In this document: positions 1-64,000 of the stretch, piece by piece
Position numbering within the stretch: position 1 is the first letter of the stretch
How the letters are laid out: every line of letters starts with the position of its first letter
Assembly: GCF_000427965.1 (NCBI RefSeq)
Contig: NZ_ATZA01000012.1
Coordinates: 1 to 64,000 of the forward strand
DNA from: Olivibacter sitiensis DSM 17696
Lineage (GTDB): Bacteria > Bacteroidota > Bacteroidia > Sphingobacteriales > Sphingobacteriaceae
DNA length: 64,000 nucleotides
Direction of reading: 5' to 3'
Program-made: the position numbers and the translations under genes
The notes under the pieces: model-generated
The model's input: the letters and a program-made list of their open reading frames with translations, nothing else
The model's database searches: none
Told to the model about the DNA's origin: nothing

Positions 1-201
1 GATCTCGCCCATAGAATCACATCGGCTGAATATTCCGAACAGCATCGTCATGAGTTGTGTCCATGAATCAAAGGTCTTGTAATAGCGGTCAGACCGGTGC
101 TTGCTCACAAGCATCTCAAATTTGTTCCTTGGAATAAAACCTAATAATTGTTTGAAGATTGGCTGACCGACTAATTTCTTTTCTGTATTTTTATCACTCA
201 T
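1..201 (-). CDS. IS4-family transposase, N-terminal part (cut by window edge)
   Basis: The minus-strand frame opens at an ATG at 201 and stays open to base 1, giving 67 residues. The text (VGQPIF near residue 11, LGFIPRNKF, KHRSDRYYKTFDSW, LFGIFSRCDSM) matches the N-terminal DUF4372 region of IS4-type DDE transposases that are common in Bacteroidota. The catalytic DDE part lies outside the window, so completeness cannot be judged. The gene has an intrinsic terminator immediately upstream, which may shield it from outside transcription. Confidence 0.85.
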   Translation of the reverse strand, partial: MSDKNTEKKLVGQPIFKQLLGFIPRNKFEMLVSKHRSDRYYKTFDSWTQLMTMLFGIFSRCDSMGEI

Positions 202-230
202 ATTTTTAGTTTGTCGTAAAACCAAAATAT

Positions 231-264
231 GAAAAAAGGAGCTTGCCAGATATGGCAGCTCCTT
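231..264 (-). terminator. Insulating intrinsic terminator upstream of the transposase
   Basis: The arms AAGGAGC (236-242) and GCTCCTT (258-264) continue inward as TGCCA/TGGCA with one bulged base. On the minus strand the stem is followed directly by a run of six T (plus-strand A at 232-237). It sits between flanking DNA and the transposase start, where it would stop read-through into the IS. Confidence 0.65.
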
Positions 265-331
265 AAATTATTTTTTGTCGGTCAGTAGTGATATTTTTTT
301 GTTCATGGTAGAAAACCTGATTTTTTGAATT

Positions 332-613
332 ATGCCGGCCAATAAGAAATACCTTACATCGTCCGCTTTGCAGCGCTTTTTGAAGATTTCCGCTGGTTTT
401 GTAGGTGGTTATGGCGTGATGTTGACTTTTTTCTTAATGTTCGCCCATTTTTTTGAACCAAAATATGTCATGGGAACAGCCATGATTCTGGGGTATATCC
501 TTTGGGCCGTACTGCTCTTGTTGGCCTTTCTCGCCAAGTCTGGATGGAAGATATGGGGGGTATACCTGCTGCTTATGTTGCTTTTTTCCTTGCCCTATCT
601 TATTAAATTATAA
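332..613 (+). CDS. Small membrane protein upstream of a PepSY protein
   Basis: A 93-residue protein with three predicted transmembrane segments (about residues 20-43, 47-69 and 72-92) after a basic N-terminus. I do not recognise a named domain. Its stop lies nine bases before the ATG of the PepSY-type protein, so the two are very probably one operon. In Bacteroidota such pairs often occur near siderophore or heme uptake genes, so a role beside that protein is an inference only. Confidence 0.7.
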   Translation: MPANKKYLTSSALQRFLKISAGFVGGYGVMLTFFLMFAHFFEPKYVMGTAMILGYILWAVLLLLAFLAKSGWKIWGVYLLLMLLFSLPYLIKL

Positions 614-622
614 TTGCGTTCT

Positions 623-2203
623 ATGAATATCAGGAACTACAATATTTATTTCCATACGCATACCATTAGTGGGATCATCATTTGTGCCTTATTGTATGTT
701 ATATTTTTTGCAGGTTCGTTTTCTTTCTTCAAGGATGAGATCAGTGCTTGGCAAGGTAACCAGTCTTACGAACAACATAAAGAGGAAGCTTTTCCATATG
801 GGACGTTTCTCGATTCATTGGATTGGGAATATGGTCTGTCCGGAAGAGATATTACGCTGTATTTTTACCCCAATACAACACGTGCCTATGTAAATTTAAG
901 TGCTTCAAAAGATACGTCGCATCATCAGAATGCCCTAGAAGGCGCCTATTTCAATTATGATTTCGTAAAACAGGAAGCTAAGAGTTACAGCGAGGCCTAC
1001 GATTTGGGTGAGTTTCTTTATCGCCTACATTTCTTCGCGCAATTGAATGAAGCTTTTCCGTTCAATATCGGGTATCCATTTGGCTATATCGTGGCCGGTC
1101 TTGTGTCTTTCCTGTTCCTGTTTGCGCTTATCACGGGCATAATGCTACATTGGGACAAGATCGTTTCCAATTTCTATCTGTTCCGTCCCTGGGCCAAGGC
1201 AAAGACCATCTGGACGGATATTCACACCGCATTGGGAGTAATAGGTTTTCCCTTTCAATTCGTCTTTGCAGTCACGGGTATTATACTCATTATAAATACC
1301 GTCCTACTAATGCCCTTTAGCAAGGTGTTCTATCAGGGCGATATGGAAAAAGTGTTTGAAGAATTGGAATATAACGTTGATATCGACCGCGATTTTGTTG
1401 GAAAACCATTGGAAAGTGTCCCGGATATTGCCCATCTGATCAAAGATATGCAAGCAATGTGGCCTGACGCTTTTGTAAAACGCGTGACGATGAAACACTA
1501 TGGTGACGAGAGCATGTCGCTGATTATCGAGGCCGATGCCGACCGTCGGCAAAGTTTTTCGGGGGCGGGCTTTGTTATCTATGATGTGAAGAATGGAGAA
1601 GTGCTCAGGGATAAATCGCCCAACGGTCCTTCCTCTTATCTGGATAAAGTAAAGAGCCTGATCTATCGCTTACATTTTGGCGACTATGGAGGTTACTTTT
1701 TGAAAATCGTTTATTTTGTCTTGGGCATCATGGGTTGCATCGTCATCACTTCGGGTATCATGATATGGCTAGTAGCGCGCGACAAAGGCAACATACCCAA
1801 GCGCAAACGTCGGTTCAATTTCTGGTTGTCCAATATCTACTTGGCCATCTGCCTCACGATGTTCCCTGTCACGGCATTTACCTTTATCGTGGTAAAGGCC
1901 AATGGCCATGCCGACCAGTCGCTGATCTACCAAGTATATTTTTATTCGTGGCTTCTTTTGTCGCTTTATTATAGTATCAGGCGCAATTTAAGCCGCACCA
2001 ATCGCGAGACATTGCTCTTGGGGGCAATATTGTCCTTACTGGTCGTTGTGTCCAATGGGCTGTTTTCTGGAAATTGGCCTTGGTATACGCTGGAGCATGG
2101 GGCCATGGATATTTTCTTTCTGGATATGTTTTGGCTCTGCCTAGCTGTTATTGCCTTCATTAGCTACATGAAAATACGCAAGGGCATTGCTCAAAAAGCT
2201 TAA
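623..2203 (+). CDS. PepSY-associated TM domain protein (PiuB-like)
   Basis: A 526-residue inner-membrane protein. The N-terminal helix carries HTHTISGIIICALLY at residues 9-23. Further TM helices lie at about 155-175, 205-230, 355-380, 400-425 and in the C-terminal quarter, with two soluble segments between. This arrangement is that of PepSY_TM proteins, which accompany TonB-dependent iron uptake and often act as membrane reductases; conserved His residues in the helices fit that. ATG 623 is preferred over an in-frame TTG at 614. It follows the small membrane gene by nine bases. The substrate is unknown. Confidence 0.8.
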   Translation: MNIRNYNIYFHTHTISGIIICALLYVIFFAGSFSFFKDEISAWQGNQSYEQHKEEAFPYGTFLDSLDWEYGLSGRDITLYFYPNTTRAYVNLSASKDTSHHQNALEGAYFNYDFVKQEAKSYSEAYDLGEFLYRLHFFAQLNEAFPFNIGYPFGYIVAGLVSFLFLFALITGIMLHWDKIVSNFYLFRPWAKAKTIWTDIHTALGVIGFPFQFVFAVTGIILIINTVLLMPFSKVFYQGDMEKVFEELEYNVDIDRDFVGKPLESVPDIAHLIKDMQAMWPDAFVKRVTMKHYGDESMSLIIEADADRRQSFSGAGFVIYDVKNGEVLRDKSPNGPSSYLDKVKSLIYRLHFGDYGGYFLKIVYFVLGIMGCIVITSGIMIWLVARDKGNIPKRKRRFNFWLSNIYLAICLTMFPVTAFTFIVVKANGHADQSLIYQVYFYSWLLLSLYYSIRRNLSRTNRETLLLGAILSLLVVVSNGLFSGNWPWYTLEHGAMDIFFLDMFWLCLAVIAFISYMKIRKGIAQKA

Positions 2204-2205
2204 TG

Positions 2206-2907
2206 TCATTTGCTGGGCAGTCTGCTCCAAACCTCATAAATAGGGCTGCCACTGGAGCTCAACCCACTGTGGTGCCATTTGTCGTCTTTGAGCTCTCCAT
2301 TGAACTCTAAGGAGGAACCCACCCTAGAGCCATCTCTAGAGAAAAATTCTATGTTTTCTATGTACTTTCCTTCTCCAAAATGGAAAGTGCCACCCCCCGT
2401 GCCCGAAAATTCTCCTGTTTTGATATTAATGGCGACCCACTGAAATCGACTGCCACTTAGAATCTTTAGCGTACGTCTGTCTCGCAATTGCCGCTGTACC
2501 ATTTGTTCGCCTTCCTTGCGTTCGGAAATCCACCATACGCCAGCTATCGGATTGTTTTTGTCATCAATCTTTTGCCATGATATTGCTTTGCCATCTATGT
2601 TGGTCTGCAGTTCATCTTTAAGCTCAGTACCAAAGGAGATTTGCTTGCCTACCAGGCTGCCATCCTGAGAATTAAACTCATAGTGCAAAGCGATGCTGTT
2701 GTCAGAGAAAGTATACGGTCCGCCAAAGGTGAGGCCAAAGTGCTTGTTATCCTGGTCAAATTCGGTGTAGGACAAATATCCATCTACCAGTAGCAGCACC
2801 TGTTGCTTAGAACCTTCGTGAGCCTGCCAAGCCCCTTCTATGTTTTGTGATAGGCATACGGTAAGGCTCCATAAACCCGAAATTAATAGCGTAATAAGAA
2901 CTTTCAT
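2206..2907 (-). CDS. Secreted protein with two repeated beta-rich domains
   Basis: A 233-residue protein with an N-terminal signal peptide (MKVLITLLISGLWSLTVCLS). An upstream in-frame ATG at 2946 would place 13 extra residues before the signal peptide, so 2907 is chosen. The mature part holds two similar halves, each with a IxGxW start, an aromatic FxxG centre and an SxDGSxVGxxxxFxxELKD segment (about residues 70-95 and 190-215), so it looks like an internal duplication. It resembles Bacteroidota proteins annotated as membrane or secreted protein (DUF4488-like). Its function is unknown. It converges with the PepSY gene, with two bases between the stops. Confidence 0.65.
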   Translation of the reverse strand: MKVLITLLISGLWSLTVCLSQNIEGAWQAHEGSKQQVLLLVDGYLSYTEFDQDNKHFGLTFGGPYTFSDNSIALHYEFNSQDGSLVGKQISFGTELKDELQTNIDGKAISWQKIDDKNNPIAGVWWISERKEGEQMVQRQLRDRRTLKILSGSRFQWVAINIKTGEFSGTGGGTFHFGEGKYIENIEFFSRDGSRVGSSLEFNGELKDDKWHHSGLSSSGSPIYEVWSRLPSK

Positions 2908-3063
2908 GGATTTTCTAAATTGGTTTTTATGATAATACAACAACAAAATCGACGATAGGTTTTTTTGCCATGCCTGTCATGGGGAACCCTTCTACACTAA
3001 TAGAGCGGTTTGCCATTTCAAGCATGTCTACAATTAGTAGCCAATAATTTGTAATTTTGCGGA

Positions 3064-3804
3064 ATGATTCAAACAGAGAAAGCGCTTTTTAAGTTTCCCA
3101 AGTTCAAAGATCTTATTTTATTTGAAGACGAACGATTGATCGTGATCAATAAGCCACCTTTCATTTCCACTTTAGACGAGCGGGAGGGAGGTGAGGTCAA
3201 CGTGCTCCGCTTGGCAAAAAAATACTGGTCCGATGCGCAGATTTGCCATAGAATAGATAAGGAGACGTCGGGCATATTACTGATAGCTAAAGATCCCGAG
3301 ACCTATCGCGCAGTTTCCATAGAGTTTGAACGCCGGAGAGTGAAGAAAGTTTATCACGCCATCATCAATGGAACACATGTTTTTGAGGATTTATTGGTCG
3401 ATTTTCCCATTGCCAATCTAGGAAATAAAAATGTGACTATAGACCGGGCCAATGGCAAACGAGCGGAGACCTATTTTAGGTCACTTCAATTTTTCAAGAA
3501 CTACACCTTGGTGGAATGTAGGCCTGTCACAGGTAGGATGCACCAAATACGGATTCATTTGGCCACCCAGCGTGCCAGTATTGCGGGTGACGATCTATAT
3601 AAAGGTCAACCTATCTTTTTGTCTAAGATAAAAAGAGGGTATACGTTAAGCAAGGATCAGGAAGAATACCCCATTATGAAGCGTTTTGCGCTCCATGCCA
3701 AAAGCTTGAGCCTCCGAGTTTTCGATACCGACTACGAGTTTGAAGCCCCATATCCCAAGGACTTTGCCACGGCATTGAAGCAATTGGAAAAATACGATAG
3801 CTAA
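3064..3804 (+). CDS. RluA-family RNA pseudouridine synthase
   Basis: A 246-residue protein with the catalytic RluA motif HRIDKETSG at about residues 61-69, whose Asp is the nucleophile for uridine isomerisation in rRNA or tRNA. Further family blocks are VINKPP at 28-33, the RPVTGRMHQIRIHL segment near 157-170 and a C-terminal LHA. There is no N-terminal S4 domain, so this is the short form. The specific target base cannot be told from sequence. A TAATTTTG element at 3052-3059 is only five bases before the ATG. Confidence 0.9.
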   Translation: MIQTEKALFKFPKFKDLILFEDERLIVINKPPFISTLDEREGGEVNVLRLAKKYWSDAQICHRIDKETSGILLIAKDPETYRAVSIEFERRRVKKVYHAIINGTHVFEDLLVDFPIANLGNKNVTIDRANGKRAETYFRSLQFFKNYTLVECRPVTGRMHQIRIHLATQRASIAGDDLYKGQPIFLSKIKRGYTLSKDQEEYPIMKRFALHAKSLSLRVFDTDYEFEAPYPKDFATALKQLEKYDS

Positions 3805-3816
3805 TGATTTAAGGGA

Positions 3817-4731
3817 CTACTCCATTGATTGGTAAAATTCTTGTCGGAAATTCTTGGCAATCGTTGGGTTCTTGGGATCCGTACTGTAATCGTAGAAGCC
3901 AACACCCGCTTTCATTCCCAATTGGCCAGCTGCAACCATATTGACCAATAATGGACATGGGGCATACTTGGCTTGTTTAAAGCCCTGATGGAGTACTTCC
4001 AAAATCGAAAGGCATACATCAAGGCCAATGAAATCGGCCAATCGCAAGGGACCCATGGGGTGGGCCATGCCCAGCTTCATGATGGTGTCTATTTCTTGCA
4101 CGCCAGCAATCCCTTCAAATAGGGTATACACCGACTCGTTTATCATGGGGATCAAGATGCGGTTGGCTACAAATCCAGGATAGTCATTTACGGCAATAGG
4201 CGTTTTTTGCAAGCTTTTTGCCAGATCTATTACCTGTTTCACACAGCTTTCGGAAGTCTGATAGCCTCTGACCACTTCAACGAGGTTCATCATAGGTACG
4301 GGATTCATAAAGTGCATGCCTATTATCCTATCTGGCCTTTGAGTCTGTGCAGCGATCTTGGTAATGGAGATAGAGGAAGTATTGGATGCCAAAATAGCAT
4401 GTTGGGGCGCTAGCACATCCATGTCCTTAAAAACCGCCCGTTTAATATCGTAATTTTCGGTAACAGCCTCGATGGCCATATCTGCTTCTCTTAATCCATT
4501 GGCCAAATCAGTGGTATAGGAAATCCTATTCAGACTGGCTTCCTTTTGGTTCAGACTGATGACGCCCTTATTGACTTGTCGCTCCATATTTTTACCTATA
4601 AGGAGCAATGCGTTTTTTATAACGGCATCGTTTAGACCCACTAAAGTCACTTCATAGCCGAATTGGGCAAAGCTGTGCACGATGCCATTTCCCATGGTGC
4701 CAGCTCCTATTACCGTAATTTTTCTTATCAT
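3817..4731 (-). CDS. 3-hydroxyacyl-CoA (3-hydroxybutyryl-CoA) dehydrogenase
   Basis: A 304-residue NAD-dependent enzyme of fatty-acid or butyrate-type CoA metabolism. The Rossmann motif GAGTMGNG is at residues 9-16. The catalytic region holds SNTSS near 117 and the IGMHFMNPVP block near 137-146, where the His is the general base. The C-terminal domain has PGFVANRI near 186 and the GLD segment near 237. Length and domain order match the single-function hbd/PaaH type rather than the FadB fusion. It converges with the RluA gene. Confidence 0.9.
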   Translation of the reverse strand: MIRKITVIGAGTMGNGIVHSFAQFGYEVTLVGLNDAVIKNALLLIGKNMERQVNKGVISLNQKEASLNRISYTTDLANGLREADMAIEAVTENYDIKRAVFKDMDVLAPQHAILASNTSSISITKIAAQTQRPDRIIGMHFMNPVPMMNLVEVVRGYQTSESCVKQVIDLAKSLQKTPIAVNDYPGFVANRILIPMINESVYTLFEGIAGVQEIDTIMKLGMAHPMGPLRLADFIGLDVCLSILEVLHQGFKQAKYAPCPLLVNMVAAGQLGMKAGVGFYDYSTDPKNPTIAKNFRQEFYQSME

Positions 4732-4812
4732 ATTTTTTGCTAATAACTGATTGGATTAAGGGGGCATCCTATACTGGATAGGTACTCTCCGATAGCTGCG
4801 GATAAATATAAT

Positions 4813-4842
4813 AAAAAAGGGGATAACCCTAAGGCTATCCCC
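4813..4842 (-). terminator. Intrinsic terminator after the small charged secreted protein
   Basis: Perfect arms GGGGATA (4819-4825) and TATCCCC (4836-4842), followed on the minus strand by six T. It lies just downstream of the gene at 4875-5306. Confidence 0.8.
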
Positions 4843-4874
4843 CGCACTGTTTGTTTATTGAACTGGAGTTTTTC

Positions 4875-5306
4875 TTATGAATCGATCTCGTTTTCAGTTG
4901 GTTTCAGATCCTTTGTTTTTCCAGGCATCCGGTCCTTTTTATTGTGTTTGCCCTGAAATTTTCTTTGGGCAAATCTCGCTCTATCCTTAAAGGCTTCCTG
5001 AAGCTTTTCCTTTTGCGTATTATCTAGTATAGCTTCCAACTCGGTCTTTTCCTTATTACGCTTTTCTTTCATTTTCTGCATTTCGGCAAGCTGTTCTTTT
5101 GATTGCTTCAACTGAAGGCTATAAACCTGCTCTTTCTGCTTATCTGTCAGATCAAGGAGCTTTGCGAGCCTTTCAGTTTTGTTTTCGGCAATTTTTTCCG
5201 GTGTTATTTCCGTTTTCTTGTTTTTTGGCCTCTGTTTTTGTTCTTGAGCCTGAGCATTGATGACCAATCCTAGTGCCAATGCAGATAATAATGCTAATTT
5301 TTTCAT
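4875..5306 (-). CDS. Small periplasmic highly charged helical protein
   Basis: A 143-residue protein with a clear signal peptide (cleavage after AQAQ, residue 20 or so) and a Lys/Glu-rich mature part predicted to be largely helical. The segment LDLTDKQKEQVYSLQLKQSKE (about 51-71) resembles the LTxxQ repeats of Spy/CpxP-like and DUF4890-type periplasmic proteins, suggesting a chaperone or stress role by inference. It has its own terminator and stands alone. The 303 bases upstream to the next gene show no other feature apart from a TAnnTTTG site serving the peptidase on the other side. Confidence 0.65.
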   Translation of the reverse strand: MKKLALLSALALGLVINAQAQEQKQRPKNKKTEITPEKIAENKTERLAKLLDLTDKQKEQVYSLQLKQSKEQLAEMQKMKEKRNKEKTELEAILDNTQKEKLQEAFKDRARFAQRKFQGKHNKKDRMPGKTKDLKPTENEIDS

Positions 5307-5565
5307 GTCTATTTCTTTAAATTAATGTTCAACCTTAAAGTCGATAAGGATGCTGCTATTTCCATTATCTCCTAAATTTATAAACGGATCGCGATCTCCA
5401 TTTGTGGTGTTTTTTTAAAGAATAATCATTCCTATTTCACCAAAAGCTTTGTACATAAGAGCCAATCTTTGCATGAAGGTTTAACTGATGCGCCTGTTAA
5501 GAAATGTTAAATACTGTTTCTACGGCATTAATGGAAAAATTATTCAACATAGTTGCTTTTGTTTC

Positions 5566-5573
5566 TATATTTG
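5566..5573 (+). promoter_or_regulatory. Promoter -7 element for the S41 peptidase
   Basis: TATATTTG matches the Bacteroidota -7 consensus TAnnTTTG, 36 bases before ATG 5610. No good -33 TTG is seen at 19-21 bp, so only half of the promoter is supported. Confidence 0.4.
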
Positions 5574-5609
5574 TTCTTAATTGATAAACTTCTAATCCAA
5601 TTTGATTAT

Positions 5610-8600
5610 ATGCGTAGATATTTTGCTTTTCTCAGTCTTTTGTGTTGCTTATTGCTTAGTGCAGGTGCTTTTGCCCAATCGGAAGCCCTATGGCTCCGCT
5701 ATCCAGCCATCTCACCCGATGGGAAAACGCTGGTTTTTGGCTATCAAGGCAACATTTACAAGGTGGACGTAAATGGTGGCACGGCCATTCCCTTGACGGT
5801 GGGCAGCTCTCATAGCATGATGCCCGTTTGGAGCCATGACGGAAAATCAATTGCCTTTGCAAACAATCGCTATGGCAATTTTGATGTTTTTGTAATGCCA
5901 GCAAGCGGAGGTACGGCTACTAGGCTTACCTATCATAGTGCGAATGATTATCCCTACGACTTCAGCATAGATAACGAAAAGGTGATTTTTGGCAGCTCTA
6001 GACAGTCTACTGCATCAAGTGTGCGGTTTCCTAGTACCCGGCTGTTTCAGAATTTGTACGGTGTGGATGTAAAGGGGGGAAGGCCTGTGTTGATAAGTGC
6101 TGCAGGCGTGGAAAATGCGCATTTCAATAAAGCTGGTGATGCTATTGTATTTCAGGACCGGAAAGGATATGAAGATCCGTGGAGAAAACACCATACCTCA
6201 TCTGTCACACGCGATATTTGGCTGTACGATTTGAAAGGGAAAAACTATCAGGCGCTTACAACCACGGAGGTGGAAAACCGCGAACCGGTTTTCAGTGCAG
6301 ATGGTCAGTACGTTTACTATTTAAGTGAACAAAACGGCAATCAAAACTTATTTAAGAAAGGCTTGAAAGCGAGAATAGCCGATATACAGTTAACCCACTT
6401 TGAACAAAATCCCGTAAGGCATTTGAGCATCGCGGACGATGGGCTACTTGCATTTACGCAAAACGGCGAAATCTATACGCTCAAGGAGGGGGAAGAACCC
6501 AAAAAAGTGAAAGTGCTCATCGGTATGGACAATGGTAGTCCAGAAGAAACCTCGTTGCAGCTCAATGGCAATATCAGTCAGTTTGAGCTTAGCCCGAACG
6601 GAAAGGAAATCGCTTATGTGACTCGCGGGGAAATATTCGTGACAAGTGTGGAGGGTAATTTTACCAAACGTATTACGCAAACACCTGGGCAAGAAAGGAT
6701 GGTAAAATGGTCGCCAGATGGAAAGAGTCTGATCTACGCTGCAGAAAGGGATTTGAATGGCTGGGGTATCTACAAGACAACACTGGTAGATAAAAGCGAA
6801 CCCTATTTCTTCAATGCCAGCTTGCTGAAAGAGGAAGCCATCGTTACCGGTCAACAGGATAATTTTTCGCCCAAGTATTCTCCCGATGGTAAGGCCATAG
6901 CCTATATCGAGGAGCGTAATATCTTGAAGGTGGTGGACATTGCCTCTGGCAAGACTACTACCTTGTTACCTGAAGGACATAACCACAGCTACGCGGACGG
7001 CGACTGGAGTTTCAACTGGAGCCCAGATAGCAAGTGGTTATTGGTCGACGATCAGCGTGGCTACATGATGAGCTATAATACCGCTTTGGTCAAAGCCGAC
7101 GGCACTGGCGAAATACGTTACCCCACTATGAGTGGTTTTGGAGAAAAAGATGCCAGATGGTACCAAGACGGAAAAATGATTACTGTGCTTAGCAGCAAGT
7201 ATGGAAGAAAGTCCTTGGCTTACCAAGGGAGTAGGGAATTGGATATCTTCGCTTATTTTCTGGATAAAGAAGCGTACGATCGATATCTCCTTAGCAAAGA
7301 TGAATACAACTTGTTGAAAGAAGCAGAAGATAAAGATAAGAAGGAGACTAAGACAGACGACAAAAAGCCAAAAGAGAAGGAAGAGGCGGTTTCATCTTTG
7401 CAATTTGACCTGGACAGCTTGAAGCAGAGAAAGGTGCAGCTGACGATCAACAGTGCCTCCATATCCGATTATGCCTTGAACAAGGATGCCAGTAAGTTGT
7501 ACTACTTGGCCTCTTTTGAAAAGGGATATGATTTGTGGGTGACGGAGCCCCGTACCAAGGAGACCAAAATATTGGCCAAGTTGGGCGGGTCGCCAAGCGG
7601 TATTGAGATAAGTGAAGATGGAAAGAGCCTATTTGTGGTCAATCGGGGTAATTTGGTGAAGATCGACACGGAAAATGGCAAGATAACGCCGATAAGCAGT
7701 AAGACCGAGCTGGCTTTGGATGCGGCCAAAGAAAGGGAATATATTTTTAACCACGCCTGGCTACAGGTGAAGAAGAAGTTTTATGACCCTACGATCCGAA
7801 ATATGGATTGGGCAGGTTATAGGGAAACCTATGCCCGTTTCTTGCCACATATCAACAATAACTACGATTTTCAAGAACTGCTGAGCGAACTGCTGGGTGA
7901 GCTGAATGGCTCACATACTGGCGGGCGTTTCTCGCCAAGAGCGGAAAATGGCGATAATACGGCAGTCCTTGGCTTGCTGTACGATGAGACCTATACGGGC
8001 AGGGGGTTGAAGGTAGCCGAAGTGATAGCTGGAGGTCCTTTGGACAGAGCAAAAGCTGTTTTGGGCGTGGGAAGTGTCATCGAGCGCATTGACGGACAAG
8101 ATATCGAGGATACGGTAGATTGGTCAAAATACCTGAACAGAAAAACGGGTGAACAAGTGTTGTTATCTGGAAAAAATGCTTTTGGGGTGACCTTTAATGA
8201 AAAGGTAAAACCCATTAGCATAGGTGAAGAAAACGCATTGATGTACAAAAGATGGGTAAGGGGCAGGCAAGAATATGTCGAAAAATTGAGTAATGGCCGC
8301 ATCGGTTATGTTCACGTGGAAGGGATGAACGATGGCAGTTTCCGTGAAGTGTATGACGTAGTGATGGGAGAGAACAGGGACAAGGAAGCCTTAATCGTCG
8401 ATACCCGTTTCAATGGAGGAGGTTGGCTCCACGATGATCTCAATACCCTCTTAAGCGGTAAAGAATACCTTAAGTTCGCCCCTCAGGGTGATATTTTGAA
8501 GGGGGGTGAGCCCGCTTCAAGATGGACTAAGCCTAGTATCGTAGTCATGAGCGAGGGCAATTACAGCGATGCCTTTATTTTTCCTTATGTGTACAAGCAA

Positions 8601-8849
8601 AATGGCTTGGGCAAGTTGGTGGGTATGCCCGTTCCCGGAACCGGCACCGCTGTTTGGTGGGAAACGCAGATCGATCCAACCTTGGTTTTCGGCATACCTA
8701 TGGTTGCTACGATAGGTAAGGAAGAAAGACCAACGGAAAATCTGCAATTGGAGCCAGATATTAAGGTACCATTGCCCTACAGTGATTTCCTGCAAGGCAA
8801 AGATCCTCAGCTGGAAACAGCAATTAACGAGTTGCTGAAATCGCTGTAG
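5610..8849 (+). CDS. Tricorn-like S41 family serine peptidase, secreted
   Basis: A 1079-residue protein beginning with a signal peptide (MRRYFAFLSLLCCLLLSAGAFAQ segment); an earlier alternative start at 5553 would bury this, so ATG 5610 is chosen. Residues up to about 560 form WD40/TolB-like propeller repeats, each with an SPDGK/SHDGK/SADGQ turn. A Lys/Glu linker follows near 590-615. A PDZ-like part (GLLYDE to RIDGQDI) and the C-terminal S41 fold come after, with SEGNYSDAF near residue 975, whose Ser is the likely nucleophile. This order is that of archaeal-type tricorn protease homologues. It probably degrades peptides in the periplasm. Confidence 0.9.
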   Translation: MRRYFAFLSLLCCLLLSAGAFAQSEALWLRYPAISPDGKTLVFGYQGNIYKVDVNGGTAIPLTVGSSHSMMPVWSHDGKSIAFANNRYGNFDVFVMPASGGTATRLTYHSANDYPYDFSIDNEKVIFGSSRQSTASSVRFPSTRLFQNLYGVDVKGGRPVLISAAGVENAHFNKAGDAIVFQDRKGYEDPWRKHHTSSVTRDIWLYDLKGKNYQALTTTEVENREPVFSADGQYVYYLSEQNGNQNLFKKGLKARIADIQLTHFEQNPVRHLSIADDGLLAFTQNGEIYTLKEGEEPKKVKVLIGMDNGSPEETSLQLNGNISQFELSPNGKEIAYVTRGEIFVTSVEGNFTKRITQTPGQERMVKWSPDGKSLIYAAERDLNGWGIYKTTLVDKSEPYFFNASLLKEEAIVTGQQDNFSPKYSPDGKAIAYIEERNILKVVDIASGKTTTLLPEGHNHSYADGDWSFNWSPDSKWLLVDDQRGYMMSYNTALVKADGTGEIRYPTMSGFGEKDARWYQDGKMITVLSSKYGRKSLAYQGSRELDIFAYFLDKEAYDRYLLSKDEYNLLKEAEDKDKKETKTDDKKPKEKEEAVSSLQFDLDSLKQRKVQLTINSASISDYALNKDASKLYYLASFEKGYDLWVTEPRTKETKILAKLGGSPSGIEISEDGKSLFVVNRGNLVKIDTENGKITPISSKTELALDAAKEREYIFNHAWLQVKKKFYDPTIRNMDWAGYRETYARFLPHINNNYDFQELLSELLGELNGSHTGGRFSPRAENGDNTAVLGLLYDETYTGRGLKVAEVIAGGPLDRAKAVLGVGSVIERIDGQDIEDTVDWSKYLNRKTGEQVLLSGKNAFGVTFNEKVKPISIGEENALMYKRWVRGRQEYVEKLSNGRIGYVHVEGMNDGSFREVYDVVMGENRDKEALIVDTRFNGGGWLHDDLNTLLSGKEYLKFAPQGDILKGGEPASRWTKPSIVVMSEGNYSDAFIFPYVYKQNGLGKLVGMPVPGTGTAVWWETQIDPTLVFGIPMVATIGKEERPTENLQLEPDIKVPLPYSDFLQGKDPQLETAINELLKSL

Positions 8850-8870
8850 TTAATAACGTACATTTTTAGG

Positions 8871-8914
8871 AACACCTATTGGTAAGGATTTATCTATATC
8901 AATAGGTGTTTTTT
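8871..8914 (+). terminator. Intrinsic terminator after the S41 peptidase
   Basis: Perfect 10-bp arms AACACCTATT (8871-8880) and AATAGGTGTT (8901-8910), then a T run to 8914. Confidence 0.85.
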
Positions 8915-9034
8915 GTTTATTTTGTAACAAAAACGGTCGATTTGTTATTAAATAAATAATTTGTTTGTTGTTAATAATCAAGGAGATGTGCTTTTTATTT
9001 TCAGTTTCTGATAAAAAATACACAATTATGGGTA

Positions 9035-9065
9035 TTGTGCACGCTACATTTCGGTACTATTTTTG
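9035..9065 (+). promoter_or_regulatory. Bacteroidota promoter for the 97-residue membrane protein
   Basis: TTG (9035-9037), a 20-bp spacer and TATTTTTG (9058-9065) match the TTG-N19-21-TAnnTTTG consensus. The expected start of transcription is about 30 bases before ATG 9103. The rest of 8915-9034 is AT-rich and shows nothing else. Confidence 0.65.
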
Positions 9066-9102
9066 AAGCAGTAGTTTGTTCTCAACATAAATAGTATCTG
9101 TT

Positions 9103-9396
9103 ATGAAACACAATTATCAAACAAGAAGAGTTGGGTTATTTACTAAGTCGTCGGAAAACCTTAGCTCAACAGGTAATTATGGCAGTAGTGGTTTGGATAG
9201 AAGCGACTTTCCCTTGCCGCCTCAGAAAAGTCAGAAGTTGACAGTTGGTGAAATTTTCCTCTTTGTCTTACAGGTGGCTGCCTTAGTGGTATTGTTTATG
9301 TATATTTATAGAACACCCTCGAATTCCGCAACGTCAGAAAGAGAATTGAAGGGTTCTACGACCTTTCAGGAAACTTCTACTATTAGCAATTCATAG
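9103..9396 (+). CDS. Small single-pass membrane protein, unknown
   Basis: 97 residues with a polar N-terminal half (Ser/Gly-rich), one hydrophobic segment at about residues 49-70 (EIFLFVLQVAALVVLFMYIY) and a Ser/Thr-rich tail. No family is recognised. A good promoter lies 38 bases upstream, which supports it as a real gene despite its small size. It is monocistronic and converges with the lipoprotein gene downstream. Confidence 0.55.
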   Translation: MKHNYQTRRVGLFTKSSENLSSTGNYGSSGLDRSDFPLPPQKSQKLTVGEIFLFVLQVAALVVLFMYIYRTPSNSATSERELKGSTTFQETSTISNS

Positions 9397-9433
9397 CTTG
9401 GATTGGTGATCTATTAGCTTTCTGTTTTTGTTA

Positions 9434-9976
9434 TTAAAAAGTATCATTGATATTTTCCATCATTTTGAAGTTGGAGCGTTTATAATATCCGGGGATAGCA
9501 TGATCACCCTCTTTGAAGTCAAAATGAACAACTTCTATCTCTGGTAGTTCCGTGAAGGCATAAGTAGCTTCTGCAAGGAAGGTACGAGCTCCGCTGGTTC
9601 CCATGTTTTGCGTCAAATAGGCAGCATTCGGGATTTTGACAAATAGCGTATCTCCGGCACTTTCTCCCAATTCGATCATGATTTCTGGATATTTGATGTT
9701 GATTGCTTCAGCCAGTTCTTCTTTGTTAAGAGGTACACTGCTGTTTTGAGGGTTGGGTTTTACCTCAAAAGAGGCATCATCCTCATTAAAAACTACCTCG
9801 TAGGGAAGTACCAGCGTTTTAGTTTCCGAGCTATCTGCTGGGGTATCCGTTGCTGTTATGCCATCGGTTTCCTGCCGCTGCTGTGATTCGTTTTGGCAAG
9901 CTATCAACAAGGTCAAAGAGAGGATGTAAATCGCCCCCCATCTACCAAATTTTATCAAATTTACTATCCCTTTCAT
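9434..9976 (-). CDS. Lipoprotein of unknown function
   Basis: 180 residues. The N-terminus is a lipoprotein signal with the lipobox LLIAC around residues 23-27, followed by a Gln/Thr/Asp-rich linker typical of outer-membrane-bound lipoproteins. The mature part has no domain I can name; its second half carries an FTELPEIEVVHFDF segment. It starts 12 bases after the stop of the SDR gene, so both are likely one transcript. Confidence 0.65.
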   Translation of the reverse strand: MKGIVNLIKFGRWGAIYILSLTLLIACQNESQQRQETDGITATDTPADSSETKTLVLPYEVVFNEDDASFEVKPNPQNSSVPLNKEELAEAINIKYPEIMIELGESAGDTLFVKIPNAAYLTQNMGTSGARTFLAEATYAFTELPEIEVVHFDFKEGDHAIPGYYKRSNFKMMENINDTF

Positions 9977-9988
9977 TTTTACATTTGC

Positions 9989-10693
9989 TTAAGGAGTGGT
10001 TACCGCAACTGGAATAACCTTTCCATTAAAAAATTTATGCCCCGTTAGTGCAAAATCCGCCACATATTTGCCCATCTCAAAGGCTGCTATTGGCGATTCA
10101 TAATTAGGAAACGCATTTTCTAGCATTTCTGTTTGGGCAGAACCGAGTGCCAGGCAATTTATTTTCACCCCGGTATCCATGAGCTCTTGAGCTAGGCATT
10201 CGGTAAGCGTGTGCAAGGCCGATTTGCTGGCTGAATATGCGGATAGACCAGGAAACTTTACACTGCCTTGAAAGCCACCCATGCTGCCTATGTTGACGAT
10301 ATGTCCGCCTTTGGATAAAATAGGCAATGTAGCTTGGATCATCTTAACTGGGCCCAACAGGTTGCTTTGTAGCAATTCGGCAAAATCTAAAGCGGACGTC
10401 TCCATAAACGGTTTGTTTATGAGTACACCCGCATTGTTGATCACGATATCTACATACTCCATTTTGCCCTTTACAAAAGGAATAAGACCGTTGATATAAT
10501 CGTCGTGTACAATGTCAAAGCGAGCAGGGAAGATAGCGCAATCGGGATTCAACCCCTTGGCAATCTCATATAATTTGCGCAGTTTGTCTTCGGACCTCGC
10601 AAGCGCGATCACTTTGTTGTCGTTATTCTGGATTAGTTCCAAGACAGCTTCAAAACCTATCCCGCTACTTGCCCCTGTAATGATGATGTTCAT
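9989..10693 (-). CDS. Short-chain dehydrogenase/reductase (SDR)
   Basis: A 234-residue classical SDR. The dinucleotide motif TGASSGIG is at residues 6-13, NNAG at about 86-89, and the catalytic Ser (NIGSMGG) and YSASK (YxxxK) follow near 135 and 152-156. The substrate cannot be told from sequence. It is upstream of a lipoprotein gene in the same direction with 12 bases between. Confidence 0.85.
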   Translation of the reverse strand: MNIIITGASSGIGFEAVLELIQNNDNKVIALARSEDKLRKLYEIAKGLNPDCAIFPARFDIVHDDYINGLIPFVKGKMEYVDIVINNAGVLINKPFMETSALDFAELLQSNLLGPVKMIQATLPILSKGGHIVNIGSMGGFQGSVKFPGLSAYSASKSALHTLTECLAQELMDTGVKINCLALGSAQTEMLENAFPNYESPIAAFEMGKYVADFALTGHKFFNGKVIPVAVTTP

Positions 10694-10768
10694 GTTTTTC
10701 TTTCTTTTTGGCAGCCGTCAGCTTTCTGCCATTTAGTGTCTCATATGCCTCTTATCCCATATCTCGAT

Positions 10769-11125
10769 CTACATCAAAGCATTATTGCCATAGATGCTCG
10801 GATAGAGCTTCACGTATAGCAATACGATGTAAATAATGAGGAGCAGTGTATTGAGTGAGAGCATCCAGTTTAAATCATCTTGCTCGTTTTTTGCCCTCCC
10901 CGCCAATATCAATAGGGTGAGAAAACTGAGGAACAGAATAAGTGGGAAGATAAATACCCACTTGTTTTCTATATACACATAAGTTACTTCCAGGTTGCTC
11001 TTAACTTGCTCATCAACGAAAATTGGTAATACGCCTAATACCAATAGGATGACAAATAGGCGAACCAATAATTTCGAAACAAATTTGCTTGTGATGGTAC
11101 GATTTTTGGTATTTTTGATGCGCAT
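10769..11125 (-). CDS. Three-helix membrane protein, unknown
   Basis: 118 residues from the preferred ATG at 11125; an in-frame ATG at 11185 would add 20 residues. Predicted TM helices lie at about residues 19-37, 54-73 and 87-106, with a basic N-terminus. No family is recognised. It is followed by the SDR gene 76 bases later and may be co-transcribed with it. Confidence 0.55.
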   Translation of the reverse strand: MRIKNTKNRTITSKFVSKLLVRLFVILLVLGVLPIFVDEQVKSNLEVTYVYIENKWVFIFPLILFLSFLTLLILAGRAKNEQDDLNWMLSLNTLLLIIYIVLLYVKLYPSIYGNNALM

Positions 11126-11241
11126 TATGCTGCCTTTTTTGTTGTGATGAACAAATTTAAGCATTATAATGTTTATGCCCTTCAAACATCTTTAATAATT
11201 TCGATAGAAGGGCTTCATTAAAAAAAGAGAAGAAAATTCAG

Positions 11242-11763
11242 ATGAAGGTTTTAAAATTACGCACGTTATTAGTTCTATTGGCCCTGGTTACCTGTGCATG
11301 GGCTGGATGCAAGACAAGCCAGCAAGGGCAGTCCGATTCGCCTTCGGCGCGACAATGGCGCAATGCCGTGAAAGGCCAATGGGTATTGGATGAGGTTGGC
11401 CAACAGGCATTCCCCAAGGGGGCTTCAGTGAGCCGTATCTTTGACGAAGCTCCCATAGAATGTTTTATAGGCAGTACTTGGAATTTGATTTCTAATGGCC
11501 GCGGTGGAATTACCTTTACGGCAAATGGCGACGTTTGTGCCCCGGGGGCCACAAGGGATATCTTTTGGTCAGTATTCGATGGTGATGGGCAGGACGTGCA
11601 ATTTCAATTCAAGAAACTCTATCCTGGAGAGAAAGCTAGTCAGGTGAAGGAAGGCTATCGGCTTGTTTTGGATTATGCTGATGCACAAAGTCTTACAATG
11701 CTGATGCCTGTGAATATCGCTGGTGCAAAAGATGCATATCTTGTGTTCAAGTTTTCGCGCTAG
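11242..11763 (+). CDS. Lipoprotein, lipocalin-like fold possible
   Basis: 173 residues with a lipoprotein signal ending in WAGC (Cys at residue 22). The mature part starts with a GQWVLDEV segment and has alternating beta-type stretches and three more Cys, two of them at ECFIGSTW and NGDVCAPG. Small GxW-starting secreted domains of this kind in Bacteroidota are often lipocalin-like, but I cannot assign a ligand. It is monocistronic with its own terminator. Confidence 0.6.
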   Translation: MKVLKLRTLLVLLALVTCAWAGCKTSQQGQSDSPSARQWRNAVKGQWVLDEVGQQAFPKGASVSRIFDEAPIECFIGSTWNLISNGRGGITFTANGDVCAPGATRDIFWSVFDGDGQDVQFQFKKLYPGEKASQVKEGYRLVLDYADAQSLTMLMPVNIAGAKDAYLVFKFSR

Positions 11764-11781
11764 AAACAGCATATACGACTT

Positions 11782-11817
11782 AACAGCAAAAGCCGTCTTA
11801 CGGGTTTTTGCTGTTTT
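11782..11817 (+). terminator. Intrinsic terminator after the lipoprotein gene
   Basis: Arms AACAGCAAAAGCC and GGTTTTTGCTGTT with one mismatch, followed by TTCTATT. It ends before the LpxR-like gene starts. Confidence 0.65.
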
Positions 11818-11849
11818 CTATTATAAGCAAAAATCAACTTGTTAAACCT

Positions 11850-12821
11850 ATGCCCCTTGCCTGGAGCTATATCTGCTTATTTAGCGTCTGTTTGATGCTT
11901 GGTTTACCGAGTGATCGAGCCTTTGCTCAGCAGGCTTTCAAAAATCAGCTAAGTTTGCAGAACGAGAACGATGTCTACCTTTTTACTGGGCAGGATAGGT
12001 ATTATACCAATGGCATTCATTTTCAGTACAGTCGTGCGGTAGACCATCCGCACGATGCGGATAGCAGTGGGCATCGCAGAATCTGGTCCTTAGGTTTAGG
12101 GCAAAAGTTGTTCAATGCAGTAGGTGGCAATGTCCATTTCATACAGGAAGTAGACAGGCCTATCACAGGCTATTTGTATTTGCAGGGGAAAATGCAATGG
12201 ATATATCGAAAAAGGTCGGAAGGCGTATTTTCTCTAGGGGCCGAGCTTGCTACCATAGGCAGCACGGCACTTGGGGGACCAATACAAAAGGCTTTTCATT
12301 CCTTGTTCAATCTATATACCATTAGCGGGTGGGAATTTCAGCTCCATAGTGCTTGGGGAGTAGATATGCGGTTGGCCCATATGCAGTTGTTGCATAGAAG
12401 CCCCAACAAGCGCTTTGATGTCAGTGCCCACAGTGCTGCTAGCATAGGAAGCAACAATATTTATGTCAAGATAGGCCCACAGTTCCGACTAGGTAAGTTC
12501 AATCCCCTTCATAGTTCCGTTTCTACTTGGAGCAATATAGGAAACGGGGGAGAAATAGCGCAAAAGGAGTTTTTCGTTTTCTATAAACCGTCCCTCACTT
12601 GGGTCGGCTATGATGCTACCATACAGGGTGGCATGTTCCTGCAAGACAAAGGGCCGGTAGTGTACCCCATCAAGCCCTGGCTATTGTCTCATCAGTTGGG
12701 TTTGCACCACCGTAAGGGGCGCATCGGTCTCAAGGTGTATTATGTGTTCAATAGTAAGCAATCTGAAAACATGCTCACCAGGCATCAATATGGTGCTGTG
12801 CAACTTAGTTATTTTTATTGA
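11850..12821 (+). CDS. Lipid A deacylase LpxR-family outer-membrane protein
   Basis: 323 residues from ATG 11850, which begins a proper signal peptide ending near RAFAQQ; an earlier ATG at 11808 lies inside the upstream terminator. The mature N-terminus QLSLQNENDVYLFTGQDRYYTNG carries the N-x-x-ND and YTNG signature of the DUF2219/LpxR family, which form a 12-stranded beta barrel that removes the 3'-acyloxyacyl chain of lipid A. The protein ends in aromatic LSYFY, typical of outer-membrane barrels. The assignment to the family is firm, the exact activity is not tested here. Confidence 0.8.
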   Translation: MPLAWSYICLFSVCLMLGLPSDRAFAQQAFKNQLSLQNENDVYLFTGQDRYYTNGIHFQYSRAVDHPHDADSSGHRRIWSLGLGQKLFNAVGGNVHFIQEVDRPITGYLYLQGKMQWIYRKRSEGVFSLGAELATIGSTALGGPIQKAFHSLFNLYTISGWEFQLHSAWGVDMRLAHMQLLHRSPNKRFDVSAHSAASIGSNNIYVKIGPQFRLGKFNPLHSSVSTWSNIGNGGEIAQKEFFVFYKPSLTWVGYDATIQGGMFLQDKGPVVYPIKPWLLSHQLGLHHRKGRIGLKVYYVFNSKQSENMLTRHQYGAVQLSYFY

Positions 12822-12826
12822 ATGCT

Positions 12827-12856
12827 AATGGTGCCGAAGCTTTCTATAGCACCATT
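12827..12856. terminator. Bidirectional hairpin between convergent genes
   Basis: Perfect arms AATGGTGC (12827-12834) and GCACCATT (12849-12856) lie between the LpxR-like gene and the DUF3037 gene and overlap the stop of the latter. T runs are weak on both sides. Confidence 0.4.
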
Positions 12857-13224
12857 TCTGCGAACAATTCTTCTAGCGTAGACTCTGGGTCATGGCAAAA
12901 GCCTGGGTGTACCTTGGAGCTTTGGATGATGGTACTTCTGGTTGCCGTGAGCCAGCGAAAACGTTCGGCTATGGGTAACTGTGCTATGGGGCTGATGCCT
13001 TTGCCTTCGCAAATCTGGTGGAAAGAAAAAAGGTGCTCCTCCACTTGCGCAATGTCGAGCTCGGGCCAGATGGCAGATAGGCGCATGGCTTCTAGATGAT
13101 ATTTTACTCGGAGAAATTTTTTCTCCCGGCAATAGAGTACTACGCCCACATTCAGAAACTCTTCGCGATATACCGATGGCACCAGACGGACCACTGCATA
13201 TTCGTATAGACTACGTTCTTGCAT
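12844..13224 (-). CDS. DUF3037 protein, partner of a HipA-like kinase
   Basis: 126 residues starting MQERSLYEYAVVRLVPSVYREEFLNVG. The YAVVRLVP..REEFLNVGVVLYC text is the signature of DUF3037. These small proteins occur beside HipA-like kinases in many phyla and their role is unknown. The start overlaps the 3' end of the kinase gene by 14 bases, so the two are translationally coupled. Confidence 0.8.
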   Translation of the reverse strand: MQERSLYEYAVVRLVPSVYREEFLNVGVVLYCREKKFLRVKYHLEAMRLSAIWPELDIAQVEEHLFSFHQICEGKGISPIAQLPIAERFRWLTATRSTIIQSSKVHPGFCHDPESTLEELFAEMVL

Positions 13225-13984
13225 GATTTGCTTCCTCTATAAAATGGTACGAATGGGCTATCCTATTGTTCAGGAACTGAACATAAGCATCTCTATGGGC
13301 TGTTGTATTCTCAAAAGGAGCATCGCCTTGTAACCATACCTCAGGTATGGTGGCCACGATATCCGTAATGAGCTGCGGATCCAGTTTCTCCTTTAGTTCG
13401 CTGTCTACTTGTTCTAGCTGTGTGGCATAGCGAAGCAGCACATGATCCTTTATCTGAACGAAAGGTTTGGTATACTGTTCTTGCCACTGGTGCCATGAGT
13501 GGTGGAAATACAGAGAAGCTCCGTAATCTATGAGCCAGAGTTCTTTGTGCCATATCAACATATTGGTGTTCCGTGCGGTGCGGTCCACGTTCATCAATAA
13601 GGCATCCAACCACACGATGATAGAAGCTGTGTGTTCGTCTACCTTGTCCACAGCAGGATCGTATGTGATGGCGCCCGAGAGGTAATGCAGGGCAAGGTTG
13701 AGGCCTTCGCTTGCCCGAAGCAGGTCCTGTATCTCTTCGTCGGGTTCCGTTCTGCCAAAGGCCTCATCGAGCTGCGCGAAAACCAGCTCTGGTACTTTCA
13801 GTCCTAAGGCTTTGGCAATGAGACCTCCAATCAGCTCGGCTATCAGCGCACGCGGGCCTTGCCCTGCACCACGAAACTTTAATGCATATTTGAAACCATC
13901 ATCGGCCTCAACGATAGCCGGCATGCTGCCGCCTTCCCGCAAGGGAGTGATATAGCGTACGACTTGTACTGTCCGTAAATTCAT
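13211..13984 (-). CDS. HipA-like protein kinase
   Basis: 257 residues from ATG 13984; a further in-frame ATG at 14005 would add seven. Kinase-fold features are visible: KYALKFRG near residue 32-39 (ATP-anchoring Lys), NVDRTARNTNML near 136-147 (catalytic Asp and metal-binding Asn region) and LIDYGASL near 154-161 (DFG-like Asp). It lacks the N-terminal domain of the HipA toxin and is paired with DUF3037 rather than with a HipB repressor. The substrate is unknown and toxin activity should not be assumed. Confidence 0.8.
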   Translation of the reverse strand: MNLRTVQVVRYITPLREGGSMPAIVEADDGFKYALKFRGAGQGPRALIAELIGGLIAKALGLKVPELVFAQLDEAFGRTEPDEEIQDLLRASEGLNLALHYLSGAITYDPAVDKVDEHTASIIVWLDALLMNVDRTARNTNMLIWHKELWLIDYGASLYFHHSWHQWQEQYTKPFVQIKDHVLLRYATQLEQVDSELKEKLDPQLITDIVATIPEVWLQGDAPFENTTAHRDAYVQFLNNRIAHSYHFIEEANHART

Positions 13985-14040
13985 CTTTTGTTCGAGCAAA
14001 AACAAACATAGCCAAAAACGATGGAATTACCATGGCAATA

Positions 14041-14922
14041 TTAATTGCCGAACGCATTGGGCTTGTATCCCTTATAGCCTATGTCTTTTATTACAAAGGT
14101 ATAGCCCGCCTGCGGTTGTTGTAGCATGTCGCTTTTGGACAGCCCCTTAGCCGCCGTAGTAATATAAAGGTCACTTAGGTGCTTTCCTCCAAAAGTACAA
14201 CTCGTCACCTGTGTTACTGGCAAGTCTATTTTCAGTGATATTTCACCAGTATCTGGGTTGCGCCGACTTATACAACCTCCGCCAAAGTGCGCTATCCACA
14301 GCATGCCCTCTGTGTCGATCGTCATACCATCGGGCACACCTTCCTTGTCTCCAAACAAGATTATACGCTCTGGTTTTGTGATGATGCCTTGCTCCGCATC
14401 GTATGCAAATCTGTTGACAGCCTTTTCTTGGCTGTCTATATGGTAGTACCATCGCTGTTCACGATCCCATTCCATGCCATTGGAAATGGTGGTATTGTCC
14501 AGCACTTTTTTATAGGAGAGATTGCTGTCCAATAGATATAATGCTCCCTTTTCATCCTTTTCCTCCAGGTGCATACTGCCTATCCAAAAGCGTCCAAGAG
14601 CATCGCATTTTCCGTCGTTGTATCTATTGCTGGGCAGGTGATCTTCTGGATGGAGCAGGAAAGTCCATGCCTCGCTGTCAGGATCTACATAATAAAAGCC
14701 GTTAGCCACGGCTGCCAGTAGTCTGCCATCCCTGCACAAGGCCAGTGCACCTACCATACCTGGGGCTTCGTGCGTCTGCACTCGATTGGTATGGGGATAA
14801 TAACTGAAAAATCGGGCAGAGAGTATGTCTACAAAATGTAGACACCGTCGCTTGGCGTCCCATAGTGGGCCTTCGCCCAATTGGCAATTGATACCCACGG
14901 CTATTTCGATTTTCATTGGCAT
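14041..14922 (-). CDS. SMP-30/gluconolactonase family protein
   Basis: 293 residues forming a six-bladed propeller lactonase. Metal ligands of the family can be seen: Glu in LGEGPLWD (residues 16-23), Asn in SNRYNDGKCD near 97-106, and Asp in VPDGMTID near 198-205. Family members hydrolyse aldono-lactones such as gluconolactone in the presence of a divalent metal. It lies 22 bases downstream of a GH15 gene in the same direction, so it probably acts in sugar oxidation together with it. No signal peptide is seen, which suggests a cytoplasmic enzyme. Confidence 0.85.
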   Translation of the reverse strand: MPMKIEIAVGINCQLGEGPLWDAKRRCLHFVDILSARFFSYYPHTNRVQTHEAPGMVGALALCRDGRLLAAVANGFYYVDPDSEAWTFLLHPEDHLPSNRYNDGKCDALGRFWIGSMHLEEKDEKGALYLLDSNLSYKKVLDNTTISNGMEWDREQRWYYHIDSQEKAVNRFAYDAEQGIITKPERIILFGDKEGVPDGMTIDTEGMLWIAHFGGGCISRRNPDTGEISLKIDLPVTQVTSCTFGGKHLSDLYITTAAKGLSKSDMLQQPQAGYTFVIKDIGYKGYKPNAFGN

Positions 14923-14944
14923 TGAATAATGATAAAATTATTGA

Positions 14945-16789
14945 TTAATAGATGTCTTTTCCCTTTCCAGTAACCCTGCCGATTTGCTTGTTGAGCTCCA
15001 GAGCGGTACTGATAAGCCCCAAATGGGTAAAGGCTTGAGGGAAATTACCCAGGTGCTCGCCGTTTTTACTTATTTGTTCGGCAAATAGGCCCAAGTGATT
15101 GCCATAGCCTATCATTTTCTCAAAATTCTCTACGGCTTCATCCAACCTTCCCATTTTGGCTAGGCATTCGATATACCAAAAGGAACACATGGTAAAGGTG
15201 CCTTCTTCCCCGTCCAGTCCGTCTATCTTACCATTGTTCTTGTAACGGTAGACTAGTACGTCGAGCCTTAGCTCCCTGTCTACGGCTGCCATGGTGGATA
15301 TCCATCTCGGTTCCTCTGGTGTGATGAAGTGTACCAAGGGCATTAGCAATACGCTTGCATCCATAGAGTCGGACACCTTATCGCCGTCCTTGTATTGTGC
15401 CCAAGCCTCGATCTCTTCGTTCCAGAAATTGTAATAGATATCTTTATAGATGTCGTTGCGCAATTTTTGCCACTTATCGGCATCGTAAGGAAACGATCGG
15501 TCTTCTGCAATTTTTATGGCCCTATCGATAGCTACCCAGCACATCAACCTGCTGTGGAGGAACTCGTGCTTTTCGTTCCTTATCTCCCATATACCGTGAT
15601 CGGGTTCTCGCCACTTTTTTTCTACATGTGCTATTTCTTTTTCGATAATTTCCCATAGCTCATAGGTGATGGGCTTATGCATTTTGTTGTAGATATATAT
15701 CGTGTCAAGCAGTTCGCCGTAAATATCAAGCTGCAACTGATGGTTGGCCTCATTACCGATGCGTACGGGGCTACTTCCCTTGTATCCTTCCATATGTTCC
15801 AGTATTTCCTCCGTCATTTCGGAAGTGCCGTCTATGCGATAGAGCAAATGTAGGTCGCGGTTTTTGTCCTGTCGGATAATCCAACCTAAGAAATCACTCG
15901 CTTCATGGGTGAAACCTAATTTCAGGAAAGCAAACATGGTAAAGGCAGCATCACGTATCCAGGTATAACGGTAGTCCCAATTGCGATCCCCGCCCAGTTC
16001 TTCGGGAAGACCAAAGGTGGCCGCGGCGACTACGGAGCCATATTCCATCGAAGTGAGCAACTTAAGAGTGATGGCAGATCGATGAATGATTTCTTGCCAC
16101 CTACCTGTATAGACTGATTGATTTAACCAGTTGCGCCAATATTTGATGGTTTCAAAATAATTTTCGCTTCCGTAACTTTCAATATCTTGGAAGTTCTGTT
16201 CTTCCCCTTCTTTCGCTGCTTCCAGTACAAACAGAACCTTCTCGGATTCCTTCAGTTTAAAGCTGGAGTAACCGTCGTGATTCCTGGTGCTCAGTTTGCA
16301 GTTAGACGAAAGGCGCATGGTGGTGTTGCCGTCATTCTTGGCCTTGAAAATGACAGAGCCGTTACGTTTGCTCGCTTCATGCTGTGCCTGAGCATAGTGA
16401 AAACGCGGCCTGCAATATACCTTAAAGTTGATCTCTCCACGTACTACTTTCACCTTGCGCACGACCGCGTTGAAGCTGTAGCATGATTTTTCATTTACGG
16501 GCATGTAATCCGTTATCTCCACAATGCCATCATTAGAAAAGAAACGGGTTATCAATATAGCTGTACCCGGAATATAAAGCTGTTTGGTCTTCATATTCCT
16601 CATTTCAGGAACAATGCTGAAATGGCCCCCATTTTCGCAATCCAAAATGGATGCAAATATGCTGGGGGAATCAAATTTTGGGAAACATAGAAAATCTATT
16701 GTACCGTCCATGGCCACAAGCGCGGCCGTATGCATATTGCCAATGATGCCGTGATTTTCTATAGGTAAGTAGGAGTTACGTTGCTGCAT
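14945..16789 (-). CDS. Glycoside hydrolase family 15 protein
   Basis: 614 residues. The N-terminal 200 residues form the beta-rich trehalase-like domain (LPIENHGIIGNMHTAALV, DGTIDFLCFPKFDSPSIFA). The C-terminal (alpha/alpha)6 barrel has GGDRNWDYRYTWIRDAAF near residues 267-285 and GLDGEEGTFTMCSFW near 519-533, which carry conserved acidic residues of GH15 glucoamylases and trehalases. The substrate (trehalose, maltodextrin or another glucoside) cannot be decided. There is no signal peptide. It is the first gene of a two-gene unit with the lactonase. Confidence 0.9.
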   Translation of the reverse strand: MQQRNSYLPIENHGIIGNMHTAALVAMDGTIDFLCFPKFDSPSIFASILDCENGGHFSIVPEMRNMKTKQLYIPGTAILITRFFSNDGIVEITDYMPVNEKSCYSFNAVVRKVKVVRGEINFKVYCRPRFHYAQAQHEASKRNGSVIFKAKNDGNTTMRLSSNCKLSTRNHDGYSSFKLKESEKVLFVLEAAKEGEEQNFQDIESYGSENYFETIKYWRNWLNQSVYTGRWQEIIHRSAITLKLLTSMEYGSVVAAATFGLPEELGGDRNWDYRYTWIRDAAFTMFAFLKLGFTHEASDFLGWIIRQDKNRDLHLLYRIDGTSEMTEEILEHMEGYKGSSPVRIGNEANHQLQLDIYGELLDTIYIYNKMHKPITYELWEIIEKEIAHVEKKWREPDHGIWEIRNEKHEFLHSRLMCWVAIDRAIKIAEDRSFPYDADKWQKLRNDIYKDIYYNFWNEEIEAWAQYKDGDKVSDSMDASVLLMPLVHFITPEEPRWISTMAAVDRELRLDVLVYRYKNNGKIDGLDGEEGTFTMCSFWYIECLAKMGRLDEAVENFEKMIGYGNHLGLFAEQISKNGEHLGNFPQAFTHLGLISTALELNKQIGRVTGKGKDIY

Positions 16790-16886
16790 ATTTATTGCTG
16801 TCCATTAATTTGTAAACGTCGAATACTATATCATGAACAAGTAGGTGCTGTTCTTGTTTATCAAATAGGAAAAACAGTAAACAATT

Positions 16887-17663
16887 ATGAAAAAATTGAA
16901 AGATAAAGTAGCGATTATTACCGGTTCCGATTCGGGTATAGGCCGTGCTATTGCGGAAGCACTGGGAGAGGAGGGGGCCACCGTCATTGTCACCTATCAC
17001 TCGGATGAGGAAAGTGCAAATGAGACGGCCAAGTATATGAAAGAGCATGGCATAGAAAGTAGCACTTATCATTTGAACGTGGGCGATGAAAAAAGCGTGA
17101 AGGAGGTATTCCGTAAGGTGCACGAAAAATATGGGCGGATAGATATATTGGTAAACAATGCTGGAGTCAATGGAAGTGATGTGCCCGTGGTGGATATGGA
17201 AACGGAAACGTTCGATCTGTGTATCAAGACCAATCTATATGGGCCTTTTTTTTGTAGTAGGGAATACCTACAGCTCAAGAACAAGAATCAAAAAGGTGGT
17301 AAGATTATCAATGTGAGCTCCGTACACGAGGAGGTGGTTACTGCTGGCAATGCCGATTACAATGCATCTAAAGGAGGGCTCAAAAATTTCAGTAGGAGTC
17401 TGGCATTGGAGTTGGCCGAGCAAGGGATAAACGTCAATAACATTGCCCCAGGTATGATCCTTACGGATATGAACAAGGAAGCCATGGAAAGCGAGGAGGC
17501 AAAAGAAGAAAAGGAAAAGAACATTCCCATGAAAAGGGCAGGGGAGACCCAAGACATCAAAGCTGCTGCAGTCTTCCTCGCTTCTTCGGATAGCGATTAT
17601 GTCACGGGCTCTACCATTACCATTGATGGCGGATTGAGTATTAATCTGGGGCAAGGTGCTTAA
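16887..17663 (+). CDS. SDR oxidoreductase, glucose 1-dehydrogenase-like
   Basis: 258 residues. ITGSDSGIG at residues 11-19 binds NAD(P); NNAGVNG is at about 90-96; the catalytic set is NVSSVHE near 142 and YNASKGG near 157-163; IAPGMILTDM lies near 187. The closest functional group by sequence is bacterial glucose 1-dehydrogenase, which oxidises glucose to gluconolactone. Placement opposite the GH15 and lactonase genes agrees with that but does not prove it. The gene is divergent from GH15 with 97 bases between. Confidence 0.8.
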   Translation: MKKLKDKVAIITGSDSGIGRAIAEALGEEGATVIVTYHSDEESANETAKYMKEHGIESSTYHLNVGDEKSVKEVFRKVHEKYGRIDILVNNAGVNGSDVPVVDMETETFDLCIKTNLYGPFFCSREYLQLKNKNQKGGKIINVSSVHEEVVTAGNADYNASKGGLKNFSRSLALELAEQGINVNNIAPGMILTDMNKEAMESEEAKEEKEKNIPMKRAGETQDIKAAAVFLASSDSDYVTGSTITIDGGLSINLGQGA

Positions 17664-17675
17664 AAGATCAAAAGC

Positions 17676-17725
17676 GGGCTGTCTCCTACATTTGCTTACA
17701 ACAAACATAGGAGACAGCCCTTTTT
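17676..17725 (+). terminator. Strong intrinsic terminator after the SDR gene
   Basis: Perfect 13-bp arms GGGCTGTCTCCTA (17676-17688) and TAGGAGACAGCCC (17708-17720), then five T. Confidence 0.9.
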
Positions 17726-17785
17726 CAACCAAATTCGATTCCTGAATTAATTTATGGCTTCAGGCCTTTCAATGTCAAAAATGCT

Positions 17786-18529
17786 TTATTTTAAAATTTC
17801 ATCTAAGAATAGGAGGGTATGATTCCAAGCTCTATTGGCCATCACCTCGTTGTATTCAGGTGATTCAGGACTGGTAAACGTATGCCCGCAATTGGCATAT
17901 GTGATAATTTGCCAGTCGGTTTTGCCCGCGTTCATTTCTTTAACTAGATTATCATAATCTTCTTTGCTCACGCTTTTGTCCTCTGCTGGATGTTCGACCA
18001 AAATCTTGGCTTTGATCCCCGTGTTTGGTCTGTTAGGATCTTTTGCCAATCCACCATGGATGGATATCACTCCAACTACCGGAAATGAGGCGCGGGCAGC
18101 TTCCAAGGCACCAGTTCCCCCAAAACAATATCCTATTACCGCAATTTTATTGGGTAAAGCACCTCCTTTTTTCAACTGGTCAAGAGCCAATGAGATGCGG
18201 TGTTGATAAGCTTTGTAATCCTGCCTGTACTTAGTTGCGATCTTTGCCGCAGCGCCATTGTCTGCGGGGATATTTCCTTCGCCGTAAATATCGGCAATGA
18301 AAGCGATGTAGCCCTGTTTTTCAAGTTCCAACGCTGCAGCTTTTGCTTCGTTGTCGATACCCTTCCACGCCGGAAGGATCAATACCCCTGGAAGTTCTTG
18401 ACCGGCATTGGATGTAATAAGGCCGTTTAATTTCTGTGTCCCATCTTGGTAGGGAATGTCTTTTAGGGTTTGTGCAGAAACCGTCTGTAATATGCTCGTT
18501 AGAGCCAAAAATATAAGTGTTCTTTTCAT
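17786..18529 (-). CDS. Dienelactone hydrolase-family alpha/beta hydrolase, exported
   Basis: 247 residues with a signal peptide (MKRTLIFLALTSILQTVSAQ). The alpha/beta-hydrolase core carries the nucleophile elbow IGYCFGGTGALE near residues 137-148, where Cys takes the place of Ser as in dienelactone hydrolases. The acid and His come later (EHPAEDKSV, CGHTFTSPES). The true substrate is unknown, since many exported DLH relatives act on other esters. The gene is monocistronic. Confidence 0.85.
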   Translation of the reverse strand: MKRTLIFLALTSILQTVSAQTLKDIPYQDGTQKLNGLITSNAGQELPGVLILPAWKGIDNEAKAAALELEKQGYIAFIADIYGEGNIPADNGAAAKIATKYRQDYKAYQHRISLALDQLKKGGALPNKIAVIGYCFGGTGALEAARASFPVVGVISIHGGLAKDPNRPNTGIKAKILVEHPAEDKSVSKEDYDNLVKEMNAGKTDWQIITYANCGHTFTSPESPEYNEVMANRAWNHTLLFLDEILK

Positions 18530-18694
18530 CTGTTGTTTTTTATCTTCAATGGTCAGATACCCGACCTGTGGGGTTGGTAAAGGTAAAAATAAGATTAATA
18601 AATAGATAAATTCCTCTTTGTATCATCCCTGTTTTTTGAAATTAGATGACATAGACTTGCCTAGTTGAGCCAACTACTAGAGCATTGCATAAAT

Positions 18695-18729
18695 CAGGAA
18701 AGAGCATCTTAGAAGATGCTCTTTCCTGG
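18695..18729 (-). terminator. Hairpin after the OMPP1-like gene
   Basis: Arms of about 16 bp (AGGAAAGAGCATCTT / AAGATGCTCTTTCCT) lie between convergent genes. It is very stable, but the T run is weak in both directions, so its role as terminator is likely rather than certain. Confidence 0.6.
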
Positions 18730-18763
18730 TTTATTGGCTTGTTATCGAAAAAGACAATAAATA

Positions 18764-20314
18764 CTAGAACTTAAAGCCCACCGTCAAGAACACATTGTTT
18801 CTGTTGGTCTTGATATCGGCGAGGGGAGAGCCTGCATAGGCTTCCATATTATAAGGGTCAGCGCTTACGTTTTGGTAGGTAGCATCTACATAGAAGTTAT
18901 CGTAGCGGTAGCCTAGCCCACCAGAAATCGTCTTAGAAGCAGAAGAGAAATTAGCAGAATCCTCATAGGCATTGCCGCGATAATTGAAACCCGCACGCAG
19001 CAAAAATTGAGGAACAACCACTAGTTCACCTCCTATACGGTAATTGAGCGCTCCTTTATACGTATTTTGGATAGCATCGTTAATATCCCTTTCCAAACCA
19101 GTGTCATTAGCAGAAAAGTGTGTGCTTTTATAATCTACATATTCTATGTCTGCACTGATCAACCCTCTGGAAAACACGGTAGCCAAACCCGCATTCAAGC
19201 GGTATGGAGTGCGAATATTATAATCGTATACATTGGGATACCAATCTACTTCATAACCATCTATATCTTGGCCACTACCTGGATCTACAAAATAGTTGCT
19301 GAAGGAGTTTTCATAAGTCTCAGACATGCTGTACCAGGTAGGTGTTGTAGCCGTGAAGCCAATACGCACGGCATCTACCGGACGATAGATAAAACCCAAT
19401 TTGGCATTGAAGCCATTGCCTGTTTGCCTTAGGTTTTCACCATAAGCCAATTCATAGTCGGAGTCTATTAATTGGTAAAGATCAGGGTAGTTGGCTTGAT
19501 CTAAGAAGTCAATATTTGGATAACCGTCTGCTTGAATTGCCTCCAATTCTTGTCGATTGAGCATACGGCCATATTCTTCATAACGGTATCTCTTCTCAGA
19601 CCTGATAGCCGAAAAGTTCAATGATCCGCCAATATAGAAGGTGTTGCTGTGATTTGCACCGAAAGAGAGACTGGTTTCTGATTGATGCCCCCTGGTGATT
19701 ACATCCGTATAGCCTTCATTACCCAAGGCATTTCCGGGAAAGGAAAGTCGTTGAGAAGCGCCCGAAGGAAGATAAGTTGCGAACAATTTGCCGTCATATC
19801 CCCAGTCGTATAATTCTCCAAGATCTTCATTCATCAAATCTACAAAGCTGTCTTCCGTATTATTTCCATATATTCCCATTTTTCCGGCAAAGCTATTGGT
19901 CTTTGCATAGCCTACCCCTACATTGAAATTGAGCCAGCCTTGATCAAGATTGCTTCCTCTAGCTTTGTAGGTAGGCATGTTGAAAACAATGCCGGCCTGA
20001 TTGAGGCCCACGCGTGTGTCGTTCGTATTCGTTCTGGTGCCAAAATAATCGGCTCTATTCTTGGTGCCAAAGTAATCCAAAGATACGCTGAAATCTGAAC
20101 TATTGAAGAAACCCAAACCTGCAGGGTTGCCAGATATATTGCTGATGTCGCCACCTAGAGCAGTCTGTGCACCTCCCAGTCCTTTAAAGCGGGCCGTGGC
20201 CCCCAGTTCGGATTGTGAGTAGTTAAAGAGCTCGTCGGCAGTTTGCGCATGTGCATTTAATGTAGCTAAACCGAGGACGCCTGCGGTAATAGCTATAGAA
20301 GTGAATGATCTCAT
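18764..20314 (-). CDS. OMPP1/FadL-like outer-membrane barrel protein
   Basis: 516 residues from ATG 20314, which starts a good signal peptide (MRSFTSIAITAG to NAHAQ). An upstream in-frame start at 20431 would precede it with 39 unrelated residues and overlap the neighbour. The mature N-terminus has RFKGLGGAQTALGGDISNISGNPAGLGFF, the plug-like N-terminal block of Bacteroidota OMPP1/FadL-type transporters, and the rest alternates as beta strands and ends in FLTVGFKF with a C-terminal Phe. Such proteins import hydrophobic compounds. It follows the low-complexity lipoprotein gene by 55 bases and is probably in one operon. Confidence 0.85.
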   Translation of the reverse strand: MRSFTSIAITAGVLGLATLNAHAQTADELFNYSQSELGATARFKGLGGAQTALGGDISNISGNPAGLGFFNSSDFSVSLDYFGTKNRADYFGTRTNTNDTRVGLNQAGIVFNMPTYKARGSNLDQGWLNFNVGVGYAKTNSFAGKMGIYGNNTEDSFVDLMNEDLGELYDWGYDGKLFATYLPSGASQRLSFPGNALGNEGYTDVITRGHQSETSLSFGANHSNTFYIGGSLNFSAIRSEKRYRYEEYGRMLNRQELEAIQADGYPNIDFLDQANYPDLYQLIDSDYELAYGENLRQTGNGFNAKLGFIYRPVDAVRIGFTATTPTWYSMSETYENSFSNYFVDPGSGQDIDGYEVDWYPNVYDYNIRTPYRLNAGLATVFSRGLISADIEYVDYKSTHFSANDTGLERDINDAIQNTYKGALNYRIGGELVVVPQFLLRAGFNYRGNAYEDSANFSSASKTISGGLGYRYDNFYVDATYQNVSADPYNMEAYAGSPLADIKTNRNNVFLTVGFKF

Positions 20315-20369
20315 ATAAGTATAATGTCTTTTGCTTAAAATATTGATGCTTGTTAGCAAGATGCAATAA

Positions 20370-21620
20370 TTACCTGCCGCGGCCACCGCCACGTGAGCTA
20401 CCGCCTCCAGAACTGCCGCGGCTAGCACCACCGCCGCTGCTCACACTACCGCCACCTGAAGATCCTCTGGAAGGGGCAGATACGCTCGATCCGGAAGAAG
20501 ACGATGGTCTGCTGACGCTTGGTGCCGAAGGCCTGCTAGCACTGCTACTAGGACGACTCACACTTGGCCTTGCGGAGGAAGCACTCGGCCTCGATACAGA
20601 GCTACTAGGTCTACTGGCACCACTTGGGCGGCTCGAAGAGCCAGTTGGTCTGGATACAGAACCGCCACTAGGTCTGCTGGTACCCGAAGGCCTACTTACA
20701 CCAGTAGGGCGTGAGCTTGTTCCCGTTGGTCGGGAAACGCTTCCCGGTCTTCCCGAGGTACTGGGCCTGCCCACAGCAGTGGGCCTTCCGCTAGATGGCC
20801 TACTGACAGCCGAAGGCCTAGTAGCACTTCCAGGTCTAGTGACCGACGTGCCACGACCGGTGCTCACTGCACCTCTCGATGGACGTATGGCATTGCCCGA
20901 TCCGCGGCTTCCTACGGCAACTCCACGTCCGCCGGCATAAGCACCACTGTTAATTCGTCCGGCATAGGAGTTGCGAGGGCCGTAGCTGGCATTGCGAACG
21001 CCGCCGCCCCAGCCCCAACCGGGATAACCCCAGCCGCCGCCCCAACCGAAGCCACCGCCCCAGCCCCAGCCGCCGCCGTACCAGGATACAGGACCCCACC
21101 ATGGGGATCCCCAGCCACCCCAGCCGCCAGCCCAGTATGGGTTGCCCCACATGCCGCCCCAGCCAAAGCCACCGCCCCAACCGAAACCACCTCCCCAGCC
21201 AAAGCCTAAGCTCCATCTGGAACCCCAACCCCAACCGGCGCCATAGCCTAAGCCATAACCAAACCAGGGGTCAAAAAACGGGTCGTAGTAGGTCATGCCG
21301 GGAGTAGCATAGTGAAATCTATTTATGCGATTAGCATATTCGTAATCGCTATATTCATCTGCAAAATAGTCGCCTTCATCATCATAGTACTCATCGTCAT
21401 AATACTCAGTGCTATCGTCTTGGTATTCATCAGCATAGGCTACATCTTCACTGTCGGAATAATAACCAGGGCTACGATAAGCGACCTCTTGCGCTTTGCT
21501 CTTGCTGTCGTAGACATCGTCCACATAAGTAGCTTGCCCGTAACGGGTACTGCTACATGAACTTAATATGAACGCCGCTAGTACGAGCAAAGCTCCTGTT
21601 ATTTTGTTCTTACTAATCAT
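20370..21620 (-). CDS. Low-complexity lipoprotein: acidic-Tyr, Gly-Trp and SRPS repeat zones
   Basis: 416 residues with the lipobox LSSC at about 20-23 (MISKNKITGALLVLAAFILSSCSS is the signal). Four zones follow: acidic Tyr/Asp (about 50-100), aromatic YDPFFDPWFGYG, Gly/Trp repeats of the GFGWGGG type (about 130-215), and basic SRPS/SRPT repeats (about 240-380) ending in a Gly/Ser tail. Related Sphingobacteriaceae proteins exist under names such as vitellogenin II. The function is unknown; a surface-exposed adhesive or envelope role is a guess. It is divergent from proS. Confidence 0.75.
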   Translation of the reverse strand: MISKNKITGALLVLAAFILSSCSSTRYGQATYVDDVYDSKSKAQEVAYRSPGYYSDSEDVAYADEYQDDSTEYYDDEYYDDEGDYFADEYSDYEYANRINRFHYATPGMTYYDPFFDPWFGYGLGYGAGWGWGSRWSLGFGWGGGFGWGGGFGWGGMWGNPYWAGGWGGWGSPWWGPVSWYGGGWGWGGGFGWGGGWGYPGWGWGGGVRNASYGPRNSYAGRINSGAYAGGRGVAVGSRGSGNAIRPSRGAVSTGRGTSVTRPGSATRPSAVSRPSSGRPTAVGRPSTSGRPGSVSRPTGTSSRPTGVSRPSGTSRPSGGSVSRPTGSSSRPSGASRPSSSVSRPSASSARPSVSRPSSSASRPSAPSVSRPSSSSGSSVSAPSRGSSGGGSVSSGGGASRGSSGGGSSRGGGRGR

Positions 21621-21741
21621 CTCTCTAATTCCTTTTTCTGTATGCTTGAGTTTCTTTTGTTCCTTAGTTGATTAGACCCTATTACAAATAAAAGGTTTAA
21701 TTCGCATTGTGATATAAAGAAGCAGATGCCTAAGTTAAAAA

Positions 21742-21772
21742 TTTGCTTCATTTAATATAAACGATAACTTTG
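21742..21772 (+). promoter_or_regulatory. Promoter of proS
   Basis: TTTG (21742-21745), a 19-bp spacer and TAACTTTG (21765-21772) fit the Bacteroidota consensus. ATG 21855 is 82 bases downstream, which leaves a leader of about 75 bases. I see no clear T-box or other known riboswitch in it. Confidence 0.75.
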
Positions 21773-21854
21773 CCTTTCTTGTTATTAGGCCGCCTGTTCT
21801 CAGGGCTTTTTCAACAATAGATAAAAAGACTGACAAAAATTATTCCAATAAAAA

Positions 21855-23327
21855 ATGAGCAAGGGTATTACCAGTAGAAGCGAAGATTACTCCCAATGGT
21901 ACAATGAGTTAGTGACGAAAGCCGATTTGGCAGAACACTCTGCCGTAAGAGGTTGCATGGTTATCAAGCCTTATGGTTATGCCATATGGGAAAAGATGCA
22001 GGCTACACTCGATCAGATGTTCAAGGATACAGGGCATAGCAATGCGTACTTTCCCCTTTTCATTCCTAAGTCCTTTTTTTCCAAGGAGGCCTCCCACGTC
22101 GAGGGTTTTGCCACCGAATGCGCCGTGGTGACACACTATCGCCTCAAGAATGACGGTACGGGCAAAATCGTGGTGGATGAAAATGCCAAATTGGAGGAAG
22201 AACTGATCGTAAGGCCCACTTCCGAGACCATCATCTGGAATACCTACCGTGGCTGGATAGAATCCTATCGCGATCTGCCTATTCTAGTAAACCAATGGGC
22301 CAATGTTGTACGCTGGGAAATGCGCACCCGACTCTTCTTGCGCACGGCAGAGTTTCTCTGGCAAGAAGGACACACGGCGCACGCCACGGAGCAAGAAGCC
22401 GTAGAAGAAGCCGAGCGCATGCTGCATGTCTATGCAGACTTTGTGGAAAACTGGCTGGCCCTGCCCGTAGTGCGTGGTACCAAGACCGAGAACGAACGTT
22501 TTGCCGGTGCCATCAACACCTATTGCATAGAAGCCCTCATGCAGGACGGCAAGGCCCTGCAGGCTGGAACATCCCATTTTCTGGGGCAAAATTTTGCCAA
22601 GGCCTTCGACGTAAAGTTTACATCCAAGGAAGGGAAGCTCGACTATGTGTGGGCCACCTCATGGGGTGTTTCCACGCGTCTTATGGGTGCGCTTATTATG
22701 GCCCATTCGGATGATGCTGGCTTGGTATTGCCTCCCAAGCTGGCTCCCATACAAGTGGTCATCGTGCCTATCTACAAAACGGATGAAGAGCGGAATGAAA
22801 TAGGAGAACTGGCCGATGAGCTCATCGCGGCCTTTAAGCAAAAGGGTATCACGGTGAAGTATGACGACAGGGATACGCAACGCCCTGGCTTTAAGTTTGC
22901 CGAATGGGAGCTGAAAGGCGTGCCCGTGCGCATCACCATTGGTGCCCGGGACTTAAAGCAAGGCAATGTGGAAATAGCTAGGAGAGATTTGCAGAGCAAG
23001 GAAACCGTGAGCAAAGAAGGCCTAGCCGACACGGTAGAGCAGCTCCTAGAGGCTATGCAACAGTCCATATACGACAAGGCGTTGGCTTATCGCAACGCGC
23101 ATGTCACCGAAGTAAACTCCTATGAAGAGTTCAGGGAGGTGCTCGAAAGCAAAGGTGGTTTTGTCTCCGCTCACTGGGACGGTACAGTAGAAACCGAAAA
23201 AAGGGTGAAAGAAGAAACGAAAGCCACCATCCGATGCATTCCTCTGGATAATAAATTGGAGGAAGGCACGTGTATATTTACAGGCAAAGTATCCAAGCAG
23301 AGAGTGCTGTTTGCTAAGGCTTATTAA
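21855..23327 (+). CDS. proS: Prolyl-tRNA synthetase, archaeal/eukaryotic-type short form
   Basis: 490 residues. The class II core shows motif 2 ([26 protein letters not shown], about 152-177), motif 3 ([22 protein letters not shown], about 267-288) and an anticodon-binding domain ([10 protein letters not shown] onward). There is no editing insertion domain between motifs 2 and 3. The C-terminal extra domain ends in the conserved Tyr (AKAY) and keeps two Cys ([18 protein letters not shown]). This is the ProS type 3 arrangement found in Bacteroidota. It charges tRNA-Pro in the cytoplasm. Confidence 0.96.
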
Positions 23328-23407
23328 TTGTGTTGCGCGTTATGTGCTGCGAGTTGTGCGAACAGTACACTCACAACGCATAGCTCACAACTCACAACTG
23401 AACAAAA

Positions 23408-24547
23408 ATGAAATTCGCAACAAAAGCCATACATGCTGGGCAACATCCCGACCCTACTACAGGAGCCGTAATGACTCCTATATATCAAACTTCTACGTAC
23501 TGGCAGAAATCGCCGGGAGAGCATAAGGGTTATGAGTATTCGCGAGGAACAAACCCCACGCGCAAGGCCTTAGAAGATTGCATAGCAGCCCTGGAAAATG
23601 GGAAATATGGCTTGGCTTTCTCCAGCGGCATGGCCGCTACCGATACCGTATTGCGACTGCTGAAACCGGGAGACGAAGTAATTACGGGCAATGACTTATA
23701 CGGTGGTTCTTATCGAATCTTCACGAAGGTGTTCGAAAAATTTGGCATCAGGTTCCATTTCTTGGATTTGAGCAAGCCTTCTATTATCAAAGAGCATAGC
23801 AATGCCAATACCAAATTGGTGTGGGTGGAGACTCCTACCAATCCTACCATGCAGATCATCGACATTGAAGCCGTGGCGAAGGAGGCCAAGGCGGCCGGTG
23901 CCCTGCTGGTGGTAGACAATACCTTTGCTTCGCCGTACTTACAAAATCCGCTGGACCTAGGTGCCGATATTGTTATGCACTCGGTCACCAAATACATTGG
24001 TGGGCACAGCGATGTGGTAATGGGGGCTCTGATAACTAATGAGGAAACTCTGTACAAAGAACTATTCTTCTACTACAATGCCGTTGGTGGTACGCCAGGG
24101 CCTCAGGATAGCTTCTTGGTGCTGCGTGGTATCAAAACCTTGCACCTGCGCATGAAAGCGCATTGCGAGAATGGCAGGCAGGTGGCAGCGTACCTGAAGA
24201 AACACCCCCGGATAGAAAAGATCTATTGGCCTGGCTTTGAGGACCATCCCAATCATGAAGTGGCCAAAAAGCAGATGCGCGATTTTGGCGGGATGATTTC
24301 CATCGTGCTGAAAGATGCTTCCCTGCAAGATACCTTTGAAGTGGCTTCCCGCTTCAAGGTGTTCAGCCTAGCGGAATCTTTGGGCGGTGTAGAATCATTA
24401 TTGAACCATCCGGCAACCATGACACATGGATCTATACCAAAGGAAGTGCGCGAAAAAGTGGGCGTGGTGGATAATCTCTTGCGCTTGAGCGTGGGGGTAG
24501 AGGATATTGAGGATCTATTAGAGGATTTGGAGCAAGCTTTGGGCTAG
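23408..24547 (+). CDS. Cystathionine gamma-synthase-type PLP enzyme
   Basis: 379 residues of the Cys/Met metabolism PLP family. The start KFATKAIHAGQHPDPTTGAVMTPIYQTST is the family N-terminus. The PLP-binding region holds ETPTNP near 139-144, DNTFASPYL near 169-177 and HSVTKYIGGHSDVVMG near 190-205, where the Lys forms the Schiff base. ESLGGVESLLNHPATMTH near 325-342 binds the carboxylate. Gamma-synthase and beta-/gamma-lyase activities cannot be told apart by sequence alone. It is 81 bases after proS; the spacer holds short GTTGTG/CACAAC repeats. Confidence 0.88.
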   Translation: MKFATKAIHAGQHPDPTTGAVMTPIYQTSTYWQKSPGEHKGYEYSRGTNPTRKALEDCIAALENGKYGLAFSSGMAATDTVLRLLKPGDEVITGNDLYGGSYRIFTKVFEKFGIRFHFLDLSKPSIIKEHSNANTKLVWVETPTNPTMQIIDIEAVAKEAKAAGALLVVDNTFASPYLQNPLDLGADIVMHSVTKYIGGHSDVVMGALITNEETLYKELFFYYNAVGGTPGPQDSFLVLRGIKTLHLRMKAHCENGRQVAAYLKKHPRIEKIYWPGFEDHPNHEVAKKQMRDFGGMISIVLKDASLQDTFEVASRFKVFSLAESLGGVESLLNHPATMTHGSIPKEVREKVGVVDNLLRLSVGVEDIEDLLEDLEQALG

Positions 24548-24548
24548 T

Positions 24549-24658
24549 TTATTGGTCAGCTAGTTGTTCGTCATTCCGAGCGTAGTAGAAACCTAGTCGA
24601 GGAATCTCATCCGACTTTGGAGGCTTGGCAAACTGACAGCTGATTAGCTTATTGGTCA
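24549..24658. repeat. Intergenic repeat unit with 10-base direct repeats 100 bases apart
   Basis: TTATTGGTCA occurs at 24549-24558 and again at 24649-24658. Between them lies GTCATTCCGAGCGTAGTAG with a matching AGTCGAGGAATCTCAT end (24570-24610), a type of intergenic sequence that is widespread in Bacteroidota. Its mobility is not known. Confidence 0.45.
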
Positions 24659-24716
24659 TGAAGATCCATCTAGGCTGCTTTAGTCTCTACTTTCTCTGCT
24701 TTAGTCTTTCAAAAAA

Positions 24717-25499
24717 ATGTCAAATACACTCACAAATATCAGGGACTTGCTGGAGCTAAAGGTGGCGCAATACAATCGCGCTGAATTTATCCCATCAGAT
24801 CCCATCTGTATACCCCACCGTTTCAGCTTGCCCCAAGATGTGGAGATCATGGGCTTCTTTGCTGCCATTTTGGCTTGGGGCCAGCGGAAGACCATCATCA
24901 ACAAATGCGGCGAACTGGTTGCGCGCATGGACGGCGTTCCATATGATTTTATACGCTATCACGAGGAATCTGATCGCAAACAGTTATTGGGCTTCAAGCA
25001 CCGTACCTTCAATGATACGGATTTGCTGTATTTTGTGTCCGTACTACAAAGCCATTACCAACAATCAATGACGCTGGAAGACGCCTTTTTGCCAAAGTTT
25101 CCAAATGCAGGAATCCCTTTGGTAGAGCAAGCACTCAATACATTTAGGGCTTATTTTTTCAGCTTTCCGGATTACCCGAGCAGGACAAAAAAGCATATCA
25201 GTAGTCCCCTGCAAAAATCGACCTGTAAGAGATTGAATATGTTCCTGCGCTGGATGGTACGGAAGGACGGGCAGGGTGTCGATTTCGGTCTTTGGAAAAA
25301 GATAAGGCCAAGCGACCTGATATGTCCCTGTGACGTACATGTAGACCGGGTGGCAAGACATTTGGGCCTGATTAAAAGAAAGCAAACCGATTGGCAAACA
25401 GCGCTGGAATTGACCGCATCGCTTAGGCAATTGGATGCCGACGATCCTGTGAAATATGATTTTGCGCTTTTTGGATTGGGAGTAGAAGGGGAACTGTAG
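24717..25499 (+). CDS. TIGR02757 family protein (DUF2400)
   Basis: 260 residues. The family text is clear: PSDPICIPHRFSLPQDVEIMGFFAAILAWGQRKTI (about 22-56), FKHRTFNDTDLLYF near 88-101, RLNMFLRWMVRKDGQGVDFGLW near 170-191 and PCDVHVDRVARHLGL near 201-215. The fold is related to helix-hairpin-helix DNA glycosylases (the LxWxVRxD and PLDxH-type segments), but the role is unknown. It appears monocistronic. Confidence 0.85.
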   Translation: MSNTLTNIRDLLELKVAQYNRAEFIPSDPICIPHRFSLPQDVEIMGFFAAILAWGQRKTIINKCGELVARMDGVPYDFIRYHEESDRKQLLGFKHRTFNDTDLLYFVSVLQSHYQQSMTLEDAFLPKFPNAGIPLVEQALNTFRAYFFSFPDYPSRTKKHISSPLQKSTCKRLNMFLRWMVRKDGQGVDFGLWKKIRPSDLICPCDVHVDRVARHLGLIKRKQTDWQTALELTASLRQLDADDPVKYDFALFGLGVEGEL

Positions 25500-25610
25500 G
25501 ATATGGGTATTGCTTCACATATGGAAATTATGTAATTTTGCAATAAACAGGGCATGTGGCTATTTATGTATATTAGCCCGACTAACCTAAGCTCAACCTA
25601 AAGCACATCT

Positions 25611-25660
25611 AAAAGTCCGTTCAAGTCCGCTGAAGTCCGCTCAACTCCGTTTAAGTCTCT
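25611..25660. repeat. Five tandem 10-base AAGTCCG repeats
   Basis: Five consecutive decamers share the core AAGTCCG: 25611-25620, 25621-25630, 25631-25640, 25641-25650 (AACTCCG) and 25651-25660 (AAGTCTC). The period is exactly 10. The whole gap 25500-25846 contains no convincing gene. Besides the decamers it holds a 27-codon ORF (25743-25826) and a weak hairpin at 25816-25833. Confidence 0.7.
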
Positions 25661-25846
25661 TAACTATTCGGTATTCATTTAGCTTTCCTTTTACCTTCAT
25701 TCTACCCTCATTCCATAGTGATACTGTAGAGGTACGTTTTATATGCGCCGGATGGGAATAATGGAGGCATTGGATACCGAACGCGAAACGAAGGAATGGC
25801 GAGTAGATTACGATGCAAGGGCCTAACAGCCTTGAGGAAATGTAAA

Positions 25847-26881
25847 TCAGGAATTAAGTAAAATAATCGATAGCCAATTGTCATTTTGGGTCCCTTGGGA
25901 ATTTAAGAGGAGTAAGGAGCCGACAATGCCGTGAAGTATACTGCCAAGATGTGAAAGGGGTGTGTTTCTTTTGTACTTTAATACTTCCTTAGTCTTGATC
26001 TCTGTTTGGCCTAGCCAAAACTTATAGGCAGTTATATAGGTGAATTCCCCAGTGAGTTTATACAAGGCTTTGTAAAGGCAGGCTATCCCCGATGTTCCAT
26101 TGTAGAGGTAGGGATTGTCTATGCCGCGTGCTTGGCTGCTGAGGTTGCAAAAAGATTGAATCCCCAGTGCTTTCGCCTCTTGGACATAATTGGCATTGAC
26201 AAAATTGAAATGTACCCTGTACAGAAAAAGTGACGATATGAGCTGTTGTTGGCAAGAACAGATGTTCTTCGAATCCGACAGGATCGATTCGGCTATGGCC
26301 AATATTTCTTGCTTTAGCCACTTAAATTGGAAATGCTTTTCATAGAGGTTCAGCAATAGCAAACCAAGCAAGACCTTGTCATTTTCTAACCAGGTATCAT
26401 TCTTCTCTTTGGTGGTAGATGTACTGTATGTCTCAATGGAATGCATCAATACCGAAGCGTTCTGTTCGATTATTTCGGACGAGAAATCCCTAAAAGAAAG
26501 GTAGTGTAGATAACCCAAGGCCCCATCTAAAAAGCTATTTTCGCATGCGCTATTATTTCTGGCATATTGCAGGCATAATTGTAAATCCAATTCAGACAAT
26601 TCTTTCTCCAGGTCGAGCTGAATATGACCATTCTTTTTCAGAAATGTGAGGAGCATGGCAAATCCAGTCATTCCCGATCTAAGGGAACAGTCTTCCAACA
26701 AGTCGTTTGGATGATGGGAGAGGAACCTTTCGAAGAAGTGCTGATTGCGATTATAATAAGTATTATAGCCATATCGGCCGCTTTCATACAAATAGAGCAC
26801 GATACTTAAATAGTCATTCACGAGCAAGTCGTCGCTATCCACGGCAGTTGTTTCAATAAAATCCTCTATGAGAGATTCCAA
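25847..26881 (-). CDS. LanC-like protein without zinc ligands (second copy)
   Basis: 344 residues. The alpha/alpha-barrel LanC pattern is visible as spaced GxxG motifs: LRSGMTGFAMLL (about 67-78), FLDGALGYLHYL (about 116-127), YLYNGTSGIACLYKALYKLTGE (about 257-278) and ILHGIVGSLLLL (about 318-329). In lanthionine cyclases the third block reads CHG and an earlier one WCYG. Here the third is LYNG and the earlier one WLEN, so the Cys, Cys and His zinc ligands are all absent. Catalysis of thioether formation is therefore unlikely. It is the last gene of the precursor operon, 40 bases after the first LanC-like gene. Confidence 0.7.
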   Translation of the reverse strand: MESLIEDFIETTAVDSDDLLVNDYLSIVLYLYESGRYGYNTYYNRNQHFFERFLSHHPNDLLEDCSLRSGMTGFAMLLTFLKKNGHIQLDLEKELSELDLQLCLQYARNNSACENSFLDGALGYLHYLSFRDFSSEIIEQNASVLMHSIETYSTSTTKEKNDTWLENDKVLLGLLLLNLYEKHFQFKWLKQEILAIAESILSDSKNICSCQQQLISSLFLYRVHFNFVNANYVQEAKALGIQSFCNLSSQARGIDNPYLYNGTSGIACLYKALYKLTGEFTYITAYKFWLGQTEIKTKEVLKYKRNTPLSHLGSILHGIVGSLLLLNSQGTQNDNWLSIILLNS

Positions 26882-26921
26882 CCCATTTTTGAGTTTTCAG
26901 GCGTTTAGGCTTCTTCCCATG

Positions 26922-27926
26922 TTAATCAATGACGGCTTTTTCGATAAATGTTCTGGTAACCAGGTGATCTATGTTCGTCCTGATAGGCATGGCACAAAGT
27001 GGGGGTTGGAACGAGTTTTCCTTTGTAATTTTCAACCAATCCTCAAATGCGCTATGGAACCTACAATCCCCTGTCATCCTGAAGAATTCCGAATACAAGT
27101 ACGCTATGCCAAGCGAACCTTCGTAAAAAGAAGTGTTGCTCACATCATTTTCCAATAAAACTGGACACAGCAAGGTGTTGAGTGCGATGGCGTGCCCGCT
27201 CCGGAAGAAAGAAGCTTTGCCTGTGAAGGTGGCGTAGTCCATCAGCGCTTTTGCGGGCAAGAGGTCTCCGTGCAACAGCGGGAGTATTTTCCTCATGGAG
27301 GATTCGGGAGTTGGACCGAAAAAAGTAAACCTTTGGTCTTCTAGGCTTACTTCCTGCCAGTAGTCAAGAAGTGCCTCCATACACTTTTCCAACAAAGACC
27401 TACGATAGATATAGAATTCAATATCCGGCTTAGGCAGGTACAGGAGAATATCAATAAGGTTTGCCAACTCGAAAGTGGGCGAATCAAGCGTTTTATAAAC
27501 CTTTTCATCTATAAAAATTTCCAAACCCCTCATGAACTCTTCCATCAGCTCTCCAAGTTCGTCCGATAATCTACTGTTTCGGAGGAATAGCATATATGCG
27601 CCGGCGCCTTCCAAAAAACTATAATTGTTACTGTGTATATGTGTTAGACAGGCGTCCGCCGCTAGATTATATATGTATCTAGGAACCGACAATTGAAGTT
27701 CAGAATCGGAACTATTGAAACGTGACAATATATTGGCCGTATAGACCAGATCCTTTACTAAATCTTTCTGGCCTATTTCTATTGAAAGCAATAGCTTGTC
27801 CAGCAAGCCGTTGACAGGTTTAGGGGGGGACGAAGTGAGATGACTTATTGTTGTAAACAAAGTCGCTTCTGTTTCGTTCCTCCCGAATAAAATTGGATTA
27901 CGAGATGAAAATGCGAGCCTATCCAT
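26922..27926 (-). CDS. LanC-like protein without zinc ligands (first copy)
   Basis: 334 residues. GxxG-type blocks: FLEGAGAYMLFL (about 100-111), LLHGDLLPAKALMDYA (about 215-230, in place of WCYGDLG) and FYEGSLGIAYLYSEFFRMTGD (about 270-290, in place of CHGTAG). The zinc-binding Cys and the Cys-His pair are replaced by Leu and by Tyr-Glu. The TGD..F..A...WL text after the last block is as in Bacteroidota LanC proteins, so the family is supported even though the active site is lost. The start is 25 bases after the stop of the precursor gene. Confidence 0.7.
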   Translation of the reverse strand: MDRLAFSSRNPILFGRNETEATLFTTISHLTSSPPKPVNGLLDKLLLSIEIGQKDLVKDLVYTANILSRFNSSDSELQLSVPRYIYNLAADACLTHIHSNNYSFLEGAGAYMLFLRNSRLSDELGELMEEFMRGLEIFIDEKVYKTLDSPTFELANLIDILLYLPKPDIEFYIYRRSLLEKCMEALLDYWQEVSLEDQRFTFFGPTPESSMRKILPLLHGDLLPAKALMDYATFTGKASFFRSGHAIALNTLLCPVLLENDVSNTSFYEGSLGIAYLYSEFFRMTGDCRFHSAFEDWLKITKENSFQPPLCAMPIRTNIDHLVTRTFIEKAVID

Positions 27927-27951
27927 TGGGCTAAAATCATTGTGCCAATAC

Positions 27952-28113
27952 TTAGACAGCCAAAAAGTCTGCAGTGACAGACGTAAGTGTAGGATAGGTT
28001 TCCACCCCCTTCGAAAATATCTTGCCTTTTGCGTTTTGTGTCACTCCTTGGTTGAGTTTTGCAATAGTTCTTTTGTTAAAACCCTTTTGCCTTTGTTTTG
28101 CTAATGTTTCCAT
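27952..28113 (-). CDS. RiPP precursor peptide, class I lanthipeptide-like, cysteine-free
   Basis: A 53-codon gene read from the intergenic DNA: ATG at 28113, stop TAA at 27954-27952. The leader holds FNKRTIAKLNQ (residues 12-22), close to the LNKKTIAxL leader of Bacteroidota class I lanthipeptide precursors. The C-terminal 18 residues GVETYPTLTSVTADFLAV are rich in Thr/Ser (five) and have no Cys. There is no GG cleavage motif. It is the first gene of an operon with two LanC-like genes and lies near a LanB, which supports it. The leader/core boundary is unknown. Confidence 0.72.
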   Translation of the reverse strand: METLAKQRQKGFNKRTIAKLNQGVTQNAKGKIFSKGVETYPTLTSVTADFLAV

Positions 28114-28364
28114 GATGTATATCTTATTTGTTTGATCAAATATTGTTTTAATCCTTTTTTTAGTTAAACTTATTACACCAACACGGTTAAAATAAGTTCA
28201 AACCGAGTGATTCCGAGTACGAAATTTATATAGGAAAGTTCTTTTCGGTGGGTCTGTCCTTTTGGGGGGCTTTTGACGTATGCGTCTTATACATTTGTTT
28301 ATTTTAATTTGACAAAAAAGTTAAATTGGCAGCATGGTTCGACAAATAAAAATAATGGCTGCAC
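28114..28364. promoter_or_regulatory. Divergent control region of the RiPP locus
   Basis: This region separates the precursor operon (minus) from the kinase/regulator pair (plus). It contains direct repeats CCGAGT at 28203-28208 and 28213-28218, ten bases apart, and TACATTTG at 28290-28297, a -7-like element for the plus direction about 68 bases before the kinase ATG. No clear promoter is seen for the precursor. LytTR proteins bind pairs of direct repeats, so the CCGAGT pair is a candidate site. Confidence 0.35.
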
Positions 28365-29477
28365 ATGGATTCGGGTAAGTTACGTGGTAACGTATCGATG
28401 GGGAAATCGAAAAATATATCGACCAACATAATGATCCATGTTGTATTATGGCTGTTTTATTGGCTGTATGAGCTGGCTCATGCCTTTGTACTTGTCCCAG
28501 AAACGATATACTGGACAGAGACCATTCTGATGATATCCCTCAATATCGTCCAGTTTTACATTGTAAAGAACTGGGCACTTCCCGAATGGGGCAAAGCATT
28601 GAATGCATGGCGTATTGGGTTTAGGTTGGCCTTGATTACTGGCGCTTACGCAGGCATTAAATTTATTTTATACAAGCAGTTGCAGCACTTGGATTTGTTA
28701 GATGACAGGCTTGGGAATATGCCGTCTTTCTTATTGAGCACAATCCACCGCTCCCTTTATTTCTCCTTGTTGGCAGCCGCCTTTTGGTTCTATGGCGTAT
28801 CTATGCGTTCGGCAGATGCCGTTAGGAAAAAGGAGCTGGAGAAGGAAAAGCTAAAGGGAGACCTGACGGCCATGAGACTTGCTGTTCTAAGGGCGCAAAT
28901 CAATCCCCATTTCCTTTTTAATACGTTGAGTTTTATCTACTCCAAGGCATTTGTCCTGTCGGAACAGTTGGCCAAGGGAATACTTACCCTTTCGGAGATT
29001 ATGCGCTACTCCATTCAAGAATCCGACCTCAGTAGCTCGGCAAAGTTGATGAATGAGGTGAGGCATATAGAGAATCTCATTCTGCTAAATAGGTATCGGT
29101 TCAACGACAATTATCATATCTCTTTTAAGTATGTCGGCGTTAAAGCCACACATCGAATTGTGCCTTTCATTTTGATAACGATGGTGGAAAATGCCATGAA
29201 ATATGGCGATGGAAAGGATGCCGACTTCCCCATTACCATTTGGCTATCTGTAGAAAAGGGGAATAACTTGCGTTTCTGTGTTAAGAACAGGAAGTTGAAG
29301 AGGGAAAAGCTGGACGAAAAGGATGGGATAGGGATGCGGTTTGTCAAGTCCAGACTTAAGGAATTTTACGAACATTTTCATCATATCCAAATCCATGATT
29401 CGGAGGATTTCTACGAACTGCAACTGGATATGGAATTAATCGAGGTGGCAGATTTGAAAAAATTGAACAACAACTGA
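28365..29477 (+). CDS. LytS-type sensor histidine kinase of the RiPP locus
   Basis: 370 residues. About four TM helices occupy residues 24-150, followed by a short coiled coil (VRKKELEKEKLKGDLTAMRLAVLRAQ). The His_kinase block RAQINPHFLFNTLSFIY carries the phospho-accepting His near residue 182, and the ATPase part has TMVENAMKYG near 271-280 and KDGIGMRFVKSRL near 320-332. Several Bacteroidota RiPP clusters carry such a pair. ATG 28398 is an alternative start. It is followed 22 bases later by its regulator. Confidence 0.85.
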   Translation: MDSGKLRGNVSMGKSKNISTNIMIHVVLWLFYWLYELAHAFVLVPETIYWTETILMISLNIVQFYIVKNWALPEWGKALNAWRIGFRLALITGAYAGIKFILYKQLQHLDLLDDRLGNMPSFLLSTIHRSLYFSLLAAAFWFYGVSMRSADAVRKKELEKEKLKGDLTAMRLAVLRAQINPHFLFNTLSFIYSKAFVLSEQLAKGILTLSEIMRYSIQESDLSSSAKLMNEVRHIENLILLNRYRFNDNYHISFKYVGVKATHRIVPFILITMVENAMKYGDGKDADFPITIWLSVEKGNNLRFCVKNRKLKREKLDEKDGIGMRFVKSRLKEFYEHFHHIQIHDSEDFYELQLDMELIEVADLKKLNNN

Positions 29478-29499
29478 TTTTTTTCGTAAATTTATCCCA

Positions 29500-30243
29500 A
29501 TGATAAAGTGTATAATCATAGACGACGAGCAGCATGCCATCGATATTTTGGAGGTCTATTGCCGGAAGACGCCCTATCTCGAATTGGTGGGCTCGTTTAC
29601 GGATTCCCGCGAGGCATTCAATGTGATTATGGATAGGTATGTAGAGCTTGTATTTCTCGATATCAACATGCCGGGCATGACGGGATTGGAGTTCGTCAAG
29701 ATGTTGAAAAATCCTATATCAGTTGTCTTTACCACGGCCTATCCCGAATATGCCGTTAGTGCTTTCGATAACGATGCCACGGACTATCTGTTGAAGCCCT
29801 TTTCTTTCGAACGCTTTATCGTTGCTACTCAAAAGGTCCTGAATAGATTTGCTAAACCCAGGCCGTTCAAGGAAAACGCTTACGATTGGGGGCATTTCTT
29901 CGTCAAGACAGACCTTGGGAAATTGACCAAGATTGCCTTTAAGGAAATACTCTATGTAGAAGGGTTGAAGAACTACGTCGTTTTCCAGCTTATAGGAGGC
30001 CGTAAATTGGTCACATTGCTCAATATGAAGGATGTGGAGGAGGAGCTTGAGGAGTTTTCTTTTTTCAGGATACACAAATCCTATATTGTTTCCATTGACA
30101 AGATCGCATCGGTAGATGGGAACAGGGTTTCCCTAACGGAAGGCGAACATGAACTGCCCATCGGCAGCACCTATAAGGATGCTTTTCTACACGGTATCAA
30201 TCTGAAACTGAGAGGCGGTGCTAGTCAATATGCTCCCAGATAG
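29500..30243 (+). CDS. LytTR-family response regulator
   Basis: 247 residues. The receiver domain has IIDDEQHAID at 5-14, the phospho-acceptor Asp in LVFLDINMPGMTGLEF near 51-66, TTAYPEYAVSAF near 80-91 and the Lys in YLLKPFSFERF near 97-107. The LytTR DNA-binding domain starts at about 130 (FVKTDLGKLTKIAFKEILYVEGLKNYV) and ends with FFRIHKSYIVSIDKI and the GSTYKDAF block. It likely controls the precursor operon in answer to the adjacent kinase. It is convergent with lanB, with 11 bases between the stops. Confidence 0.9.
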   Translation: MIKCIIIDDEQHAIDILEVYCRKTPYLELVGSFTDSREAFNVIMDRYVELVFLDINMPGMTGLEFVKMLKNPISVVFTTAYPEYAVSAFDNDATDYLLKPFSFERFIVATQKVLNRFAKPRPFKENAYDWGHFFVKTDLGKLTKIAFKEILYVEGLKNYVVFQLIGGRKLVTLLNMKDVEEELEEFSFFRIHKSYIVSIDKIASVDGNRVSLTEGEHELPIGSTYKDAFLHGINLKLRGGASQYAPR

Positions 30244-30254
30244 CATCGAATGCG

Positions 30255-33200
30255 CTATATGTCCCTGTCCAATCTCGACTTTTTCGACTTATAATAAATA
30301 TGTAGAAGTTCATATATGACCATTTCGTGTGCACGTTGATCAAAGGGAAACACCCGGTTCAGGTGCATATGGATGATGCTGGATATAAATCCATATCGAG
30401 AGGTGCCGGGTTCCTCGCTTTGGATTAAATGCTCGAAGTCTAGCGCTAAGTTGGATGATGTGGATATACTTCGCTGTTTCAATAACCTGGACAATGGCAT
30501 GTAGTCCTTATCTTCAAATCCGTCATCTTCCATGTACTTGTCAATCTGTATTCTATACTTTCGGTATTTGCCGTTTATGTGGGTATAGGTCTCGCGATCT
30601 GCCTGAAACTCTGCTGCAAAAGCACGATTGAGCTGTGCTAGCATATGGAGCTTATCTTCCAGCGTAAAATGGAAATCGGTCAGTATGTCATCGGTCGACC
30701 TCATGGCCAGGAGCCATCGCGTTTCTTCTGGAAGAGTACCTTCATTGATCAACTTAAGGGCTTTTACCGTAAAATCGCTGTCGAGCATAAAGAACTTTTC
30801 CGCTAGGAAAATGCCCTTACTCCCGTACCTTTCCAATTCTCTTTCGTAAGTATCCAAGCATACTTTCCAAATAAGGCCTTCTTCCAGGTGTGTTTTAAAA
30901 TAATTGTTAAAACGATCTACGAGCTCCTGAAACTCGTTTCTCTGGGAAAGTCTAAAACGTAAGCGGAGATGGTGCCCCGTGTCTATAAACCTTATAAAGA
31001 ACCACCCATCTATAAGTCCATCACTTTTTAATTCTTCTGCCAATTGGTAAATCTCTTCGGTTAGTAGGCGCTCCATGACTTGCGTGCCGGCATAAATTTT
31101 GAAATAAAGCCATTCAGATCCCATCAGGAAGTGTCTTTGGACCGCATGGGGAGATGCGGAGGCTTTTTGAAGCATATCGTTTTTTTCTTTCTTTCGTTTG
31201 ACAAGCGGTAGGATGAGCTGGTTGATATACGGATTTCCGTGTTCGTCGGCAATGGGGTAATTACGGCCAAGATCAAAAGGGAATTCCTTCAGGACTATAC
31301 GGTTCCTGCCTTTGACCGTTTGGCAAAATGTTGCAAGAGATGAAGTGCTTTCTAGATCTATGAGTAGCGTGTTGTCTCCTTCTACCAATGAAATCAGTCG
31401 TGGCAGCCTCCATTTTTCGGAAAAATCTTTCAGACTGCCGGTGGAGGTATATTCATTTATCGCAAATTGGATGTCTCTTAGGCCAAAATTCCATGTGGCG
31501 AGTGAAACCAATACCTTGCCTACCGATACACGCGGAAAATAGGAGAGATGTCTTAAAGCTTGCGGCCACCTGAATGCCAATCCTTGCTCCAGTCCCTGAT
31601 TTTGCATGTCGCAAAGGAATTGGTAGACGGGCAGGGCATTATTGCCATAATTATGTGCATTGCTGAGTCGAGGTATGACTTGTTTTTGTTTCCTTTCGGA
31701 CCATAGGACAATTCTTGCATTTTCTATGGATATGGATAGGTCGTCGAGGGGAATTACCTTGTCATCCGCCAATGAAGGCCTTGCCAGGTAAGGGATCTCA
31801 TAATCGAGGTAGGCTGGATGCTGCAGGATGTTTCCCACCCTACTCTCAGGTAGATGGACGATTTCCGCCAATAGATGAGCCCTGTTCAGTTCCTTTTCTT
31901 TTCTTACAATTTCATCTATCAACGACCTGATATTCTCATCCGCATATCCGAATCTTCCCATCAGGTTTATCGCGCTACTTCCGCTGGCGGATTCTAGGAA
32001 AAATTGCTCTTCATTGAGCAAATAAGCTATGCAAGACATGGAGTCCGGTAAGTCGTGTTCATCTGGCTGCCCAAATTCGGATACTAGCTCATCTAAGTCG
32101 AGTTGGATATTTTTCGTGCCTTCTCCTAGTGAGTTATATAAAAGCGATGTAAGAAATTCATCCATGCTGTCGTGTTCCACCGTTTTCGGTTTCTGTCTTT
32201 GTCCTCCCATGGGGATGCCAATCAACAGGGGTGATTCCGGATTGGTGGCGACCTCCAAATAACCCAATCCTGTTTCGGTATCTAATACTTCCAATAAGGG
32301 CATCTTTCTGTCGCCATATCTTTCTATGAAACGCTTTTTAAATGCTTCCAATCTTTCATTACTTCTTCGGGGTATGAGTATGTTGAGCGCAGATAAGGCT
32401 TGTTGGAGTGCAAGGGTATGAGCCTTATTTAGAGAAAACCCTTTATTATTTTTCCGAAAGGCATCAACTTGAAAGAATGTCTTCTCTTCAATGAAAGTTC
32501 CTAGGTTTTCTGCCAATGCGATGATTTCCCGATAGGCGCTTATGGCGTTTGGCTGTTTTTGATCAAGTTCCTGTAGCTTTTCTTGTATAGCTTGCAAATA
32601 GTTTACTTCGTGCTGCACATCGGCACCTTCGTCCATTATTTTCGACAGTGTTTTCAACAGCTGCTGCAGCATGTCTCCGCCAGTTATCTGTGGTTCAAGT
32701 TCACTGTAAAGAAGTCTCGATTCTATACAGTTTTCTACAAAGTCTGCTGCCTCGGCCTCGGTATAATCGAATTCCATCATTGTTTTTACCATTTCCTGGT
32801 AGCGAATGCCTTGTTGGGCATTTTCCAATAACTTGGCTAGTTCCTCGGAATGGTAAATAGCGCTAATGGTATGAAACCGCTTGCTTGCGATTTGTTTGTA
32901 TTCGACAAAGCGAAGTTCATCGGCCAGATGGTACATGGACGTATTTGGATAAAATCGGATACTTTCCCTAATACTTTTCTTTTTGTTTAAATTATCTGCC
33001 AATTCGCAGAGGTATAACATATCCAGGCGTGTAACCCTTTTTATAATGGAGGCGATAGTGGGGTTTGTATGGTCCGACCATTTTCCGGTAGAGCAAGTAG
33101 CGAAAAGCCCAAAAGGGGTACACCTACTACTCATTCTAAGCGCGTATTTTCTCAAAGAGATCAAAAGCCGATCAGATACTGGCCCATTTAAGGTCTTTTC

Positions 33201-33401
33201 CGCTGATTTAGCTAACTGGTCATATAAGCCTGTAGATGCTAGATAAACGGCTTCCTTAAGTAGCGGGTTGTGCAGGAAATAGCCGTAAGTCTCATCATCC
33301 TCATAATGTGGCTTAAATGGCAGGGTAGGAGTTCTTACAATAAAAGCGGTGCTAAAATCGAATTCGCTGCTGTGTTTTTTTAAGGGCTCCTTATATGACA
33401 T
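30255..33401 (-). CDS. Full-length lantibiotic dehydratase (LanB)
   Basis: 1048 residues that combine both LanB domains. The glutamylation domain (Lant_dehydr_N) spans about 10-720: FIVRTPTLPF at 20-30, RMSSRCTPFGLFATCSTG near 90-107, ERYGDRKMPLLEVLDTETGLGY near 353-374. The elimination domain (SpaB_C type) spans about 755-1040: GSEWLYFKIYAGTQVMERLL, WFFIRFIDTGHHLRLRFRL and the YERELERYGS segment. It should glutamylate and then dehydrate Ser/Thr of the precursor with Glu-tRNA. It is encoded apart from the precursor operon. Confidence 0.9.
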   Translation of the reverse strand: MSYKEPLKKHSSEFDFSTAFIVRTPTLPFKPHYEDDETYGYFLHNPLLKEAVYLASTGLYDQLAKSAEKTLNGPVSDRLLISLRKYALRMSSRCTPFGLFATCSTGKWSDHTNPTIASIIKRVTRLDMLYLCELADNLNKKKSIRESIRFYPNTSMYHLADELRFVEYKQIASKRFHTISAIYHSEELAKLLENAQQGIRYQEMVKTMMEFDYTEAEAADFVENCIESRLLYSELEPQITGGDMLQQLLKTLSKIMDEGADVQHEVNYLQAIQEKLQELDQKQPNAISAYREIIALAENLGTFIEEKTFFQVDAFRKNNKGFSLNKAHTLALQQALSALNILIPRRSNERLEAFKKRFIERYGDRKMPLLEVLDTETGLGYLEVATNPESPLLIGIPMGGQRQKPKTVEHDSMDEFLTSLLYNSLGEGTKNIQLDLDELVSEFGQPDEHDLPDSMSCIAYLLNEEQFFLESASGSSAINLMGRFGYADENIRSLIDEIVRKEKELNRAHLLAEIVHLPESRVGNILQHPAYLDYEIPYLARPSLADDKVIPLDDLSISIENARIVLWSERKQKQVIPRLSNAHNYGNNALPVYQFLCDMQNQGLEQGLAFRWPQALRHLSYFPRVSVGKVLVSLATWNFGLRDIQFAINEYTSTGSLKDFSEKWRLPRLISLVEGDNTLLIDLESTSSLATFCQTVKGRNRIVLKEFPFDLGRNYPIADEHGNPYINQLILPLVKRKKEKNDMLQKASASPHAVQRHFLMGSEWLYFKIYAGTQVMERLLTEEIYQLAEELKSDGLIDGWFFIRFIDTGHHLRLRFRLSQRNEFQELVDRFNNYFKTHLEEGLIWKVCLDTYERELERYGSKGIFLAEKFFMLDSDFTVKALKLINEGTLPEETRWLLAMRSTDDILTDFHFTLEDKLHMLAQLNRAFAAEFQADRETYTHINGKYRKYRIQIDKYMEDDGFEDKDYMPLSRLLKQRSISTSSNLALDFEHLIQSEEPGTSRYGFISSIIHMHLNRVFPFDQRAHEMVIYELLHIYYKSKKSRLDRDI

Positions 33402-33527
33402 ATTTTCTTGAATTAAGTAGGGGCAAAATCTGCTTAATTATAGAGGAAAATAAGTAAATTTAAAAGTGTTATTTGCGAATTTATTGATGAGGGGTGCACG
33501 ACAAAAATCCCTTTCCACAAAAAACGC

Positions 33528-33627
33528 GTCATCGCGAGGAGCGAAGTGACGTGGCAATCTACGTTTTTTGTTTGTCAGATTGCCACGTCGTGCCTCCTCG
33601 CCTGCCTACCGCAGGCAGGCAATGACG
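33528..33627. repeat. Long imperfect palindrome with nested hairpin
   Basis: The left arm GTCATCGCGAGGAGCGAAGT... GACGTGGCAATCT (33528-33560) pairs with AGATTGCCACGTCGTGCC TCCTCGC...CAATGACG (33577-33627). The right arm is interrupted by a small perfect hairpin CCTGCCT/AGGCAGG (33601-33619). The rest of 33402-33735 holds no gene I can support. Sequences with the same GTCATTGCGAGGAGC...GCAATCT text recur between genes in many bacterial genomes. Confidence 0.7.
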
Positions 33628-33735
33628 ACAACGACAAGTGAGAAATCTGTCGTGCGCCCATTGATGAGTAGGAATACAGGGTTTAATTTAACTTGCTTAG
33701 GTAAATTGTTCCTCAATATCGTTGCAATACAGGAG

Positions 33736-33777
33736 AAAAAGTAAGGGCGTCCAAAAGATATTTTTTTGGACGCCCTT
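33736..33777 (-). terminator. Intrinsic terminator after the DUF5856 gene
   Basis: Perfect 14-bp arms AAGGGCGTCCAAAA (33743-33756) and TTTTGGACGCCCTT (33764-33777), followed on the minus strand by ACTTTTTC. Confidence 0.85.
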
Positions 33778-33808
33778 ATCGCTAAATCTCTGTGCAATAA
33801 TCTCTGTA

Positions 33809-34213
33809 CTATTGCAATCTCTTCAAGCGATAGATCAATTGTTGGATTCCCTCTTGATAGTCATCGATGATGGACTGAGTGAAAGCCTCAGTAAACAATT
33901 CGCGGTGATCTTCCACAAAGCTATAAAAGCCCTCTGCATGTTTTACAATGTCATTAGGCGTTTTGGTGGCTGGAATAGTGATAGCTACATCACCTTCCAT
34001 GGCATAAGTAGTTTCTACCAAACGATCAGTCACGCCTAATAAGGTGGCAATAGCTTCATCCAATGCCATATGTTTTGCATAACTTCCTGTTCCTGTCACA
34101 TGCCAGTGAAAGAGCTTTAAACTGTCGTTAAAAGAAAATATATTACCAATAAATTCGGCAGTCTTTGTGTTTACTGTTTTGGTATCCGTGTTTTTTAATG
34201 TTGCAGTACTCAT
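33809..34213 (-). CDS. DUF5856 ferritin-like (Dps-related) protein
   Basis: 134 residues, all-helical. The block SLKLFHWHVTGTGSYAKHMALDEAI (about 31-55) has the His-rich helix with an LFHWH start as in Dps proteins, and LVETTYAMEGDVAI follows. It is shorter than typical Dps (about 155). It may bind metal or DNA, by analogy only. The gene is monocistronic with its own terminator. Confidence 0.65.
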   Translation of the reverse strand: MSTATLKNTDTKTVNTKTAEFIGNIFSFNDSLKLFHWHVTGTGSYAKHMALDEAIATLLGVTDRLVETTYAMEGDVAITIPATKTPNDIVKHAEGFYSFVEDHRELFTEAFTQSIIDDYQEGIQQLIYRLKRLQ

Positions 34214-34376
34214 TTTTGATTGATTTTTAATTAAACATTGCTATCTATTGAACAGGTAAATACCTACAAATGTTTTGCCATATTTGGTCTCTCAGTTTGA
34301 CCATTTGCAAAATGACATTCGCATGGATTTTGTTACCCACATGCCGCAACCCACAACTGGCAACTCATAATTAAAC

Positions 34377-34405
34377 TTGTCTTTTGATTAAATTGGTTAT
34401 TTTTG
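34377..34405 (+). promoter_or_regulatory. Promoter of argS giving a near-leaderless mRNA
   Basis: TTG (34377-34379), an 18-bp spacer and TATTTTTG (34398-34405). The ATG at 34413 is only seven bases after the last G, so the transcript would start at or next to the initiation codon. Confidence 0.55.
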
Positions 34406-34412
34406 CCCCACG

Positions 34413-36182
34413 ATGAACTTTATTATAGACGAAACGGCAAAAGCGCTAAAAGAACTCTATGGTGTAGAGTTGGATGCAAATACCATCAATATACAGGAAA
34501 CACGCAAAGAATTTGACGGTCAAGTAACGGTAGTGACCTTTCCTTTTACCCGATTTTCAAAGAAATCGCCTGAGCAAACGGGAGAGGACTTGGGGAACTT
34601 TCTATTGGCGCATGTAGATGCTATTTCGTCTTTCAATGTCATCAAGGGATTTCTCAACCTTAGTCTATCGGACGATTATTGGTTTTCGATATTGGACAAT
34701 ATGGTCAAGGGAAAAGACTATTTTACGTCACCTAAGAACGGGCAGAAAGTAATGGTAGAATATTCTTCGCCCAATACGAATAAACCTTTGCACCTAGGCC
34801 ATGTGCGCAATAATCTGTTGGGTTTTTCTGTTTCGCAGTTGCTGGAGGCTGCTGGCTACGATGTCATTAAGGCCAATCTGGTCAATGATAGGGGTATACA
34901 TATATGTAAGTCCATGTTGGCATGGCAAAAGTACGGCAATGGCGAAACGCCCGACTCCAGTGGACTGAAAGGAGATAAGCTGGTAGGCAATTACTACGTA
35001 CTATTTGACAAAGAGTATAAAAAGGAAATCGAACAGTTAAAAGCAGAGGGCTATACCGAAGAGGAGGCAAAAAAAAATGCGCCCTTGATGCTGGAGGCGC
35101 AAGAAATGTTGCGGCAATGGGAAGCAGGTGACGAGAAGGTAATAGCGCTTTGGAAAACCATGAATGCATGGGTGTATGCTGGGTTTGATCTTACTTATAA
35201 GCAATTGGGTGTTAGCTTTGATAAGACCTATTACGAATCCGATACCTATCTTTTGGGAAAAGATATCATAGAAGAGGGGATTGAAAAGGGAGTCTTCTTC
35301 AAAAAAGAAGACAATTCCGTTTGGATAGACTTGACGGATGAAGGCTTGGACCAAAAGCTTGTGCTTCGTGGTGATGGCACGTCGGTTTATATCACCCAAG
35401 ACTTGGGCACGGCGCAACTGAAATACGATGATTTTAAGATGGACAAATCCATCTACGTAGTGGGCAATGAGCAAGACTATCATTTTAAGGTGCTGTTCTT
35501 AATATTGAAGAAACTAGGTAGGCCCTGGGCTGACGGATTGTATCACCTTTCCTATGGTATGGTCGATCTGCCATCTGGCAAGATGAAATCGCGTGAAGGA
35601 ACCGTGGTGGATGCCGACGACCTGATAGCGGACATGATTCAAACGGCCAAGGAACGTACCGAAGAACTCGGTAAGGTGGAAGGTTTCTCGGACGAGGAAA
35701 AGGAAAATCTATATAGGATGATCGGGTTGGGAGCATTGAAGTACTTCTTGCTAAAGGTAGAACCTAAGAAGCGTTTATTGTTTGATCCAAACGAGTCGAT
35801 CGACTTTCAGGGACATACAGGGCCTTTCGTGCAATATACCCATGCACGTATCAAGTCGGTGCTCAGCAAAGGGCAGTTCAATGCTTCTGGAACGGTAGAA
35901 AAGCCTAAGGAATTGCAGGGAGTGGAGCGAGATATTATTCAGGAATTGATAAAATATCCAGAGTTGATCAGAACGGCGGCAAAGGATTACAGTCCAGCCT
36001 TGATAGCCAATTACGTATACGATCTTGCCAAGCTCTACAACCGATTTTATCACGAGGTTTCTATACTTAAGGTAGAAGAAGAGTCCCTGAAACAGTTTCG
36101 CCTGCATTTGTCCTACCTCACCGCTACCGTGATAGCCAAGGGGATGGGATTGCTGGGCATAGAGGTACCCGAGAGGATGTAG
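34413..36182 (+). CDS. argS: Arginyl-tRNA synthetase
   Basis: 589 residues of class I. The N-terminal additional domain spans about 1-110. The catalytic core begins with VEYSSPNTNKPLHLGHVRNNLLG (about 115-137, HIGH-type motif HLGH), continues with QDYHFKVLFLILKKLG and holds the KMSKS-like KMKSREG near 390-396. The C-terminal DALR anticodon domain has GPFVQYTHARIKSVL near 470-484 and ends with MGLLGIEVPERM. It charges tRNA-Arg. Confidence 0.97.
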   Translation: MNFIIDETAKALKELYGVELDANTINIQETRKEFDGQVTVVTFPFTRFSKKSPEQTGEDLGNFLLAHVDAISSFNVIKGFLNLSLSDDYWFSILDNMVKGKDYFTSPKNGQKVMVEYSSPNTNKPLHLGHVRNNLLGFSVSQLLEAAGYDVIKANLVNDRGIHICKSMLAWQKYGNGETPDSSGLKGDKLVGNYYVLFDKEYKKEIEQLKAEGYTEEEAKKNAPLMLEAQEMLRQWEAGDEKVIALWKTMNAWVYAGFDLTYKQLGVSFDKTYYESDTYLLGKDIIEEGIEKGVFFKKEDNSVWIDLTDEGLDQKLVLRGDGTSVYITQDLGTAQLKYDDFKMDKSIYVVGNEQDYHFKVLFLILKKLGRPWADGLYHLSYGMVDLPSGKMKSREGTVVDADDLIADMIQTAKERTEELGKVEGFSDEEKENLYRMIGLGALKYFLLKVEPKKRLLFDPNESIDFQGHTGPFVQYTHARIKSVLSKGQFNASGTVEKPKELQGVERDIIQELIKYPELIRTAAKDYSPALIANYVYDLAKLYNRFYHEVSILKVEEESLKQFRLHLSYLTATVIAKGMGLLGIEVPERM

Positions 36183-36190
36183 ATTGCCGC

Positions 36191-36682
36191 TTACAATGGT
36201 CTGCAGAGCAATTCAAATAAAATAGTATGATTTGAAGTAGCGACCTGTGCTTCCTCAATGCGCGCTTCAATAAATTCGTTGAGGTCAAATACTTCCTTGT
36301 TTAAGGTCAAGTTTCCAGCTGTGATTTTGAAATGTTGTGCTTCACCGGTCAGAGCGATTTTTCCATAGATTTCAAACCAATAGTCCTCATGCTCGGGAGC
36401 GATATCGCGCATGCGCCTACCAACGGCATTCTTTATGCCGGTCTGTTGTTCAAAGGAGGCGTTTACCTCTAGGAAGCGGTAATCTATAGGGCTGCCCGAT
36501 GCATCGAAAAGAACTTCTATGATGCAAAAACCTTCGTCTATAGAATCGAAGAGCGTCTGGTATTTCTCCTCTGCTTGCCTTAGTTTTTGCTCTAGCTCTT
36601 TGGTATACGAATGCTCACCCTGTGATAACGACGTCTGGGGATCTTCCAACCGTTCTTTATTGGCGTGTTTTTTTCTGGGCAT
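36191..36682 (-). pseudogene. PAS-domain histidine kinase remnant
   Basis: 163 codons. A Lys-rich start and a coiled coil (KELEQKLRQAEEKYQTLFDSIDEGF) lead into one PAS domain (about 45-130: VLFDASGSPIDYRFLEVNASFEQQTGI). Right after LTLNKEVFD the text changes to LNEFIEARIEEAQVATSNHTILFE, which looks like the linker between dimerisation helix and ATPase domain in PAS histidine kinases, and then stops after seven more residues. This fits a kinase with an internal deletion and loss of its C-terminal part. The alternative, a free PAS protein, is possible. Confidence 0.5.
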
Positions 36683-36893
36683 ATTGTGTTAATCTGCGTA
36701 AATCTACTTATTTCGTGTGGTATTTATGTGCTTGTCGGCTATTTCGTTACCCCTATACCTGCTCTACCATTATATCTACTTTATGTCAACAAATAACCGC
36801 TTCTGCTGTTTATAGATTTAGCAAGTCAATCTGTTTTTTATTTAGACATGGTTCCGGACGAAAGTATCCGTTGATTATTGATATAAGCGTTAT

Positions 36894-39188
36894 ATGGCCT
36901 TAGCCCTACTTATACTGTTTTTGTTGTCGTTTGTTTCGCTAGCTTTTTCGGAGAAGAAGGCATACCGATGGGCTTTTGTTATGGCCGGTATTTGCATCTG
37001 CGTTTTCGTTTATTTCTGCCGTTTCATTCCTGTGGTGTCAACCGGTGAAACCTGGGTGCAACACATAAGTTGGGTTCCACAGATTCACTTCAACCTCAAT
37101 TTTTATTTAGATGCGCTCAGCCTTTTCTTCGTGCTCCTCATTAGCTTTTTCGGCATCTGCATCTTTGCTTATGCAGGCGTATATATGCGAGCACAACAGC
37201 ATCAGAACAGGTTTTTCTTCTACCTAGGACTCTTTATGTCTTCCATGATTGGTTTGGTGATGGCCGATAATGTTTTCCTGTTATACGTTTTTTGGGAGCT
37301 AACCAGTATCAGTTCCTATTTTCTCATTAGTTACGACAGTGAAAAGAAGGCGGCTCGCAGGGCGGGCATGCAGGCCCTGCTCTTGACCAATTTGGGAGGG
37401 TTGGCCCTGCTGGCGGCATTGGTATTACTTGGCCAGCAAATCGGATCTTATGAGCTATCTGTAATGCTAGATCATAAATTTCAATCGGGAAACTATTATT
37501 TACCTATTCTTCTGCTGCTTTGTTTGGCTTGTTTTACCAAGTCTGCGCAGTTTCCCTTCCATTTTTGGCTGCCTAACGCAATGGCTGCCCCCACACCCGT
37601 CAGTGCTTTCCTGCATTCGGCTACCATGGTAAAAGCAGGTGTGTTTTTGCTTTTGCGTTTCCATCCAGTATTGGGAGGTACCGTATACTGGGAGGGGTTG
37701 TTGATAAGCATGGGAGGCATCACTGCTCTTTTGGGCGCTATGCAATCCCTGACGCAGAACGATATGAAAAAGCTATTAGCCTATATTACGGTTAGTACTC
37801 TTGGTATTTTGGTTATGGCGATAGGCGTAGGAAGCGTTACGGCCATACAAGCTGCCTTGCTGTATTTGTTGGCCCATGCTCTATATAAGGGGGCACTGTT
37901 CATGCTGGCTGGCAATGTAGACAAGCAAATCAAGAGCAAGAATGTGGACGAATTGACCGGGCTTTTCCAGGTGATGCCCTATTCCGGTGTTGCGCTTATT
38001 CTGGCCTGTGCGGCAATGGCGGGATTCCCGCCACTGCTGGCCTTTCTGGCTAAGGAAAAATTGTATGAAATGGGGGTGTCGCATGGGCTTGGTTCCTTTG
38101 CGCTTTGGGCGGTTTTCCTTAGCAGTGCAGTATACGTGACCATATCCCTTAAGTTGGTATATGGAATGTTCCTAAGCCAGAGGAAACAACGCTTGGGCGA
38201 AAAGGGAAAGGAAGTCTCCTTTCTAATGTGGGCTGCACCTTTGGTATTGAGTGTGCTGGGCATTGGGTTTGGCATATTTGCTTATTTGATAGCACCCTTT
38301 ATGGAGCAGGTATGCAACGTAGTAATAGGCAGGCCATATCCGTTGGATACGGCAATGTGGCATGGCTTTAACTTACCGTTTGTTCTCAGTCTGGCCACTT
38401 GGGGCTTAGGCGCCCTACTTTATGTGGGGCTCAGGCAAATTAGAAAAATTTTTGGTAGTAGCTTGGTAACTTGGTGGGATTTTGATGGGTGGTATGATAA
38501 AAGCCTCTTGACCCTTCAATATGCGGCAAGGAAACTTACTGTTTTCGTCCAAGGAGGTAAACTCACGGTTTATTTGAAGACCACGTTCTTTTTAGTTACT
38601 GCCTTGCTCGTGTTTATTTACATTGACTACGATCTCTACCCTTCGCAATGGCTTTTCAGAACCGAACTCAAGGTGGACCGGATTTATGAGTTTTTACCAC
38701 TGATGATGATTGTGGTAGGGGTGGTGACGGTGATGTTTGAAAAGTCAAGGCTTACCATGCTGGCAGCGCTGAGCTTGGTAGGCTATGGCATAGCGTTGTT
38801 CTACGCCATGTTCAGTGCACCGGATGTATCCATGACGCAATTCTTAGTGGAGACCATCACGTTGTTGATCTTTGTCATCGTACTGCATCGGTTGCCAAAG
38901 CACATATCTTTCCCTCGAGAGCACAAGCGCATCGTTTCCGTTCTAATAGCCTTGGCATTTGGCACTATTACTACGCTCATTTTGGCCAGTATGCAGGGAT
39001 ACGAGATGCATGGAGACATGAAGGAGTTCTATATTACGAAAGCCGGCCCCGAAGGAAAAGGGGAGAACGTGGTAAACGTGATGTTGGTCGATTTCAGGGC
39101 CTTCGATACTTTCGGCGAGATGGTAGTGCTCTGCATGACGGCTTTGGGGGTGATGACGCTCATTAAGTTGAAGTCGAATAAGGTTTAG
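36894..39188 (+). CDS. mrpA: Mrp Na+/H+ antiporter subunit A
   Basis: 764 residues, about 20 TM helices. The first 500 residues are NuoL-like: FYLDALSLFFVLLISFFG, LYVFWELTSISSYFLISYDSEKKAARRAGMQALLLTNLGGLALL with the conserved Glu and Lys near 132-160, and QFPFHFWLPNAMAAPTPVSAFLHSATMVKAGVFLLLR near 215-250. The C-terminal 150 residues carry an MrpB-type part (APDVSMTQFLVETITLLIFVIVL). It is the first gene of a complete mrpABCDEFG operon, though 126 bases separate it from mrpB. Confidence 0.93.
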   Translation: MALALLILFLLSFVSLAFSEKKAYRWAFVMAGICICVFVYFCRFIPVVSTGETWVQHISWVPQIHFNLNFYLDALSLFFVLLISFFGICIFAYAGVYMRAQQHQNRFFFYLGLFMSSMIGLVMADNVFLLYVFWELTSISSYFLISYDSEKKAARRAGMQALLLTNLGGLALLAALVLLGQQIGSYELSVMLDHKFQSGNYYLPILLLLCLACFTKSAQFPFHFWLPNAMAAPTPVSAFLHSATMVKAGVFLLLRFHPVLGGTVYWEGLLISMGGITALLGAMQSLTQNDMKKLLAYITVSTLGILVMAIGVGSVTAIQAALLYLLAHALYKGALFMLAGNVDKQIKSKNVDELTGLFQVMPYSGVALILACAAMAGFPPLLAFLAKEKLYEMGVSHGLGSFALWAVFLSSAVYVTISLKLVYGMFLSQRKQRLGEKGKEVSFLMWAAPLVLSVLGIGFGIFAYLIAPFMEQVCNVVIGRPYPLDTAMWHGFNLPFVLSLATWGLGALLYVGLRQIRKIFGSSLVTWWDFDGWYDKSLLTLQYAARKLTVFVQGGKLTVYLKTTFFLVTALLVFIYIDYDLYPSQWLFRTELKVDRIYEFLPLMMIVVGVVTVMFEKSRLTMLAALSLVGYGIALFYAMFSAPDVSMTQFLVETITLLIFVIVLHRLPKHISFPREHKRIVSVLIALAFGTITTLILASMQGYEMHGDMKEFYITKAGPEGKGENVVNVMLVDFRAFDTFGEMVVLCMTALGVMTLIKLKSNKV

Positions 39189-39314
39189 ATATGAGACTTG
39201 AGATATGAGACTGATAGGTTGAAACTGGTAAGTTATAAATGATAAATATCAGGTAGCTTTAAAACTTACCATTTATTACTATAGAACAAAATCTTATGTG
39301 TTGATACTAAAAAT

Positions 39315-39725
39315 ATGAGAACAATTGTATTACAAACAGCCATAAGGGTGCTGTTGCCCATTTTCTTTGTTTACTCACTGTATCTCTTGTTTAGGGGGCA
39401 CGATAGTCCTGGTGGGGGCTTCATAGGTGCCTTGGTGGTTTCCATTGCGTTGATATTTCACGTGATTGCCTTTGGCGTGACCTATACCATAGAAAAATAC
39501 CGTATAAATACCATGTGGCTCACTGCTTCCGGTCTTTTGCTGGTTTTTTTTGGCGGGGTAGGCCCCATGTTGTTGGACGATGGTTTTTTTCATGCTATGT
39601 GGTCCAATGTGAAGATTCCCTTCATAGGCACCTTGAGTTCCGTACTGCTATTTGATATAGGAGTTTATCTGGGAGTGGTGGGAAGTATTATGAAAATAAG
39701 TTTGACTATATTGGAGGAAGATTAA
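39315..39725 (+). CDS. mrpB: Mrp antiporter subunit B
   Basis: 136 residues with four TM helices. The MnhB signature LFRGHDSPGGGFIGALVVSIALIFHVIAFG lies at about residues 26-55. It is a membrane subunit of the multi-subunit Na+/H+ antiporter and is encoded three bases before mrpC. The 126-base gap ahead of it contains direct repeats of TATGAGACT (39190-39213) and a weak GTAAGTT/AACTTAC inverted repeat. Confidence 0.92.
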   Translation: MRTIVLQTAIRVLLPIFFVYSLYLLFRGHDSPGGGFIGALVVSIALIFHVIAFGVTYTIEKYRINTMWLTASGLLLVFFGGVGPMLLDDGFFHAMWSNVKIPFIGTLSSVLLFDIGVYLGVVGSIMKISLTILEED

Positions 39726-39728
39726 GTT

Positions 39729-40094
39729 ATGGGTTTGACCTTGTCTATTGTAACGGGTTTTTTGATGGCTGGAGGAGTCTATCTGCTGCTCCACAAGAGT
39801 TTTATGAAAATGATTACAGGGATCATCGTATTTGGCAATGCCATTAACATGTTTTTGCTGATAGCTGGGGGCCTGATACGTGATAATCCGCCATTTGTGA
39901 GCAAAACGCAAAGCGATGTGGATGCCCTGCCTTTGGCAGACCCTGTACCACAGGCTTTCATCCTCACGGCCATCGTGATTGGACTGGGCGTGCAGGCTTT
40001 TGCTATTGTGCTTTTTAAGCGGGTATACCAAACGTCCAATATCAATGACGTGGATGAATTGAACCATACGGATAAAATTGAAAATGGCGAATAA
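39729..40094 (+). CDS. mrpC: Mrp antiporter subunit C
   Basis: 121 residues, three TM helices. NuoK-like: GGVYLLLHKSFMKMITGIIVFGNAINMFLLIAG (about 15-47), then DPVPQAFILTAIVIGLGVQAFAIVLFKR (about 74-101) with the conserved PQAxxLTAIVI block. Its 3' end overlaps the start of mrpD by 11 bases. Confidence 0.93.
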   Translation: MGLTLSIVTGFLMAGGVYLLLHKSFMKMITGIIVFGNAINMFLLIAGGLIRDNPPFVSKTQSDVDALPLADPVPQAFILTAIVIGLGVQAFAIVLFKRVYQTSNINDVDELNHTDKIENGE

Positions 40095-41595
40095 TAGTCT
40101 TATCATATTGCCGCTCCTGTCGTTTATGCTAGCTGCTATTTTGTGCTTTTTTTTCCATGGGAAGGTAAGGCCACAACAATACATCGCTATAGCAGGCAGC
40201 TTCATTGCGCTAATATGTGCCATCGGCCTGTTAAGGGAAGTGCTTCATTTTGAAATTCTCAGCATGCAGGTAGGGGGCTGGCAGGCACCCTATGGTATTA
40301 CCATCGTTGTGGATGTTTATTCTGCACTCATGATTGGTATAGCCTGCTTGCTTGCATTTGCGGTCTCGATATTTTCGTTGTCTAGAACATCCATCAGCTA
40401 TAGCAGGCAAAGGGGCGGCTATTATCCCTCACTCCTGTTTATGTTGATGGGAGTCATTGGCTCCTTTATTACCGGCGATCTATTTAACCTATATGTGTGG
40501 TTTGAGGTAATGCTCATCTCCTCCTTTGTGCTCATGACATTGGGCAGTAAGCGCAAGCAGCTCGAGGGAGGTTTGAAGTATATGGTGCTTAATTTTGTGG
40601 CATCTACGTTTCTGCTTTTGGCCATCGGTATATTATATGGCGTCACAGGGCACACCAATATGGCCATGCTGTCCCAGCTATTGAAACATACCGATATCTC
40701 GGGCATGGTTCAGTTAGCTTCCGTTTTGCTTTTGGTGAGCTTTACGGCCAAGGCGGCTATGTTTCCGCTTTTCTTTTGGCTGCCAGCTTCGTACCATACA
40801 CCACCCATTGCCGTTACTGCCGTGATGGCAGGGCTGCTTACTAAAGTGGGCGTATATACCCTACTGAGAACATATACGCTTTTATTTCCTTTGGATAGGC
40901 CGTTCACTGTTAATATACTAATGATTATGGCTTGTTGTACGATGCTGGTTGGTGTGTTGGGAGCTCTGGTGCAGCAAGATATCAGAAAGGTGCTGGCCTA
41001 TAACCTCATTAGCAAGATAGGATTTATCATCATGGGTTTGGCCATCAATAGCCCCCTTGCTATTGCGGCTTCTATTTTCTACACGATACATCATATATTG
41101 GTGAAGAGTAATTTATTCTTTGTGACTGGCATGATTGGGGTAGAAAGGGGCAGTTTTCAGATTAAGGAACTTGGGGGTATCTATAGTGCATGGCCACTGA
41201 TATCGTTTGTGTTCATGCTATTATCGCTTACCTTGGTGGGTATTCCCCCTTTATCTGGATTTTACGGTAAGCTCATGTTTACGCAAGCGGCTATAGCCAG
41301 CGCATCTTATGTGCCCATTGTCATCTTATTGCTCACTAGCTTGCTGACGCTCTATTCCATGATCAGGGTATGGCGAATAGCTTTCCTTCGCCCGTGGGAC
41401 GGACAGGGGAACGCAATAGTAAGTGAACGGCAGTTACTATCGGGACATAAACCCATGTGCATGGCTATAGGCATCCTTCTGGTCTTTACCTTGGGAATTA
41501 GTATATACGCAGCTCCTTTGGTAGAGGTATCTACGAAAGCAGCCTATCAATTGCTTCATCCGGAAATATATATCAGGCAGGTGTTGGGCGACTAA
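40084..41595 (+). CDS. mrpD: Mrp antiporter subunit D
   Basis: 503 residues from ATG 40084, inside the end of mrpC. NuoN/NuoM-like with about 14 TM helices. The proton-channel block LFNLYVWFEVMLISSFVLMTLGSKRKQLEGGLKYM (about 134-168) has the key Glu, and TAKAAMFPLFFWLPASYHTPPIAVTAVMAGLLTKVGVYTLLR (about 219-260) the key Lys. It works with MrpA in cation/proton exchange. Confidence 0.94.
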   Translation: MANNSLIILPLLSFMLAAILCFFFHGKVRPQQYIAIAGSFIALICAIGLLREVLHFEILSMQVGGWQAPYGITIVVDVYSALMIGIACLLAFAVSIFSLSRTSISYSRQRGGYYPSLLFMLMGVIGSFITGDLFNLYVWFEVMLISSFVLMTLGSKRKQLEGGLKYMVLNFVASTFLLLAIGILYGVTGHTNMAMLSQLLKHTDISGMVQLASVLLLVSFTAKAAMFPLFFWLPASYHTPPIAVTAVMAGLLTKVGVYTLLRTYTLLFPLDRPFTVNILMIMACCTMLVGVLGALVQQDIRKVLAYNLISKIGFIIMGLAINSPLAIAASIFYTIHHILVKSNLFFVTGMIGVERGSFQIKELGGIYSAWPLISFVFMLLSLTLVGIPPLSGFYGKLMFTQAAIASASYVPIVILLLTSLLTLYSMIRVWRIAFLRPWDGQGNAIVSERQLLSGHKPMCMAIGILLVFTLGISIYAAPLVEVSTKAAYQLLHPEIYIRQVLGD

Positions 41596-41606
41596 ATTTA
41601 AAGGAT

Positions 41607-42131
41607 ATGAGAAGAAAACCATTTTTTAAGAGGTCGTTGGTCAGGTTCTTGATCCATATGTTATTGGGCTTTGGACTTTGCTCTCTTGCTATGAATTATA
41701 TTCCTTTTGTGCCTGAGACGGCGGGAGGGGCCCTCCTTAGCTTTTTGACCGCTTTTGTAGCAGTGTGGCTGTTGAGCTATTTGGTAGCGAAGGATTATTT
41801 TTATTGGTTTATTCAACTTTTTTTTCTCTGCAAATACTTCGTGAAAGAGTTCTTTAGGTCCAATTACATTCTCTCAAGGGAGATCATGACGCCGGGGCTT
41901 TCGCTTACGCCCGCGGTGGTGAAAATCCCCTTAGAGATCCATACCGACTATGGCTTGATGGCTTTGGTGAGCATCTCGAACCTTACGCCAGGCACCTTGG
42001 TACTGGGTATTTCCGAAGATCGGAAATACCTGTTTTTACATACGCTCTATTTGGAGGGAGGAAGTGTGGAGGCTTTTAAAATGGGATATAAAGCTGGCTT
42101 TGAAAAAAGATTAATAAAATTGTTGGCATGA
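41607..42131 (+). CDS. mrpE: Mrp antiporter subunit E
   Basis: 174 residues with two or three N-terminal TM helices and a soluble C-terminal part. Family text: PGLSLTPAVVKIPLEIHTDYGLMALVSISNLTPGTLVLGIS (about 93-132). It starts 11 bases after mrpD and overlaps mrpF by four (ATGA). Confidence 0.9.
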   Translation: MRRKPFFKRSLVRFLIHMLLGFGLCSLAMNYIPFVPETAGGALLSFLTAFVAVWLLSYLVAKDYFYWFIQLFFLCKYFVKEFFRSNYILSREIMTPGLSLTPAVVKIPLEIHTDYGLMALVSISNLTPGTLVLGISEDRKYLFLHTLYLEGGSVEAFKMGYKAGFEKRLIKLLA

Positions 42132-42400
42132 CATTTTTCACCATCATATTGACTATTTGTATCGTACTTATTGGCCTTTCGACCGTATTGGCTTTGATTC
42201 GTTTTTTTATTGGCCCTACCTTGGCCGACAGACTTTCCGCATTGGATTTGATTGCGGCCTATTTGATAGCGATGATGGTGGTTTATATCCTGTTTACGGA
42301 CAAGCTCATTTTCTTTGATGTGGCCTTGGTGTTTTCATTGGTCGCTTTTTGGGGTGCCTTGTCTTTTGCGTATTATTTGATTAATAGAATTTCAAAATGA
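42128..42400 (+). CDS. mrpF: Mrp antiporter subunit F
   Basis: 90 residues, three TM helices. The conserved segment FFIGPTLADRLSALDLIAAYLIAMMVVY (about 27-54) has the GPTxxDR motif of MnhF. Start and stop overlap both neighbours by four bases, so translation is coupled. Confidence 0.93.
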   Translation: MTFFTIILTICIVLIGLSTVLALIRFFIGPTLADRLSALDLIAAYLIAMMVVYILFTDKLIFFDVALVFSLVAFWGALSFAYYLINRISK

Positions 42401-42819
42401 ATTTAGCGACAGAAATATTGAGCGGATTGTTTGTTTTAATGGGCGCGATTCTAATGTTGATTTCGGCTGTGGGGATTTTGCGCTTGCCCGACTTTTACTC
42501 CCGCTTGTCTGCGGTCACAAAAAACTCGACCATAGGTGTGGTGTTTATCGTTGCCGGGGCCGTTTTGTATTTCAACAATGTGGAAGTGTTGATCAAGGGG
42601 ATAGGCATTGTGTTATTTATAGCACTTACATCTCCTACATCGGCTTATATCATAGGTAAGGCAGCCATCCATGTGAGCGTACCTTTTTGGCCTAAAACGG
42701 ACAAGAGCGATTTTGATGATCTGGAAGAAGGACCGAGCGATAGGGAAAAGGAACTGGAAGCCAAAGGCGAACATCTCAGACAATTGCTGGCACAAAAAAG
42801 AGAACGGGGCAAAGGTTGA
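42397..42819 (+). CDS. mrpG: Mrp antiporter subunit G
   Basis: 140 residues: three TM helices with GAILMLISAVGILRLPDFYSRLSAVTKNSTIGV (about 16-48) and LTSPTSAYIIGKAA (about 77-90), the MnhG signature. A charged C-terminal tail of about 40 residues follows and ends LRQLLAQKRERGKG, which is longer than in many homologues. It closes the operon. Confidence 0.93.
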   Translation: MNLATEILSGLFVLMGAILMLISAVGILRLPDFYSRLSAVTKNSTIGVVFIVAGAVLYFNNVEVLIKGIGIVLFIALTSPTSAYIIGKAAIHVSVPFWPKTDKSDFDDLEEGPSDREKELEAKGEHLRQLLAQKRERGKG

Positions 42820-42866
42820 TTGTTCTCATATCTCACATCGCATATCTCACATCTAAAATATTTCCT

Positions 42867-42874
42867 TACTTTTG
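42867..42874 (+). promoter_or_regulatory. Promoter -7 element before the 138-residue membrane protein
   Basis: TACTTTTG matches TAnnTTTG 18 bases before ATG 42892. No matching -33 is present; the upstream stretch is a CATATCTCACATC repeat. Confidence 0.35.
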
Positions 42875-42891
42875 AACCTAAATATTAATTT

Positions 42892-43308
42892 ATGGAAGAG
42901 CTGCAAAGAGAAAGCGTCAAGAAAGACAATGGACTCAGGAAGTTTATCTTCATAGTTGTTTTGGTATTGTTGGCTGGTGGTGGCCTTTATTTTTGGTGGA
43001 ACTACTACTATGTGTTTGGGGAAGGAGTGAAGTCCGGGCAACTCAATTATTTGGTGTTGAAAGGTAACGTGTTCAAGACCTATGAGGGCAAACTCATCCA
43101 AGAAGGGCTGCGGTCGCAAGCGGGGTCTATACAGTCCAATGAATTTGAGTTTTCCGTAGTGGACGATAGTATTGCTAAAGTGCTGATGTACAATAGTGGT
43201 AATAGTTTTGACTTGCACTATAAGGAATATAAGCATAGCATTCCTTGGCGTGGCTATAGCGCATTTATTGTGGACAGCATCATTGCCATGCGGCCACCGC
43301 AGCGATAA
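42892..43308 (+). CDS. Conserved single-pass membrane protein
   Basis: 138 residues: a short charged cytoplasmic start, one TM helix (about 17-35, FIFIVVLVLLAGGGLYFWW) and a soluble domain with SGQLNYLVLKGNVFKTYEGKLIQEGL (about 51-76). Homologues in Bacteroidota are sometimes labelled 6-phosphogluconate dehydrogenase, but there is no Rossmann motif and I consider that label wrong. The function is unknown. Confidence 0.65.
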   Translation: MEELQRESVKKDNGLRKFIFIVVLVLLAGGGLYFWWNYYYVFGEGVKSGQLNYLVLKGNVFKTYEGKLIQEGLRSQAGSIQSNEFEFSVVDDSIAKVLMYNSGNSFDLHYKEYKHSIPWRGYSAFIVDSIIAMRPPQR

Positions 43309-43326
43309 TACTTGCCGCTATGCTAT

Positions 43327-43794
43327 TTAACAAGGTTCCTTTCTTCTGGTATCTATAATGTACTGGATGCGCCACTTGTTGGCTTGCCAGACCAAAATAA
43401 AGCAGTTAACCCCGCAATGGCTTAGATTGCCTTGATAGACAAATCGATATGGCGTCCATACCATTGCCAAAGAACCATCTATTTTGATGGTCTCAAATTC
43501 GATTTGTTCGTCTGCCGCACCTTTGTCCAATGTCAGTAGGCTTTGGATGAACTGCGCTATGGGTGTTGTACGTACCGTGTCCTTTCCTTGTTGGCTTTTG
43601 GCTACAGTCTGTAGGTTGGCGTTCTCAGTAAAAAGTTCTTGAAGGTTTATGTTGCTTTCCCTACCATCTTTCATGGCGGCAAATAGGCGTGTGATTGTTG
43701 TTTTTATGCTGTCTTCTTTAGTCTGCCCCACGATATTGAAATGGCTCAGGCATAGCAAGAAGGATAAGGCTCCCATGAAGCGACATATTCTCAT
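43327..43794 (-). CDS. NTF2-like (SnoaL-type) exported protein
   Basis: 155 residues with a signal peptide ending near NIVGQ (residue 24). The mature part has the NTF2-like order: helix (DSIKTTITRLFAAMKDG), ELFTENANLQTV, then beta strands with SLAMVWTPYRFVYQGNLSHCGVNCFILVWQANKWRIQYIIDT. Such domains bind small ligands or serve as enzymes; no catalytic residue can be assigned. Its start overlaps the stop of the MBL hydrolase gene by four bases, so both are made together. Confidence 0.75.
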   Translation of the reverse strand: MRICRFMGALSFLLCLSHFNIVGQTKEDSIKTTITRLFAAMKDGRESNINLQELFTENANLQTVAKSQQGKDTVRTTPIAQFIQSLLTLDKGAADEQIEFETIKIDGSLAMVWTPYRFVYQGNLSHCGVNCFILVWQANKWRIQYIIDTRRKEPC

Positions 43795-44633
43795 ATTTCA
43801 GTTAGTTTAAATGTTTGGTCCAAGCGCAATCCCTTTTCCGTTTGTTTAAGCGTGCAGCACTCGTTCACGGAGTCGTGTTCCAAAAACAGGATATAGTTGT
43901 TTTCGTAAGCTTCCTGCAATATTCGTTTCTTTTCTTCCAGGGTCTTCATCGGGAAAGAATCGTAGCCCATGACATAAGGAATGGGGATATGCCCAACGGA
44001 AGGGAGCAGGTCTGCCATGTATAGCAACGTTCGCCCCCTGTAATCTATCTGGGGCAGCATCATGGCATCGGTATGGCCGTAGGCAAAGCGCACCGTCACG
44101 TGCTCGCTGAACCGTATACCATCCTCTTCTTTTATGAATTTCAGCTTGCCGCTCTCTGCTATCGGAAGGATGTTTTCCTTGAGAAAAGAAGCACGCTCTC
44201 TTTCGTTAGGTTCTACCGTAGCCCAGCGCCAATGACGCTCATTGCTCCAATAGCTGGCATGCTTGAAGGCAGGCACATATTGATCACCTACCTGATCTAT
44301 TGCGCCTCCTGCATGGTCGAAATGGAGGTGCGTAAGGAAGACGTCCGTGATGTCGTCCCGATGGAATCCGTGCCTGGCCAGCGATGAGTCTAAGGTGTCC
44401 TCACCATGTCGATAATAGTAACTGAAGAATTTTTCGCTTTGTTTGTTGCCAATAGAAGTATCGACCAATATTAGGCGGTCGGCCTCTTCGATGAGCAAGA
44501 GACGGGTAGCCCAGGTACATAGGTTGAGTTCATCTGCCGGATTGGTCTTGTGCCATATGATCTTGGGCACTACCCCAAACATGGCGCCTCCGTCCAATTT
44601 GAAAAATCCAGTGTCTATCGTATACAGTTGCAT
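43791..44633 (-). CDS. MBL-fold metallo-hydrolase
   Basis: 280 residues. The metal-binding motif THLHFDHAGG (HxHxDH) is near residues 111-120, a third His is in FKHASYW near 134-140, and further ligands are in FAYGHTDAMML near 194-204 and LFLEHDSV near 259-266. The layout is that of quorum-quenching lactonase-like and related MBL hydrolases without signal peptide. The substrate is unknown. It is the upstream gene of a coupled pair with the NTF2-like protein. Confidence 0.85.
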   Translation of the reverse strand: MQLYTIDTGFFKLDGGAMFGVVPKIIWHKTNPADELNLCTWATRLLLIEEADRLILVDTSIGNKQSEKFFSYYYRHGEDTLDSSLARHGFHRDDITDVFLTHLHFDHAGGAIDQVGDQYVPAFKHASYWSNERHWRWATVEPNERERASFLKENILPIAESGKLKFIKEEDGIRFSEHVTVRFAYGHTDAMMLPQIDYRGRTLLYMADLLPSVGHIPIPYVMGYDSFPMKTLEEKKRILQEAYENNYILFLEHDSVNECCTLKQTEKGLRLDQTFKLTEI

Positions 44634-44779
44634 GGTGAAAAGTAAAAAATAAAAAGTAAAAATTCAAAAATGAATTATATTTACGATTTTTTGTTTAGTC
44701 GCTGCTGTTTGAAAGAAAAACAAAACTTTAGAGGCTTTATTTTATTTATTGCTATAATAGCAAAAGGACAAAGCAAGCT

Positions 44780-45289
44780 GTGAAAAACTACCCATTGCCA
44801 GAAGACGAGAGTCCCATCAAGGTACCGCGCTTTGAGGAAAGCGCAGGGTATTATACTACTGCGAAACGGAGCCAACTAATGGCCAAAATAAAAAGCAAGA
44901 ATACCAAGCCAGAGCTTGCCTTGCGAAAGGCTCTTTGGGCTAAGGGCTTGCGTTTCCGTATTCATGTGAAGGAACTTCCCGGTCGGCCAGATATCGTTAT
45001 CAAGAAATACAAATTGGCCATTTTCATAGATGGCGAATTTTGGCATGGCTACCGTTGGCAGGAAACAAAACCCAATTTGAAAAAGAACAGCGGCTTTTGG
45101 ATCCCTAAAATCGAACGCAATATGCAGTTGGACCGTATCCGTACCAGGCAACTGAAGGCCCTGGGCTATACGGTATTTCGTTTTTGGAGCGGTGATGTAC
45201 AGAAGAATTTGCGTGCATGCGTCAATCAGGTGCTGCTCTATTTAGAGACTGCGAAAGAGGGCAAGATACCTTATCGCGTGGAATATTGA
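44780..45289 (+). CDS. Vsr-like DNA mismatch endonuclease without zinc ligands
   Basis: 169 residues from a GTG at 44780; an internal ATG (MAKIKSKN) at 44879 is an alternative. Vsr text is clear: RSQLMAKIKSKNTKPELALRKALWAKGLRFRI, then ELPGRPDIVIKKYKLAIFIDGEFWHGYRW and LDRIRTRQLKALGYTVFRFW. The catalytic Asp (GRPD) and His (FWH) remain. The positions of the structural zinc ligands in E. coli Vsr (C66, H71, C73, C117) read Glu, Tyr, Trp and Ser. No cytosine methyltransferase gene is nearby. Confidence 0.82.
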   Translation: MKNYPLPEDESPIKVPRFEESAGYYTTAKRSQLMAKIKSKNTKPELALRKALWAKGLRFRIHVKELPGRPDIVIKKYKLAIFIDGEFWHGYRWQETKPNLKKNSGFWIPKIERNMQLDRIRTRQLKALGYTVFRFWSGDVQKNLRACVNQVLLYLETAKEGKIPYRVEY

Positions 45290-45369
45290 GTTGTGAGTTT
45301 TACGTGTTAAGTTTTAAATTTCTTAGGTATACTACCCGTCGGAATTAAAACGTATTACTTACAGCTTAT

Positions 45370-45705
45370 TTACAGACTTTCCTTCACCTCTATAAGAAAT
45401 TGCTTTAGCTTTTCCAGGGAATCAATGATACGCTGGTTTTCCGTAGCCGAATCCTTGTTTTTTTTCAGGTATTCACGTGCGCCCTGTAGGGTGTAGCCCT
45501 TTTCTTTTACCAGGTTGAAAATAATCTTGAGGTTGCTGACATCCTCGGGCGTGAATAGGCGGTTGCCTTTCTTGTTTTTCTTTGGCTGAATGATGGGGAA
45601 CTCACGCTCGTAAAAACGAATTTGGGAGGGGTTCACCTGAAACATCTTGGTCACCTCCCCCATGGTGTAATACAGTTTGTTGATCTCTCTATCCTTATAA
45701 GGCAT
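45370..45705 (-). CDS. MerR-family transcriptional regulator
   Basis: 111 residues. The winged helix-turn-helix starts YYTMGEVTKMFQVNPSQIRFYEREFP (about 12-37) and continues with the RLFTPEDVSNLKII block and the GYTLQGAREYLKK segment. A short coiled coil ends the protein without effector domain. Related small MerR proteins in Bacteroidota stand alone. It is divergent from ku, with 158 bases between, and could regulate the repair genes, which is untested. Confidence 0.88.
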   Translation of the reverse strand: MPYKDREINKLYYTMGEVTKMFQVNPSQIRFYEREFPIIQPKKNKKGNRLFTPEDVSNLKIIFNLVKEKGYTLQGAREYLKKNKDSATENQRIIDSLEKLKQFLIEVKESL

Positions 45706-45863
45706 ATCCGTAATCGCTATTTCTTTCCTGATGGATATAACAAAACTAGAATAAAAAAGAGTTTAATTCAAAATATTGCACAAATAACTTAGCAGGTATC
45801 CCTTTCCTGTTGCCAACATTATGACGGCTGCGCTGTTTGTAATCAAAATAAGAAGACAAGATC

Positions 45864-46676
45864 ATGGCAAGACCCATCTGGAAAGGCACCATTTCTTTTG
45901 GCTTGGTAAGTATCCCCGTAAAACTTTATGGAGCGATAGCAGAGGCAAAGCTCGACTTGGACATGCTCGACAAAAAGGACGAAGGCCGTATACGCTATAA
46001 GCGCATCAACGAGCATACGGGGCAGGAAGTGGCATGGAGCAATATCGTGAAAGGCTATAAGGTGAACAAAAAATACGTGATACTTGAGGATAAGGATTTT
46101 GAGAAGGCGGCGGCAAAACGGACGGACAGCATCGATATCAGTGCCTTTGTCAAGGAAAAGGAAATAGACCCCATCTACTACGACACTACCTACTACCTGG
46201 AACCAAACGGGAAAGATGTGAAGCCCTACTGCTTGTTGCGGACGGCCTTAAAGAAGTCGGGTATGGTTGCCCTTGGTACCTACGTGTTACGCAATCGCGA
46301 ACATCTTGGCGTCATCAAGGTGTATCAGAATGCGCTGGTATTGACAAAATTGCATTTTGAGGAAGAAATACGTGATCCCCAGGCATTCGATATACCCGCT
46401 GCCAACGTAAGACTGAAACCGGAAGAGCGAAAAATGGCCTTGTCACTAGTGGAGCAACTTTCTGCGCCATTTGACATTAGCAAATATAAGGATGAATACA
46501 CGGCGCAGCTGCTCAAATTCATTAAGGCCAAGGCCAAAGGGAAAATGCCAAAGATCGTAAAGAAAAAAGGAGAATTGCCGCAAGAGGTAACTACTTTAAT
46601 GGATCAGTTGAAGGCTAGCTTAATGTCCAGTTCACCCACCAAAAGGAGAAAAACTAAGAAGAAAGAACTAAATTAA
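45864..46676 (+). CDS. ku: Ku protein, non-homologous end joining
   Basis: 270 residues. The start MARPIWKGTISFGLVSIPVKLYGA is the bacterial Ku N-terminus; RYKRINEHTGQEVAWSNIVKGY is near 44-65 and YYLEPNGKDVKPYCLLRTALKKSGMVALGTYVLR near 109-142. A Lys-rich C-terminal tail (KRRKTKKKELN) is usual for DNA and LigD contact. It forms the ring around broken DNA ends. It is followed three bases later by endonuclease V and then ligD. Confidence 0.95.
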   Translation: MARPIWKGTISFGLVSIPVKLYGAIAEAKLDLDMLDKKDEGRIRYKRINEHTGQEVAWSNIVKGYKVNKKYVILEDKDFEKAAAKRTDSIDISAFVKEKEIDPIYYDTTYYLEPNGKDVKPYCLLRTALKKSGMVALGTYVLRNREHLGVIKVYQNALVLTKLHFEEEIRDPQAFDIPAANVRLKPEERKMALSLVEQLSAPFDISKYKDEYTAQLLKFIKAKAKGKMPKIVKKKGELPQEVTTLMDQLKASLMSSSPTKRRKTKKKELN

Positions 46677-46679
46677 CAC

Positions 46680-47375
46680 ATGGAAGATACATTAAGCTAT
46701 GAGGGATTGACCATTGGAGAGGCCACGGCGATACAGCGTAACTTGCGCGAACAAATTGTGTTATCGCCATTGCCTCAGGAGCCAAGCATCATTGCGGGGG
46801 CAGATATTTCACTTAATAGGTTCAGCGAAACCATCTTTGCGGGCATTGTTTTGTTGGATTATCAAACGCTACGTCCCATCGCGTACAGCGCTGTGCAATC
46901 GCAAACCAAATTTCCGTATGTTCCCGGCTTCTTGGCCTTTCGGGAAGTGCCTGCTCTAGTAGCGTGCTATGCGCAATTATTGCAGAAGCCGGATGTCATT
47001 GTGGTAGATGGGCATGGCTATGCGCACCCAAGGCGTATGGGCATAGCTACTCATCTAGGTACCGTATTGGGCGTTTCTACCATGGGATGTGCCAAGAAAA
47101 AGCTCTATGGTAAGTACATCGATCCGCCCGAAGTCAAAGGAAGCTATTCTCCCCTAGAAAGTAGCGACGGACTGCTGGGTTATACCTATCGGACCAAGAA
47201 CAAGGTGAAGCCTGTCTTTGTATCTCCGGGAAACCTCGTCGATTTTTCAGATTGCTTACGTATGATGGCTCATTGCGCGCTTCGATATCGTTTGCCCGAG
47301 CCTACCCGATTGGCACATAACCTGGTCAACCAGGTTAGGACAGGCCAATTGCCCGTTGGCTACCATTTGTTATGA
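46680..47375 (+). CDS. nfi: Endonuclease V
   Basis: 231 residues. Family blocks: AGADIS near 42-47 (catalytic Asp), FPYVPGFLAFREVPAL near 79-94 (wedge and catalytic Glu), VIVVDGHGYAHPRRMGIATHLG near 105-126 (second Asp) and KKLYGKYIDPP near 140-150. It cleaves the second phosphodiester 3' of deoxyinosine. It stands between ku and ligD, with three bases to ku and 43 to ligD, which suggests a common repair transcript. Confidence 0.93.
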   Translation: MEDTLSYEGLTIGEATAIQRNLREQIVLSPLPQEPSIIAGADISLNRFSETIFAGIVLLDYQTLRPIAYSAVQSQTKFPYVPGFLAFREVPALVACYAQLLQKPDVIVVDGHGYAHPRRMGIATHLGTVLGVSTMGCAKKKLYGKYIDPPEVKGSYSPLESSDGLLGYTYRTKNKVKPVFVSPGNLVDFSDCLRMMAHCALRYRLPEPTRLAHNLVNQVRTGQLPVGYHLL

Positions 47376-47418
47376 TTTATCGTTTTATTTAATCATAGGC
47401 TTCAAATCCATTATGTTT

Positions 47419-49824
47419 ATGTCATTAAAGAGTTATCAGCAGAAGCGCAATTTTAGTGAAAGTCCCGAACCGCAGGCAAAAAAGGGTGAAAAAGAGAAGG
47501 TGTTGCACTTCGTCGTCCAAAGGCATCAAGCCTCGCATCTGCATTATGATTTTCGCCTGGAAATGGACGGGGTGTTGAAAAGTTGGGCGGTGCCCAAGGG
47601 GCCGAGCCTCAATCCGCATGATAAGCGCTTGGCCATGCAGGTGGAAGACCACCCCCTGGACTACCGCCATTTTGAAGGGACAATACCCGAAGGCAATTAT
47701 GGTGCGGGGCTGGTAGAGATCTGGGACGAGGGAACATACCAATTGGAAGGATTGGAGGGGACAGAAAAATCGGGGGAGGCGCAATTGCTAAAAGATCTCA
47801 AGAAAGGATCTCTTAAATTCGTGTTGCATGGCAAGAAGTTGAAAGGAAGCTTTGCCTTGGTGAAGATGAAATCGGCCAAGGATGAGAATGCTTGGCTGTT
47901 GCTCAAGCATAATGACCAATATGCTGTACAACGCTCTGCCTTCCATCGCCCCATGTTGGCCAAAGAAACACAAAGGCCCTTTAGCGGTGCTGATTGGCTC
48001 TTCGAGATCAAATGGGATGGCTATAGGGCCATAGCCGAAACAGGCAAGGATTTGCGCCTCTATAGCCGTAATGGACTTGACCTGTCTGCACGATATACTA
48101 CCCTTGTAGACGAATTGAGGGGCATTGGCGAGAACATGGTTTTGGATGGTGAGATTGTGGCTTTCAACGAAGCTGGGTTGCCCAGTTTTCAGCTCTTGCA
48201 GCAATGGGAAGAAAATCCCGAAGGGCCAATTTACTATTATGTATTCGACTTGCTGGAGCTTGACGGAAAATCATTGGAAGCTATCCCATTATTGGAGCGC
48301 AAGCAAAAGCTTGAGAAGCTGTTGAGCACTGGCAAGGGATATGTGCTTTATTGCGACCACGTATTCGAAAAAGGAGAGGCTTTCTTCAAAGAAGTGGGCA
48401 AAAGAAAGCTCGAGGGTATGATGGCCAAGCGAACGGATAGCCTTTACCACGAAGGTAAAAGAACTTCCGACTGGCTGAAGGTGAAGCATCAGCAGCAAGA
48501 AGAAGCCATCGTTGTGGGCTACACGGCTCCACAAGGGGCAAGGAAATATTTCGGAGCCTTGGCGCTTGGCATGTACGAAGGCGAAAAACTGGTTTATGTA
48601 GGAAATGTAGGGACAGGCTTTTCCGATGCAGTGTTAGAGCAGCTCGCTCGTACTATGGAGCCATTGAAGGTGAGCAAATGCCCATTGGACGGGGAGCCCC
48701 CATTAGGAAAAAAGATCACTTGGATACGACCACAATTGGTTGCAAGCATTAGCTATGCCGAAATAACAAAGGATGGACGTTTCCGACAGCCGGTCTATCA
48801 CGGACTTCGTGAAGATAAAGATGCGGAGGAAGTGAGAAAAGGAGAAGCCCATGTTGTGGAAAATAATAGTCGAGAAATGAAAAAGAGTTTTGTTGATCTG
48901 TCAAAAGGAAAGGAGCAAACGCTCACCTTAAATGGCCACAAGGTGCATGTGACCAATCTGGATAAAATTTACTGGCCCAAGGAGGGGATCTCCAAGATCG
49001 ATTTATTAAATTACTACCAGTCTGTCCAAGGATATATTTTACCTTATCTCAAAAATCGACCGCAATCTCTCCATAGACATCCCAATGGCATTGATGGAAG
49101 CAGTTTTTTTCACAAAGATGCCGGTGCCGAGGCGCCAGAGTGGATAAACACTGCTTCGCTCTATTCCGAATCGGCAGATAAGGATATCGACTATATTCTT
49201 TGTAATAATAGGGCAACGCTCTTGTATCTCAATAATTTGGGATGCATTGAACTAAATCCCTGGAATTCCAAGCTGTCATCATTGGACAAGCCAGACTACC
49301 TGATCATAGATATCGATCCATCGCCAAAGAATAGCTTTGATGATGTCATTGAGGTAGCTCTGAAGGTGAAAGAAGTGCTGGGAAAAGCTGGAACAATGGG
49401 GTATTGCAAGACATCGGGTGCCACCGGGATGCATGTCTACGTGCCTCTCCACGCCAAATATTCCTACGAACCGGTGCGTCAGTTTGCAGAAATCATAGCA
49501 CAGCTTGTCCACCATGAGCTGCCTACGCTCACTACCATGGAGCGCTCGCTCTCTAAGAGACCGAAAAATGCAGTTTATATGGACTATCTGCAGAATAAAA
49601 GGGGACAAACCCTTGCTTCGGTTTACAGCGTGCGCCCTAGGGAAGGAGCCACTGTATCTACTCCTGTGCGCTGGGAAGAATTGAAGAAGGGACTTCGCCC
49701 GACCGATTTTAATATTTTCAATGTGCCGCAAAGGTTGGAGAATATAGGAGATGTTTTTAAGCCTGTGCTAGGCAAAGGTATAGACCTTAACAAAAGCATG
49801 CAGAAGTTGCAGTCCAATGAGTGA
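47419..49824 (+). CDS. ligD: Multifunctional DNA ligase D
   Basis: 801 residues from ATG 47419 (MSLKSYQQKRNF); ATG 47413 gives two more. Domain order is phosphoesterase, ligase, polymerase. The 3'-phosphoesterase (about 25-160) has RHQASHLHYDFRLEMDG with its catalytic His residues and GTIPEGNYG. The ligase (about 175-480) has the adenylated Lys in FEIKWDGYR near 200. The polymerase (about 510-795) has KIYWPKEGISKIDLLNYY, LHRHPNGIDGSSFFHKDA and the metal-binding IIDIDPS. Ku partner of end joining. Confidence 0.95.
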   Translation: MSLKSYQQKRNFSESPEPQAKKGEKEKVLHFVVQRHQASHLHYDFRLEMDGVLKSWAVPKGPSLNPHDKRLAMQVEDHPLDYRHFEGTIPEGNYGAGLVEIWDEGTYQLEGLEGTEKSGEAQLLKDLKKGSLKFVLHGKKLKGSFALVKMKSAKDENAWLLLKHNDQYAVQRSAFHRPMLAKETQRPFSGADWLFEIKWDGYRAIAETGKDLRLYSRNGLDLSARYTTLVDELRGIGENMVLDGEIVAFNEAGLPSFQLLQQWEENPEGPIYYYVFDLLELDGKSLEAIPLLERKQKLEKLLSTGKGYVLYCDHVFEKGEAFFKEVGKRKLEGMMAKRTDSLYHEGKRTSDWLKVKHQQQEEAIVVGYTAPQGARKYFGALALGMYEGEKLVYVGNVGTGFSDAVLEQLARTMEPLKVSKCPLDGEPPLGKKITWIRPQLVASISYAEITKDGRFRQPVYHGLREDKDAEEVRKGEAHVVENNSREMKKSFVDLSKGKEQTLTLNGHKVHVTNLDKIYWPKEGISKIDLLNYYQSVQGYILPYLKNRPQSLHRHPNGIDGSSFFHKDAGAEAPEWINTASLYSESADKDIDYILCNNRATLLYLNNLGCIELNPWNSKLSSLDKPDYLIIDIDPSPKNSFDDVIEVALKVKEVLGKAGTMGYCKTSGATGMHVYVPLHAKYSYEPVRQFAEIIAQLVHHELPTLTTMERSLSKRPKNAVYMDYLQNKRGQTLASVYSVRPREGATVSTPVRWEELKKGLRPTDFNIFNVPQRLENIGDVFKPVLGKGIDLNKSMQKLQSNE

Positions 49825-49919
49825 CGCGGCCCCTATATACATGGCTGTTTCAAGTAAATTTGTTTTGTTTTTCTGATGTGATTTGATAGATTAGGGGCTT
49901 CAACTTAATTTATTTTAAT

Positions 49920-50246
49920 ATGGGAAAGTTTGTTGTTAAAACAGGTGCCAATGGGCAATTCTATTTCAGCCTAAAGGCTACTAACGGCCAGAAGATTTTG
50001 GCCAGTGAGGGCTATACTACCAAAGCCGCCTGTCAAAATGGAATAGAATCCGTGAAGAAAAACGCTGCTATCGAGTCCAGGTTTGAAAAGAAAGATTCCA
50101 AAAATGGCAAGCTTTATTTTAACCTAAAGGCCAGCAATGGGCAGATTATCGGCACGAGCGAGATGTATGAGAGTGAAGCGGGGCGCGATAAAGGGATTGC
50201 ATCTGTACAGAAAAACGCACCAGAAGCAGAAACTGTAGAAGAATAG
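49920..50246 (+). CDS. YegP family protein (two DUF1508 repeats)
   Basis: 108 residues with two copies of the DUF1508 unit: GQFYFSLKATNGQKILASEGYTTKAACQNGIESVKKNA (about 12-49) and GKLYFNLKASNGQIIGTSEMYESEAGRDKGIASVQKNA (about 62-99). The function of the family is unknown. A TAAATTTG element at 49855-49862 may be its -7 site. A terminator follows. Confidence 0.85.
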   Translation: MGKFVVKTGANGQFYFSLKATNGQKILASEGYTTKAACQNGIESVKKNAAIESRFEKKDSKNGKLYFNLKASNGQIIGTSEMYESEAGRDKGIASVQKNAPEAETVEE

Positions 50247-50265
50247 CAGTTTCAAGTTCTCCGAA

Positions 50266-50306
50266 CACAAAAGACCCAATTGAAAAATATGGGTCTTTTG
50301 TGCTTT
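50266..50306 (+). terminator. Intrinsic terminator after yegP-like gene
   Basis: Perfect 12-bp arms CACAAAAGACCC (50266-50277) and GGGTCTTTTGTG (50291-50302). The T run after it is poor (CTTTG). Confidence 0.65.
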
Positions 50307-50352
50307 GTGTCTTTCGGAAATTTTATACTTTTATGGATATCCTCATTTGGAC

Positions 50353-51579
50353 ATGCAGATTATGACAAAAAGCAATGGCTTCTTCCAAAATTATGGCAAT
50401 ATTATTTTATTGTTGCTGGGCATTGTTGTTGGAAGTATCGTAGGCATGTTTTATAGGGATGAAGTGGTATACCTAAAACCCATCGGGGATATTTTTCTCA
50501 ACTTGTTGTTTACTGTAGTTATTCCTCTAATTTTCTTCGCCATCGCCTCTGCAGTTGCCAGTATAGATCGAGGACAGAAGTTGGGCAAGTTGCTTTCGGT
50601 CATGTTGCTGGTGTTTTTTATCACGGGAGCATTAGCTGCTGCATCTACCATAGGTGTATTTGCACTTTTTCCGGTAGAAGCGCCGTCCGTAGTAGCGATG
50701 GAGCAAGCACTTGAACATGCTGAAAGTAAAGACTGGGGAGACCAATTGGTCGGCTTTATTACCGTTTCGGAGTTTGGCGACCTGCTTTCGCGCAAGCACA
50801 TGTTGCCTTTCATCATCTTTTCGTTCTTTGTGGGTTTGGCCACCTTGCAAATAGGAGAGGCGGGCACCCCTTTTCGCGCTTTCCTGCAGTCTGGCAACGA
50901 GGTGATGAAGCGTCTGATGGTTTATGTCATGAAGCTGGCTCCCGTGGGATTGGGCGCTTATTTTGCCTACCAAGTAGGGACGGTAGGGCCACAGTTGTTT
51001 GGTGTATATGCCAAGCCGCTGGGCATATACTATGGCTATGGATTGGTTTACTTCATAGTCTTTTTTAGTTTATATGCCTTTATTGGTGCGGGCACTCAAG
51101 GCGTAAAGCTTTACTGGAAGAACAACATACTGCCGTCTCTCGCTGCTTTAAGTACATGCAGTAGTATAGCGGTTCTTCCCATCAACCTGGATGCTGCGCG
51201 CAAGATGCGTATTCCGGATGCGGTGGCAAATGTGGTATTGCCCTTGGGGACAACCCTGCATAAAAATGGCTCTTCCATTTCTGCCATCGTGAAGCTAGTG
51301 GTCGTGTTTCAGCTAATGGGGCGCGATTTCATGCAAGCCGATACCATTGCGGTAGCCATCCTGCTCGCCGTGTTGGTGAGCGTAGTGGAGGGAGGTATCC
51401 CCAATGGTGGGTACATAGGGGAGTTGCTAATGATATCGGCATATAACTTGCCCCTGGAAACAGTCCCTGCCGTTATGATTATCGGTACGTTGGTAGATCC
51501 TATGGCTACGGTGCTCAATGCTACTGGCGACACCGCCGCAGCCATGGTAGTGGCACGATATACAAAAGCGAAGTCGTAG
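50353..51579 (+). CDS. Dicarboxylate/amino acid:cation symporter (DAACS family)
   Basis: 408 residues from ATG 50353; ATG 50362 is equally possible, while the more distant 50305 would add an unlikely start. About eight TM helices and two re-entrant loops. Family marks: LNLLFTVVIPLIFFAIASAVAS near 45-66, the Ser-rich LAALSTCSSIAVLPINLDAARK near 258-279, VLPLGTTLHKNGSSI near 294-308 and the NATGDTAAAMVVAR end near 388-401. It imports glutamate, aspartate or C4-dicarboxylates with H+ or Na+. It is followed 18 bases later by a DUF2851 gene. Confidence 0.88.
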   Translation: MQIMTKSNGFFQNYGNIILLLLGIVVGSIVGMFYRDEVVYLKPIGDIFLNLLFTVVIPLIFFAIASAVASIDRGQKLGKLLSVMLLVFFITGALAAASTIGVFALFPVEAPSVVAMEQALEHAESKDWGDQLVGFITVSEFGDLLSRKHMLPFIIFSFFVGLATLQIGEAGTPFRAFLQSGNEVMKRLMVYVMKLAPVGLGAYFAYQVGTVGPQLFGVYAKPLGIYYGYGLVYFIVFFSLYAFIGAGTQGVKLYWKNNILPSLAALSTCSSIAVLPINLDAARKMRIPDAVANVVLPLGTTLHKNGSSISAIVKLVVVFQLMGRDFMQADTIAVAILLAVLVSVVEGGIPNGGYIGELLMISAYNLPLETVPAVMIIGTLVDPMATVLNATGDTAAAMVVARYTKAKS

Positions 51580-51597
51580 TTCTATTAATAATATCTT

Positions 51598-52893
51598 ATG
51601 CCATTTAATGAGAATTTTCTACAGTTCGTGTGGAAGTATAAGCTTTTTTTTCGGCCGGAGATGCATACCCAAGATGGGAGTAAACTTCAAGTGCTGTCCG
51701 TGGGACGACACAATAGGGATGCAGGACCCGATTTTGAAGAAGCGCGCCTAAGAATAGGTGAGGAAACTTGGTGTGGTCATGTGGAAATACATAAAAGAGC
51801 CAGTGAATGGTACGCACACAAGCATCATTTGGACAAGGCTTACAATACCGTAGTTCTGCACGTGGTATATGAAGATGACCGCATCGTACACCGGGAAGAT
51901 GGAACGAAAGTGGACACATTGGAGTTGAAGAACTTGCTTATGCCGGGGGTTTTGGAGCAATATCAACTACTGTCGGAATCCAAATCATGGATTGCTTGCG
52001 CTGCACAGATAGGCACTGTAGATAGTTTTAAGGTGAAGCAGTGGTTGTCCAGGATATTGATAGAGCGTTTGCAGGCCAAGTCTCGATACGTATTGCAGCT
52101 AGTGGATGAATACCAGGGTGACTGGAACCAAGCAGCCTATGTGGCCCTCGCCAGAAACTTTGGTTTCAAAGTGAATGCTGCCCCATTTGAGCAATTGGCC
52201 AAATCACTGCCTTATGCGCTTTTGCAGAAGCATAGGCACCGGTTTCTGTCCGTAGAGAGCTTGGTTTTTGGGCAGTCGGGACTGTTGGCGGGAGAAAAGG
52301 ATGGTGATGATGCATACCTGGCTTCCCTAAGGACAGAATATCAGTTTTTGAGCAAGCAGCATAAGCTGCAGGCCATAGACACAGCGTCATGGAAATTTAT
52401 GCGGATGCGGCCTGCCAATTTTCCAACCCTCAGGCTAGCGCAATTTGCCCATTTATGTGCTTCCGTTCCTTCCTTGTTCTCCGCCATGGTGGATGGTGCG
52501 CCCGAGCACTTTATAGAAAGCCTGGCTCAGGTAGAGGGCTCCAGCTATTGGAAACAGCATTACGTGTTTTCGAAAGAAGGGAAGGAACATAGCACGCGCT
52601 TGGGACAAAATGCTGTAAATAACATACTCATCAATACCGTTGTCATACTTTTGTTTGCCTATGGTAGATATGTGGATAAAGAAAGCTACCTTTGTAGTGC
52701 TGTTTCGCTATTAGAAAAATTGGTAGCAGAAGATAACCATGTAATTCGCCAGTTTGAGGCACTGGGCGTAAAAGCGGCGGAAGCCGCCGATAGCCAAGCC
52801 TTACTGCAGTTGAAAAGCAGCTATTGCGAACAGCGGAGGTGTTTGGAATGCGGTATTGGTCTAGAATTGTTTAAGTTTAATAAAACATTATGA
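51598..52893 (+). CDS. DUF2851 family protein
   Basis: 431 residues. The start FLQFVWKYKLFFRPEMHTQDGSKLQVLSVGRHNRDAGPDFEEARLRIGEETWCGHVEIH (about 7-65) is the DUF2851 signature, typical of Bacteroidota. A C-terminal CxxC..C cluster (YCEQRRCLECGIG) follows. The first 70 residues have the look of a nuclease fold (DAGPDF, GHVEIH), but no activity is known. Its stop overlaps the start of the PspC gene (ATGA). Confidence 0.85.
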   Translation: MPFNENFLQFVWKYKLFFRPEMHTQDGSKLQVLSVGRHNRDAGPDFEEARLRIGEETWCGHVEIHKRASEWYAHKHHLDKAYNTVVLHVVYEDDRIVHREDGTKVDTLELKNLLMPGVLEQYQLLSESKSWIACAAQIGTVDSFKVKQWLSRILIERLQAKSRYVLQLVDEYQGDWNQAAYVALARNFGFKVNAAPFEQLAKSLPYALLQKHRHRFLSVESLVFGQSGLLAGEKDGDDAYLASLRTEYQFLSKQHKLQAIDTASWKFMRMRPANFPTLRLAQFAHLCASVPSLFSAMVDGAPEHFIESLAQVEGSSYWKQHYVFSKEGKEHSTRLGQNAVNNILINTVVILLFAYGRYVDKESYLCSAVSLLEKLVAEDNHVIRQFEALGVKAAEAADSQALLQLKSSYCEQRRCLECGIGLELFKFNKTL

Positions 52894-53111
52894 TACAGCG
52901 CATCATGATTTTCATGGAACAGTACTCCTTTGGGGTATGTGCCTACATGGCAGAGCGGTTTAATGTGTCTATTTCCCGCATTAGGCTTTTCTTTATTTAT
53001 TCTTCCTTTCTGGCCGTGGGCTTTCCCATTATTTTCTATTTTCTGGCCGGGATAGTATTGGACATAAGGCATTTCGTAAAGCGCATCCGCTATCGACTTT
53101 GGGACTACTAG
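52890..53111 (+). CDS. PspC-domain membrane protein
   Basis: 73 residues. SFGVCAYMAERFNVSISRIRLFFIYSSFLAVGFPIIFYFLAGIVL (about 13-57) is a PspC domain with one long or two short TM helices. It is translationally coupled to DUF2851 by a four-base overlap. PspC proteins signal or respond to envelope stress in other bacteria; no other psp gene is here. Confidence 0.8.
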   Translation: MIQRIMIFMEQYSFGVCAYMAERFNVSISRIRLFFIYSSFLAVGFPIIFYFLAGIVLDIRHFVKRIRYRLWDY

Positions 53112-53785
53112 GATAGTATTTTGCCTATTTCTTCATAGCCCTTTTCAAGAGCAAGATCTGCAGGTGTTTTTCCAAAGTCGTTTTTGGCATCGACTTCGGC
53201 TCCGTTTTCTAACAGGAGAATAAGCAGTTCGATATTGCCATTTTGCGCTGCGGCATGCAAGGGTGTATTGTTGGCCGCTTGGCGCACGTTGACGACCGCA
53301 CCGGCTTCGACAAGCATTTTTGCAATAGTATCAAAATTGGAACTTACGGCCGTGTGCAAAGGAAAGACGTTGTATCCATTGCTGGAAGGATCGTTCACAT
53401 TGGCTCCTTTTAAGATAAGGTAACGTACTACATCGGCATTGCCAAAATGAACCGCCAAGCCCAAGGCAGAAAAGCCATGTTCGGAATGTTCATGTACCAA
53501 ACTCGGATCTTCTTCTATATAGTCGCTCACCAGATCTGCCAATCCAGCCGCCGCTGCCTCAAACAAGGTAATCTCCCTAGCATGCTTTAGTATAACTTTC
53601 ACAGTTTGTGGCTTGTTGTAGTAACAAGCAAGTAATAAAGGAGAAATGTCGTGGCTTGTCTTTTCAAGGCATAGGGAAGGGTCGGATGCCAGTAGTTTGT
53701 CAATTGCTACATTATTGCCCGATTCAATGTACTCTTCAAGTAAGCTTAAACTCATAGATTGTTTGTTTGCGCAATTTGTCTTCAA
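53108..53785 (-). CDS. Ankyrin-repeat protein
   Basis: 225 residues made of about five to six ankyrin repeats; clear ones are SEHGFSALGLAVHFGNADVVRYLILKGANVN (about 101-131), SNGYNVFPLHTAVSSNFDTIAKMLVEAGAVVN and ANNTPLHAAAQNGNIELLILLLENGAEVD, ending with a partial repeat. It has no signal peptide. It overlaps the end of the PspC gene tail to tail by four bases. The binding partner is unknown. Confidence 0.88.
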   Translation of the reverse strand: MKTNCANKQSMSLSLLEEYIESGNNVAIDKLLASDPSLCLEKTSHDISPLLLACYYNKPQTVKVILKHAREITLFEAAAAGLADLVSDYIEEDPSLVHEHSEHGFSALGLAVHFGNADVVRYLILKGANVNDPSSNGYNVFPLHTAVSSNFDTIAKMLVEAGAVVNVRQAANNTPLHAAAQNGNIELLILLLENGAEVDAKNDFGKTPADLALEKGYEEIGKILS

Positions 53786-53973
53786 AATTATCCATTTTTT
53801 AATAAAATCAATATATTTTTTATGCTTATTTGCTCACTGTGCTTGTTTCGTCGATGAAAAGAAGTATGAAAAATTATGTTTCTGTATAAAATTTTGTTTG
53901 ATTTAACATATATTACATTAATAGTAAAATTTTTCAATTAAATGTAATAAAATTAATAATTTGATAGATTTGA

Positions 53974-54004
53974 TTTGTTTATTTGAAATATAAAACTATT
54001 TTTG
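53974..54004 (+). promoter_or_regulatory. Consensus promoter for a small RNA
   Basis: TTTG (53974-53977), a 19-bp spacer and TATTTTTG (53997-54004) give an exact Bacteroidota promoter inside a gap with no ORF. A terminator lies only about 65 bases downstream. Confidence 0.75.
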
Positions 54005-54008
54005 TAGT

Positions 54009-54073
54009 GCCCGAAAGGGCATGTTTTTCATAGGTAGATGTAGGGTCGAATGCTAGTCATTCGGCCCTTTTTT
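54009..54073 (+). ncRNA. Putative 65-base small RNA with two hairpins
   Basis: Between an exact promoter and a strong terminator lies a 65-base stretch without an ORF. It starts with the perfect small stem GCCC-GAAA-GGGC (54009-54020, a GAAA tetraloop) and ends with the terminator hairpin at 54042-54073. The linker is U- and AG-rich. No known family is recognised with certainty. The rest of the 53786-54155 gap is very AT-rich and empty. Confidence 0.55.
54042..54073 (+). terminator. Terminator of the small RNA
   Basis: Arms AGGGTCGAATG (54042-54052) and CATTCGGCCCT (54058-54068) pair along 11 bp with one G-U, then six T (54068-54073). Confidence 0.85.
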
Positions 54074-54103
54074 GTTCTAAAGTGGTCCGAAACGAGGGTT
54101 TGG

Positions 54104-54134
54104 TTGGCAATTTTTCCTTATTTGACTATGTTTG
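54104..54134 (+). promoter_or_regulatory. Promoter of the ubiX gene
   Basis: TTG (54104-54106), a 20-bp spacer and TATGTTTG (54127-54134). It lies after the small-RNA terminator and 22 bases before ATG 54156. Confidence 0.7.
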
Positions 54135-54155
54135 CTGTTTATACGGTGAGATTTC

Positions 54156-54734
54156 ATGCAGCGAAAAATGAAAATCGTGGTGGCGATAACGGGAGCAAGC
54201 GGTTCCATCTATGCTAAGCGCTTGTTGGATCAATTGACTTTATTAAGTAATCAAATAGAAACGGTAGGATTGGTACTGTCAGACAATGCTCGAGATGTAT
54301 GGCGATATGAACTGGGCGAGCTGACCATTGATGGCTATCCGTTTAATGTGCATGCCAAGAATGATTTCTTTGCACCGTTCGCATCGGGTTCGGCAAAGTA
54401 TGACGCCATGGTTATCTGCCCTTGTTCTATGGGCACGCTGGCTCGTATAGCCCATGGTATCAGCAGCGATTTGACGGGTAGGGCAGCCGATGTAATGCTG
54501 AAGGAAAGGCGAAAACTTATTTTGGTAGTGCGCGAGACGCCTTATAGCCTCATTCATTTGAAGAATATGCAGGCCGTGACGGAGGCTGGGGCAATTATAT
54601 GCCCTGCCAGCCCATCGTTTTACAGCAGGCCAGAAAGTTTTGAAGATTTGGCCGATACGGTGATAAATCGCGTTGTCGACTTATTGGGACTTCAACAGTC
54701 TACTTATCGCTGGGGCGACGATACCGATATATAG
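54156..54734 (+). CDS. ubiX: UbiX-family flavin prenyltransferase
   Basis: 192 residues; an internal ATG at 54168 gives MKIVVAITGASGSIYAKRLLDQL. Family features: GASGSIYA near 13-20, a Ser/Gly segment ICPCSMGTLARIAHGISSDLTGRAADVMLKERRKLILVVRETPYSLIHLKNM (about 88-139). It joins dimethylallyl phosphate to FMN to make the prenyl-FMN cofactor for UbiD decarboxylases. No ubiD gene is nearby. Confidence 0.92.
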   Translation: MQRKMKIVVAITGASGSIYAKRLLDQLTLLSNQIETVGLVLSDNARDVWRYELGELTIDGYPFNVHAKNDFFAPFASGSAKYDAMVICPCSMGTLARIAHGISSDLTGRAADVMLKERRKLILVVRETPYSLIHLKNMQAVTEAGAIICPASPSFYSRPESFEDLADTVINRVVDLLGLQQSTYRWGDDTDI

Positions 54735-54786
54735 CAAGTTCTTATTAAGCGTTATTTCTGTTTTCTAATACTTGCATTGCCATTGA

Positions 54787-55713
54787 TTACTTATACCACC
54801 TGTGTCTTTTCAGCAATTTTATGGTGGGAGTCAGGAAAATCAAAAAGAAGATGGAGGTGAGGGTATTTGAAATAGTAAATGCTGCTGCCACCTGAATGGA
54901 TGGAACCGCGGTGAGCCGCTTCACAAATTGCTCCAAAAGATCGAAAAAGGGGAAAAGCAAGCAAATACCGAGCAAATTGAAGGTAGAGGCTGCTAAGGCT
55001 GTCAATCGCGATAGGGGTGACAGTTTGAAGCTGACCAGCAAGGCCGTAGAAGTAGTACCCACATTGGCTCCCAGTACAATGGGAATGGCAGCATCAAGGG
55101 GGATCACGCCTTGTGCTATTAATACGATAACCAGCCCCACGACAACCGAACTGGATTGGATAATTACCGTAATGACGATGCCGTACAGGATGCCTAGAAA
55201 GGGGTTTGATGCCCTAGATAGGATGTCGATAAGCACGGGGTCGGACTTGATGGGGTCCATGGCCGAGCTGATCATTGTAAGCGAGAAAAATATGAATCCA
55301 AAATAGAAAATGGATTTTCCGGCAGTAGCTATTTTGGTCGGAATCATGCTGATCAAAGTCCCCAATACGATGAAAATAGGTCCAAACAGATTGGATTGAA
55401 AAGTGGCTATCCAAGCAGTGGAAGTAGTGCCCACGTTTGTGCCCAGCAGTATTAGAAGGCTGTCGCGAAAGGTGATAATTCCCGAATTGACCAACGAAAC
55501 GGTCAGTGAAGACACCATGGTGCTAGATTGGACCATCGCCGTTACGCATCCCCCAAGAAGGAAGCCGCCAAGGGGAAAGGAGGTAAGCTTTCCTATCCAT
55601 TTCCTCAGGCTGTCTGCGCCCAGGTTTTCAATTTCATTGCTGAAGTTCTGCAGGCCGTATACAAACAAAGCTATGGCGGATATGATGAGTATAATCGTTT
55701 GAAATTGTTCCAT
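54787..55713 (-). CDS. Na/Pi cotransporter family protein
   Basis: 308 residues with eight or so TM helices. Two inverted Na_Pi_cotrans repeats are visible: GCVTAMVQSSTMVSSLTVSLVNSGIITFRDSLLILLGTNVGTTSTAW (about 55-101) and ITVIIQSSSVVVGLVIVLIAQGVIPLDAAIPIVLGANVGTTSTALLVS (about 181-228), each with QSS and GxNVGTT motifs. There is no PhoU-like C-terminal domain, so this is the short form. It imports phosphate with Na+ or another solute. Confidence 0.88.
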   Translation of the reverse strand: MEQFQTIILIISAIALFVYGLQNFSNEIENLGADSLRKWIGKLTSFPLGGFLLGGCVTAMVQSSTMVSSLTVSLVNSGIITFRDSLLILLGTNVGTTSTAWIATFQSNLFGPIFIVLGTLISMIPTKIATAGKSIFYFGFIFFSLTMISSAMDPIKSDPVLIDILSRASNPFLGILYGIVITVIIQSSSVVVGLVIVLIAQGVIPLDAAIPIVLGANVGTTSTALLVSFKLSPLSRLTALAASTFNLLGICLLFPFFDLLEQFVKRLTAVPSIQVAAAFTISNTLTSIFFLIFLTPTIKLLKRHRWYK

Positions 55714-55833
55714 GTTTTTTAGATTTTTCGCTCATATATGTTACTTTTACTGCACAATGGCCATACTCGTCGCCTAGGCGTAAAAATGGCTTTAAAGTTA
55801 ATGATATTGCATATATTTCAATAAAAAAGACAT

Positions 55834-56799
55834 ATGTCGACAAAAGTAAACATTCCTAGACTGGACTTGCTCCACTATACGGAGGGTACTCCGGAGCAAC
55901 GCAAGCAATTTTCGGACGATATCGGTAAGGCATTCAATGAAACGGGGTTTGTCACCATTACCAATCATGGTATGGACAAGGCTACAATTGACAACCTGTA
56001 CAAAGAGGTTAAAGCATTTTTCGACTTGCCACAGTCGGTAAAGCTGAAGTACGAGCGGCCGGAGCTGGCTGGACAGAGAGGATATACTTCCAAAGGCAAG
56101 GAGAAGGCAAAGGACGCCAGGAAGCCCGATTTGAAGGAATTTTGGCAACGAGCACAGACGATAATTGATGACGAAGAATTGGCCCGTGACTTTGCGCCCA
56201 ATGTAGAAGTGGAGGAGCTGCCGGGCTTTAACGCCATTACGGCAGAGGTGTATCGTCGCTTGGAGTACGCGGGTAGGCAATTGCTAAAGGCCATTGCCAT
56301 TTACTTGGATCTGGAGGAAGACTATTTCGAGCCACATGTTATCAATGGCAATTCCATATTGCGCGCCATACATTATTTTCCAATAGAAAATCCCGAGGAG
56401 GTAGATCCCGAAGCGGTACGGGCCGGTGCCCACGAAGACATTAATTTGATCACGCTGCTCATAGGTGCTAGTGCCGATGGGCTGGAAGTGTTGACCAGGG
56501 ATGGTACCTGGTTCCCCGTCAAGGCACATGGAGAGGATGTTGTCGTGAATGTAGGAGACATGTTGCAGAGACTTACCAACAACAAATTGAAGTCAACCAC
56601 GCACCGCGTGGTCAACCCGCCCAAAGAGTTAATGAAGACATCTCGCTATTCCGTTCCTTTCTTCCTGCATCCCAAGGCCGATATGAGTCTGAAATGCCTA
56701 GAAAGCTGCATTAGCGGTGAATATCCCAAAGCTTATGCAGATTATACAGCGGGAGAGTACCTAGATGAACGTTTGCGGGAAATTGGGCTCAAGATGTAG
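55834..56799 (+). CDS. 2-oxoglutarate/Fe(II) dioxygenase-like protein (isopenicillin N synthase family)
   Basis: 321 residues. The N-terminal DIOX_N part (IPRLDLLHYTEG, GKAFNETGFVTITNHGM) is followed by the Fe(II) site: HEDINLITLL near residues 200-209 (His and Asp) and a second His in TTHRVVNPP near 256-264. RYSVPFFLHP near 270-279 binds 2-oxoglutarate. The substrate is unknown. The gene has a strong terminator. Confidence 0.88.
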   Translation: MSTKVNIPRLDLLHYTEGTPEQRKQFSDDIGKAFNETGFVTITNHGMDKATIDNLYKEVKAFFDLPQSVKLKYERPELAGQRGYTSKGKEKAKDARKPDLKEFWQRAQTIIDDEELARDFAPNVEVEELPGFNAITAEVYRRLEYAGRQLLKAIAIYLDLEEDYFEPHVINGNSILRAIHYFPIENPEEVDPEAVRAGAHEDINLITLLIGASADGLEVLTRDGTWFPVKAHGEDVVVNVGDMLQRLTNNKLKSTTHRVVNPPKELMKTSRYSVPFFLHPKADMSLKCLESCISGEYPKAYADYTAGEYLDERLREIGLKM

Positions 56800-56806
56800 C
56801 TTTGTT

Positions 56807-56868
56807 CTGTTCATTGTTGCTTGTACAACTTATTATTATGTGGTACATGCAACAATGAACAGGTTTTT
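56807..56868 (+). terminator. Intrinsic terminator after the dioxygenase
   Basis: Perfect 14-bp arms CTGTTCATTGTTGC (56807-56820) and GCAACAATGAACAG (56849-56862) with a long loop, then GTTTTTC. Confidence 0.8.
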
Positions 56869-56880
56869 CGGGAAAAAGCA

Positions 56881-56888
56881 TAACTTTG
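56881..56888 (+). promoter_or_regulatory. Promoter -7 element before the DUF4271 gene
   Basis: TAACTTTG, followed by CA, matches TAnnTTTG and lies 21 bases before ATG 56909. It comes after the dioxygenase terminator and supports ATG 56909 as the start. A -33 element is not clear. Confidence 0.5.
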
Positions 56889-56908
56889 CAGACCTCGATC
56901 ATTTACTT

Positions 56909-57943
56909 ATGCTTAGGTTTTTTGGCTCATTGCTGTTTCTTTTGTGGTGCAATATGGTGTCCACCGACCTGTGTGGTGCTCCCTTGTCCTTGTCCCAAGA
57001 CAGCACGGCCTCATTGCCCAAACCCCAAAGAGTTGTGTCTCCCGAAAACAGAATCAAGTGGTTGGTTCAGGATTCCGCCCGTTTTGCGAGGGAAATGGAA
57101 AAACAGCGCTTGCGCGACTCGATTGCCTCGGCTCATGACTCCCTTGTTTTTCAATACGTGAGGCCGCTTCCCGCCAATAGTCCCAATCTGTTTATGGACA
57201 GCTTGCTGCAGGTATATACGGTCCCCAACGGGGACTTTCTGGCTTACGCAAAACGGTTCACCCAAAACAAGGAACAGTTCCATCAACGAGGCGAGCCAAG
57301 GCATACCAGGGCTACTTGGGAACTCTGTATGCTGGGCGTCTTATTGCTCCTCTTTGGCGGTATAAGCTATTTTTTCCGAGGAGAGCTGTTGGCCATTGTC
57401 CACGCCTTATATAGCGATCGCGTGGTACAGCAACTGAGCAAGGAAGATAACTTGTTTACCTCTTGGGCATTTGTGTTTTTATATATCCTATTTGGTTTTA
57501 CCTTGGGCATGTTCATTTTTGTAGCGTCAACCGTCCTGCAGCTGCCAACCGACTATTCCGGGGTGGACCTGTTTTTTGTTTTCTCTGCCGCCGTGCTTAT
57601 TCTGTTTACTGCAAAAATTGTGATGATACGCTTTTTAGGGTTTATATTCGATCTGAAGCGTTTGTCTAGGGACTATGTTTCTGCCCTGTATATTTGTTAT
57701 TTTAATGTAGCGATTGTTTTGCTACCCATATTGTTCGCCATGGTGTTTTTGCCTGTTTCGGTCATCAAAGAGGCCTTATACTTGGCATTGATAGGCGTTT
57801 TGGTCGTATTGGGTTTTCAGTTTTTCAGAGTAGCGAAGAATATTTTGACAAACTATAGATTTCCCAAGTTTTATTTATTTCTGTATCTTTGCACCCTTGA
57901 AATTAGTCCCATACTTATTTTGTTGAAATTTGTGGGGATCTAG
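56909..57943 (+). CDS. DUF4271 membrane protein
   Basis: 344 residues from ATG 56909. Earlier in-frame ATGs (56765, 56855) are inside the preceding gene or terminator. The start MLRFFGSLLFLLWCNMVSTDLCGA looks like a signal peptide. A periplasmic part (about 25-130) is followed by seven or so TM helices (from 140 on) in the DUF4271 pattern. The family is confined to Bacteroidota and often sits beside hemD. Its function is unknown. Confidence 0.8.
   Translation: MLRFFGSLLFLLWCNMVSTDLCGAPLSLSQDSTASLPKPQRVVSPENRIKWLVQDSARFAREMEKQRLRDSIASAHDSLVFQYVRPLPANSPNLFMDSLLQVYTVPNGDFLAYAKRFTQNKEQFHQRGEPRHTRATWELCMLGVLLLLFGGISYFFRGELLAIVHALYSDRVVQQLSKEDNLFTSWAFVFLYILFGFTLGMFIFVASTVLQLPTDYSGVDLFFVFSAAVLILFTAKIVMIRFLGFIFDLKRLSRDYVSALYICYFNVAIVLLPILFAMVFLPVSVIKEALYLALIGVLVVLGFQFFRVAKNILTNYRFPKFYLFLYLCTLEISPILILLKFVGI
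57884..57891 (+). promoter_or_regulatory. Promoter -7 element inside DUF4271 for hemD
   Basis: TATCTTTG followed by CACCC is a strong Bacteroidota -7 element. It lies within the 3' end of the DUF4271 gene, 75-80 bases before the hemD start. No -33 TTG is found at the usual spacing. Confidence 0.45.
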
Positions 57944-57965
57944 GCTAGAAAGAAAAAAAAACACG

Positions 57966-58739
57966 TTGAAAGTGGCAGTTGAAGAAAGAGAACTAAAAGT
58001 AAAGAGTATTCTGGTGACTTTGCCTAAACCTGAAAATGACAAGTCGCCCTATTTTACTTTGGCAGATAAGTACAACCTAAAGGTCGATTTCAGATCTTTT
58101 ATTCATGTGGAGGGGGTGCCAGCGCGCGAATTTAGAAAGGATAAAATCAATTTGGCAGACTATACGGCCGTGATTTTTACCAGCAGAAATGCTGCGGATC
58201 ATTTTTTTAGGATATGCGAAGAAATGCGCTATGAGGTTCCTTCAGACCTCAAGTACTTTTGCCTTACAGAAAACATAGCTTTGTACTTGCAGAAATATAT
58301 CCAATACAGAAAGCGCAAGATCTTCTTCGGAAAACAAACAGCTCAAGACCTGGAAGAGGTGCTGAAGAAACATGCAAAAGAAAGGTTTCTATATCCTTGT
58401 TCTGATGTGGCAAACGAGGAAACCTCTAGGTGGCTGCAAGAGAATGGATATAATTTCACCACTGCCGTACTTTTCAGGACTGTCGTGAGCGATTTGTCTG
58501 ATCTAGCAGATGTATACTATGACATCATTGTTTTTTTCAGTCCTTCCAGTATACAATCTCTATATATCAATTTTCCAGGGTTTGAACAAAACAAGACGCG
58601 TATTGCGGCATTTGGTCCCAGTACTCATCAGGCTATAGCAGACCATAATTTAATATTGGATATAGAAGCACCTACACCAGAGGCACCTAGTATGACGATG
58701 GCTGTAGAGCAATATATAAAAAGGGTAAATGGTAAGTAA
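57966..58739 (+). CDS. hemD: Uroporphyrinogen-III synthase (non-ATG start)
   Basis: 257 residues from TTG 57966, with GTG 57972 as alternative. There is no ATG in frame before residue 80 or so, and the sequence upstream of these codons is A-rich (AAAAAAAAACACG). Family text: SILVTLPKPENDKSPYF, FTSRNAADHFFRICEEM near 78-94, GKQTAQDLEEVL and FFSPSSIQSLY near 196-206, and AAFGPSTHQAI near 216-226. It cyclises hydroxymethylbilane in heme synthesis. A TTG at 57930 overlapping the previous gene is also in frame. Confidence 0.88.
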   Translation: MKVAVEERELKVKSILVTLPKPENDKSPYFTLADKYNLKVDFRSFIHVEGVPAREFRKDKINLADYTAVIFTSRNAADHFFRICEEMRYEVPSDLKYFCLTENIALYLQKYIQYRKRKIFFGKQTAQDLEEVLKKHAKERFLYPCSDVANEETSRWLQENGYNFTTAVLFRTVVSDLSDLADVYYDIIVFFSPSSIQSLYINFPGFEQNKTRIAAFGPSTHQAIADHNLILDIEAPTPEAPSMTMAVEQYIKRVNGK

Positions 58740-58836
58740 GTATGGAGAGCGAAAACGTCAGTTTCTTCGTATTTGCTTACTCAGTATAGCTTATAGTCCT
58801 CATAGAGGCCTTTCGTGCCGATTTTAGAGAAAGCTT

Positions 58837-60132
58837 ATGAATAAAAAGTGGTGCTTTCCGTTTTTGTTTTTACTGGGGCTTTTTGCCTTGTCGGCCTGTT
58901 CTTCGGGCGGTAGGGGGGAATTGGTGGGGGTGCGTCTCAAGAGCATAAAAAGCAATCGCCCTCCCAAGGGCATGGTGTATATTCCTCAGGGGACCTTCAT
59001 AGCGGGAGTGTCTGATGAGGACATTTCTTTTAGCCAGATTCAGCAGAACAGGCAGTTTACCATGTCGCCATTTTATATGGACGAAACCGAAATTTCCAAT
59101 AGCCAGTACAGGCAATTTGTCAATTGGGTGCGAGATTCTATTGCCATAACCCAGTACCTGAACGATCCATCGTATTTCATCAGTCCCAAGGAAGGAAGTG
59201 CTAGCGATCAACGTTTCATCGATTGGAGCAAAGTAGCTAGTGGGAAATCGTTATGGGCCGATGCAGCCAATAGGGACAAGCTAAATACGATGTTCTATCA
59301 AGGGAGCGATCAAATCTTCGGTCAGGAGGAGCTTGATGTGCGCTTATTGAGGTATATCTACGAAACCTACGATCTGCGTCTGGCAGCGGCCAACAAAAAC
59401 AATCCCAATTTCAATCGGTCGGATGCCATCATCAGAGATACGGTGGCAGTGTACCCCGATACGACTGTGTGGCTTACCGATTTTGCTTATGCGCAAAACG
59501 AGCCCATGGTAGAGGGCTATTTTTCGCATCCCGCCTATCAGGACTATCCCGTGGTGGGTGTCAATTGGTATCAGGCAAAGGCTTTTGCGGCTTGGCGCAC
59601 ACAGCTCTATGAACATTACAATCGAAAGCAAGCTGGGGCACATGTAGCCCGGGCAAGGTATGACCTGCCGTCGGAATTTGAATGGGAATACGCTGCCCGT
59701 GGCGGACATATCAACTCGCCTTATCCATGGGGTGGACCAAGCATGCGAAATGCCAGAGGCTGTCTCATGGCCAACTTTAAGGTGGGCAGGGGCGACTATG
59801 CTTCTGATGGAGGGGCTTTTACGGTGCCTGTAAAGGCCTATATGCCCAATGATTATGGTTTGTACAATATGGCGGGGAATGTGGCAGAATGGACTTCCTC
59901 GGCTTTTGACGAGTCTTCCACCACCTTGGTGCACGATATGGTGCCAACTTATTCTTATAGGGCAAAAAAGGATGATCCCGAAGTGTTCAAGCGTAAAGTG
60001 GTGCGGGGAGGGTCTTGGAAAGATATAGCGTATTTCCTTCAGAATTCAACACGTACTTTCGAAGTACAGGATTCTTCTAGGTCATATATAGGTTTCAGAT
60101 GTGTTATGGCAGCACCGGGAATGTCAAAGTAA
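58837..60132 (+). CDS. gldK: Type IX secretion/gliding lipoprotein GldK
   Basis: 431 residues. The lipobox ALSAC (Cys at 21) is followed by GGRGELVGVRLKSIK, the GldK-typical RGELVGV text. A formylglycine-generating-enzyme-like (SUMF1) domain spans about 45-425: PPKGMVYIPQGTFIAGV, FYMDETEISNSQYRQFVNWV, DLPSEFEWEYAARGG, YGLYNMAGNVAEWT and RGGSW..IGFRC. GldK/PorK builds the periplasmic ring of the T9SS with GldN/PorN. The catalytic Cys pair of true FGE enzymes is not expected here. Confidence 0.9.
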   Translation: MNKKWCFPFLFLLGLFALSACSSGGRGELVGVRLKSIKSNRPPKGMVYIPQGTFIAGVSDEDISFSQIQQNRQFTMSPFYMDETEISNSQYRQFVNWVRDSIAITQYLNDPSYFISPKEGSASDQRFIDWSKVASGKSLWADAANRDKLNTMFYQGSDQIFGQEELDVRLLRYIYETYDLRLAAANKNNPNFNRSDAIIRDTVAVYPDTTVWLTDFAYAQNEPMVEGYFSHPAYQDYPVVGVNWYQAKAFAAWRTQLYEHYNRKQAGAHVARARYDLPSEFEWEYAARGGHINSPYPWGGPSMRNARGCLMANFKVGRGDYASDGGAFTVPVKAYMPNDYGLYNMAGNVAEWTSSAFDESSTTLVHDMVPTYSYRAKKDDPEVFKRKVVRGGSWKDIAYFLQNSTRTFEVQDSSRSYIGFRCVMAAPGMSK

Positions 60133-60156
60133 TAGGGTGTTTTACCTAATGGGACA

Positions 60157-61065
60157 ATGATGAGGCAATGGTTAATATGTTTTGGTCTGTTGAGCCTGCT
60201 GGCAGGAAGCTTTTCGGCTTTCGCGCAACAACTGGGCGGCAACGATTTCAACAAACAGCAGGAAACGCCGCTGGATGGCTTCTATGAAAAATCGGATCTC
60301 TTGGGAAGAAAGGTCATTCCCTATGCGCCCATCAGGAGCGGCGACGTGCTCTTTAGCAAACGCATTTGGCGAGTGATAGATCTTCGCGAGCGGCTTAATA
60401 CGGTTTTCAAAGCACCAAGCTCTAATTTGATGAATATTCTGTGGAATGCCGTGCAAGATGGAGAACTTAGTGCCTATGACCCTACACCCAACCCTGCTCT
60501 AGGAGATCCGCATGGCGACAGCTTTAAGACGCCCATTAGCCCATCTGAGCTGTTGCACCGTTTTGCAGATAGCGTGGCCGTCCCCATCATAGACAACGAG
60601 ACGGGTGAAGAGACTGGTATTCGGATGATGGCAGGCGAATTCAACCCAGAAGAGGTAACCGCTTTTCGGCTTAAGGAAGATTGGATATTCGACAAGCATC
60701 GGTCTGTTTGGGAACCTCGTATCTTGGGCATTGCGCCGCTCATCGAACTAAAGGTCGAAGGTCTTAAGGATATGGATATCGAACCGATACCTGCCTTTTG
60801 GATTTACTTTCCAGAAGCGAGAAACATCTTAGTCAATCACGAAGTGGCCAATAGACATAATGATGCCACTGGCCTCAGCTACGACGATATTTTTATAAAA
60901 CGGATATTTTCCAGTTACATCATCAAGGAATCAAACCCAGAAGATATCAGTATCCGCGATATGAAGCGTAACGGACGTTTGCTCACTCCCGAAGAGCGCC
61001 TGCAGGAAAGTGATCGCATCAAAAGGGCGCTTATGGATTTTGAGCAGGATTTGTGGAGCTACTAA
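60157..61065 (+). CDS. gldN: Type IX secretion/gliding protein GldN
   Basis: 302 residues with a signal peptide ending near AFAQQ. Family blocks are RSGDVLFSKRIWRVIDLRERLN (about 65-86), LKEDWIFDKHRSVWEPRILGIAPL and AFWIYFPEARNILVNHEVANRHND, then the FSSYIIKESNP region. It forms a ring with GldK in the periplasm. It starts 24 bases after gldK; in other Bacteroidota gldL and gldM stand between these two genes and they are missing here. Confidence 0.9.
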   Translation: MMRQWLICFGLLSLLAGSFSAFAQQLGGNDFNKQQETPLDGFYEKSDLLGRKVIPYAPIRSGDVLFSKRIWRVIDLRERLNTVFKAPSSNLMNILWNAVQDGELSAYDPTPNPALGDPHGDSFKTPISPSELLHRFADSVAVPIIDNETGEETGIRMMAGEFNPEEVTAFRLKEDWIFDKHRSVWEPRILGIAPLIELKVEGLKDMDIEPIPAFWIYFPEARNILVNHEVANRHNDATGLSYDDIFIKRIFSSYIIKESNPEDISIRDMKRNGRLLTPEERLQESDRIKRALMDFEQDLWSY

Positions 61066-61272
61066 GTCTTTGCAGTACCGTTTTATATGCGACAATACTA
61101 GTTCTCCGAGGGCTTCTTTGGTGAAACTTTACATGTCCTTCCCTGATTTACATCAGACAGGGAAAGACTAAGTTCCAAGTACCGTCCTATAGCGGAAAAG
61201 GACAGACTTTTCGGAAACAATACCGATTGCGCCGTCATCGATTATTCTTTAACCAAGATCAAAGGAGGAAAT

Positions 61273-61398
61273 ATGACGGTAGAGATGCTCACAAGAGAAG
61301 ACCTCGAAAAATTCAACAGGGAACTAACGGTTTTTTCTTTCGTCAGCGAAGCATTCAGTATTTCCTTTTGTTGTCCAAATTCGTGTCTTTACGATTGA
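61273..61398 (+). pseudogene. Fragment of an HTH excisionase-type protein
   Basis: A 41-residue ORF with a good AAAGGAGG site seven bases upstream begins MTVEMLTREDLEKFNREL, which resembles the N-terminus of Bacteroidota helix-turn-helix (HTH_17) proteins, and then continues with unrelated text to a stop. The rest of 61066-61415 holds a hairpin at about 61139-61163 and no gene. Confidence 0.35.
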
Positions 61399-61415
61399 TA
61401 AGTTGTGTCATTGCC

Positions 61416-61616
61416 ATGAAAGAACGAAAGATATTAATGGTTGCCAATCAGGTAAAGATGGATGAGGAGGATGAGCAGGACGTTAGGTTTTGGCTAAGCC
61501 GACCGGCATCGGAGCGTATAGCCGAAGTTACTCGTCTGCGGCAGGAATACTACCGTTGGTTGCATGGAAGTTATCCCAAACACATTGAAAAAGCCATTAG
61601 TACGAGAAAGCTATGA
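61416..61616 (+). CDS. Small TA-like companion protein
   Basis: 66 residues from ATG 61416, preferred over a long upstream extension (from 61227) of unlike composition. The text VRFWLSRPASERIAEVTRLRQEYY is of a type found before DUF6036-like nucleotidyltransferase genes, and such pairs are proposed toxin-antitoxin units. Its stop overlaps the next ATG (ATGA). The partner is truncated, so any antitoxin function is probably relic. Confidence 0.55.
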   Translation: MKERKILMVANQVKMDEEDEQDVRFWLSRPASERIAEVTRLRQEYYRWLHGSYPKHIEKAISTRKL

Positions 61617-61720
61617 TTTTTGAACAGGACTTTGTCGATTTCGTTCAACTTCTGAATGAACATGAGGTCAGGAGCCATCAAACAATTGCAGCAGCAAAGT
61701 GGTGTGGAGTTTGTCTTTGA
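61613..61720 (+). pseudogene. Truncated nucleotidyltransferase (DUF6036-like) start
   Basis: 35 codons. The first 19 residues MIFEQDFVDFVQLLNEHEV match the N-terminus of small nucleotidyltransferases, which go on to a VGGYA motif. Here the sequence changes to RSHQTIAAAKW and stops at 61718. The break coincides with the start of SusC homology in another frame (about 61665). Confidence 0.55.
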
Positions 61721-64000
61721 TGAACAGGTACTCCAGTTGGAGAAGATTCTAGTAAAAGAGATGGATGCCAATGCACAGCCATTACAAAACGTACTGAACC
61801 AACTGTTGTCAGGAACCGCTATTGAATATACGCAAAAAGGAAGACAGGCTGTACTGTTGTCCAAAAAGCAAGAGCCAGGGATTATATCTGGTCGGGTAGT
61901 GGACACCCTCGGCATGGCTCTTCCTGGCGCCACCATCAGAGTAGTGGAGCTAAATCAAAGTACAGGAACAGACAAGGACGGGAACTATTCCATTTCCGTG
62001 AAACCTGGAATATATACGGTCGAAGCGAGTTTTGTTTCCTACGAGAAACACGTAAAAAGCAATGTTACCGTAGCAGAGCGACAAAGCCTTTCACTGGATT
62101 TTGTTCTCACCGAAGCATTGGGCAATTTGGATGAGGTAATAGTAGTCGGCTATGGAATCCAAAAGCGTGAAAATCTCGCTGGGTCTGTAGTTGCGATCCA
62201 ATCGGACGAGATCGTTCGTGCACCTGTGGCAAATATAACGAGTGCATTAGCTGGACGTTTGCCTGGACTTGTCAGTCTACAATCTAACGGTCGTCCGGGA
62301 AACGACCAAGCAACGCTTAGCATCCGCGGTTTTGGATCTCCGTTGATACTCATAGATGGCGTGGAGGGCGATATCAATACAGTGGACCCTAATGAAATCG
62401 CATCTATTTCTGTGCTGAAAGATGCTTCCGCGTCCATTTATGGTGCTAGGGCTGGAAATGGAGTTATTATGGTTACGACGAAAAGAGGTGTTATACAAGC
62501 GCCTTCCATTAACTTTAAATCCGTCTTCACCGCACAAGGAAATACTTTAATGCCCACTATGTCATCGTCTGGCCAATTGGCTGAAATATTGCGAGAGGGA
62601 CATATCCAAAGTGGACAGCCAGTGGAGACAGCGCCTTATACGGAAGAAGAAATACAAAAGTTCTATGCAGGTACGGATCCGCAATACCCCAACACGGATT
62701 GGTTTAACTTGCTTGTTCGCGATTGGGCACCTCAACAGCAACACAATATTTCCGTACGGGGTGGAAGTGACAAGGTACGCTATTACGGATTGTTCGGATA
62801 CCTTAACCAACAAACCGTGATGAAGCGCAGCGATGCGAGTTTTGAAAGGTTCAACTTGCGTTCTAACCTTGATGCCTACATTGCTAAAGGACTGAAGGCA
62901 CGCGTGGATTTTTCCAGTATAATAAGAAACAACAAGTTCCCATACCGTGGCATGACCAGTAATTTCTTTGGTGATCTATGGAATACCTCTCCCGTTTATC
63001 CGGCAGCATTTCCCGATCCTTCAAAAATATCCTATGCTGGAGGTGGCGGTACTGGAGGTGCACATATCACCTCAGATAGGAGCCTGACGGGGTACAATGA
63101 CGGGAAAGATCAAGACACACATTTTGTTTTGGACTTAACTTATGATTTTGATGGTTGGTTGCAAGGTCTGCAAGTACGTTCGCTGGTTGATTATTTACAA
63201 GGATATGGATCCAGTAAGCAGTTTCAGATTCCCGTTTCTTTTTATAACTACGATTACGCTGCAGATATTTATACGTTGGCTGGTAATTTCGGTACCAGTT
63301 CTAATCTTAATCTTGCTAGGACAAGCAATAGGCAGATTACAAGCCAGAGTTACCTAGGTTATAAAAAAATATTCAATCAGGTACATGATCTCCATGTGCT
63401 CGGCATCTATGAGGTCATTGATTATTTTAACGACCGCATAACGGCCGCCCGATCCAACTTTTTGACCTCGTCTATAGACGAAATGCTGGCTGGAAGCACC
63501 TCAGGGATGACTAATAGTGGCTCTACGGCCGAGATGGGACGTAAAAGTATTATTGGCCGGGTAAATTATACCTTGCTGAACAGGTATATTTTGGAGAGCA
63601 GCTTGCGAGTTGATGCATCGGCAAAATTTGCGCCAGAATCTAGATGGGGTTATTTCCCTGGCGTGTCATTGGCTTGGAAGATAAGCGATGAGCGGTTTTT
63701 GCAGTCGGTCAAAAACTTAGATATGATGAAACTGCGGCTCAGCTATGGAACATCGGGCAATGACGGTATCGGTAATTTCCAATATCTGGCTGGATATTCC
63801 ATAACAGACCAAAATAGCGGAGGCAGTTATTTATTTGGCAATGATAAACTGCCTGGAATCGTTCCGAGAGGTCTGGCCAACGTCTCCCTTACCTGGGAAA
63901 GGCTCAAAACCTATAATGTAGGGTTGGACGTCTCCTTATGGAAGGAATTCCTCTATTTCAATTTAGATGCGTTTTATCGGCAAAGGGATGGCATTCCTGC
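61656..64000 (+). CDS. SusC/RagA-family TonB-dependent receptor, 5'-truncated, runs off window
   Basis: An open frame from ATG 61656 to the window end (781 codons). It begins inside an STN domain (SGAIKQLQQQSGVEFVFDEQVL), then a CarboxypepD_reg domain (ISGRVVDTLGMALPGATIRVVE, about 75-150), the SusC plug (GNLDEVIVVGYGIQKRENLAGSVV and LSIRGFGSPLILIDGVEGD) and a barrel. There is no signal peptide. The missing start and the fused flank show a deletion, so this is probably a pseudogene. STN-bearing SusC proteins normally answer to a FecI/FecR pair, none of which is present. Confidence 0.85.
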   Translation, partial: MNMRSGAIKQLQQQSGVEFVFDEQVLQLEKILVKEMDANAQPLQNVLNQLLSGTAIEYTQKGRQAVLLSKKQEPGIISGRVVDTLGMALPGATIRVVELNQSTGTDKDGNYSISVKPGIYTVEASFVSYEKHVKSNVTVAERQSLSLDFVLTEALGNLDEVIVVGYGIQKRENLAGSVVAIQSDEIVRAPVANITSALAGRLPGLVSLQSNGRPGNDQATLSIRGFGSPLILIDGVEGDINTVDPNEIASISVLKDASASIYGARAGNGVIMVTTKRGVIQAPSINFKSVFTAQGNTLMPTMSSSGQLAEILREGHIQSGQPVETAPYTEEEIQKFYAGTDPQYPNTDWFNLLVRDWAPQQQHNISVRGGSDKVRYYGLFGYLNQQTVMKRSDASFERFNLRSNLDAYIAKGLKARVDFSSIIRNNKFPYRGMTSNFFGDLWNTSPVYPAAFPDPSKISYAGGGGTGGAHITSDRSLTGYNDGKDQDTHFVLDLTYDFDGWLQGLQVRSLVDYLQGYGSSKQFQIPVSFYNYDYAADIYTLAGNFGTSSNLNLARTSNRQITSQSYLGYKKIFNQVHDLHVLGIYEVIDYFNDRITAARSNFLTSSIDEMLAGSTSGMTNSGSTAEMGRKSIIGRVNYTLLNRYILESSLRVDASAKFAPESRWGYFPGVSLAWKISDERFLQSVKNLDMMKLRLSYGTSGNDGIGNFQYLAGYSITDQNSGGSYLFGNDKLPGIVPRGLANVSLTWERLKTYNVGLDVSLWKEFLYFNLDAFYRQRDGIP

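Follow-up and report, generated by a model that had tools for sequence, protein, structure and literature searches.

A LanB locus of Olivibacter sitiensis that seems to make a dehydrated peptide never closed into sulphur rings, with similar clusters in other Bacteroidota

Introduction

LanB dehydratases are best known for lanthionine chemistry. In the window, by which we mean the whole stretch of 64,000 nucleotides of Olivibacter sitiensis DSM 17696 DNA analysed here, a LanB gene lies together with a precursor peptide that has no Cys and with two LanC-like proteins that have no zinc site. What can such a locus make? The first-pass annotation proposed a product that keeps its dehydrated residues or is joined by other chemistry, and regarded the matched loss of both partners as unlikely to be chance. 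Our comparison with other genomes indicates that the locus seems to make a peptide in which Ser and Thr are dehydrated and no sulphur ring is formed. Clusters of this type turn up repeatedly in Bacteroidota and point to a group of bacterial peptides that has been overlooked.

Gene content of the locus

Pfam scores and the sequence itself confirm the parts of the locus at 25847-33401 (Table 1): a LanB, a precursor without Cys, the LytS and LytTR genes, and the LanC-like proteins P1 and P2, both without the zinc triad. No transporter gene is seen in the locus. A plasmid search gave no match, a promoter scan returned fewer sites than it did in shuffled sequences, and a scan of the genome contigs with P2 as query found nothing.

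Table 1. Genes of the LanB locus, with coordinates in the window
Feature	Position	Strand	Evidence
P1, LanC-like, triad C/Y/N, TTG start	25847..26881	-	PF05147 35.1 bits; orthologue of Pedobacter zinc LanC1
P2, LanC-like, triad L/Y/E	26922..27926	-	PF05147 16.2 bits; orthologue of Pedobacter pseudo-LanC
Precursor peptide, 53 aa, Cys-free, L1a-like leader without Gly-Gly	27952..28113	-	sequence; NF038153 14.2 bits; leader HMM E 0.0039
LytS-type histidine kinase (His_kinase family)	28365..29477	+	PF06580 64.4 bits
LytTR response regulator	29500..30243	+	PF00072 68.6 bits, PF04397 64.1 bits
LanB-type dehydratase, 1048 aa, glutamylation and elimination domains	30255..33401	-	PF04738 458.8 bits, PF14028 212.4 bits

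The LanB has both domains of a class I dehydratase above cut-off, is the sole PF04738 match in the genome, and keeps the residues that align with NisB Tyr80, Arg83, Arg87, Thr89 and Asp121. Two other class I features, a core Cys and a LanC with a C/C/H zinc site, are absent. The C-terminal core of the precursor contains Thr and Ser, with six such residues among the last 23. Its leader matches an HMM built in this analysis and scores under the curated cut-off of 22 bits for NF038153, the L1a class I lanthipeptide leader model, against which the precursors of related loci score 22.3 (L067) and 15.2 (L068).

P1 and P2 contain neither WCYG nor CHG, as first annotated, and their aligned triads depart from C/C/H; a single P1 Cys aligns with the first ligand position, within a rewritten block. 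The position of the catalytic His (NisC His212) is occupied in P1 by Asn in one alignment and a gap in another, and in P2 by Phe in one and Asn in another. The catalytic Asp position is also lost. P1 lies above the curated PF05147 cut-off of 23.2 bits and P2 under it, with P2 matching a LanC profile built in this analysis at E ~1e-53. The predicted structure of P1 is a LanC toroid; the best PDB matches to the model were MadC, LanCL2, GCR2 and NisC, only MadC at E < 0.001, and a fold search with P2 gave weak matches.

A Cys-containing precursor or an active LanC could lie outside the locus, in which case the product would be an ordinary lanthipeptide. The O. sitiensis genome is in 110 contigs, and parts can be scattered, since in G203 (which with G442 stands in our survey for the Pedobacter loci L067, L068 and L085) the LanB is ~50 kb from its Cys-free operon. 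However, the listed completeness of the genome is 99.99%, and searches of it found no further PF05147 gene or LanC (E up to 1), no other LanB, and no second L1a leader, the sole match at E up to 10 being the precursor itself, below cut-off. The leader search turned up no second precursor with Cys, one of the two observations that the first-pass annotation had named as refuting its reading, and we regard parts located elsewhere as most improbable.

Relatives in Pedobacter

The nearest relatives are found in three Pedobacter, sp. KBW06 (L179/L067), P. steynii (L180/L085) and P. jeongneungensis (L068), whose LanBs are 42-43% identical to that of O. sitiensis. Module B of these loci has orthologous LanB, P1 and P2 and a Cys-free, Thr-rich precursor. 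It differs in that the P1 orthologue, LanC1, retains the zinc triad, so that a zinc LanC is paired with the same pseudo-LanC and Cys-free precursor; in that its LanB is flanked by Cys-containing precursors, none of which is seen in the O. sitiensis genome; and in that its operon carries C39-ABC, HlyD, outer-membrane, luciferase-like and also LuxR genes, none of which is seen in the window locus. Whether the Pedobacter pseudo-LanC has His at the catalytic position depends on the alignment, one placing His there and another not. These relatives point to a secondary loss of the zinc site in P1, in a lineage that has no precursors with Cys: P2 would descend from the pseudo-LanC and P1 from the zinc LanC, a pair still together in Pedobacter, with the P1 site later lost as well.

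The same comparison could be read as decay, the locus being the remnant of a two-module cluster of the Pedobacter type that no longer makes a product after losing the transporter, the zinc LanC and the precursors with Cys. Counted from an in-frame ATG at 26918-26920, one base past the P2 stop, codon 8 of the apparent P1 frame is a TGA (26897-26899), and P1 also contains in-frame deletions; with a stop so near its apparent start, P1 may be decaying, and this TGA counts against a linear product too. In addition, the leader has lost the Gly-Gly that its Pedobacter relatives have, and a search of the genome up to E 0.1 gave no C39 peptidase, which together leave export and leader removal unexplained if a linear product is made. 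Nevertheless, the LanB frame is open over 1048 codons with its catalytic positions conserved, and the divergence of P1 and P2 scales with that of LanB, whose codon signature both still show. Moreover, Cys-free loci of other genera retain the same core of LanB, precursor and LytS/LytTR, and a nearby C39 transporter is missing in 20/23 Cys-free loci. Decay is a genuine contender that we nonetheless consider unlikely.

Distribution of Cys-free LanB loci

We surveyed Bacteroidota LanB loci for the coupling of Cys-free precursors with zinc-less LanC homologues. Of 91 regions, 13 (L035, L036, L041, L043, L111, L117, L124, L129, L134, L139, L144, L146 and L149) were dropped because they had no clear precursor or ambiguous or mixed ones, or were repeats. 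Among 77 loci with an assignable precursor, 54 had Cys-containing cores, L114 being so assigned by eye, and 23 had only Cys-free cores, a term that refers to the core alone, as six of the 23 have Cys in the leader half (L044, L048, L052, L053, L054 and L106). At 18 of the 23 no LanC was present in the fetched region, mostly 8-9 kb per side and in some cases ended by the contig, and the LanC-like proteins of the other five have neither zinc site nor catalytic His. By the same scoring, 49/54 Cys-containing loci had a LanC retaining the catalytic His and five had none; G203 was scored as having a zinc LanC, the gene lying ~50 kb from its LanB. Two of the dropped regions, L111 and L117, have Cys without LanC and count against the pattern; with them, 49/56 Cys loci have LanC and seven do not. 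Precursors were chosen by hand at L107, L112 and L118 and had weak leader scores at L106 and L104, and in the strict subset without these five, 18/18 Cys-free loci were LanC-less or had dead LanC-like proteins.

The coupling over the 77 loci is strong by Fisher's test (4e-15) when shared descent is ignored, whereas independent pairs taken from the LanB tree (in most cases 4-5 concordant and 0 discordant) give a median p of 0.125, which is not significant. The proposal that matched loss exceeds chance finds support in the count over the loci, weakened by the correction for descent. The predicted link to zinc-less LanC held in part, since LanC was absent or dead in 23/23 Cys-free loci, but altered triads also occur with Cys precursors. 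Zinc loss alone was accordingly rejected as a marker of Cys-free loci: Cys-containing precursors accompany altered triads at L039, L110, L142 and L145 and in the third Pedobacter LanC, all of which keep the catalytic His. Added loss of the catalytic His splits the two sets.

A second sample comprised 32 loci and took in the three Pedobacter loci again. LanC with Cys precursors was found at 19, and L186 had LanC and no precursor that could be found. The LanC-less loci, four of them on contigs < 10 kb, had Cys-free precursors only (four), mixed precursors (three), Cys precursors (three) or no precursor (two). Mixtures of Cys-free and Cys-containing precursors, also seen at L096, L098 and the Pedobacter loci, count against the linear-product explanation. 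On the other hand, PF05147 genes are missing from 11/15 genomes whose LanB locus is LanC-less, so a cyclase seems not to be needed for such loci to be kept.

A LytTR gene lies within 3 kb of LanB at 21/23 Cys-free loci versus 5/52 others, G442 and G203 being left out of the latter. The window locus itself, with only a Cys-free core, dead LanC-like proteins and LytS/LytTR near LanB, falls in the Cys-free group.

The likely product

These comparisons lend good support to a product that is dehydrated and has no thioether rings: LanB keeps the residues examined, the precursor is Cys-free and the search for L1a leaders found no second one in the genome, the LanC-like proteins are dead, and LanC is absent or dead at 23/23 Cys-free loci. 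In the mechanism that we propose, LanB would bind the leader, glutamylate core Ser and Thr with Glu-tRNA and then eliminate glutamate, yielding up to six Dhb/Dha. With no Cys in the core and the cyclase site missing from both LanC-like proteins, no thioether ring would form. If active at all, P1 and P2 would persist as non-catalytic partners binding the leader or LanB, the first-pass annotation having suggested a scaffold or leader-binding part, and the LytS/LytTR pair would control the locus. Gene content, the lost sites, the co-distribution and the kinship with the Pedobacter loci are read from sequence, whereas dehydration as such, the lack of rings, the sequence of losses, the function of P1 and P2 and the regulation are inferred. 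We give this account as a whole somewhat better than an even chance.

The part of the first proposal that invoked other chemistry drew no positive support. Here P1 or P2 would be a metal-free cyclase of LanC fold joining Lys, Tyr, Asp or Glu to Dhb/Dha. There are precedents in the metal-free LanC domain of ThurKC (PMC10604976) and in NorKC, for which a link between His and Dhb is reported (PMC10880069), and P1 is predicted to retain the toroid. However, P1 and P2 have lost the catalytic His and Asp as well as the zinc site, related loci have no LanC whatsoever, and no nucleophile common to the Cys-free cores was found by eye (where L087 has Lys, L094 has Arg). We consider such joining quite improbable.

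Wider significance

We put at about even the chance that these loci form an unrecognised Bacteroidota group of RiPPs that depend on LanB, have Thr-rich cores free of Cys, are controlled by a LytS/LytTR pair of their own and involve no cyclase, LanC being mostly gone and in a few, the window included, kept as a dead partner. The products would be linear and Dhb-rich, perhaps signals sensed by LytS. If so, a recurrent LanB group without Cys or cyclase is a source of linear dehydropeptides, and the gradation from a LanC with zinc site to a dead one and then to none provides natural test cases for non-cyclising roles of LanC. Cys-guided mining would skip such peptides, as two mining studies selected for Cys (PMC7268733, PMC11251773) and 8/10 Cys-free precursors scanned had no match among NCBIfam precursor models. 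In the literature searched, which did not extend to Caetano et al. 2020 (Pedobacter lusitanus), we found no report of Cys-free LanB precursors or of LanB with LytTR.

Comparison with known systems

In Bacteroidota, loci for class I lanthipeptides are described as having LxLxKx5L leaders, Gly-Gly and a C39 transporter (PMC7268733), with products from Chryseobacterium and Runella (PMC9993889). The window locus shares with them a two-domain LanB, an L1a-like leader, LanC-fold proteins and RiPP architecture, and differs in having no core Cys, zinc LanC, Gly-Gly or C39 peptidase match, with a LytS/LytTR pair instead. Closer in kind are the LanC-less LanB loci of Sphingobacteriaceae (L044, L046-L048, L051-L054, L133, L147 and L151-L153), which share LanB, a Cys-free Thr-rich core, mostly LytS/LytTR and mostly the lack of a C39 transporter. 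They differ in having no LanC-like gene in the region and other leader families, and several carry a single-domain receiver gene.

Linaridins such as cypemycin are linear, dehydrobutyrine-rich peptides. In this respect they may serve as a working analogy for the product, although they have no LanB, to which dehydration is provisionally assigned here. Their dehydration enzymes are kinases and lyases according to PMC10880069. The class III LanKC ThurKC likewise has a LanC fold without zinc ligands (PMC10604976). In contrast to P1 and P2, however, its cyclase is part of a kinase-lyase-cyclase protein and its substrates contain Cys. Cyanotins and prochlorosins have an active cyclase and mixed substrate sets. 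Some of their precursors are Cys-free, as here (PMC7268733), and the enzyme involved is the class II LanM.

Organization of the locus

All components that the first-pass annotation had placed here, namely a LanB dehydratase, a precursor, two LanC-like proteins (P1 and P2) and a LytS/LytTR pair, were found at the positions claimed. The locus is bordered at one end by a DUF2400 gene and at the other by two genes, a small DUF5856 gene and one for arginyl-tRNA synthetase. Within the 5.05-Mb genome, LanB is the sole match to PF04738, and P1 and P2 are the sole matches to PF05147. Between LanB and its upstream neighbor the element GACGTGGCAATCT occurs twice in inverted orientation, perhaps as a palindromic intergenic repeat, and the 15-bp perfect stem with a T-rich tail that follows the DUF5856 gene is likely a terminator.

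Coordinates of features in the window and in surveyed LanB regions (L numbers)
Sequence	Feature	Position	Strand	Remark
Window	P1 gene	25847-26881	-	
Window	P2 gene	26922-27926	-	
Window	precursor gene	27952-28113	-	
Window	lytS	28365-29477	+	between lanB and precursor
Window	lytTR	29500-30243	+	between lanB and precursor
Window	lanB	30255-33401	-	
Window	inverted GACGTGGCAATCT pair	33545-33592		
Window	stem with T-rich tail	33742-33778	-	
L048	receiver gene	11167-11556	-	between precursor and LanB
L067	Pedobacter LanC1	8082-9269	-	
L068	Pedobacter LanC1	8395-9609	-	
L086	precursors	905-1775	-	
L177	precursors	8136-8772	+	
L178	precursors	6393-7260	+	

The LanC-like proteins and LanB

Neither LanC-like protein was thought to have zinc ligands, and alignment bears this out: the triad, C/C/H in canonical relatives, is C/Y/N in P1 and L/Y/E in P2. 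The positions of NisC Asp141 and His212, which we take to be site residues, are also altered in both proteins, and judged from these residues neither should be a working LanC. NisC His212 is also treated in PMC9993889 and PMC9934072. The P1 model is a LanC toroid (pLDDT 80.2, pTM 0.84) built from an alignment that contained canonical LanCs, and its top-scoring PDB structures are MadC (E 6e-4), LanCL2, GCR2 and NisC; for P2 a weak model (pLDDT 66.5) was obtained.

It is conceivable that the window copy has decayed. An ATG one base past the P2 stop meets an in-frame TGA at codon 8, indicating that P1 either begins at a downstream TTG or is broken; in addition, P1 carries in-frame deletions and the precursor leader lacks Gly-Gly. 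However, P1 (0.146) and P2 (0.111) have in-frame codon scores similar to that of LanB (0.147). Furthermore, identity of the window proteins to two Pedobacter orthologues, versus identity between those two, is 42.8/42.4 versus 61.3% for LanB, 31.4/34.1 versus 51.8% for P1, 25.8/24.5 versus 44.5% for P2, 40.2/38.7 versus 53.8% for LytS and 51.5/51.0 versus 67.2% for LytTR; therefore P1 and P2 have not sped up beyond LanB.

LanB itself looks competent from its residues. Both LanB domains are present, the residues aligned with NisB Tyr80, Arg83, Arg87, Thr89 and Asp121 are kept, and the conserved C-terminal His, which we equate by motif with NisB His961, aligns with the MadB His. Across 77 aligned LanBs, the NisB-type positions are about equally conserved in loci with Cys-free and Cys-containing precursors, with Asp121 kept in 19/23 Cys-free loci and the C-terminal His in 22/23, the remaining one being a gap. 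In NisB, mutation of Tyr80 or His961 abolishes dehydration and mutation of Arg83 or Arg87 reduces it, as described in PMC4341554.

Cys-free precursors and absent or dead LanC

Of 396 genomes sampled from the class, 55 contain PF04738. Together with earlier searches this gave 91 regions for examination, and a precursor could be assigned in 77 loci. When small ORFs were compared all against all, ignoring Cys, four families emerged: the class I lanthipeptide leader type L1a (98 ORFs, 58 loci) and those with ends resembling SSMTFTTSNFI (7 loci), DPTTxTxTxS (6 loci) and TSSSSKVSNII (3 ORFs, 2 loci). A check proposed in the first pass was whether Cys-free precursors go with zinc-less LanC homologues. 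In all 23 loci with only Cys-free cores LanC is absent or dead (Fisher p = 4e-15 over 77 loci, kinship ignored): in 18 the region contains no LanC, and five (the window, L087, L094, L104 and L118) have only LanC-likes missing both the triad and the His. The 54 Cys-containing loci comprise 45 with a C/C/H LanC, four with an altered triad but the His kept, and five without LanC. The p value is 8e-13 for a strict subset (18/18) omitting hand-chosen precursors and weak leader scores, and 4e-14 with L111 and L117, two dropped Cys loci lacking LanC, entered against. On a tree for which FastTree warns of long branches, the Cys-free state changes nine times, and sets of independent pairs mostly comprise 4-5 concordant and 0 discordant ones, with a median p of 0.125. 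Another 32 loci, taken as a second sample, point in the same direction, with 4/4 purely Cys-free loci lacking LanC (Fisher 0.009), and also contribute mixed loci. A PF05147 gene is missing from 11 of 15 genomes having a LanC-less locus.

Two C/C/H LanC loci (L096, L098) hold a Cys-free, Thr-rich precursor next to Cys-containing ones. Seven Flavobacterium split-LanB loci without LanC (L183, L191, L192, L198, L202, L203, L206) encode a Gly-Gly precursor whose Cys-free core is short (e.g., ITPPTNSGQ), and some also hold weakly scored Cys-containing candidates.

The neighboring genes also suggest that Cys-free loci are a distinct group: ignoring kinship, LanB has LytTR within 3 kb in 21/23 Cys-free versus 5/52 Cys-containing loci and LytS in 20/23 versus 6/52, and a C39 domain occurs in 3/23 versus 30/52 regions. 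The LytS/LytTR pair is absent from L125, L126 and, in the second sample, from the Cys-free loci with split LanB. A single-domain response-regulator receiver gene (PF00072, 31.6 bits in L048) is located between precursor and LanB in several Cys-free loci, with similar short ORFs, judged by eye, in L046, L054 and L039. No C39 peptidase was matched in the window genome, and since C39 is rare in Cys-free loci generally, the missing transporter weakens as an argument for decay.

Pedobacter relatives

When 399 genomes of the family were searched with P2, 11 matched, including the window genome, and two of them, Pedobacter sp. KBW06 and P. jeongneungensis, have the P1-P2 pair; a search of 145 genomes of the genus added P. 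steynii. The Pedobacter operon runs precursor, LuxR-type regulator, pseudo-LanC, LanC1, outer-membrane protein, luciferase-like oxidoreductase, C39-ABC transporter and HlyD. Its precursor is likewise Cys-free, ending in DTTNTLTITYTISVPKP or DTTLTITLTNMPPMNK; the pseudo-LanC is the P2 orthologue, and LanC1, the P1 orthologue, has WCYG and CHG. Pedobacter zinc LanC1 (L067, L068) has Pro where canonical LanCs have Arg before WCYG.

The three Pedobacter LanBs are 42-43% identical to window LanB, and those of KBW06 and P. jeongneungensis are its sisters in the tree. Each adjoins 3-4 Cys-containing precursors as well as a third LanC, whose triad is S/R/H; in P. jeongneungensis this module is ~50 kb away from the Cys-free operon. 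Given this arrangement, a single LanB may serve both precursor kinds in these Pedobacter. In L086, L177 and L178 the 3-4 near-identical precursors beside the S/R/H LanC have TFTCCT...HYSC cores, pairing Cys-containing substrates with an altered cyclase.

Whereas the Pedobacter relatives keep a zinc LanC, the window genome has no zinc site. A second, Cys-containing precursor would have spoken against the first-pass reading, and no second L1a leader was found in the window genome. The simplest reading is that Cys precursors, C39 peptidase and zinc site were lost jointly in the window lineage, a direction that we infer.

Proposed product and comparison with known systems

Most likely, LanB would dehydrate the core, which has six Ser/Thr, and the product would remain linear. 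Less probably, the LanC-like proteins could cyclize by metal-free chemistry: metal-free LanC domains can cyclize Cys substrates (PMC10604976) and one such domain joins His to Dhb (PMC10880069). However, P1 and P2 lack further site residues, cyclase genes are absent from related loci, and the Cys-free cores, compared by eye, share no nucleophile. P1 and P2 could possibly serve as partner proteins, and the LytS/LytTR link leads us to guess that the product acts as a signal.

Literature searches, run in a library with few subscription journals, turned up no description of Cys-free LanB loci accompanied by LytS/LytTR. An earlier count of LanB combined with triad-less cyclases gave 14 predicted peptides, whose precursor was required to have at least one Cys (PMC11251773). 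Bacteroidales are reported to have triad-less LanC where LanB is missing (PMC10352776), and Cys-free cores are known from LanM systems (PMC7268733).
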